Below are positions 1 to 37,291 of a stretch of 37,291 bases of DNA, one piece after another. The stretch comes from Bryobacterales bacterium (GTDB taxonomy: Bacteria > Acidobacteriota > Terriglobia > Bryobacterales > Bryobacteraceae): positions 1 to 37,291 of the forward strand of contig DAHVTI010000164.1 in assembly GCA_027324255.1 (NCBI GenBank), in the 5' to 3' direction. Within the stretch, counting starts at the first letter, position 1, and the number at the start of each line of letters is the position of its first letter. Position numbers and translations under genes: made by a program. The notes below the pieces were generated by a model. It was not told the origin of the DNA and did no database searches. It saw only the letters and a program-made list of their open reading frames with translations.

Positions 1-2176
1 GGAGGCGCGGGTGTGGGAGCGGCTGGAGCGGGAGATGGGGATCATCGAGGAGGTCGGCTACGCCGAGTACTTCCTGGTGTTCGCCGATATCGTGGAGTGG
101 TGCGGGCGGCAGGGGATTGCGACGCTGGCGCGGGGGTCGGCGGCGGGCAGCCTGGTGTGCTACCTGCTGGGGATCTCGAACGTGTGCCCGTTCCGCTTCG
201 GGCTGTGCTTCGAGCGTTTTTTGAACCGGGAGCGGATGCAGTTCGCCAAGCTGGCGGACATCGACCTGGACCTGCCGTGGGACCGGCGGGACGAGGTGAT
301 CCAATACGTCTTCGACCGCTACGGGCGGGAGCACGTGGCGATGATCGGAGCGGTGCACACGTTCCAGGGGCGGTCGGCCGTGGCGGAGATCGCGAAGGTG
401 TACGGGATTCCGGAGAGAGAAGCCCGGCGCTTCACGGAGCACCTGCCGTGGCACCGGGGCGACGCCGGGGCGGCGGTGCGGGAGACGCCAGAGTGCCGGA
501 ATCTGCCGTACCAGGAAGAGCCGTACAAGACGGTGCTGGCGATGGCGGGCAGCCTGGACGGCATTCCGCGGCACTTCGCGATGCACCCGTGCGGGCTGGT
601 GGTGTCGGGCGGTGTGATTGCGGACCGCATGCCGCTGTTCGAGTCGTCGAAGGGCCTCCTGACCACGCACTACGCGATGGACGATGTAGAGGAACTGGGG
701 CTGCTGAAGCTGGACCTACTGGGGCAGGCGGGGTTGAGCGTGCTGCGCGACACGCTCGAGAACCTGGACGAGAACGGGCGGGAACGGGTGGACCTGGAAA
801 AGCTGGACTGGGGGGACGGGGAGACTTGGGACGCGATCGCCGAGGGGCGGGCGCGCGGGGTGTTCCACATCGAGTCTCCGGCGATGACGAGCCTGCTCGT
901 CATGACGAACTGCCGGGACATCGACTGCCTGACGGCGGTGGAGTCGATCATCCGGCCGGGGGCGGCGAACGAGGGCAAGAAGCGGGCCTACGCGCGGCGG
1001 CACCAGGGGCTGGAGCCGGCGGCGTTCGCGCATCCGTCGCTGGAGCCGCTGCTGGCCGACACCTACGGGCTGATGGCGTTCGAGGAGCACATTCTGCTGG
1101 TGGCGAACGGCTTTGCAGGGATGCCGTGGGGCCGGGCGGACCTGCTACGGCGGGCGCTGGTGAAGAACCGCGACCGGGATCGGATTGAGGCGTTAGGAGA
1201 AGAGTTCCGCGAGGCGGCGCGCGGGCTGGGGCGGACGGAGGAAGAGACGGGGCGCGTGTGGGAGATGCTGCGCGACTTCGCGGGCTACATGTTCAACAAG
1301 GCGCATTCGGCGGCCTATGCGGTGGAGGCGTACTCGGGGGCGTGGCTGAAAACGCGCTACCCGGTGGAGTTCCTGGCGGCGGTGCTGACGTCGCGGCGCG
1401 GGTTTTATTCGCCGCTGCTGTACGTGCTGGAGGCGCTAAGAAACGGCGCGCGGTTCCTGCCGCCGGACCTGCACGAATCGGACACGCGGCGGTTCCTGGT
1501 GCGGGGCGCGGCCATTCTATTGCCGCTCGACCAGGTGCGCGGGCTGACACAGGCGTGCCTGGAGCGGATCGGGGAGAAGCGGCCGTTCCGCGACGTGGGC
1601 GATTTCTTCCGTCATGCGAAGCCGGGCAGAAGTGAGTGGCTGGCGCTATTGAAGGCGGGCACGCTGGACGCGCTGGGCGAGCCGCGCGGGCGGCTGTTCT
1701 GGCGGCTGCAGCGGCTGGAGGCGTCGGCGCAGGCGGAGCGCAAGCCGCTGCTGGAGCCGGACTTGCCGGAGTCGTTCGAGGCGACGCCGGAGGTGCGGGC
1801 GCGGTGGGAACACGAGGTGCTGGGCTTCCCGGTGAGCGTGCATCCGCTGGAGTACTTCGCGCCGAAACTCGACTGGCGGCGGTTCCTGACGGCGGAGGAG
1901 CTGACGCGGCGGCAGCAGGATATGTACGGGAAACAGGTGCGGGTGGCGGGGCTGGTGGTGGCGGACCGGCATCATCCGACCGACAACGGGACGATGAAGT
2001 TCCTGACGCTGGCCGACCACACGGGCTTCCTGGAGGTATCGCTGTTCGCGCAGGTGTATCGCGACTACGGGCACCTGACGGTGCAGCCGGTGGTGGCGGT
2101 GGAGGCGGTGGTGGACCCGTTCGACAACCGGCGGGGGTTCGCGCTGAACGGGCAGCGGGTGCTGCGTCATTCGTAG
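1..2176 (+). CDS. dnaE: DNA polymerase III alpha subunit family protein (DnaE; possibly DnaE2/ImuC-like), 5' truncated by window edge
   Basis: ORF 11..2176; motifs ARGSAAGSLVCYLLGI, ADIDLDLPWDRRDEVIQYVFDRYG, FNKAHSAAYA, and a C-terminal OB-like segment (VRVAGLVV...FLTLADHTGFLEVSLF). Confidence 0.9.
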   Translation, partial: EARVWERLEREMGIIEEVGYAEYFLVFADIVEWCGRQGIATLARGSAAGSLVCYLLGISNVCPFRFGLCFERFLNRERMQFAKLADIDLDLPWDRRDEVIQYVFDRYGREHVAMIGAVHTFQGRSAVAEIAKVYGIPEREARRFTEHLPWHRGDAGAAVRETPECRNLPYQEEPYKTVLAMAGSLDGIPRHFAMHPCGLVVSGGVIADRMPLFESSKGLLTTHYAMDDVEELGLLKLDLLGQAGLSVLRDTLENLDENGRERVDLEKLDWGDGETWDAIAEGRARGVFHIESPAMTSLLVMTNCRDIDCLTAVESIIRPGAANEGKKRAYARRHQGLEPAAFAHPSLEPLLADTYGLMAFEEHILLVANGFAGMPWGRADLLRRALVKNRDRDRIEALGEEFREAARGLGRTEEETGRVWEMLRDFAGYMFNKAHSAAYAVEAYSGAWLKTRYPVEFLAAVLTSRRGFYSPLLYVLEALRNGARFLPPDLHESDTRRFLVRGAAILLPLDQVRGLTQACLERIGEKRPFRDVGDFFRHAKPGRSEWLALLKAGTLDALGEPRGRLFWRLQRLEASAQAERKPLLEPDLPESFEATPEVRARWEHEVLGFPVSVHPLEYFAPKLDWRRFLTAEELTRRQQDMYGKQVRVAGLVVADRHHPTDNGTMKFLTLADHTGFLEVSLFAQVYRDYGHLTVQPVVAVEAVVDPFDNRRGFALNGQRVLRHS

Positions 2177-4698
2177 CGCAGGGCGAGGACGGGGTCGATG
2201 CGGCTGGCGCAGCGCGCGGGGATGAGGCCGGCGACGGCGGCGACGGTGACGAGGAGGAGGATGGAGACGCCGGCGCTCCAGGGGTCGCGGGGCTCGATGC
2301 CGTAGAGCTGGGTGGCGACGAGCTTGCCGAGAGCGAGGGCGGCGGGAACGCCTATGACGAGTCCGGCGGCGAGGAGGATGAGCACCTCGCGCAGGATGGC
2401 CCAGAGGACCCAGGCGGGCTGGGCGCCGAGGGCGAGGCGGATGCCCATCTCCTTCCTGCGACGGGCGACGGCGAAGGCCATGACGCCGTAGACGCCGATG
2501 GCGGCGAGGATGGTAGCCAGCAGGCCGAAGCCGGCGGAGAGCAGGGCGATGAGGCGTTCGGTCATGAGGGTCTCGTCGAGCTGGGCGGCGAGGGTTTTCA
2601 TGCCGGAGACAGGGAGGGCGGGGTCGAGGCTCTTCACTTGGTTGCGGAGCAGTCCGTAAGCGGTGCGTGAGTCCATGAAGGTGCGGACGTAGAAGGCGGC
2701 GCTGTTCTTGTCCCAGGCGGGCACGAAGACCTGGCGGTGAGTGCCTTCGCGGGGGCCTTCGAAGAGCGTATTGCCCACCACGCCAATGATCTCGACATCG
2801 AGCTTGGTGTCCGGACCGCCGCCCCAGCCGAGGTGGCGGCCGACGGCGCTCTGGCCGGGGAAGAAGTGGTCGGCGAATTCGCGGTTGACGATGGCCACCT
2901 TGGGCAGCACCATATCGGGGTCCCCCTGGGCGGGGGTGGATTCAGGTTTGTCGTGGAGATCGAAATCGCGGCCCTCCTGGAGGGGGATGCCCATGGTATG
3001 GAAGTAGCCGGGGGAGAGGGCGTTCATGAAGGCCTGCATATCCTCGCCGTCGGTGGCCTTGTGGCCTTCGACAGACATGGTGCTATCCCATTCATTGCCG
3101 GCCAGGAGGGAGACCGCGGCGTGGGCAGCGGACTTCACTCCGGGGGTGGAGCGCAACTGGTCGAGCAGACGGCGGTAAAGATCCTCGGTGCGGGGACCGT
3201 CATAGCCGTTGAGCGCGGGAGAGAGGCGGAAGGTGATGAGGTTGTCCATGTCGCGGAACCCGGTCTCCTTCTGCTGGAGGTTGTGAAGGCTGCGGAGGAA
3301 CAAGCCGGAGCCGAACAACAGGAGGAAGCTGAGCGCGACCTGGGCGGCGACAAGGCCTTTCTTCAGGCGGACCGAGCCGCCGGAGCCGGCGATGGAGCCA
3401 ACGGTGTCCTTGAGAGTGGAGGCGAGGTCGGGGCGGCTGGCGCGGAGGGCGGGCACCATGCCGAAGAGCAGGGCGGTGAGGCAGGTGAGGGAGAGAGTAA
3501 AGAGAAGGATGCGCCAGTCGGGATTGGGCTGGATGAGGATCGGATTGCCTTCACTGGGGACCATGGCGAGGAGGACGCGGGTCATGAGGACGGCGAGGAA
3601 GACGCCGGCAGCGGCGCCGGCGGTGGAGAGCACGAGGCTTTCGACGAGCAACTGGCGGACGAGCTGCCAGCGGGTGGCGCCGATGGACAGTCGCACGGCG
3701 ATCTCCTTTTGCCGGGCGAAGGCGCGAGCGATGAGGAGGTTGGCAACGTTGGCGCAGGCGATGAGGAGGACTAGGCCGACCATGCACATCAGGACAATGA
3801 GGGGCTTGGAGAAGTCGTTGCGGAGGTCGGAGTAGCCGGTGGCGGCTTTTTCGAGGTGGATGGTGCCTTGGAGGAAGCGGTCGCGGAGGTACTTGGACCA
3901 GTCCTTGGCCGACGGTAGGGTGACCTCGTATTCGCGGATCTGGCGGAAGAGGCCCTGCAGCGGCGCGCGGGCGGACACGACGGTGTAGCCGGGCTTGAGG
4001 CGGGCGAAGACCTGGATCCAGCGGTAGCGGCGGTCGTCGAGGTGCACGCGGGTCCACTCGGGCGCCATGGCGTCCTTCATGAGCACGGGGACGCGCACCT
4101 GAACGGCGCGGGAGGGATCGATGCCGGCGAAGCCGCGGGCGGAGACGCCGACGATGGTCATGGGGTAGTTGTTGATGAGCACCTTGCGGCCGATGACGCC
4201 GGGGTCGCCGTTGAAGCGGGCGATCCAATAGTCGTAGCCGAGGACGGGGTGGCCCATGTAGAGGCGGTCGTCTTCGCGGGAGTTAAAGACGCGCCCGAGG
4301 GCCGGCTTGACGCCGAGCATGGTGAAGTAGTTGCCGGAGACCGGTTCGGCGCTGACGCGCTCGGTTTGGTTGTCGACGCTGAAGGAGGCGGAGACCAAGC
4401 GTCGGCAGAGGACCTCGGCCAGGGGGGCGGCCTTCTGCTGGTAGTCCTGATAGATGGGATAGGAGTGCATGCGGGAACCCATGTTGCTGCCGCTGTGGGT
4501 GCCGCGCTGGTAAAGCATGACCAGCTCGCCGGGATTCTTGACCGGGAGGTCCCGGAGGAGGAGCTGATCGAGGAGGGTAAAGATGGCGGTGTTGGCGCCG
4601 ATGCCCAAGGCGAGCGAAAGGATGGCGATGACGGCGAAGAGGGGACTGCGCGCCAGGGCGCGGAAGGAGAAGCGCAAATCAGCCCATGCGGTGCCCAT
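2167..4698 (-). CDS. ABC transporter permease, MacB/FtsX type (acidobacterial duplicated orphan permease-like)
   Basis: ORF 2167..4749; start placed at MGTAWADLRFSFRALARSPLFAVIAILSLALGIGANTAIFTLLDQ; two FtsX-like membrane modules, no ATPase gene adjacent. Confidence 0.9.
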   Translation of the reverse strand: MGTAWADLRFSFRALARSPLFAVIAILSLALGIGANTAIFTLLDQLLLRDLPVKNPGELVMLYQRGTHSGSNMGSRMHSYPIYQDYQQKAAPLAEVLCRRLVSASFSVDNQTERVSAEPVSGNYFTMLGVKPALGRVFNSREDDRLYMGHPVLGYDYWIARFNGDPGVIGRKVLINNYPMTIVGVSARGFAGIDPSRAVQVRVPVLMKDAMAPEWTRVHLDDRRYRWIQVFARLKPGYTVVSARAPLQGLFRQIREYEVTLPSAKDWSKYLRDRFLQGTIHLEKAATGYSDLRNDFSKPLIVLMCMVGLVLLIACANVANLLIARAFARQKEIAVRLSIGATRWQLVRQLLVESLVLSTAGAAAGVFLAVLMTRVLLAMVPSEGNPILIQPNPDWRILLFTLSLTCLTALLFGMVPALRASRPDLASTLKDTVGSIAGSGGSVRLKKGLVAAQVALSFLLLFGSGLFLRSLHNLQQKETGFRDMDNLITFRLSPALNGYDGPRTEDLYRRLLDQLRSTPGVKSAAHAAVSLLAGNEWDSTMSVEGHKATDGEDMQAFMNALSPGYFHTMGIPLQEGRDFDLHDKPESTPAQGDPDMVLPKVAIVNREFADHFFPGQSAVGRHLGWGGGPDTKLDVEIIGVVGNTLFEGPREGTHRQVFVPAWDKNSAAFYVRTFMDSRTAYGLLRNQVKSLDPALPVSGMKTLAAQLDETLMTERLIALLSAGFGLLATILAAIGVYGVMAFAVARRRKEMGIRLALGAQPAWVLWAILREVLILLAAGLVIGVPAALALGKLVATQLYGIEPRDPWSAGVSILLLVTVAAVAGLIPARCASRIDPVLALRYE

Positions 4699-4759
4699 GG
4701 ATATGAATACGACTGGCTCCTGATCCGGTTCGGCCGGACCGTGTAACAAATTGGGCGGG

Positions 4760-5611
4760 CTAGACGCGGTAGCAGCCGAGGACGCGGAGCATGTCGGCGA
4801 GCTCGTCCAGGTGGCCGAGGGCGCGCTGGACCCGCTCTTCCTCGACGCTGCCCAGGAGGTCTAGGTAGAAGAGGTACTCCCAGGGTCGGCCGCGGAGGGG
4901 GCGCGATTCGATCTTGGCCAAGGAGATGTCGCGCAGGGCGAAGGCGCTGAGGGCCTTGAAGAGGGAGCCGGGCTGGTTGCGGGTGGTGAAGACGAGGGAG
5001 GTCTTCCAGTTTTTCTTGGCGGCTTCCTTGAGAGGGAGGGCGGGCTGGTCCATGCGGCGGAGCAGGACGAAACGGGTGAAGTTCTGGCGGTCGTCCTCGA
5101 TGGAGCGGCGGAGGATGCGGGCGCCGTAGATGTCGGCGGAGACGGCGGAGGCGATGGCGGCGGCGTCGCGGAGACCTTCGGCGATGACCATTTTGACGCT
5201 GCCGGCGGTGTCGTAGAAGGGGGTGCGCTCCATTTGGGGGTTGGCGGCGAGGAAGTGGAGGCACTGGTTGAGGGCCACGGGATGAGAGAACACGCGGCGA
5301 ATATGTTTAAAGGGCACGCCGGGAGCGGCAATCAGGTTGTGGACGATGCGGACGTTCGTTTCGGCGACGATGCGGAAATCGAAGTGGAGGAGGTGGTCGT
5401 AGTTTTCGTGGACGGAGCCGTGGAGGGTGTTTTCAATGGGGATGACGGCGGCGTCGACGGTGCCGTCGCGGAGGGCGGAGAAGGCCTCCTCGAAGCGCTG
5501 GCAGGGGTGGACGGGGACGCGAGGGCCGAGGAGGCGCATGCAGGCTTCGTGGCTGAAGGCTCCGAGTTCGCCCTGGAAGGAGAGCCGGGGCAGCTTAGTA
5601 CTGGAGGTCAT
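4760..5611 (-). CDS. pheA: Prephenate dehydratase with ACT domain
   Basis: 283 aa; SFQGELGAFSHEA start, FEEAFSALRDGTVDAAVIPIENTLHGSVHENYD, ACT-type GSLFKALSAFALRDISLAKIESRP. Confidence 0.93.
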   Translation of the reverse strand: MTSSTKLPRLSFQGELGAFSHEACMRLLGPRVPVHPCQRFEEAFSALRDGTVDAAVIPIENTLHGSVHENYDHLLHFDFRIVAETNVRIVHNLIAAPGVPFKHIRRVFSHPVALNQCLHFLAANPQMERTPFYDTAGSVKMVIAEGLRDAAAIASAVSADIYGARILRRSIEDDRQNFTRFVLLRRMDQPALPLKEAAKKNWKTSLVFTTRNQPGSLFKALSAFALRDISLAKIESRPLRGRPWEYLFYLDLLGSVEEERVQRALGHLDELADMLRVLGCYRV

Positions 5612-5683
5612 AGGCCTACTCCGTTTGTGTTTTCGTACTACAGATCAACCTTAGTGTTTCGGAAAACAGGACTAAGACTTGCA

Positions 5684-5705
5684 TCTGTTCCGAATTCAGA
5701 ACAGA
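5684..5705. promoter_or_regulatory. Palindromic operator candidate upstream of XRE gene
   Basis: TCTGTTCCGAATTCAGAACAGA, 22 bp with one mismatched pair; shares TGTTCYGAWTWCAGAACA with the 7166 site. Confidence 0.65.
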
Positions 5706-5833
5706 ATCGAATTAGGAGAGTGCGCGAACGGTCGGTCAAGTCAGGCCAACTTACTGGCAGATATTGACTTAGCGGCACGAACCCGATCCCGGATGGAGAT
5801 GCGGGAAGTCTGCGAAACGAACCTGATCATATC

Positions 5834-6640
5834 ATGGAAGAGGCTGGCCAGAGACTGAAGCGGGCGCGGGAACGGCTAAGCCTCAAGTACCGGGATGTGG
5901 AGGAGTACAGCCAGCGGATCGCCGACCGGTACAGGAACAACGAGTTCAGCATCTCGATCAGCCGGCTGTCGGACTTCGAGAACCGGGGGGCGTTGCCAAG
6001 TATCTACAAGCTGTATTCGCTGTGCGCGATCTACCGGTTGGAGATGGGGGAGGTGATGCGGTGGTTTGGGGTGGATCCCTCGCTGATGCCGTCGGATGCG
6101 GCGGGGATCGCCTCGGAGCGGACGCATCTGGTCGGGTTCGGGCGGGAGGGGATGGCGAGGGTGATGTCGGGGGAGATCCAGGTGCCGTTGTCGCTGGACC
6201 CGGGGCTGGATTTACAGAAGACAACGTTCCTGAGCCGGTTCATCCAGAGCTGGGGCGTGCTGCCGCTGATGCTGGTAAGCGCTTATGAGCCTAAGAGTTA
6301 CCAGTATGCACTGATCGGCTCGGAGGACTGGTTCATGTTTCCCATCCTGCAGCCGGGCAGCCTGGTGCTGATCGACGACACGCAGAAGAAGGTGGCAGAG
6401 GAAGGCTGGAGCGGGGAGCACGACCGGCCCATCTACCTACTGGAGCACCGGGAGGGGTGGCTGTGCGCGTGGTGCGACGTGCGGGAAGAGCGGCTGATTG
6501 CGCTGCCGCATCCTTCCGGGCAGGACAGCCCGCTGGTGTTCACGGCGGCCGGGGAGGTGGAGGTGGTGGGGCAGGTGATAGGGGTGGCGAACCGGTTCCG
6601 GCCGATGGCTAGGCCGCGGAATCGCGCAGGAGGAGGGTGA
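5834..6640 (+). CDS. XRE-family helix-turn-helix regulator with LexA/CI (S24)-like C-terminal domain lacking an obvious Ser/Lys dyad
   Basis: N-terminal HTH (LKRARERLSLKYRDVEEYSQRIADRYR...ISRLSDFENRGALPSIYKLYSLCAIYRLEMGEVMRWFG); C-terminal FPILQPGSLVLIDDTQ...RPIYLLEHREGWLCAWCDV...EVEVVGQVIGVANRF resembles the S24 fold. Confidence 0.8.
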   Translation: MEEAGQRLKRARERLSLKYRDVEEYSQRIADRYRNNEFSISISRLSDFENRGALPSIYKLYSLCAIYRLEMGEVMRWFGVDPSLMPSDAAGIASERTHLVGFGREGMARVMSGEIQVPLSLDPGLDLQKTTFLSRFIQSWGVLPLMLVSAYEPKSYQYALIGSEDWFMFPILQPGSLVLIDDTQKKVAEEGWSGEHDRPIYLLEHREGWLCAWCDVREERLIALPHPSGQDSPLVFTAAGEVEVVGQVIGVANRFRPMARPRNRAGGG

Positions 6641-7043
6641 GGAGAACTTCCAGGTTAGCCTGGAAGAGTTCGTGCTCGGCGGGGTTGGCCCAGGCGGGGG
6701 CCATGCTGAGGTAGGGGCGGAGGCGCAACCAGTTCTCGGCCAAGGTCTTGCGGCTGGCGGGTAGGCTGGTGAAGTAGAGGGCGAGGTCGGCGGTTTGCTG
6801 CTCCAGGCTCATCTCGAGCCATTCGCGAAAGACGCGGCCGTGACTATCGCGCAGGGCGGAATCGGCGGCGACTTCCCCGAACAGCAGGGTGAGGCCGTGA
6901 TGCTCGTAGCGGCCGGTGTTGACGTTGCGGAGAGATGTCAGATAGACGATGCGGCCGTAGGTGGAAGGGATCTGGGCGAGAGTCCGCCTCCAAAGATCCT
7001 CAGCGGGGCGCCGTGCGTTCTCCATGCCGAGTTGCCTGAACAC
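6609..7043 (-). CDS. Hypothetical protein, 144 aa, convergent with and overlapping the end of the XRE gene
   Basis: ORF with coherent sequence (DLWRRTLAQIPSTYGRIVYLTSLRNVNTGRYEHHGL); occupies a region with no better alternative ORF. Confidence 0.7.
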   Translation of the reverse strand: MFRQLGMENARRPAEDLWRRTLAQIPSTYGRIVYLTSLRNVNTGRYEHHGLTLLFGEVAADSALRDSHGRVFREWLEMSLEQQTADLALYFTSLPASRKTLAENWLRLRPYLSMAPAWANPAEHELFQANLEVLLTLLLRDSAA

Positions 7044-7165
7044 TCTAGACGGGTGACCTCATGCGACCGGATGGCCCGGACACGAGGAGCCGGGCGAAGT
7101 ATCATTATGCTCCAAACGCGCCGCGGGAGGAAGCCTTTTCCGAATTCACTACAAACCCGCCGCCG

Positions 7166-7183
7166 TGTTCTGATTACAGAACA
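7166..7183. promoter_or_regulatory. Palindromic operator candidate upstream of small peptide gene
   Basis: TGTTCTGATTACAGAACA; same motif as at 5686-5703. Confidence 0.65.
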
Positions 7184-7265
7184 ATTCAGCCCAAAATCGC
7201 AAACCGGCAAAAATCCGGGTTACGCTTTGCTCGGAATCCAACATTCCACCAAAGGAGCAACCCCA

Positions 7266-7382
7266 ATGAAACGCCTTCTGGCCATCTTTCTTCTGTCCCT
7301 CGCCACGGTCACCCTGGCCGCCCCGGTCGCCCAGGACCCGGTCCCCAGCTGCCAGCCGTGCCCGGTTCCCCCCATCCGGTGA
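7266..7382 (+). CDS. Small secreted peptide (38 aa): MKRLLAIFLLSLATVTLAAPVAQDPVPSCQPCPVPPIR
   Basis: Purine-rich AAAGGAGCAACCCCA upstream of ATG at 7266; classic Sec signal peptide followed by a short Pro/Cys-rich tail with CxxC. Confidence 0.6.
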   Translation: MKRLLAIFLLSLATVTLAAPVAQDPVPSCQPCPVPPIR

Positions 7383-7537
7383 GCCCGGCCGGCGTGCGGG
7401 GCGCCTGATGCACGCGTCCCGCACTGATCTCTCGCGCTTGCCGAACTGCGAGGCCGGCGGGCCAGGCGCCCTTGGCGGACCGGCTCGCGGCGCCCCTGCT
7501 AGAATCGGGGGGAAAGCGCGAGAGGTGATCTGGAGCG

Positions 7538-8329
7538 ATGGGAGCCGCCGGCCCTTGGGAAATAACGTTCTGGTACGCGAGCCTGCTGGCGAAGGCGGGG
7601 CTGCTGGGCAGGCTGGTCTGGCTCCGCCTGGCGAGAGAGTATCCCGCCATCAGCGCCTTCCTGGCACTGCAACTGGTTCGGACCTTGTGGCTGATGCAGT
7701 ACTCCACAGCGTCCAACGAGTACAGCTACGGGTGGCTTTTCACCGAGCCCCTGCTGATCCTCAGTAGGGCCCTGGTGATGTTCGAGCTGTACGAAAAGAT
7801 TCTGGCGGGCTATCGCGGACTATCCTTTCTGAGCCGGGGGACGATGGCAGCGGTGCTGACGGCCAGCCTGACGCTGGCCTTAGCGGCGAACTATCCGGCG
7901 TTCACCTCCCACCGCGACTTCTCCAAGTGGATGAACCTGGTGTTCCTGTTCGAGACGACAGTGTACTCCGGCGTGCTGGTCTTCATCGTCGCCCTCGTCG
8001 CCTTCATGCTCTGGTTCCCGGCGCAGGTGAAAAAAAACGTGCTGGTGCATTGCTGCGCCTTTTCGGCGTATTTCGTCGTCTCGAGCGCCTCGGTCTACCT
8101 GCGCCAGATCGACGTGGCGGAATGGGGGAGGCTGTCGAGTTCCTGGCGGATGTTGGCGGCCGACATCATCATGGCGCTGTGGATCCTGTTGATTACAAAG
8201 CGCGGCGAGCACGAAGCCACGGGTATCGCACTGCGTTTTGCGCCGGACAGCCGGGAGCGGCTGCTGAAGCAATTGGACGACCTGAACCGCGCGCTGGAAT
8301 CCCGGAGGCGGCAAACCCCCGCGGGGTAA
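7538..8329 (+). CDS. Hypothetical integral membrane protein (about 6-7 TM), 263 aa
   Basis: Several long hydrophobic segments (MAAVLTASLTLALAANY, VLVFIVALVAFMLWF, AADIIMALWILLI) and a polar C-terminal tail. Confidence 0.75.
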   Translation: MGAAGPWEITFWYASLLAKAGLLGRLVWLRLAREYPAISAFLALQLVRTLWLMQYSTASNEYSYGWLFTEPLLILSRALVMFELYEKILAGYRGLSFLSRGTMAAVLTASLTLALAANYPAFTSHRDFSKWMNLVFLFETTVYSGVLVFIVALVAFMLWFPAQVKKNVLVHCCAFSAYFVVSSASVYLRQIDVAEWGRLSSSWRMLAADIIMALWILLITKRGEHEATGIALRFAPDSRERLLKQLDDLNRALESRRRQTPAG

Positions 8330-8423
8330 TTCCGGGGCGGCGCGGCAGATTTTCATATTCTTTTCTTGCCTGTCCGCCGGATGCACGTTACGATAATCAC
8401 AGCCGAAAGGTATTCGTAACACC

Positions 8424-8939
8424 ATGACGCAGGTTGTCACTATCATCCTGACGGCGGCCGGCTTGACAGCGGGGCTGACCTGGCTCTTCTGGCGGCTCGC
8501 GCTGCCCGCGCCTTATCTCTCCTTCTCACCCGACTGGTGGGAGCATTTTTCGGCGGAGCGATATCTTCCGCTGGCGCATCTGTTGCGAGAGGAGGATTTT
8601 GCCTTCTTGCGGACGCAGCCGGGCTATCATCCGGAGCTGGGGCGGCAGTTGCGGCGGCGCCGGATAGGCATCTGCCGGGCATATCTTTCGGAGATCCGGC
8701 AGGATTTCCTGCGGCTGCAGGGCATAGGCCAGGCGCTGCTGGCGGCGGGCCAGGCGGAGCCTGAGTTGCAGGAGCTGCTTTTCCGGCAGCGGATTCGTTT
8801 TACGCAAAGCTGGTGGAGCGTGAGGGTGCAGCTCGAGATGCAGCGTTTCGGGCTGGGCCGGGTGGACTTCGCGGGCCTGATCGGAACGCTGGATGCTTCG
8901 GCGAGCCAGCTAAGGCCGGCGCTGTCGCCCGCGCTGTAA
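8424..8939 (+). CDS. Hypothetical membrane-anchored protein, 171 aa
   Basis: N-terminal TM segment VVTIILTAAGLTAGLTWLFWRLAL; ORF fills the intergenic space between 7538..8329 and 8944..9678. Confidence 0.7.
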   Translation: MTQVVTIILTAAGLTAGLTWLFWRLALPAPYLSFSPDWWEHFSAERYLPLAHLLREEDFAFLRTQPGYHPELGRQLRRRRIGICRAYLSEIRQDFLRLQGIGQALLAAGQAEPELQELLFRQRIRFTQSWWSVRVQLEMQRFGLGRVDFAGLIGTLDASASQLRPALSPAL

Positions 8940-8943
8940 TCGA

Positions 8944-9678
8944 TCAGAGCCGCTTGAGCATCTCTTTCGCCTGCGCCAGGGCGGCGAACCTCTTCTCATC
9001 TTCGCGGAAGGCACGGGTGTGGACGCGCCGGCGGGAGCCGTGGTGCTCGACGGGATGCTTGAGGTGGAGCATTTCGTGGAAGAGGATGTACTCCACGGCG
9101 AGGCGGGGCACTTCGGGACGGTCGAGGAGGCGGCTGAGGATGATGGCGTTGTGGGCATGGTCGAAGTGGCCGAGCAGGGTGCGGGAGGGGCGGCGGCTCC
9201 AGCCGAGTTGGGGCTTGGGCAGGAGGGGTTCGAAGTAGCGGTCGCGCAACTCGTCGAAGAGGGGATCGAGGTCGTAGTAGTCGCCGCGAGGCCCGGAGAC
9301 GTACTTACGCCCACGGGCCTGGCGCACGGTCTGATGGGTGCGGCGGACATCGCGGCGGTTCATGAACTGGCGGTAATGGAGCACCCAGTGGGCCGGGGGG
9401 CGGCGGCGGAACATTTTGGAGAGCAGGATCCAGGCCAGGGCCTCGCGGACGGTGGAGGGGGCGCCGGCGATCAGGTCGCTGATGCGCACGACGAGGACCC
9501 CGTCGCGAAGCTGCAGCTTGCCCATGGTATTGACGTAGGGCTTGACGCGAAAATCGACGGATTGGGGCGGCGCGGCGCGGGCCACTTCGCAGTAGACGCG
9601 GGCAAAAATCCGCTCGTTGCTCTCTTCGCCGGGAGCGCCCCCGGGGAGTTCGACTTGCATCCCTCTTCTGAATAGCAT
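8944..9678 (-). CDS. SprT-like / zinc metalloprotease-like protein (HEMLH motif)
   Basis: AVEYILFHEMLHLKHPVEHHGSRRRVHTRAFREDEKRF gives an HExxH zinc motif plus downstream histidines. Confidence 0.75.
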   Translation of the reverse strand: MLFRRGMQVELPGGAPGEESNERIFARVYCEVARAAPPQSVDFRVKPYVNTMGKLQLRDGVLVVRISDLIAGAPSTVREALAWILLSKMFRRRPPAHWVLHYRQFMNRRDVRRTHQTVRQARGRKYVSGPRGDYYDLDPLFDELRDRYFEPLLPKPQLGWSRRPSRTLLGHFDHAHNAIILSRLLDRPEVPRLAVEYILFHEMLHLKHPVEHHGSRRRVHTRAFREDEKRFAALAQAKEMLKRL

Positions 9679-9799
9679 ATCAATGGAGTTTTGCGTCTGA
9701 TTTATTCAACTTGGTCCCGGACCCGGGCCGGCGCAGCTTCTGGGGGAATGGAACCCGCTGGAAGTTTGCCCCGGCGGCCGCGGCGGGACAGGAGGCATC

Positions 9800-10789
9800 T
9801 TGCGTAACGTAAAGATCAGCGCGGTGGGCGCGTGGGTTCCGCCGCGGGTGTTGACCAACGACGAACTGGCCCGCATGGTGGACACCTCGAACGAGTGGAT
9901 TCTGGAGCGGACGGGCATTCAGGAGCGGCACATCGCCGACCCCGAGACGGCCACCTCCGACATGGCATTGGAGGCCGCGCGGGCGGCCCTGGCGCAGCGG
10001 GGCACGACGGCCGAGGACGTGGACGCCATCATCCTGTGCACCGTGACGCCGGACCACATGTTCCCGTCGACGGCCTGCATCGTGCAGCACAAGCTGGGGG
10101 CGAAGCATGCGTGGGGTTTCGACCTGATCGCCGCCTGCAGCAGCTTTGTCTACGGACTGACGACAGCCGCGCACCTGGTGGGCGGCGGGACGCACAAGAA
10201 GATTCTGGTGATCGGCGCCGACACGATGAGCCGCATCATCGACTACACGGACCGCGCCACGTGCGTGCTGTTCGGCGACGGGGCGGGCGCGTTTCTGATC
10301 GAGCCGGCCGAGGACGGTGAGCCGGGCTTCGTGGGCTTCAAGAACGAGATCGACGGCTCGGGCGGGGACGTGCTGAAGATGCCGGCCGGGGGATCGCGTT
10401 GTCCGGCGTCGCACGAGACGGTGGACCAGCGGATGCACTTCGTGCACCAGGAAGGCCAGGCGGTGTTCAAGTTCGCCGTGAAGCGCATGGGCGAAGTCTC
10501 CGCGCAGTTGCTGGCGGAACACAACCTGAAGCCGCAGGAAGTGAAGCTGATGGTGCCGCACCAGGCCAACCGGCGCATCATCATGGCCTGCGCCGACCGG
10601 CTGGGGATGCCGCACGAGAACGTCCTGGTCAACATCGAGCGCTACGGCAACACCACGGCCGGCACCATCCCGATCGCCACCACCGAGGCCTATCAGGCCG
10701 GGCGCCTGCAGAAGGGCGACCTGGTGCTGTTCACCGCCGTGGGGGCCGGCTTCACGGTGGGCGCCAACCTGTGGCGCTGGGCGTTCTAG
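9800..10789 (+). CDS. fabH: Beta-ketoacyl-ACP synthase III
   Basis: TTG start; DTSNEWILERTGIQERHIA, active-site Cys in AACSSF, His in VPHQANRRI, Asn in YGNTTAGTIPIA. Confidence 0.95.
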   Translation: MRNVKISAVGAWVPPRVLTNDELARMVDTSNEWILERTGIQERHIADPETATSDMALEAARAALAQRGTTAEDVDAIILCTVTPDHMFPSTACIVQHKLGAKHAWGFDLIAACSSFVYGLTTAAHLVGGGTHKKILVIGADTMSRIIDYTDRATCVLFGDGAGAFLIEPAEDGEPGFVGFKNEIDGSGGDVLKMPAGGSRCPASHETVDQRMHFVHQEGQAVFKFAVKRMGEVSAQLLAEHNLKPQEVKLMVPHQANRRIIMACADRLGMPHENVLVNIERYGNTTAGTIPIATTEAYQAGRLQKGDLVLFTAVGAGFTVGANLWRWAF

Positions 10790-10851
10790 CGGCGGCTGAA
10801 AGCCGGACGCCCGCCCCTGCTAAGCTGTAGGCATCAGAGGGAGGGATCCGA

Positions 10852-11658
10852 GTGTCTACGCCAGCCGCACGCTACCAGGAAGGCAAGAGCCAGGAAGAGT
10901 TCCGCCACTACGACGATTCGACGCCGGCGGTGGTGCGCGAATTCTACCGGCTGAACCATACCGGCCAGACCGTCGATTTCAACCGCGCCATGCGGGAGAA
11001 ATGGCTGCGGCTGGACCACGCCGAAATCTCCGTCTGGGACCTGATGGTGGAGCTGAACAAGCTGGTGGACGACTCCTATCCGGACACCGACCTGTCGCAG
11101 ATCGAGCACAACTTCCAGACGGCCGAGGCGATCCGGGCCGACGGCCACCCGCGCTGGTTCCAACTGGCGGGCCTGATCCACGACCTGGGCAAGGTGCTGT
11201 GGCTGTGGGGCGAGCCGCAGTGGGCCGTGGTGGGCGACACCTTCCCGGTGGGCTGCGCGTGGTCGGCGAAGATCGTCTTCCCCGAGTTTTTCCGGGACAA
11301 CCCGGACCGGCTGGTGCCGGAGTACCAGACGCGCTGTGGCATTTACTCCGAGGGCTGCGGGCTGGACCGGGTGATGATCTCCTGGGGCCACGACGAGTAC
11401 CTGTACCAGGTGGCGAAGAACTACCTGCCGGCCGAGGCGCTGGCCATGATCCGGTTCCACTCCTGCTATCCGATCCACCGCGAATGCGAGTACGGGCACC
11501 TGATGAACGCTGAAGACCGGCGGCTGATGGAGTGGGTGAAGAAGTTCAATCCCTACGACCTGTACTCGAAGGGCCACACCAAGCCGGACGTGGAGGCGCT
11601 GACGCCTTACTACCGCGAACTGATCGACGAGTACTTCCCGGCGAAGGTCCGCTGGTAG
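10852..11658 (+). CDS. Myo-inositol oxygenase (MIOX), animal-like
   Basis: FRHYDDS, EHNFQTAEAIRADG, LIHDLGKVLWLWGEPQWAVVGDTFPVGC, GLDRVMISWGHDEYLYQV, MIRFHSCYP, FNPYDLYSK; all expected di-iron ligand motifs present. Confidence 0.93.
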   Translation: MSTPAARYQEGKSQEEFRHYDDSTPAVVREFYRLNHTGQTVDFNRAMREKWLRLDHAEISVWDLMVELNKLVDDSYPDTDLSQIEHNFQTAEAIRADGHPRWFQLAGLIHDLGKVLWLWGEPQWAVVGDTFPVGCAWSAKIVFPEFFRDNPDRLVPEYQTRCGIYSEGCGLDRVMISWGHDEYLYQVAKNYLPAEALAMIRFHSCYPIHRECEYGHLMNAEDRRLMEWVKKFNPYDLYSKGHTKPDVEALTPYYRELIDEYFPAKVRW

Positions 11659-11674
11659 GAGTACACTACCGTCG

Positions 11675-13075
11675 ATGAACGGATTCTCGCGGCGCAGCTT
11701 CTGCGCCTCACTCGCCGCCGCGGCGCTGAAGCCGGCCCGCGCCCTCGCCGGCGGACCGCTGAACGTAGTCTTTATCCTGGCCGACGACCTGGGCGGCTGC
11801 GACTTGGGCTGCTACGGGGCGGACCTGCACGAAACGCCGAACCTGGACGCGCTGGCGCAGCAGGGGGTGCGCTTCGACAACGCCTACGCGGCGGCGCCGG
11901 TGTGTTCGCCGACGCGGGCGTCCATCATGACGGGCCTGCACCCGGCTCGCCTGCACATGACCGTGTGGCGGGAGCAGGCGCTGCGGCCGCCGGAAGGCAC
12001 GCCGCTGACGCCGCCGCGCACGGTGCCGGACCTGCCCCAATCCCTCACGACGCTGGCCGAAGCGCTGCGCGCCGCCGGCCACGCCACGTTCCACGTGGGC
12101 AAGTGGCACCTGGGGGGCGCGGAAAACTACCCGGAGAACCACGGCTACGACGTCAACATCGGCGGCACGCTGTGGGGCGCGCCGCAGACTTACTTCTACC
12201 CTTACCGCGGCAACCGCTGGTTCGGTGGTGAGCCGCGCTACGTACCGGGGCTCTACGGCGGCCAGCCCGGCGAGTTCCTGACGGACCGGCTGACCACGGA
12301 GGCGCTGAAGCTGGTGGACGGCGCGGCCGGCCGCCCGTTCTTCCTGAGCCTGAACTTCCACAACCCGCATACGCCCATCGAGGGCAAACCTGAGCTGGTG
12401 GAGCGCTACAGGACGCGCATCCGGCCCGGGATGAAGCACCGCAACGCGGCCTACGCGGCCATGATCCGGACGCTGGACGACAACGTAGGGCGCGTGCTGC
12501 GCAAGCTGGACGACCTGAAGATCGCCGGCCGCACGCTGCTGGTGTTCACCTCGGACAACGGGGGCTACATCGGGCAGAACCAGGGGCGGGCGGTGACGAA
12601 CAACAGCCCGCTGCGCTCAGGCAAGGGCTCGCTGTACGAGGGCGGCCTGCGGGTGCCGCTGATGGTGCGCGGACCGCAGGCCAGGGCCGGAGCGGTGTGC
12701 CGCGAGCCGGTGGTCTCCTGCGACCTGTACAAAACCATGGCGCTGGCCGGCGGCGGAAAGCCGGGCGACTCGCCGGACGGCATGGACCTCTCGCCGCTGC
12801 TCGGCAATCCGTCGGGGCGGCTGGAGCGCGAGGCGCTGTATTTCCACTACCCCCACTACTACGCCACCACGACGCCGGTGAGCGCCGTGCTGGCGCGGCG
12901 CTGGAAGCTGCTGGAATACCACGAGGACGGGCGCACCGAACTCTACGACCTGCGGGAAGACCCCTCGGAGACGCGGAACCTGGCGAACAGCAACCCGGCG
13001 AAGGCCGCCGAGCTGCTGTCGAAGCTGCGCGAGTGGCGGAACCGGGTGGGCGCGCAGATGCCCACCCGGGCCTGA
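11675..13075 (+). CDS. Sulfatase (arylsulfatase family), Cys-type, Tat signal
   Basis: RRSFCASLAAAALK Tat-like signal; NVVFILADDLGGCDLGCYG; CSPTRASIMTG formylglycine motif; VFTSDNGG. Confidence 0.93.
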   Translation: MNGFSRRSFCASLAAAALKPARALAGGPLNVVFILADDLGGCDLGCYGADLHETPNLDALAQQGVRFDNAYAAAPVCSPTRASIMTGLHPARLHMTVWREQALRPPEGTPLTPPRTVPDLPQSLTTLAEALRAAGHATFHVGKWHLGGAENYPENHGYDVNIGGTLWGAPQTYFYPYRGNRWFGGEPRYVPGLYGGQPGEFLTDRLTTEALKLVDGAAGRPFFLSLNFHNPHTPIEGKPELVERYRTRIRPGMKHRNAAYAAMIRTLDDNVGRVLRKLDDLKIAGRTLLVFTSDNGGYIGQNQGRAVTNNSPLRSGKGSLYEGGLRVPLMVRGPQARAGAVCREPVVSCDLYKTMALAGGGKPGDSPDGMDLSPLLGNPSGRLEREALYFHYPHYYATTTPVSAVLARRWKLLEYHEDGRTELYDLREDPSETRNLANSNPAKAAELLSKLREWRNRVGAQMPTRA

Positions 13076-13081
13076 ACTGCT

Positions 13082-14206
13082 TTAAGCCTGGTAGCCTTCG
13101 GCCTGGAAGGCCTCGGCCAGGGTGTCGAGAAGCAGCTTGACGTTTTCGGCCGAGGAGCCGTAGCCCATGGTGCCGATGCGGAAGACCTTGCCGGCCAGCG
13201 GCCCGAGTCCGCCGGCGATCTCGATGCCGTGGCCGGCCATCAGCCGCTTGCGGACGTTGAGTTCGTTGACGCCCGCGGGCACCAGCGGTGTGTTGAGCGT
13301 CCAGAGGCGGTGGCCTGCGTTGACGAGCATGCCGATGCCCATTTCGGCGAGGCCGGCGACGAAGGCTTCGTGGTTGGCCTTGTGGCGGGCGAAGCGGGTG
13401 TCGAGCCCCTCTTCGGCGATGATGGCGAGGGACTCGCGCAGGGCGTAAAACATCGAGATGGGCGCGGTGTGGTGGTAGCGGTGGGCGCTCTCGTAGTAGT
13501 CGAGCAGGAGCTTCAGGTCGAGGTACCAGCTCACCGAACTCTGCTTGCGGTTGCGGAGCCATTCGAGTGCCCGCGGGGAGCAGGTGATGGGGGCCAGGCC
13601 GGGGGGACAGCCGAGGGCTTTCTGGGTGCCGCTGTAGGCGATGTCGATGCCGGCATCGTCGACGTCGACGGGCATGCCGCCGAGGCTGGTGACGCAGTCG
13701 GCGATGACGAGGGCGCCGGAGTCGTGGGCGGCCTTCGAGATGCCGTGGCCGGGCTGGTAGGCGCCGGTGGAGGTTTCGGCCTGCACGAAGGCGACGACTT
13801 GCGGCTTTTCGGCGGCAATGAAGTCGCGTGCCTCGGCGTCGGTGTACGTCTCGCCCCAGGGCTTTTCCAGACGGGCGATGACGGCGCCGTGGCGGCGGGC
13901 CATCTCGGTGAGGCGGTCGCTGAAGTAGCCGTTGGCGAAGACGGCGATCTTGGCGCCCGGCTCGACGAAGTTGGTGACGGCGCACTCCATGCCGGCGCTG
14001 CCGGTGCCGGAGATGACCATAGTGAAATCGTTGGCGGTGCCGAAGCACTGCTTCAGCCAGCCGCGGATCTCTTCGTTCACCTGAAAGAAGAAGGGATCGA
14101 GATGGCCGACGATGGGCTGGCGCATCGCTTCGTAAACGCGCGGGTGGACCGGCGACGGGCCGGGGCCGAACAGGTGGCGCGCGGGTGCTTGGAGGGGCGG
14201 AACCAT
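13082..14206 (-). CDS. Class V aminotransferase (alanine-glyoxylate / serine-pyruvate aminotransferase-like)
   Basis: [53 protein letters not shown]...[17 protein letters not shown]; start set at [11 protein letters not shown]. Confidence 0.92.
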
Positions 14207-14221
14207 AGCTACAGTGTATAT

Positions 14222-16522
14222 GTGGAGCCCCTTCCCGTCGACGCGTTCCTCGGCGCCATCGCCGCGGAGCTGCACGGCACTGCCAACCTGGTGCTGGAAG
14301 CCCCGCCGGGCGCGGGCAAGACCACGCGCGTGCCACCGGCGCTGCTCCGGGAACTCCGCGGCGAAGTGCTGGTGTTGGAGCCGCGGCGGCTGGCGGCGCG
14401 GCTGGCCGCGCGGCGCGTGGCCGAGGAGATGGGTGAGCGGCCGGGCGGGACGGTGGGCTACCAGGTGCGCTTCGAGCAGGTGGGCGGCGCGGGGACGCGG
14501 CTACGTTTTCTCACCGAAGGCGTGCTGACGCGGCGGATGCTGTCCGATCCGCAGCTCAAGGGCGTCTCCGCCGTGGTGCTGGACGAATTCCACGAGCGGC
14601 ACCTGGAGGGGGACCTGGCGCTGGCGCTGCTCAGGCGGCTGCAGCGCACGGCGCGGCCGGAGCTGCGGCTGGTGGTGATGTCGGCGACGCTGGACGGCGC
14701 GCGGGTGGCGGAGTTCCTGGGGGGCTGTCCGGTGCTGCGCAGCGAGGGGCGGCTGTATCCGCTGGAGGTCGAGCACACGCCGCATTCGGCCGAGGCGCTG
14801 GAGACATTGGCGGCGGGCGCGGTAGAGCGGCTGCTGCGGGCCGTCGGCGAAGGGGACGTGCTGGTGTTTCTGCCGGGAGCGGCCGAGATCCGCCGCGCCC
14901 AAAGGGCGCTGGAAGGGCTGGGCGGCCGGCGCGGGCTGGAGGTGCTGCCGCTGTACGGCGACCTGCCGGCGGATGAGCAGGACCGCGCGGTGCTGCCGGG
15001 TCCGGCGCGCAAGGTAATTCTGTCCACCAACGTCGCCGAGTCCTCGATTACGATTCCCGGCGTGCGGGCGGTGGTGGATGCGGGGCTGGCGCGGGTGGCG
15101 GCGGATTCGCCCTGGAGCGGGCTGCCGCGGCTGGTGGTGCAGCGGGTGTCGCGAGCCTCCTGCGTGCAGCGGGCTGGACGGGCCGGGCGCACCGGGCCGG
15201 GGCGGGTGGTCCGCCTGTTTTCGCAGGAAGACTTTCTGCGGCGGCCCGAAGCGGAAACGCCGGAGATCCTGCGGCGGGAGCTGGCGCAGTTGTTTCTACA
15301 CCTGCACGCCGCGGGGCTTCGCGACCCGCACGAACTGGAATGGCTGGACACGCCCCCCGAGCCGGCGCTGGCGGCAGCCGAGGAACTGCTGCACCGGCTG
15401 GGTGCGTTGGACAAGGCGGGGGTGGTGACGGCGCTCGGGCGCCGCGCGGCTTCCCTGCCCCTGCACCCGCGGCTGGCGGCGCTGGCGCTCAACGGCGGCG
15501 CGGCCGGCTGCACGGCGGCGGCGGAGCTATCGGCTGCCCAGCCCGCCCAGGCGCGGCAGGTGGAGCAGCAGTTGAGGCGGCTGGTGCCGGGCGCGGCGCG
15601 CAGGCCGTTGGCGGAGGCGTACCTGCGGGCGTTTCCGGATCGAGTGGCGCGGCGGCGCAAAGGCCTGGAACTGCTGCTTTCGAACGGCGCCTCGGCGGTG
15701 CTGGCGTCGAACGAAGGACTGGAACAGGCCGAGTTCCTGGTGGCGCTGGACATCGAGGACCGGCCGGACAAGGGCCTGCCCATCGTGCGGCAGGCGGCGC
15801 AGATCGAGCCGGAGCTGCTGCTGGAGGCGTTCCCGGAGCGGATCCGCGAGCGCAACACGCTGGACTGGAACCGGGCGGCGGAGCGGGTGGAGTCGCTCAG
15901 CGCACTGCTGTACGACGAACTGGTGATCGAAGAGTCTCGCAGCCACACGCCGCCACCGGCGGAGACGGCGGAACTGCTGGCGCGGAAGGCGATGGAAGCG
16001 GGGCTGCAAAGGTTCGCGGACCCGGAGGCGGTGGAGGCGCTGCTGGGGCGGGCGAAGTTCGCGGGGCTGGCGGCGGCCGATCCGGAGTCGGTGCTGCGGG
16101 GGCTGTGCGAGGGGCTGCGCTCCTTCGCCGAGCTGGAGCGGTTGGCGCGGGACGGAGGTCTGGAAGCCGCGCTGCTGGAGGCGCTGGGGCCGGAGGCGCG
16201 GCGGCGGCTGGAACAACTGGCGCCGGCGCGGATCCAACTGCCCTCCGGGCGCTGGGCGACGGTGCACTACCCGCCGGACCGTCCGCCGTGGGTGGCCTCG
16301 CGGCTGCAGGACTTTTTCGGCATGAGCGAGACGCCGCGCGTGGGCGCCGGGCGCACGCCGCTGGTGGCGCATTTGCTGGCGCCGAACCGCCGGCCGGTGC
16401 AGATGACGCAGGACCTGGCGGGCTTCTGGCAGCGGTTGTATCCGCAGGTGCGGAAGGAGCTGAGCCGGCGCTACCCGCGGCACGCCTGGCCCGAGAACCC
16501 TCATGATGCCTGTAAGGACTGA
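14222..16522 (+). CDS. hrpB: ATP-dependent helicase HrpB
   Basis: GTG start; Walker A LEAPPGAGKTTRVP, DEFHERHLEGDLAL, VMSATLDG, STNVAESSITIPGV, QRAGRAGRTGPG. The longer ORF call (13229) reads antisense through the aminotransferase and is not accepted. Confidence 0.92.
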   Translation: MEPLPVDAFLGAIAAELHGTANLVLEAPPGAGKTTRVPPALLRELRGEVLVLEPRRLAARLAARRVAEEMGERPGGTVGYQVRFEQVGGAGTRLRFLTEGVLTRRMLSDPQLKGVSAVVLDEFHERHLEGDLALALLRRLQRTARPELRLVVMSATLDGARVAEFLGGCPVLRSEGRLYPLEVEHTPHSAEALETLAAGAVERLLRAVGEGDVLVFLPGAAEIRRAQRALEGLGGRRGLEVLPLYGDLPADEQDRAVLPGPARKVILSTNVAESSITIPGVRAVVDAGLARVAADSPWSGLPRLVVQRVSRASCVQRAGRAGRTGPGRVVRLFSQEDFLRRPEAETPEILRRELAQLFLHLHAAGLRDPHELEWLDTPPEPALAAAEELLHRLGALDKAGVVTALGRRAASLPLHPRLAALALNGGAAGCTAAAELSAAQPAQARQVEQQLRRLVPGAARRPLAEAYLRAFPDRVARRRKGLELLLSNGASAVLASNEGLEQAEFLVALDIEDRPDKGLPIVRQAAQIEPELLLEAFPERIRERNTLDWNRAAERVESLSALLYDELVIEESRSHTPPPAETAELLARKAMEAGLQRFADPEAVEALLGRAKFAGLAAADPESVLRGLCEGLRSFAELERLARDGGLEAALLEALGPEARRRLEQLAPARIQLPSGRWATVHYPPDRPPWVASRLQDFFGMSETPRVGAGRTPLVAHLLAPNRRPVQMTQDLAGFWQRLYPQVRKELSRRYPRHAWPENPHDACKD

Positions 16523-16523
16523 A

Positions 16524-17741
16524 ATGAAGCTTTTTGCCGCCGTTTTCTTCGCCTGCGCTTTCTTCGCCCGCGCCGGCGCCTGCGCGCAGACTCCCGCCGG
16601 GTTGTGGGATGCCACGCTGCAGGTGGAAGACCGCCAGGTGGCGTTCCGGCTGGACGTGCGGGCCGCTGGCCCGGGCTGGAAAGCGGCCATTTTGGACGGC
16701 GGGCAGCGGATCGAATCCACCTCCGGCACGCTGAGCGGCAACCAACTGGCGCTGCGCTGGGACTACTTCGACGCGGAACTGACGGCCGCGCTGGAAGGCG
16801 GCGGGATGAAGGGGGCTTACTCGCGGCGGACGCGCGCGGGCGTGGTGACGCGGGCGTTCACGGCGCGGCCCTTCCGGCCGCCGCCGGCGGAGCAGCCGGC
16901 CGGGGCGGCGAGCGTCGCTGGCATGTGGCGCATCCAGACCGGCGCGGCGCGCGGGGCGCAGGTGATGGACGGCATTTTCCGGCAGGCCGGGACGGAGGTG
17001 AGCGGGACCATCCAGCGCGTGGACGGCGACTTCGGCACGCTGACGGGCAGGATGGAAGGGAAGCGCCTGACGCTGAGCCACTTCGATGGCATCCGGGCGA
17101 CGCTGATCGAGGGCGAACTGAAACCGGACGGGACGCTGGCCGGCACCATGGACGGGCAAACGCGGTTCACCGCCGCGCGGCTGGACGAGGCGGCGAAGCT
17201 GGGTTTGCCGGAGCCGCCCGACCCGGCGCGCTACGTGGCCGTGAAGAACCCGGCCGAGCCGCTGCGGTTCCGGTTCCAGGACCTGGACGGGCAGTGGGTG
17301 TCGGCGGAGGACCCGGCCTTCCGCGGCAAGGCGATGATCGTGACCATCATGGGGTCGTGGTGCCCGAACTGCCATGACGAGGCGGAGTTCCTGGCGGAGA
17401 TGGACCGGCGCTACCGGGCCGAGGGGCTCGAAATCGTGGCGCTGGGATTCGAATACACGGGCGAAGTGGGGCGCGACCGCGCGCAACTGCGGGCATTTGC
17501 GCGGCGCCACAAGACGGGCTACCGCGTTTTGCTGGCGGGAACGACGGAGGAAGGGTCGGTGCTGCGCGCGCTGCCGCAACTGGCGAACTTCGCGGGCTAC
17601 CCGGCGACGTTGTATCTGGACCGGGACCATCGGGTGCGGGCGGTGCACGCGGGTTTTGCGGGCCCGGCCAATCCACGGGAGCACCAGAAGCTGAAAGCGG
17701 AGTTGGACCACCTGGTGCGCGAATTGCTAAGAAATCGCTAA
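16524..17741 (+). CDS. Secreted thioredoxin-fold (TlpA/redoxin-like) protein with N-terminal duplicated beta-rich domain
   Basis: Signal peptide MKLFAAVFFACAFFARAGACAQ; MIVTIMGSWCPNCHDEAEFLAEM CxxC redoxin motif; LPQLANFAGYPATLYLDRDHRVRAVHAGF. Confidence 0.85.
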   Translation: MKLFAAVFFACAFFARAGACAQTPAGLWDATLQVEDRQVAFRLDVRAAGPGWKAAILDGGQRIESTSGTLSGNQLALRWDYFDAELTAALEGGGMKGAYSRRTRAGVVTRAFTARPFRPPPAEQPAGAASVAGMWRIQTGAARGAQVMDGIFRQAGTEVSGTIQRVDGDFGTLTGRMEGKRLTLSHFDGIRATLIEGELKPDGTLAGTMDGQTRFTAARLDEAAKLGLPEPPDPARYVAVKNPAEPLRFRFQDLDGQWVSAEDPAFRGKAMIVTIMGSWCPNCHDEAEFLAEMDRRYRAEGLEIVALGFEYTGEVGRDRAQLRAFARRHKTGYRVLLAGTTEEGSVLRALPQLANFAGYPATLYLDRDHRVRAVHAGFAGPANPREHQKLKAELDHLVRELLRNR

Positions 17742-17775
17742 GACCGCGCCGCGATCTGCCGATACGGGCACTAGA

Positions 17776-19323
17776 GTGCACTATCCAGGCAACAGGCTGG
17801 AGCGGCTGATCGCGGCAGAGAAGACGCTGCAGGCGCGGGCCGACCACGATTTGGCGGACCGGGTCCGGCTGTCGAGCGTGCCGCAACTTCTCATGCTGGG
17901 AGTTCTGGGCTTGGGCGGACATGTAGCAGAGGATTTTCCTTTTCCATTCTTGTCGGCTCTGATCTGGCAGATCGCGGTTTTGGTGGGGAGGCTGAAGTTG
18001 GCCAAGTGGCGGGAGCGGGGCGCGGCGGCCTTTCCAGGCAGGTTCCGCGCGTGGCTGTTTGCGGTGGTGCTGGGCGCCGCGGTGGGTTGGAGCGCACTGC
18101 TCGCGGCCATCTTCATCCAGTGCGATCTTCGGGACTGGGGGGAGGCGACGCTGGCGCTGCCGGTTCTGATCGCCCTGTGCGCGGCGGCGCTGGCGACGCT
18201 GGTGTCCCATCTTTCGCTGCTCTGCTGGTTCATGACAATCCTGCTGACGCCAAGCGTGTCCATCCTGCTTTGGCGGGGCGGCGAGCACCCGCGGCTGGTG
18301 GCCGCCAGCCTGATCACGTTCGCCTTGTTCGCGCTGATCCAGGGCCGGCGCCTGAACGCCAGCTACTGGTCCGGGCTGCAGGGCAGCGCGCTGCTTTCCG
18401 TGAAGTTGCAGGAACTGGAGGCGGCGCGCAAGGAGGCCGAGCAGGCCAATCGCGCCAAGAGCGAGTTTCTGGCCAACATCAGCCACGAACTGCGGACCCC
18501 CATGAACGGCGTTCTGGGAATGACCGAACTGGCGCTGGACACGGCGTTGACCGCCGAGCAGCGCGACTACCTGGAAACGGCCAGGGATTCGGCGCACTCC
18601 CTGCTGCGGCTGCTGAACGAAGTCCTGGACGTTTCCAAGGTGGAGGCGGGCCGCCTGGAACTCCTAAAGGACGAATTCGACCTACGCGAGCCCCTGGAGG
18701 AGCTGCGGCGCTCCTTCGTGCACGACGCAGCGGCGCGGGCGCTGTCCATCGACGTGTCGATGGACCAGGACATTCCGCGGCGGCTGACCGGCGACGCTGG
18801 CCGCTTGCTGCAAGTGCTGACCAACCTGGTGGCCAACTCGCTGAGATTCACGGAACGGGGAGGCGTCCACGTAAACGCAACGCTGCTTTCCAGCCGGAGG
18901 GACCGCGTCCAGGTGCTGTTTCAGGTGCGGGACACGGGCATCGGGATTCCGGTGGAGATGCAGCGGGCCATCTTCGAGTCCTTCGTGCAGGTGGACGGGT
19001 CGCTGCGGCGCAACCGCGGCGGCGCGGGTCTCGGCCTGACGCTCAGCGCCAGGCTGGTGCAGTTGATGGGCGGTTTCATCACGGTGGAATCCACGCCCGG
19101 CCACGGCTCGACGTTCCGCTTCACGGCGGAGTTCGAGTTGCCGCCAGCGCTGGGCGCCGCGCCGCGCAGGACGCCGGTGGGCGCGCGGGTGCCGCAGAAG
19201 GCCGGCGACGCGCTGGGGCTGCCCACGCCCGCTCTTCGACTGCGGGCGGGACAAATGTTGCCAGGACAGAATCGCGGGGTGCCCGCCGAACGACATCGCG
19301 TGACACCCCGCGTTCCGCACTGA
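17776..19323 (+). CDS. Membrane sensor histidine kinase (HisKA + HATPase_c)
   Basis: N-terminal TM segments; [23 protein letters not shown]-box; [23 protein letters not shown]-box; [28 protein letters not shown]. Confidence 0.93.
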
Positions 19324-19522
19324 GTGGCGGAACTCTTGCCGGACCTGCCGGATCCCGAAGGCAAGCCGGAGCCGGCCCGCGGCGCTGCGCGGCAGGCTGC
19401 TTGGTGCGCTGTCCGATGATTCATAGATAACCCGGCGGGTGGCTCACCCATTGAGCCTGGGCGCAAGAATGCGGCGTGCCGCGCGAGGCGGGGGCTGAGG
19501 CGGGCTGGCCGGGGCGGCCCTG

Positions 19523-20797
19523 CTATGAGAGCTTCCAGGGCTTGCGGTAGCGGCGCGTGACGAGCTTGTCGGCGGCGCGGCTGTTGGTGATGCGCTCTTT
19601 CGCGTCGTCCCAGGCGATGCGCTGGCCGGTGCGGAAGGCGATGTTGCCCAGCAGGCCGCCCTTGGTGAGGCGATGTCCGTAGCCGACGTTGCAGGTGGTG
19701 GCGGCACGGCTCTTGATAGCGTCGAGAAACTCGCGGATGTGGCCCGGCGAATCAGGGATGCTCTGCGGCGGCTTGGGGAAGTTGTCGTCGCGCTTGCCCT
19801 TCACCCACACCTCGTAGCGCGAGTAGTTGGCCACCAGCGTGGCTTCGGTGCCCTCGAAGATGACGCAGGAGCCCATGTGGTCGTAGCCCGGCCGGCCCTT
19901 GGGGTGCAGGGTCCAGGTGAGCACCAGGCCCGGATACTCGTAGAGCACTTCGAGCACGTCGGGGGTTTCGGCGTTGTCCTGGGCGAGCCAGCGGCCGCCG
20001 GCGGCCGAGACGGTCTGCGGGGCCTGGAGGTCCAGCGCCCAGTAGACGAGGTCGGTGTAGTGGCACCAGAAGTCGATGAAGCAGCCGCCGGAGTAATCCC
20101 AGAAATAGCGATAGGTGAGGTGGGAGCGGTTCGGATTGTAGGCGCGCCTGGGGGCGGGGCCGAGCCAGAAATCGTAGTCGAGCTCGGGCGGGGGCGCGGT
20201 GTCAGCCGGGGAGCCGATGGACTTCTCGTTGGATGTGAGGGCGCAGTAGACGCGGTTGATTTTGCCGAGCGAGCCGCTCTTGACCACCTCCACCACGCGG
20301 CGGTAGTTGGGCAGGTCGTTGTGGATATGGTTGCCCATCTGCGTGACGCGCTTGTGGCGCTCGGCGGCGCGGGCCATGGCGCGGCCTTCGCCGATGGAGT
20401 AGGAGAGGGGCTTTTCGACGAAGACGTCCTTGCCGGCCTCGCACGCCTGGACGGTGGGCAGGGCATGCCAGTGGTCCGGCGTGGCGATCATGACGGCGTC
20501 GATATCCTTGCGGGCCAGCAACTGGCGATAGTCGTGGAAGGTCTCGGGCTTGCGGCCCTGGGCCTTTTCGACGAGGGCGACGGCGCGCTCCACGTGGTGC
20601 GTGTCGAGGTCGCAGACAGCCGCGGCCTCCACGTCGGGCTGCTTCAGAAACTGATTCAGGCGGCCCGTGCCCTGGCCGCCGAGGCCGATGAAACCAACTC
20701 GGATGCGGCTGCTGGGAGCGGCGCGGAGGGAAGAAGCGGCCAGCCCCGCGGCGGCCGTGCCAAGGAAGATGCGGCGCGTTTGTGACATCGACATCAT
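19523..20797 (-). CDS. Gfo/Idh/MocA family oxidoreductase, Tat signal
   Basis: SQTRRIFLGTAAAGLAASSLRAAP signal; VGFIGLGGQGTGRLNQFL; VMIATPDHWHALPTVQACEAGKDVFVEKPLS. Confidence 0.95.
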   Translation of the reverse strand: MMSMSQTRRIFLGTAAAGLAASSLRAAPSSRIRVGFIGLGGQGTGRLNQFLKQPDVEAAAVCDLDTHHVERAVALVEKAQGRKPETFHDYRQLLARKDIDAVMIATPDHWHALPTVQACEAGKDVFVEKPLSYSIGEGRAMARAAERHKRVTQMGNHIHNDLPNYRRVVEVVKSGSLGKINRVYCALTSNEKSIGSPADTAPPPELDYDFWLGPAPRRAYNPNRSHLTYRYFWDYSGGCFIDFWCHYTDLVYWALDLQAPQTVSAAGGRWLAQDNAETPDVLEVLYEYPGLVLTWTLHPKGRPGYDHMGSCVIFEGTEATLVANYSRYEVWVKGKRDDNFPKPPQSIPDSPGHIREFLDAIKSRAATTCNVGYGHRLTKGGLLGNIAFRTGQRIAWDDAKERITNSRAADKLVTRRYRKPWKLS

Positions 20798-20798
20798 C

Positions 20799-23700
20799 CT
20801 ACTGCACGGGCGTGATGACCAGCAGCAGGTCTTTCGGCTCGACGGTCTGGCCGACGGCGGCGAGGCGCTCCGTCACCTTGCCGGAGATGGGCGCGTAGAC
20901 GGTAGTCTGCATCTTCATGGCCTCCATGACGAGCAGCTTGTCGCCCTTTTTGACGTCCTGGTTCAACTCGACGGCGATGGAGGTGACGGCGCCGGGAATG
21001 GGCGCGCCGACGTGGCCTTCCTTTGCCGGGTCAGCCTTGGGCTGAGACTTGGTTTCGGCCTTGATGCGGCGGTCGCGGATGGTGACTTCGCGCGGCTGGC
21101 CGTTCAATTCGAAGAAGACGGTGCGGGTACCGTCGGGGTGCGGATCGCCAACGGCGACGAACTTGATGACGAGGGTCTTGCCGGGCTCGATTTCGACGGC
21201 CACCTCCTCGCCCGCCTTGAGCCCGTAAAAGAAGGCGGGCGAGGGCAGCACGGTGAGGTCGCCGAAGGCGGCGCGGGCCTTGTCGAACTTGAGGAACACG
21301 TCGGGGTACATGACGTAACTCATCAGGTCCGTTTCAGTGGGCTTGTGGCCGGTCTTCTTTTCGACGAGGGCATGGACTTCGTCGAAATCGACGGGCGCGA
21401 GGCGCGCACCGGGGCGGCCGCGGCGGGGCTTGCGGCCCTTGAGGATCACGGACGCGATCTTCCTGGGCCAGCCGCCGGCGGGCTCGCCGAGCGAGCCCTC
21501 GAACATGTCCACAACCGAGTTGGGGATGTTGAGGCGGTGGTTGGGCCCGAGGTTTTCGAATTCGTGCACGGTGAGGCCGTGCTGGATGAGGAACAGCGCC
21601 ATGTCGCCGACCACCTTGGACGACGGCGTCACCTTGACGATGTCGCCGAAGGCGTGATTGACGTCAGCGTACATGCGGGCGATCTCGGGCCAGCGGGGGC
21701 CGAGGCCGAGGCTTTCGGCCTGCTCGCGGAGGTTGGTGTACTGCCCGCCGGGCATCTCGTGCAGGTAGACGTCAGCAGTGCCGGAGCGCGGGGCGGAGTC
21801 GAACGGCAGGTAGTTGGCGCGCACCGCCTCCCAGTAGTCGGAGCAGCGGTTGAGTGCGTCGAAGTCGAGGCCGGTGGCGCGGGCGCGCTCGTGCCGCAGG
21901 GCGGCGGCGATGGAGTTGAGGTTGGGCTGCGAGGTGGAGCCGGACATCGAGGAGATGGCCGCGTCGGCCACGTCGACGCCGGCCTCGACGGCTTTCAGAA
22001 TGGAGGCGGCGTTGAGGCCCGAGGTGTCGTGGGTGTGGAAGTGGATGGGGATGCCGATCTCGTCTTTCAGGGCCTTCACCAGCTTGTAGGCGGCGTACGG
22101 CTTGACGAGCCCGGCCATGTCCTTGATGGCCAGGATGTGGGCGCCCATCTTTTCGAGTTCCTTGGCCATGTTGACGTAGTACTGGAGCGGATACTTGTCG
22201 CGCTTCGGATCGAGGACGTCGCCGGTGTAGCAGATGGCGGCCTCGCAGACGCGGCTGGTGCGGCGCACGGCCTCCATGGCCACTCTCATGTTGGGCAGCC
22301 AGTTGAGGGAGTCGAAGATGCGGAAGATGTCCATGCCTTCCGCGGCGGCCACTTCGACGAAGCGGCGCACGGCATTGTCGGGGTAGGCGGTGTAGCCGAC
22401 GGCGTTGGAGGCGCGGAAGAGCATCTGGAAGCAAATGTTGGGGATGGCTTCGCGCATGCGCCGCAGGCGCACCCAGGGGTCTTCGTGGAGGAAGCGCATG
22501 GCGACGTCGAAGGTGGCGCCGCCCCACATTTCCAGCGAGTAGAGGCCGGAGAGCGAGTGGGCGTAGTAGTTGGCGATGGCCATCATGTCATGCGTGCGCA
22601 TGCGGGTGGCCATGAGCGACTGGTGGGCGTCGCGCATGGTGGTGTCGGTCATCAGCAGGCGCTTCTGCTTTGCGGTCCAGGCGGCGAAGCCCTCGGCGCC
22701 GAGCTCATCGAGAAGCTGGCGGGTGCCAGCGGGCGGGGGCGTGGCAATGTGCTCAGGCACGAGCGGCAGGCGCAGGACGGCGGGGGGGATACGGTTGTGC
22801 ATCTCGGGGTTGCCGTTGACGGCGACGTCGCCGAGGTAGGTGAGGAGGCGCGTGGCACGGTCCTGCCGGGGCTTGAAGCGGAACAGGTCGGGCGTCTGCT
22901 CGAGGAACGTAGTGGTGACGCGACCGGCCTGGAAGCTGGGGTGGTTGACGACGTTTTCGAGGAAGGGGATGTTGGTCTTCACGCCGCGGATGCGGAATTC
23001 GCGCAGCACGCGATCCATGCGCTGGCAGGCGAGCTTGAAGTTGTTGCCCCAGGTGGTGACCTTCACCAGCAGCGAGTCGTAGTAGGGCGTGATGACGGCG
23101 CCGCCGTAAGCCGAGGCGCCGTCGAGCCGCACGCCGAAGCCGGCCGGCGAGCGGTAGGTGGAGAGCTTGCCGTAGTCGGGCAGGAAGTTCTTGGCCGGGT
23201 CCTCGGTGGTAACGCGGCACTGCATGGCGGCGCCATTGACGCGGATCTCTTCCTGCGGCGGGAGGCCCATCTCCTCACCGTGCAGAGCGAGCCCCTGGGC
23301 GATCTGGATCTGCGCGCGCACAATGTCGATGCCGGTGACCGCTTCGGTGACGGTGTGCTCCACCTGCACGCGTGGGTTCACCTCGATGAAGAACCACTCG
23401 CCGCTGTCGCTGTCCACCAGGAACTCGACGGTACCGGCTGAGTAGTAGCGGGCGTGGGAGCAGAGGCACACGGCGGCCTGGCAGAGCGCCGTGCGAATGC
23501 CGTCGTCGAGGCCGATGGCGGGCGCCACTTCCACCACCTTCTGATGGCGGCGCTGCACGGAGCAGTCGCGCTCCCAGAGGTGGACGATGTTGCCGTGGCA
23601 GTCGCCCAGGATCTGCACCTCCACGTGCCGGGCGCGGCGAACGTAGCGTTCCAGGAAGACGGCGCCGTTGCCGAAGGCGGCCTGGGCCTCGGCGGTGGCT

Positions 23701-24248
23701 TCGTGGAAGCGGGCCTCGAGGTCGTCGGCGCGATTCACGATGCGCATGCCGCGGCCGCCGCCGCCGAAGGCGGCTTTGAGGATCAGGGGGAAGCCGATTT
23801 TGGGCGCGATCTTGCGCGCCTGCTCGAGAGAATCCACGGGGTGCCCGGTGCCGGGCAGCACCGGGACGCCGGCTTCGATGGCCAGGCGGCGGGCGGCGGT
23901 CTTGTCGCCGAGGCGCTCCAGCATGGTTTGGCTGGGCCCGATGAAGGTAATGCCGGCGGCGCCGCAGGCGCGCGGCAGCTCCGGATTTTCCGACAGGAAG
24001 CCGTAGCCGGGATGGATGGCATCGACGCACTTTTCCTTCGCCAGGGCGACGATTCCGGCCACGTCGAGATAGGCCTGGACGGGTCCCAGGCCCTGGCCGA
24101 CCAGGTAGGCTTCGTCGGCCTTGAAGCGGTGCAGGGAAAGGCGGTCCTCCTGGCTGTAAATGGCCACGGTCTGCAGCCCTAACTCATTGGCCGCACGGAA
24201 GATCCGGATCGCAATCTCACCCCGGTTCAAGGCCAGCAACTTCTTCAT
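20799..24248 (-). CDS. pyc: Pyruvate carboxylase
   Basis: Biotin carboxylase N-terminus (KKLLALNRGEIAIRIFRAANELG), carboxyltransferase (TTMRDAHQSLMATRMRTHDM), biotinyl domain LLVMEAMKMQTTVYAPISGKV. Confidence 0.97.
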   Translation of the reverse strand: MKKLLALNRGEIAIRIFRAANELGLQTVAIYSQEDRLSLHRFKADEAYLVGQGLGPVQAYLDVAGIVALAKEKCVDAIHPGYGFLSENPELPRACGAAGITFIGPSQTMLERLGDKTAARRLAIEAGVPVLPGTGHPVDSLEQARKIAPKIGFPLILKAAFGGGGRGMRIVNRADDLEARFHEATAEAQAAFGNGAVFLERYVRRARHVEVQILGDCHGNIVHLWERDCSVQRRHQKVVEVAPAIGLDDGIRTALCQAAVCLCSHARYYSAGTVEFLVDSDSGEWFFIEVNPRVQVEHTVTEAVTGIDIVRAQIQIAQGLALHGEEMGLPPQEEIRVNGAAMQCRVTTEDPAKNFLPDYGKLSTYRSPAGFGVRLDGASAYGGAVITPYYDSLLVKVTTWGNNFKLACQRMDRVLREFRIRGVKTNIPFLENVVNHPSFQAGRVTTTFLEQTPDLFRFKPRQDRATRLLTYLGDVAVNGNPEMHNRIPPAVLRLPLVPEHIATPPPAGTRQLLDELGAEGFAAWTAKQKRLLMTDTTMRDAHQSLMATRMRTHDMMAIANYYAHSLSGLYSLEMWGGATFDVAMRFLHEDPWVRLRRMREAIPNICFQMLFRASNAVGYTAYPDNAVRRFVEVAAAEGMDIFRIFDSLNWLPNMRVAMEAVRRTSRVCEAAICYTGDVLDPKRDKYPLQYYVNMAKELEKMGAHILAIKDMAGLVKPYAAYKLVKALKDEIGIPIHFHTHDTSGLNAASILKAVEAGVDVADAAISSMSGSTSQPNLNSIAAALRHERARATGLDFDALNRCSDYWEAVRANYLPFDSAPRSGTADVYLHEMPGGQYTNLREQAESLGLGPRWPEIARMYADVNHAFGDIVKVTPSSKVVGDMALFLIQHGLTVHEFENLGPNHRLNIPNSVVDMFEGSLGEPAGGWPRKIASVILKGRKPRRGRPGARLAPVDFDEVHALVEKKTGHKPTETDLMSYVMYPDVFLKFDKARAAFGDLTVLPSPAFFYGLKAGEEVAVEIEPGKTLVIKFVAVGDPHPDGTRTVFFELNGQPREVTIRDRRIKAETKSQPKADPAKEGHVGAPIPGAVTSIAVELNQDVKKGDKLLVMEAMKMQTTVYAPISGKVTERLAAVGQTVEPKDLLLVITPVQ

Positions 24249-24314
24249 GAAATTCAGGCTAGCATGCGGGAACAATCGGGCTTGCCCGTCCGTAATACTT
24301 CAATTGAGGACCAT

Positions 24315-25253
24315 ATGCGACATTCCCTCCTGACGGGTTCACTGATTCTCGCTTCGCTCACTCTCATCGGCTGCGATTTCGTCGATCCCTCCGAGTGGGG
24401 AAACTCAGATCGCTACAAGCAGGACTTCTCCTCCACGCACAAGCTGGCCGCGGGCGGCCGCATCGTGCTGGAAGGATTCAACGGCTCGGTGGAAATCACG
24501 GGCTGGGACAAGGACGAGGTGGAGGTGGCGGGCACCAAGTCCGCCTCCCGCGAAGAGGTGCTGAGCGCCATGCAGGTGGACGTCACCGCCGACCCGGGCA
24601 TGGTGCGCATCCGCGCCCGCCGGCCGGACGAGCGCAACTGCAACTGCGGCGTGCGTTTCGCATTGAAGGTGCCCCGGAAAGTGGTGCTTGAAGACATCAC
24701 CACCTCCAACGGCAGCCTGCGGCTGGAATCGGTCACGGGCTCGGCCCGGATGCACAGCTCCAATGGCTCCGTGCACGTGTGGGGCGTCGAAGGCGACATC
24801 AACATCCAGACCTCCAACGGCTCCATGGACGTGGACAAGTTCAAAGGCTCGGCTGACTTGAAGACCTCCAACGGCCGCGTGAAGGCCAGCGGCATTGATG
24901 GCGCGTTTTCGGCCCGGACCTCCAACGGCTCCATCGACGCGGACGTGGATTCGCTCGACACCGGCAAGCCCGTGGTGCTTTCCAGCTCCAACGGCAGCAT
25001 CAATCTCGCGCTGGCCCGCTGGAACAACAACGAAGTGCGCGCCACCACCTCCAACTCGTCCATCAACCTGCGGCTGCCGCCCGGCGTGGCGGCAGAGGTC
25101 AGGGCGGTCACCTCCAACGGCAACATCTCCACGGATTTCGAGCTGACCACCACGCAGCTTTCCAAGACGCGCGTCAGCGGCCGCATCGGCGGCGGCGGCG
25201 CGCTGCTGGACCTGACCACCAGCAACGGCAACATTCGCCTGATGAAGCGCTGA
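24315..25253 (+). CDS. Lipoprotein with repeated TSNG[S/N] motifs (DUF4097-like putative adhesin)
   Basis: Lipobox LTLIGC; nine [TS]SN[GS][SNR] repeats consistent with a parallel beta-repeat. Confidence 0.85.
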   Translation: MRHSLLTGSLILASLTLIGCDFVDPSEWGNSDRYKQDFSSTHKLAAGGRIVLEGFNGSVEITGWDKDEVEVAGTKSASREEVLSAMQVDVTADPGMVRIRARRPDERNCNCGVRFALKVPRKVVLEDITTSNGSLRLESVTGSARMHSSNGSVHVWGVEGDINIQTSNGSMDVDKFKGSADLKTSNGRVKASGIDGAFSARTSNGSIDADVDSLDTGKPVVLSSSNGSINLALARWNNNEVRATTSNSSINLRLPPGVAAEVRAVTSNGNISTDFELTTTQLSKTRVSGRIGGGGALLDLTTSNGNIRLMKR

Positions 25254-25293
25254 AGCCCCGCCGGCGTCCCGCTTGCCATAAGATGGGTCTGCC

Positions 25294-26658
25294 ATGACCC
25301 GCCGTGAGTTCTGCGCCGCGCCGGCCCTGCTAAACCTGCAGCAGCGCCGGCGCCCCAACCTGATTTTCCTGCTGGGCGACGATCACCGCTGGGACGCACT
25401 CGGCTGCATGGGCAATCCGCGCGTACACACGCCCAACATCGATTCGCTCTCGCGCTCCGGCGTCACTTTCCGGCGCCATTTCGTCACCACCGCCATCTGC
25501 GTCACTTCGCGCGCCAGCATCTTCACCGGCCAGTGGGCGCGCACCCACCAGGTAGTGGAATTCAACCGGCAGTTCACGGCGGAGCAGCATACCCACACCT
25601 ATCCCGGGGTGCTGCGCGCCGCCGGCTACCGCACGGGATTTATCGGCAAGTACGGCCTGGACAAGCCGCCCGCGCCCAAGGAGCAGTTCGACTACTGGGC
25701 GGGCTTCCTGGGCCAGGGCCGGTATTTTCCGCAGGGCGAGCCGGGGCCGCACCTGACGGACATCCTGACGGGGCAGGCCCGCGAATTCCTGAACGGGGCG
25801 AAGGCGGGCCAGCCGTTCTGCCTGTCCGTCTCCTACAAGGCGCCGCACGTGCAGGACGACGACCCGCGCCAGTTCCTGCCCGCGCCCGAAGACATGCCGC
25901 GCTACGCCCAGGTGCGTATGCCCGTGCCGAAGACGATGGACTCGGACGCCATCACGCACCTGCCGCTGAGCGTGCAGGGCTCAGAGGGCCGCCGCCGCTG
26001 GGCCGTGCGCTTCTCGACGCCCGAGCTGTTCCAGCGCTCGGTGCGCAACTACTATGCGCTGATCACGGGCGTGGACCGCTCCGTGGGCACGATCCTGGCC
26101 GAACTGGACCGTCTGGGCCTGCGCGACAACACGATCCTGGTCTACACCGGCGACAACGGATTCTACCTGGGCGAGCACGGGCTGGCCGGCAAGTGGTTCA
26201 TGCACGAAGAGTCCATCCGCGTGCCGCTGATCGCCAGCGGACCGGGCATCGCCGCCGGCCGGAGCGTGGATGCGATGACGCTCAACGTCGATCTGGCCCC
26301 CACGCTGGTGGATCTGGCCGGCGCATCCGTGCCCGCTGCCATGCAGGGCACGGCGCTGACCTCCTGGCTGCGCGGCTCGGCGCCGGCGCGCTGGCGCACG
26401 GAGTGGTTCTTCGAGCACCGCGTCCGGGCCAACGGCTGGATCCCGCCCACCGAGGGCATCCGCACCGAGCGCTGGAAGTATACGCAGTATCCGGAAGAGC
26501 AGCCCGTCTTCGAAGAACTCTACGACCTGCAGGCGGATCCGCTGGAAGAGCGCAACCTGGCGCACTACCCGGCGCAGGCGGGCGTGCTCGCGCAATTGCG
26601 CGGCCGGCGCCAGGCCTGGATCCGGTCGCTCGATCAGGACCGCCGTCCGGCCGGCTGA
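25294..26658 (+). CDS. Sulfatase family protein with non-canonical active-site motif (CVTSR)
   Basis: PNLIFLLGDDHRWDALGCMG; TTAICVTSRASIFTG; LVYTGDNGFYLGEHGLAGKW. Confidence 0.92.
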   Translation: MTRREFCAAPALLNLQQRRRPNLIFLLGDDHRWDALGCMGNPRVHTPNIDSLSRSGVTFRRHFVTTAICVTSRASIFTGQWARTHQVVEFNRQFTAEQHTHTYPGVLRAAGYRTGFIGKYGLDKPPAPKEQFDYWAGFLGQGRYFPQGEPGPHLTDILTGQAREFLNGAKAGQPFCLSVSYKAPHVQDDDPRQFLPAPEDMPRYAQVRMPVPKTMDSDAITHLPLSVQGSEGRRRWAVRFSTPELFQRSVRNYYALITGVDRSVGTILAELDRLGLRDNTILVYTGDNGFYLGEHGLAGKWFMHEESIRVPLIASGPGIAAGRSVDAMTLNVDLAPTLVDLAGASVPAAMQGTALTSWLRGSAPARWRTEWFFEHRVRANGWIPPTEGIRTERWKYTQYPEEQPVFEELYDLQADPLEERNLAHYPAQAGVLAQLRGRRQAWIRSLDQDRRPAG

Positions 26659-29487
26659 CTAACGCACGGCCACGGGCACGGAGGTGAAACTCAAAGTGGG
26701 GTTGAAGCGCAGCCCCAGTGCGGCCAGCCCGGCCGTCTGGCTGCTGAGAAACTCCACCACGCCGCGCCGACCGCTGAGCACAGGGTACTTGTCGGGCAAC
26801 GAGAACGAGGTGTGGCCGCTGCCGGCTACGGACAACGTGTCGCGGCCGATCTCGACGCCGCTCTCGTCGCGCCAGATGGCGGTGACCGACGCCTGGGCGG
26901 CCGCCAGGTTCACCAGCGCCACGCCGGTGGAGTAACCCGTGAGGTTGTCGAAGGGCACTAGCACGCCGCCCTGCCCGCGCGTCTCCAGCGGCGAGGTGCC
27001 TTCGGAGTCGCGGCCGTCGCCGCCGCGCTGACGGAAGATGGCGTAGCCGGAGACCGGCGCCGAGGCCTGCACTTCGGCCCAGCCCACTACCGTCGCCGAA
27101 ATTTGCGCGTCGAGCTCGATCAGCAGGCTGCTGCTGGCGGGCATGGCGCGCTCCACGCTGGAGCCGACGAGCGTGGTGGACTGCCCGCCCTGCGTCACGA
27201 CGTAAGGCAGCTCGAGCGCCAGGCCGTCCTCGCTGACGAACACCACGCGCACCTGCGCGTTGGCTGCCTGCACGTTGACGAGGTTGATGCTGGTTTTCCA
27301 GCCGCCGCCGGTGGCCAGTTGCGAGATGACGCCCACGCGGGACATCGTGCCCGCGGCCTGAATCTCGATGGCGAGCACGGCGGTGGCCGTCGCGCCCGCC
27401 GAATCCGTGACGCGCGTCGCGAAGAAAGACGCCCCGGCCAACGTGGGCGTGCCGGAGAGCACACCCGCCGCGGAGAGCGTCATGCCCGGCGGCAGCGAGC
27501 CGGAACTCAACACCCACGTGTAGGGAGCGGTGCCGCCGCTGACGGCCAGCGATTGTTGATAGGGGACGCCGGCCGTGCCCTTGGGCAGGGTGGAGGTCGT
27601 CACCGTCAGGCCGCCCGAGATGGCGCCTGAGATGGTGATGGTGAAGGACTGCGTGACCTGCGCGGCGCGCGAATCCGTGACGCGCGCGGAGAAAGTGGAA
27701 GCCCCGATTGCCAGCGGTGTGCCGGAGATCAGTCCGTCGCTGGCCAGCGCCAGCCCCGCGGGCAGCAACCCGCCGGCCTGCGACCAGGTGTAGGGCGGCA
27801 CGCCGCCGCCGGCCGCCAGCCGCTGGCTGTATGTGGCGCCCACTACCCCGCCGGGCAGCGGGCCGGTGGTGGTGATGGCCAGCGCCTGCGATGGGCCCGT
27901 GGCCACCACCATGGTGAAGAACTGGAACGCCACCTTGCCCGCGCTGTCGCTCAACTGCACCGTGAACGTAGTGCTGCCGGCCGCCAGTGCCGTTCCGCTG
28001 ATCACGCCGCCGGAAGAGAGCGTCAGCCCCGCCGGCAGTTGGCTGGCGACGATGCCGCCGGTGGCCAGAGTCCAGGTGTAAGGCGGCACGCCGCCGGCGG
28101 CGGTGAGCGTCTGCGAATAGGGCGCGCCCACGATGGCGTTGGGCAGCGTCACGGTGGCCACGGCCAGTCCGGCCCCGATGGTCAGGCCGACCGCACCCGT
28201 CGCCGTAGCCACGGTGCTGTCGGTGACGCGCACGGTGAACGTGTAGCTGCCGCCGGCGGCCGGAATGCCGCTGACGGTTCCGTTCGTGCCTACGCTGACG
28301 CCGCCGGGCAGAGCTCCTGACACGTACTGCCAGCTATAGGGCGGCGCGCCGCCCGTCGCTCCCAGGTTCTGGCTGTAGGGCACGCCCGCGGTGCCGGCGG
28401 GCAAAGTGGTGCTGGTCACGGCAAGCCCCGGCGCAGTGCCCAGAATGGTGACCTGATAGGAGGCGTAGTTCGCGCCGGCCGACACGCGCACTTCGTAGGT
28501 GCCCGGCGTCGGCCCCAACTGCACGCCGGCGGACACCAGGCCCGACGCGTCCGCCGTGGTCAAGGGACTGATCAGGGAGACGCTGCCTGGCGGGATCGCC
28601 GACCACACGGCCGTCGCACCCGGCAGAGGCGTGCCTGAAGCGTTCTGCAGGCGCGCGCTCAGGCGCAGCGGAAGCTGCTGCCCCGGCTGGCCGCTCTGCC
28701 GGTCGCCCTGCACGATGACGGGAATCGGGTCTCCGGCCGTCACCTGCAACTGGGCACGGAACGTCACCAGGTTGCCGACGTCGATGACCAGTTCCGTCGT
28801 GCCCGGCAGGCCCAGGGCGAGCAGTTCGCACGAAGCGAAGCCGTCCGCGCCGGTCAGCACCGTGCCGCCTGTACAGGAAGCCACCGGCCCGGCGGCAGGA
28901 TCCTGATTCACCGATTTCACCGTCACGCCGACGCCCGGGATCGGCAGCCCGGGTGACACTCCGATGCCGCCCGTGGTCACCACCACCGCGCGCACGGCGT
29001 CAGCCACGCGCCCGCCGGACTGCACGGCGATAGGCCCGGAGCCCTGCGCCGGCTTGATCAATTGCACGTCCGGCTGCGGGTTGAATGAGCCTGAAAGGTA
29101 AGGGTAGGAGACGAGCGAAAACGTCACGTTGCCCACGTCGCTGGCGGCCGTCACCGTGTACTGCCGGTATGGCACGCCCGGCCCGATCTCCCCGCCCGGC
29201 ACCCAGGTGAGCGAGGCGTAGCCGTTGGCGTCGGTGGACACCACTTTCGGGCTGGCGTAGCTGATGCCGCCCACGTCGCTCCAGGTGACTGTGCGCCCGG
29301 CCACCGGCCGGCCGGCCGAATCCACGGCCTGCACCACCAGCGGCTGCGTGAAGGCATAGAAAAGCTGCACCAGTTGCCCGTCGCCGGAGATCTTCTGCAG
29401 CCGGGACTGCCCGGCCGCCGGCAGTGCCGCCAGCAACAGCGCCCACAACAGCGCCGCGAACGAAGTTCGTGAAAGCATCAAGTTCAT
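26659..29487 (-). CDS. Large secreted Ig-like / He_PIG repeat protein
   Basis: Signal peptide MNLMLSRTSFAALLWALLLAALPAAGQ; at least four tandem modules of type LxVTTxTLPxGxxGVPYSQxLxxxGGxPPYTWxxxxGxLPxGLxLxxxGxxSGTPxxxG. Confidence 0.87.
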   Translation of the reverse strand: MNLMLSRTSFAALLWALLLAALPAAGQSRLQKISGDGQLVQLFYAFTQPLVVQAVDSAGRPVAGRTVTWSDVGGISYASPKVVSTDANGYASLTWVPGGEIGPGVPYRQYTVTAASDVGNVTFSLVSYPYLSGSFNPQPDVQLIKPAQGSGPIAVQSGGRVADAVRAVVVTTGGIGVSPGLPIPGVGVTVKSVNQDPAAGPVASCTGGTVLTGADGFASCELLALGLPGTTELVIDVGNLVTFRAQLQVTAGDPIPVIVQGDRQSGQPGQQLPLRLSARLQNASGTPLPGATAVWSAIPPGSVSLISPLTTADASGLVSAGVQLGPTPGTYEVRVSAGANYASYQVTILGTAPGLAVTSTTLPAGTAGVPYSQNLGATGGAPPYSWQYVSGALPGGVSVGTNGTVSGIPAAGGSYTFTVRVTDSTVATATGAVGLTIGAGLAVATVTLPNAIVGAPYSQTLTAAGGVPPYTWTLATGGIVASQLPAGLTLSSGGVISGTALAAGSTTFTVQLSDSAGKVAFQFFTMVVATGPSQALAITTTGPLPGGVVGATYSQRLAAGGGVPPYTWSQAGGLLPAGLALASDGLISGTPLAIGASTFSARVTDSRAAQVTQSFTITISGAISGGLTVTTSTLPKGTAGVPYQQSLAVSGGTAPYTWVLSSGSLPPGMTLSAAGVLSGTPTLAGASFFATRVTDSAGATATAVLAIEIQAAGTMSRVGVISQLATGGGWKTSINLVNVQAANAQVRVVFVSEDGLALELPYVVTQGGQSTTLVGSSVERAMPASSSLLIELDAQISATVVGWAEVQASAPVSGYAIFRQRGGDGRDSEGTSPLETRGQGGVLVPFDNLTGYSTGVALVNLAAAQASVTAIWRDESGVEIGRDTLSVAGSGHTSFSLPDKYPVLSGRRGVVEFLSSQTAGLAALGLRFNPTLSFTSVPVAVR
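27345..28440 (-). repeat. Tandem He_PIG-type protein repeat region (about 4 units of 85-95 aa)
   Basis: Repeated PYSQ...GG.PPYTW...LP.G......G.(I/L)SGTP in the translated minus strand; boundaries approximate. Confidence 0.75.
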
Positions 29488-29539
29488 TTTACGGGACACC
29501 ACCCCAGGACTCCCTCCGCGCAATTGCCCTTTCCTCGCC

Positions 29540-29582
29540 CTAAGTGCACCTTAGTCCCGGAAAATTTGCAGTAGATTTTCCG
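29540..29582. promoter_or_regulatory. Two adjacent inverted repeats in a divergent intergenic region
   Basis: CTAAG-TGCAC-CTTAG followed by CGGAAAAT-TTGCAGTAG-ATTTTCCG between divergent genes at 29487 and 29673. Confidence 0.55.
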
Positions 29583-29672
29583 TTTCTCCGCCTCATTCCA
29601 CCAACCTGCTTCTGTTAAACCCGGCCGCCGCGAAATTCTCTCGCTCCGGAAGTGGCGTTAGACTGGACTACT

Positions 29673-30914
29673 ATGAACAGGCGTCACTGGATGGCGGCAT
29701 CGATGTTCGGCCTGGCTCGCGCCACGGGCGAAGTGAAACCCCTGCCCGAGGCGGGCCTCAGGACCACCGACCCGGAGGCCTACTGGCTGAAGATCCGCAA
29801 GGACCAGTTCTTCCTGCCGGAATGGCGCGCCTTCCTGAACAACGGCAGCCTGGGCGTCGCGCCGCGGCCCGTGGTGGCCGCCGTGACGGAGTTCCTGGAA
29901 AACGCCGCCGCGCTCACCAGCGACGAGTACCCGCGCTGGGGCTACGAAACGCTGGACGCCGAGCGCGCGGAGATGGCCGGGTTCCTGGGCTGCAAGAAGG
30001 ACGAGCTGGCCTTCACGCACTGCGCCACCGAAGGCATCAGCACCGTCGCCATGGGCCTCGACCTGAAGGCCGGCGACGAAGTGCTGCTGACGGACCACGA
30101 GCACCCCAGCGGCAAGGCCGGCTGGCAGCAGCGCGCGCAACGCCACGGCATCACGCTCCGCGAAGTGCCGATCCCCCATCCGCCGCGCGACTCCGCGCAA
30201 CTGGCCGAGCTGATGATCAAAGCCATCGGGCCCAAGACGCGCGTACTGAGCTTCAGTGGCATCATCAGCCCCACCGGCGTCGTCATGCCCGTGCGCGAAA
30301 TCTGCGACGCGGCCCGCGCGCGCGGCGTCGTCACCTTCGTCGACGGCGCCCACATGAACGGGCAGATTCCGCTGCAGCTCTCCGAGCTCGGCTGCGACTA
30401 CTTCGCCGGCAGCCCGCACAAGTGGATGTTCGCCCCCGCCGGCTGCGGCATTCTCTACATCCGCGAGGAGAACCTGGACCGCCTGTGGCCCTCCATCGTC
30501 ACCGGCGACTGGGACAATAAGCCGCTGAAGGCGGCGCGCTTCATGAAGGTGGGCACGAACAACCGCGCCACCATCGTCGGCATGATGGCCGGGCTGCGCT
30601 TCCTGAAAGCGCTTGGGCCGGATAACGTCTACGCCCGCATCCACGACTTGGCGCGCAGGAACTACGCCATGGCCGCCGCGCGGCCGCACCTGGAGATCCT
30701 GAGCAGCGCCGACCACCGCCTGTACGGCTCGCTGGTGACCATCGGCTTCAAGGGCGCCAAGCTCGACGACCTGTGGAAGAAGGCGCGCGAGCGCAAGATC
30801 TGGGTGTACGGCTCGCCGCAGCTCCGCCTTTCGACGCACATCCACACGCGCGTGGCGGACCTGGAAGCGTTCTACTCGCTCGTGGACGAGGTCCTGCTCG
30901 GCAAGAAGGGCTAA
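29673..30914 (+). CDS. Class V aminotransferase (isopenicillin N epimerase-like), PLP-dependent
   Basis: FLNNGSLGVAPRPVV, THCATEGISTVAMGL, LTDHEHPSGKAGW, FVDGAHMNGQIPLQLSELGCDYFAGSPHKWMFAPAGCGILY. Confidence 0.92.
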   Translation: MNRRHWMAASMFGLARATGEVKPLPEAGLRTTDPEAYWLKIRKDQFFLPEWRAFLNNGSLGVAPRPVVAAVTEFLENAAALTSDEYPRWGYETLDAERAEMAGFLGCKKDELAFTHCATEGISTVAMGLDLKAGDEVLLTDHEHPSGKAGWQQRAQRHGITLREVPIPHPPRDSAQLAELMIKAIGPKTRVLSFSGIISPTGVVMPVREICDAARARGVVTFVDGAHMNGQIPLQLSELGCDYFAGSPHKWMFAPAGCGILYIREENLDRLWPSIVTGDWDNKPLKAARFMKVGTNNRATIVGMMAGLRFLKALGPDNVYARIHDLARRNYAMAAARPHLEILSSADHRLYGSLVTIGFKGAKLDDLWKKARERKIWVYGSPQLRLSTHIHTRVADLEAFYSLVDEVLLGKKG

Positions 30915-30921
30915 AGGGCGC

Positions 30922-31359
30922 ATGACGGACCGCGAAGCCGCGGCAGAGTTGCTCGCCTCGCAACACACGCTGGTGCTCGCCACGACATCGGCCGGCGGCA
31001 CGCCGCACAGCGCGCCGCTGTTCTACATCGCGGGCGAAGGGATGCGGCTCTACTGGCTCTCTTCGCCGCGCAGCGCGCACAGCCGCGGCCTGGCGCGCGG
31101 CGCGTCGGTGGCCGTGTTCCAGCCGGCCTCGGACTGGCGGGACATCCGCGGCGTCCAGCTATGGGGCACGGCGCGCGCCGTGCGCGGCGTGCGGGAGAAG
31201 GCGCAGGTGCTCGAACGCTACCGCCGGCGCTTTTCGCTGGGCGCCGAGTTCGCGCCGGCGATCGCCCTCAGCCGCCTGTACGTTTTCGAGCCCGTGCGCG
31301 GGCGCTACATCGACAACTCGCGCGGCTTCGGCTACCGGGCCGAGTTTACGCTGCCCTGA
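30922..31359 (+). CDS. Pyridoxamine 5'-phosphate oxidase (PPOX)-fold family protein
   Basis: LLASQHTLVLATTSAGGTPHSAPLFYIAGEGMRLYWLSSPRSAHSRGL; DIRGVQLWGTARAV. Confidence 0.8.
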   Translation: MTDREAAAELLASQHTLVLATTSAGGTPHSAPLFYIAGEGMRLYWLSSPRSAHSRGLARGASVAVFQPASDWRDIRGVQLWGTARAVRGVREKAQVLERYRRRFSLGAEFAPAIALSRLYVFEPVRGRYIDNSRGFGYRAEFTLP

Positions 31360-31366
31360 TGCGGGA

Positions 31367-32980
31367 TCAGAGCGCGAAGAGTCCCCAGGCCAGCGCCAGC
31401 AGCGCCGCCACCACGCCCCAAGCCATGAGGAAGCCCGTCCAGTCTTCGCGGTAGCCGGCCCACAGCGGGCGTAGCTTGGGCTGGAACAGGTCGAGGAAGA
31501 GCAGCCGCGGCCCTTCGGCGAGCCTGGCGAAGAAGGCCTCGCTGTGCTCGCGCGGCTCGGGACGCGTCAGCAGGCTCACCGCCACAAAGACCGCCGCGCC
31601 CGATGCCAGCGCCGCCAGGAACACGTCCGGGTCCCAGTGGTCCAGCCGCTTGCCCATGCGCGCGTACAGCGCGAAGTTCACCGCGAAGGCCGTGCCCACG
31701 CCCGAGGCCGCGCCCCAGCGGTTGCCGCGGCGCCACAGGAAGCCGCCCATGACGGCGATGCCCACGTAGGTGGCCATCGTCTCCGTGAGCAGGAACGAGT
31801 AGAGTACGCGGTCGATGAAGAACATCGCGTACAGCAGGCTGGCGGCGGTGATCAGGGCGCCGCTCCAGCGGCCCACGCGCGTGTAGTGCTCATCCGGCCG
31901 GCCCGGCGCCCAATAGCGTTCGTAAAGCCCGCGCGTGAACAGCGCGCCGCTATTCACCTGGAAGGTGGCGCAGCCCGCCATGTTGGCCGCCAGCACGCAG
32001 GCGATCATGAGCCCCGTGCCGCCCGAAAACAGCAGCCGCCGGCAGGCGAAGCCGAACGCGTCCTCCGCTTCCTTCAGCGCGGGCACTCCGGCCTTGCCCT
32101 GCGCGAACATCGCCGCCACCATCAGCCCGGCCACCGCCCAGCCCACGGTGCAGAAGCGCTTCACGAAATTGCCGTAGGTGAAGCCCGTGCGGCAGGCACG
32201 CTCGTCGCGGCCCGTGCCCGCCACCGCCACCATGTGCGGCTGCGCGACGATGCCGATGAGCCCGTTCAGCGTGAGCATGAAGATGAACCACGGGCCGATG
32301 CCCTGCGGCGTGCTGAGCGAGAACATGTGCGGCGCGAGCGTCGCCTTCATGCCGGCCAGGCCGCCCACCACGCCCCAGCCCAGCGGGATCAGCAGGAAGG
32401 AGAGCGTCAGGATGAGGAAGCCCTGCAGCACCTCCGTCCATACGGCCGCGCGCAAGCCGCCGGCGACGCTGTAGAGCACGAACACGGCCGTCATCGCCAG
32501 GATGGTGTGGTTCACCTCGATGCCGCCGCCCGTGGCCTGGCTGATCACCTTCCCCGCCCCCTTCAGCATGCTGGCCATGTTCAGCGTGAAGAAGATGAGG
32601 GCGAAGGCCGTGTAGCCGGCGCCCATCCACGGCCCGTAGCGGTCCTCCACGATCTCCGCCAGCGTGGTGCGTTTCATGCGCCGGTAGACGGGCGCCATCA
32701 GCCAGTAAAACGGGGTGGCGAAGAGGTTCTTCCACTGCAGCCAGATGGCGGAGGCGCCCAGCGTCTGCACGGCGCCGGCCAGCGCCACGGGCATCTCCGC
32801 GCGCGTGCCGGTGGCAAAGCTCTGCCCGATCATGAGCCACTTCGAAAAGACGCGCCCGCCCAGGAAGTAGCCCTCCGAGCCCTTCACCTTGCGCCCGGCG
32901 GCCAGGCCGAGCGCGGCGATGCCGGCCAGGTAGGCGAAGAGCACCGTCCAATCCGCCGCCGTCAATTGGAGCGGAGGCAT
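31367..32980 (-). CDS. Sodium:solute symporter family (SSS) transporter
   Basis: GRKVKGSEGYFLGGRVFSKWLMIGQSFATGT; multiple TM segments; adjacent to the GH172-like gene. Confidence 0.9.
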   Translation of the reverse strand: MPPLQLTAADWTVLFAYLAGIAALGLAAGRKVKGSEGYFLGGRVFSKWLMIGQSFATGTRAEMPVALAGAVQTLGASAIWLQWKNLFATPFYWLMAPVYRRMKRTTLAEIVEDRYGPWMGAGYTAFALIFFTLNMASMLKGAGKVISQATGGGIEVNHTILAMTAVFVLYSVAGGLRAAVWTEVLQGFLILTLSFLLIPLGWGVVGGLAGMKATLAPHMFSLSTPQGIGPWFIFMLTLNGLIGIVAQPHMVAVAGTGRDERACRTGFTYGNFVKRFCTVGWAVAGLMVAAMFAQGKAGVPALKEAEDAFGFACRRLLFSGGTGLMIACVLAANMAGCATFQVNSGALFTRGLYERYWAPGRPDEHYTRVGRWSGALITAASLLYAMFFIDRVLYSFLLTETMATYVGIAVMGGFLWRRGNRWGAASGVGTAFAVNFALYARMGKRLDHWDPDVFLAALASGAAVFVAVSLLTRPEPREHSEAFFARLAEGPRLLFLDLFQPKLRPLWAGYREDWTGFLMAWGVVAALLALAWGLFAL

Positions 32981-32983
32981 CGG

Positions 32984-35035
32984 CTAGCGCTCCTCGATCT
33001 TCGCAATGGCCGCCTCGGCGTTCCACTGCACGCGCGGCACTTTGCGGAGCTGCCGCAGCGCCGGCACGGCCTGGGCCGCCGCAGGGCCGAGGGCGCCCAA
33101 CGCGTCGGCGACGCTGCGCAGCACCTGAACGTGTTCGCCCTCGGCGCCGGCCGCCGCGATCAACGCATCCAGGGCGGGCGCCGCGGCCGGCCCCAGCGCG
33201 GCCAGCGCATTGGCGCTCATCATGCGCACGCCGCTGTCCGCGTCTTTCAAACCGGCGATCAGCGCGGGCAGTGCCGGCGCGGCCGGCGCGCCGAGGCCCC
33301 GCAACGCAACGGCCGCCAGACCGCGCACCTCGGCACTGCGGTCGCTCATCGCCTGTTCCAACTGCTTGAGCCCGCGTCCGGCCAGCCGGGCGTGCTGCGT
33401 CGCGCGCCACACGGCGGCGGCCCGCACGAAGCTGTCGGCGTCCTGCAGGGCGGCGATCCACTCGGCGTCCGTCACCGAGCCGGTGCGCAAGCGCTCGGCC
33501 TTGTCTCCGCCGGCAGCCTCGGGCGAGGCCACGCGGGCCGGCACCACGGTGTCCAGGCCGAAATGGTATCCGCCCGAGCGCTCGTCTTTGGCCTGGCACA
33601 CGAAGCTCAATACATGCTGCCCCTTCGTGAGCCGCGGCCAGGCCAGGACATGATCCTCGGCCACGTACAGCTCGGTGTGCCAGGCGTTGATCAGTGTGGC
33701 TCCGCCGATGTTCGCGCCGGGCTCGTGCTCCAGATCGCCGGCCGCCTGCACCGGCTTGCCGTCCAGCAGCACGCTGTAGATGCCGTAGTCCGGAGCGTGC
33801 GCCACCTGCGCCAGCAGCTCGTAGCGGCCGTCCGATTCCACGTCGAAGGGCACGTCGAGCCGCGCGCCGGGGCCCTCGGCTTCGAGAAACAGCAGGTCGC
33901 GCGACCAGAAGACCTCTTTCTGCACGGAGGCCTTGCCGCGCGCTGCCTTCACACGCGCGATATCCTGCTCCACTTCGATCTGGCGCGCGTTGCCGTGAGG
34001 CAGCCGCGCCACGCCGTAGGGCGGCACGGGCAGCCCTTGCGCGATGCCCTGCTGGTACCAGAACGCGACGCTGCTGAAGAGGTCGGCCCGCTCTTCGAAT
34101 CCGGACCGCACGCTGCCGTCGGCGTTGTACGTCCAGCCGGCGTGCTCGATCTCCAGCTTCAGCGACCGGCGGAAGGGCACCGGGTCCGCCACGTGCCACC
34201 GGTAGGCCGTCATGCGCGACGACTCACCCGTGCCCTCGGCCACGGGCACGCCCGTGTACGGCCCGTTGGCCACGCGCAGGGACCACGCGTCGTTGAAGTA
34301 ATCCTCCGTGCCCGTGCCCTCGATGGACGCCTTCGGCGCGCCGTCCACGAAGAAGAACTCGTCGCCCTCGCCGAACCAGCCGGGCTCCTTCTGGATCACG
34401 CTGAACACCGTGCCGGCGTAATGGCCGCGCCCCGCGACGTCGAGGATGGTGTAGTGCCGCCCCATCCGCGCCGGCAACTCCTGGCGGTACCAGGCGTGGA
34501 AGTAGCCAATGTCGGCGGCGAGCGCCGGCACCTTGCGCCAGTCCACGTGGTAGTAAAGGTTCGAGCTGCGCCGCCGGCCTTCGTTGGTGATGGTGATGCG
34601 GCAGTGCTTGCGGAACGGCATCGGCCAGTAGGAGTTGCGCGATCGCCCGCTGGAGGAGTCGCGGATGAGCAGCGACTCGACGGTGCGCTCCACGCCGTGG
34701 CCCACGGCGAAGAAGTCGCCCACCGGAGCGTCGACGCTCGGCGTCGCGCTGCCGTCGTAATAGACGCGCAGGCGGAACAGCCGCGGCCAGCCGTACTCGT
34801 TGGAAGCGACGGTGAGCCAGATGTGCGTCACCACGCCGGGCCCTTCCAGATCGGCCAGCACGACGGTCTCGCCGGGGATGGGCCGCAGGCTGTCGTCGTT
34901 GCTCAGCAGGTTGGGGTTGTTGCTCGACGCGCGAAAGGCCGCGTAGTCCTTGAGGCGGGCGAGGTCGAGCCAATCCTGCGCCGCCGCGCCGCCGGACAGG
35001 GCGCAGAGCGACACAACGAAGAAGGGGAACCGCAT
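32984..35035 (-). CDS. DUF2961 / GH172-like protein with C-terminal HEAT repeats
   Basis: Signal peptide; ADLEGPGVVTHIWLT, NSYWPMPFRKHCRITITNEG, FFVDGAPKASIEGTGTEDYFNDAW; C-terminus with about 3-4 HEAT repeats (SAEVRGLAAVALRGLGAPAAPALPALIAGLKDADSGVRMMSANALAALG). Confidence 0.87.
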   Translation of the reverse strand: MRFPFFVVSLCALSGGAAAQDWLDLARLKDYAAFRASSNNPNLLSNDDSLRPIPGETVVLADLEGPGVVTHIWLTVASNEYGWPRLFRLRVYYDGSATPSVDAPVGDFFAVGHGVERTVESLLIRDSSSGRSRNSYWPMPFRKHCRITITNEGRRRSSNLYYHVDWRKVPALAADIGYFHAWYRQELPARMGRHYTILDVAGRGHYAGTVFSVIQKEPGWFGEGDEFFFVDGAPKASIEGTGTEDYFNDAWSLRVANGPYTGVPVAEGTGESSRMTAYRWHVADPVPFRRSLKLEIEHAGWTYNADGSVRSGFEERADLFSSVAFWYQQGIAQGLPVPPYGVARLPHGNARQIEVEQDIARVKAARGKASVQKEVFWSRDLLFLEAEGPGARLDVPFDVESDGRYELLAQVAHAPDYGIYSVLLDGKPVQAAGDLEHEPGANIGGATLINAWHTELYVAEDHVLAWPRLTKGQHVLSFVCQAKDERSGGYHFGLDTVVPARVASPEAAGGDKAERLRTGSVTDAEWIAALQDADSFVRAAAVWRATQHARLAGRGLKQLEQAMSDRSAEVRGLAAVALRGLGAPAAPALPALIAGLKDADSGVRMMSANALAALGPAAAPALDALIAAAGAEGEHVQVLRSVADALGALGPAAAQAVPALRQLRKVPRVQWNAEAAIAKIEER

Positions 35036-35082
35036 GGCGCGGCCAGGATATCAGGTCTTGAGAGCGGGTGGAGGAGGCAAGG

Positions 35083-35115
35083 TGGTGGGCTCGGCAGAAC
35101 TCGAATCTGCGACCT
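35083..35115 (-). pseudogene. tRNA gene 3'-end remnant (T-arm, acceptor 3' strand, CCA); candidate att site
   Basis: Minus strand reads AGGTC-GCAGATTCGAGTTCTGC-CGAGCCC-A-CCA; no matching GGGCTCG acceptor strand or D-arm upstream on that strand. Confidence 0.6.
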
Positions 35116-35190
35116 CTACCGGGTCAAGGTTTAGCTCCGGAAGGTGGAAGTCTCGTGGTGTCAGTCACATACAGGCTTTTCCGCTAGTCC

Positions 35191-35221
35191 TGGAGTCCAA
35201 ATGGAGTCCACTTGGAGTCCA
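35191..35221. repeat. Three TGGAGTCCA iterons with exact 11-bp spacing
   Basis: TGGAGTCCAAA TGGAGTCCACT TGGAGTCCAAG starting at 35191, 35202, 35213. Confidence 0.85.
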
Positions 35222-35307
35222 AGTCCCTTGTTTTCATGGGCATGATGGACGCCGGATCGCGCCCATGATTGGGCAAGCCGTTTCAACGGCTTGGCAGGAT
35301 GGGCAGC

Positions 35308-35403
35308 ATGGGCAGGATGTTCTCGCCGTTGTCTCCTCGTCAATGCCGTGTGGTACGAGGAGACGATTTTCGTTTCTCCTATATGAGCGGCGATCCTGCC
35401 CAT
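35308..35403. repeat. Nested inverted repeats (outer 11-bp ATGGGCAGGAT/ATCCTGCCCAT; inner 10-bp GTCTCCTCGT/ACGAGGAGAC)
   Basis: Outer arms 35308-35318 and 35393-35403; inner arms 35331-35340 and 35355-35364, both perfect. Confidence 0.8.
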
Positions 35404-35495
35404 CGCGCCCCGGCCGAGCTCGGCATCGCGGTTGACTTGACACCAAGCCTCGATTCCCAGGTCAAGACTATGGTTATCGCCAATTTATGTCACCT

Positions 35496-35813
35496 TCAGG
35501 CTGGCACCCGTTCGGCCGGCGCTACGCGCCGTACGCGGATCTTTACCTCGACCCGCGAGCCCAGGCGGTTGAGGATGGACATGAGTCTGTCCACGGTGAA
35601 GCGCCCCAGATCCGCATTCCGGATGCGCGAGAAGTCGGCCGCGGCGAATCCCGTGCGGTCGTGCGCCGCGCGCACCGTCAGTCGCTGCTTGTCGAGCGTC
35701 TTGATGATTTCGGCAGCGAGGATGGCCTTGAACTGCTCGGCGTCCGCGTTCTCGTGCCCGAGGTCACGAAACACATTGCCGCCGCCCCGCACCACTTCTA
35801 GCTTTTCTCTCAT
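35496..35813 (-). CDS. HTH antitoxin (HigA/XRE-type, HTH_37-like)
   Basis: EQFKAILAAEIIKTLDKQRLTVRAAHDRTGFAAADFSRIRNADLGRFTVDRLMSILNRLGSRVEV; start overlaps toxin stop by ATGA. Confidence 0.85.
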   Translation of the reverse strand: MREKLEVVRGGGNVFRDLGHENADAEQFKAILAAEIIKTLDKQRLTVRAAHDRTGFAAADFSRIRNADLGRFTVDRLMSILNRLGSRVEVKIRVRRVAPAERVPA

Positions 35814-36157
35814 CCCAGCATCTCCTTCAGCCGCTTAAGTCGGTCCTTGACGAGGTCTATCTCGCGCTTTGGCGTCCCGATGCCCTGTGTCGACCTCTTC
35901 TGGAAGGCATGAAGCACCCAGATCTCATCGGCGAGTTGCACCGCATAGACCACGCGAAAGGCGTCGCCCCTGAACGCCAGCGCTATCTCGAACACGCCCG
36001 AGCCTAGGCCGTGCATTGGCTTCGCGATATCGGCCTTGCCGCCCTCCGCAGCGATTGTCAGCGCCGCGAGGCAGATTGCCTGCGCTCCCTCCGGGAAAGC
36101 CTCGAATTCCCTGAGCGCCGCCCTGATCCACGAGACGGGCCTTGTCTTCCGCGTCAT
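35810..36157 (-). CDS. HigB/RelE-like toxin (phage-derived Gp49-like family)
   Basis: RPVSWIRAALREFEAFPEGAQ...KPMHGLGSGVFEIALAFRGDAFRVVYAVQLADEIWVLHAFQKRSTQGIGTPKREIDLVKDRLKRLKEM; start placed at internal Met because ORF start 36208 lies in the palindromic operator. Confidence 0.85.
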   Translation of the reverse strand: MTRKTRPVSWIRAALREFEAFPEGAQAICLAALTIAAEGGKADIAKPMHGLGSGVFEIALAFRGDAFRVVYAVQLADEIWVLHAFQKRSTQGIGTPKREIDLVKDRLKRLKEMLG

Positions 36158-36198
36158 CTGCCGGTCGCCGCCTTTGTTTGTCGAATCTGCCCTCAGAC

Positions 36199-36220
36199 AT
36201 GTTGTCACCTATGACAACAT
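36199..36220. promoter_or_regulatory. Palindromic operator upstream of the toxin-antitoxin operon
   Basis: ATGTTGTCA-CCTA-TGACAACAT, perfect 9-bp arms. Confidence 0.75.
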
Positions 36221-36415
36221 CCGTCAAGGAGGCCCGCCGTCAGGATTCACGCTCGCACGCACGATTCCGTCTCCCCAACGGAAGACAAAGGGTGCCTGGC
36301 GGAATGCGTGCGCGCGTTCGCGAAAGCAAGCCGGCGGCCAATAGAACCAGAAAGAAACGCCGGCTGCGGACAACTACCTCAGGCCGAAGTACCAGATGGA
36401 AATGAGGGCCTCGGC

Positions 36416-36459
36416 GGTCACCCAAATCCGGCCATTGATGGTCACCTGAAAACCGGCCA
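36416..36459. repeat. IS21-type left-end repeat pair (GGTCACC..AAA.CCGGCCA x2, 24-bp period)
   Basis: GGTCACCCAAATCCGGCCA at 36416-36434 and GGTCACCTGAAAACCGGCCA at 36440-36459, just upstream of istA. Confidence 0.6.
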
Positions 36460-36510
36460 ACGGAGGAGGCACTCAGGACATGAGTTCAGGTGGAGCTAAG
36501 CTCCATCATC

Positions 36511-37291
36511 GTGAGCAATGTCTTGAGCCAAGAGAAACAGAACCAGGTGATCGCGCTCGGCCGGCTTGGCTGGCCGTTGAGGCGCATCGAGAAGGCGACC
36601 GGCGTCCGGCGGGAGACTGCCGCTGGCTATCTTCGTTCCGCCGGCGTGCCTGTGCGCCAGCCGGGGCGATGGGGCCGGCAGGCGCCGGAATCAAATCCGG
36701 CCATAGAGGTGACCACCGGCTCTGCCGGCGGCGCCACGCCAAATCCGGCCAACGAGGCGCCCCAGGTGACCACCGACTCAGAGCCGCCCCAGCCGGCGCG
36801 GAGCCCCTCCGCCAGCGCCTGCCTGCCGTACCACGAACTCATCCAGGCCGGCCTGTCCAAGGGTCGCAACGCCATGGGCATCTGGCAGGACCTCGTCGAC
36901 CAGAGCGGCTTCACCGGCGCCTACGAGAGCGTGAAGCGCTACGTGCGCAAGCTGCGCGGCGCGCGCAGCCCGGAACCCCGCGCCGTCATCGTGACCGCGC
37001 CCGGGGAAGAAGCGCAGGTCGACTACGGCACCGGCCCGATGGTCCGGGATCCGCAGACCGGCAAGTACCGGCGCACACGGCTGTTTGTGATGACGCTCGG
37101 CTGCAGCCGCAAAGCCGTCCGCCTGCTGGTCTTCGAATCGAGCACTCAGACCTGGGCGCAACTGCATGAGCAGGCGTTCCGCCGCCTGGGCGGCAGCGTG
37201 CGCGTTGTCGTGCTCGACAACCTCTCCGAAGGCGTGCTCAAACCCGACATCTACGATCCCGCGCTGAATCCGCTCTATCGCGACGTGCTGG
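36511..37291 (+). CDS. istA: IS21-family transposase IstA, 3' truncated by window edge
   Basis: Frame from GTG 36511 (VSNVLSQEKQNQVIALGRLGWPLRRIEKATGVRRETAAGYLRSAG...) open to the window end; YESVKRYVRKLRG...APGEEAQVDYGTGPMVRD...RLFVMTLGCSRKAVRLLVFESSTQTWAQLHEQAFRRLGGSVRVVVLDNLSEGVLKPDIYDPALNPLYRDVL. Absent from the ORF track because it is open-ended. Confidence 0.9.
   Translation, partial: MSNVLSQEKQNQVIALGRLGWPLRRIEKATGVRRETAAGYLRSAGVPVRQPGRWGRQAPESNPAIEVTTGSAGGATPNPANEAPQVTTDSEPPQPARSPSASACLPYHELIQAGLSKGRNAMGIWQDLVDQSGFTGAYESVKRYVRKLRGARSPEPRAVIVTAPGEEAQVDYGTGPMVRDPQTGKYRRTRLFVMTLGCSRKAVRLLVFESSTQTWAQLHEQAFRRLGGSVRVVVLDNLSEGVLKPDIYDPALNPLYRDVL

Follow-up and report, generated by a model that had tools for sequence, protein, structure and literature searches.

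The window, by which we mean the whole stretch of 37,291 nucleotides that was analysed, carries DUF2961 and SSS-transporter genes followed on the right by a short truncated tRNA, a set of regularly spaced repeats and a toxin-antitoxin pair. The features of this region are as follows.

32984-35035, minus strand: DUF2961/HEAT protein (domain search), first gene outside the putative element; its orthologues in relatives have no tRNA nearby
35083-35413, minus strand: probable right-end module of the element, attR type; 78-84% aligned in genomes G013, G121, G204, G205 and (from 35191) G122
35083-35130, minus strand: 3' part of a tRNA-Val(GAC), positions 30-77, from the anticodon loop to CCA; 98% over 49 bp to the intact tRNA-Val(GAC) on contig C287
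35160-35176, minus strand: GCCTGTATGTGACTGAC, counterpart by sequence comparison of GGCTGTAAGTGATTGAT, which lies on the 5' side of the core in right ends at tRNA-Ala and tRNA-Pro
35191-35221, no strand assigned: three TGGAGTCCA 9-mers starting at 35191, 35202 and 35213 with exact 11-bp spacing; putative integrase arm-binding sites
35290-35413, no strand assigned: long imperfect palindrome GGGCAGGAT...ATCCTGCCC of ~120 bp, predicted fold z about -5
35496-35813, minus strand: HTH_37 antitoxin-like protein (PF13744, E=1.4e-21), cargo
35810-36208, minus strand: Gp49/HigB-like toxin (PF05973, E=3e-18), cargo
36490-37291, plus strand: IS21-like transposase (PF00665, rve), truncated where the contig stops and present once in the assembly

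The earlier note had described a tRNA 3' end with CCA on the minus strand, devoid of its 5' half, followed by three repeats spaced exactly 11 bp. The remnant is real and reaches ~15 bp beyond the limit of 35115 given there, and the repeats and their spacing were confirmed, as were the toxin-antitoxin operon and the IS21 element to the right. No complete tRNA was detected in the window by ARAGORN, and the 2.4 kb surrounding the feature matched no Rfam family. When the window was dinucleotide-shuffled 100 times the two-repeat pattern never appeared, and across the 6.17 Mb of the assembly it is confined to the window and contig C287. A repeated IS21 element was considered as the cause of the contig end and rejected, the body of the element being present in one copy in the assembly.

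The search of the remnant against its own genome identified an intact tRNA-Val(GAC) on C287 that is identical to window positions 35082-35130 in 48 of 49 letters, a single mismatch separating the two; the second match, a tRNA-Val(GAC) on contig C243, reached 89% over 57 bp. On C287, 47 bp separate the intact tRNA from TGGAGTCCAAATGGAGTCCA, beyond which about 1.6 kb remain before the contig ends, so that a matching other end with an intact tRNA and the same arm repeats is present in the genome. The earlier note had called for an intact tRNA downstream of the remnant; such a copy does exist, with the repeats on its 3' side, but it lies on this separate contig. Upstream of the C287 tRNA there is a GHL6-like gene that is kept at or near tRNA-Val in the same-genus genomes. 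Because the gene on the 5' side is conserved while the 3' side differs in most relatives, which is the layout expected of a tRNA-Val insertion, C287 is likely to be the left end matching the right end in the window. C287 stops just after IS21-like sequence and the window contig stops inside it, so that their linkage as the two ends of one element is a putative one.

Several minor observations concern these contigs. A palindrome of ~120 bp of the form GGGCAGGATG...CCTGCCC is present at both ends (window 35290-35413 and L006:11830-11950, the latter at the C287 left end); its predicted fold is weak on C287 (z -1.2, vs the value listed for the window), and its inner stem carries a few both-sided changes. 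On C243 of the same genome, G000 (L005:9500-9700), a second arrangement occurs in which a complete tRNA-Val(GAC) has the repeats on its 5' side. Locus L137 (JAJZSR010000206.1) carries a Proteobacteria title but matches C287 across the left end with 99.6% identity over 2.9 kb, and because of this identity it is probably mis-binned and derived from the species of the window.

In the genome contig collection the TGGAGTCCANNTGGAGTCCA pattern matched 66 stretches, and an intact or partial tRNA lies within about 110 bp in 51 of them, a few of these matches being weak. Among the remaining 15 stretches, 11 belong to records titled as other phyla and have no tRNA nearby; these were set aside, their number being near the chance count (about 7-8 expected, as estimated by base frequency). 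The repeat pairs are mostly located 46-52 bp, and in some cases 71-74 bp, past the 3' end of tRNA-Ala(GGC), -Pro(GGG), -Phe(GAA) or -Val(GAC), and in a smaller class they are found 5' of 3'-half remnants that start at tRNA position 23-32. The pattern is present in 43 of the 237 genomes of the family, and the reversed control in 0 of these 43. The layout in Bryobacteraceae is thus one of repeats at a nearly fixed distance from an intact tRNA-Val, -Ala, -Pro or -Phe (left ends) or beside 3'-half remnants (right ends), and it is for this reason that the window is read as a right attachment end. It could be argued that the repeats are unrelated to integration, representing for example an operator or a replication iteron, and that the tRNA remnant arose by chance or through duplication, given that TGGANTCCA is nearly palindromic and that a spacing of one helical turn is often seen in operators or iterons. 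Two findings make this explanation highly improbable: the distance between the repeats and tRNA genes of four kinds, or their remnants, hardly varies over dozens of genomes, and in the attP-like junction described below the core has repeats on either side.

The right-end module has relatives in five other genomes, namely G013 (L086), G121 (L312), G204 (L311), G205 (L313) and, from 35191 only, G122 (L119). The homology runs from the tRNA 3' end to 35402-35415, and beyond the latter limit the cargo differs from genome to genome; the same right end therefore stands beside different flanks in these five genomes, as expected of an attR. The cargo adjoining right ends elsewhere includes AbiEi (L141), an HTH_66-DUF433 pair (L148), AAA_14-DUF4143 (L145) and a 357-aa protein (L086). 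These homologous right ends, which occur in other genera too, taken together with the intact tRNA and the same repeats on C287, support the proposal of the earlier note that an attachment-site scar with arm-type repeats is present and that the element extends rightward. The comparison with relatives recommended there was productive in the differently flanked right ends, but no relative lacking the insertion was found.

Temperate phages and islands integrate in the 3' halves of tRNA genes by means of a tyrosine integrase (PF00589, PHROG phrog_1). The route to the relevant integrase family was provided by L168, where such an integrase lies near the repeats and a tRNA-Pro; the family is present in 45 of the 237 genomes. 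A whole element of 7.4 kb was recognized in L246, running from tRNA-Ala through the left repeats, the integrase and the right repeats to an Ala remnant, and the integrase, right repeats and Ala remnant are also found in L247, L250 and L254. Repeat pairs occur in 9 of 20 integrase regions vs 0 of 23 control regions. On the viral contig L327 the arms flank a single Ala core on both sides, a layout that resembles attP and could also be a tandem junction. Relatives of the integrase are carried by contigs of IMG/VR, whose length is 34-86 kb in most cases, and ParB-methyltransferase or terminase genes come next after some of the left ends. Autonomous members are therefore likely to be temperate phages. 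In the integrase tree the four Ala-site members group together (87/99), the Val-site member groups with the integrase of G205, a genome that also has a Val-type right end, and the Pro-site members form a few small groups; with the target assigned as the nearest tRNA fragment in each region, the family appears to group largely by tRNA target.

In the assembly of the window itself (G000), where the element is incompletely assembled, the search for an integrase of this tRNA-targeting family returned none, for which either loss or a gap in the assembly may be responsible; the tyrosine integrase expected downstream was thus not found there. The five PF00589 proteins of this genome all lie outside the family, and the candidates on C480, C315, C100 and C36 were rejected, having no tRNA nearby. 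As side observations, in L168, L246 and L252 the integrase comes with a UvrD-like helicase or primase-helicase gene, the two possibly forming a replication-integration module, and at L252:4362-4654 a chromosomal tRNA-Val is cut at position 42 and followed by repeats and then by a foreign complete tRNA-Val with a different anticodon stem. A 37-kb stretch in G172 was considered as a single prophage, but a second integrase lies inside it and nested elements are equally possible.

Taken together, the data suggest that window positions 35083-35413 are very probably the attR-type end of an element in tRNA-Val(GAC), integrated by a tyrosine integrase of this phage-related Bryobacteraceae family. The crossover point would fall within the tRNA's 3' half; the tRNA would stay intact at the C287 end because the element supplies the 3' half, and the displaced chromosomal 3' half would be left at the window end. 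The TGGAGTCCA repeats that flank the core would serve as arm-binding sites of the integrase, the cargo beside the window end would be the HigBA-like toxin-antitoxin pair with the adjoining IS21-like insertion, and an element without an integrase of its own may be moved in trans by related phages. This reading is supported by the remnant and its intact copy, the restriction of the repeats to the window and C287, the module in the five other genomes, the complete L246 element, the association of repeat pairs with integrase regions and the L327 junction. It is weakened by the absence of a family integrase from the assembly, the location of the two ends on separate contigs, the one mismatch, the want of an empty site and a left flank that differs from the 3' flank of tRNA-Val in every relative compared.

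The last of these points deserves attention. The genes to the left of the remnant had been described as ordinary chromosomal ones, and DUF2961 and SSS-transporter genes are indeed there, but they may not represent the ancestral flank of the tRNA: relatives have no tRNA upstream of their DUF2961 orthologue, and the same-genus genomes have none of the window-left genes 3' of tRNA-Val, a comparison that reached about 60-70 kb in the two most complete of them. A relative holding both flanks without the insertion was searched for and none was found, the 5' flank of tRNA-Val being conserved and its 3' flank different in every case; the empty-site search from the L246 and L130 flanks revealed no adjacent tRNA. 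Since these searches of tRNA-Val synteny and of DUF2961-tRNA neighbourhoods came up empty, the left flank may be another island or a rearranged region. In the first case the remnant would be an internal junction of two elements accreted in a tandem or composite array at tRNA-Val, and the left part of the window would be an older island. This is unlikely but worth keeping in mind, as the 3' flank of tRNA-Val varies in most relatives, the window-left genes lie elsewhere than near its 3' side, and stacked or repeated cores are seen in L246-L248 and L335; on the other hand, the 35 kb on the left contain no second remnant or arm repeats, and the left genes look chromosomal, with diverse orthologues in relatives. 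In the second case a later deletion, inversion or integrase-mediated exchange would have brought the right end beside the DUF2961 gene, and the window and C287 would not constitute one present-day element. The distance of DUF2961 orthologues from tRNA-Val in relatives and the absence of any family integrase from the assembly would fit such a scar; nevertheless, we judge it quite improbable, because the right-end module extends unbroken as far as the tRNA 3' end, like its counterparts in the five other genomes, and because repeats are borne by just two ends, C287 and the window, which are complementary. A separate observation is that a block at window 13103-17741, with about 60-75% protein identity to L092:7048-11798 of G013, lies on the 3' side of the remnant, and its counterpart in G013 is found 5-10 kb from tRNA-Val, on the 5' side.

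Returning to the attR reading, elements with both end types and no integrase match were found at tRNA-Ala in L130 (2.4 kb), L172 (1.4 kb) and L248 (2.5 kb) and at tRNA-Pro in L166 (3.9 kb). These four have the organization of cis-mobilizable elements, with both att ends and no recombinase between them; the element of the window is not assembled end to end. L335 (3.7 kb, Val), which lay outside the separate integrase search, also has both ends and no evident integrase, and a 0.85-kb segment of L247 has a right end without arm repeats; this segment carries an apparent MNT/HEPN pair, as read from the translation. The integrase-less elements are presumably moved in trans by related phages. In a broader and more tentative proposal, to which we would give somewhat less than an even chance, the phage integrases of Bryobacteraceae keep one arm-site code across four tRNA targets, and the integrase-less cassettes of 1.4-3.9 kb with the same end modules, some bearing toxin-antitoxin or defence cargo, are inserted and stacked in trans, which would amount to a tRNA-based gene-cassette system.

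The elements share with tRNA-integrating phages and islands the direct repeat of the tRNA 3' half, an intact tRNA at one end, arm repeats on both sides and a PF00589 integrase in the complete relatives, and differ from them in that one arm repeat is common to elements in four tRNA genes and that the window's genome has no family integrase. By analogy only, they resemble integron gene cassettes, being small cargo units without a recombinase that can be stacked at one site, although the site here is a tRNA 3' half with arm repeats and no folded attC, in contrast to the attC/IntI system. Tycheposons are tRNA-integrating, cargo-carrying elements with a tyrosine recombinase, and in these three respects they offer a resemblance, which is all that we mean by naming them. 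Tycheposons of marine bacteria are mentioned in PMC10872708. The nearest published analogue found is the ssrA islands of Dehalococcoides, in which accreted units are separated by 3' repeats of the RNA gene and some lack an integration module (PMC3146451). Tandem units, RNA-gene 3' repeats and some members without an integration module are common to both, whereas those islands use a serine recombinase and one target and our elements use tyrosine integrases and four tRNA targets. The passages on integrases, islands or prophages in two Acidobacteria genome papers (PMC3174227, PMC5900883) do not mention the repeat-plus-tRNA signature, and no description of the family was found in the open-licence literature on the repeat, on Acidobacteria tRNA islands or on integrase-less tRNA cassettes. 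The scar itself is thus of a known kind, while a family with one arm repeat across four tRNA targets and with integrase-less members of 1.4-3.9 kb appears to be undescribed, a provisional statement since the search covered open-licence literature only.

Integrases of different tRNA specificity with common arm repeats represent a natural series for the study of target change at constant arm sites, and through the short members without an integrase, toxin-antitoxin and defence genes may have a way of travelling among poorly cultured soil acidobacteria. The repeat-plus-tRNA signature also makes such elements easily spotted in draft genomes. Two further observations concern other tRNA-Val loci. 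In the same-genus locus L087 (G001:C143) a Cas9-like protein (1043 aa) and then a Cas1-like protein, both read from translation, are encoded at about +1.1 to +5.3 kb directly 3' of tRNA-Val, a position that would be fitting for a defence hotspot. On the reverse strand of L335, at about 4.0-4.1 kb, a tRNA-Val right end adjoining terminase-like and portal-like genes (again read from translation) carries 11-bp-spaced CTGGCACA instead of TGGAGTCCA, which suggests that other arm codes may be used at the same tRNA.
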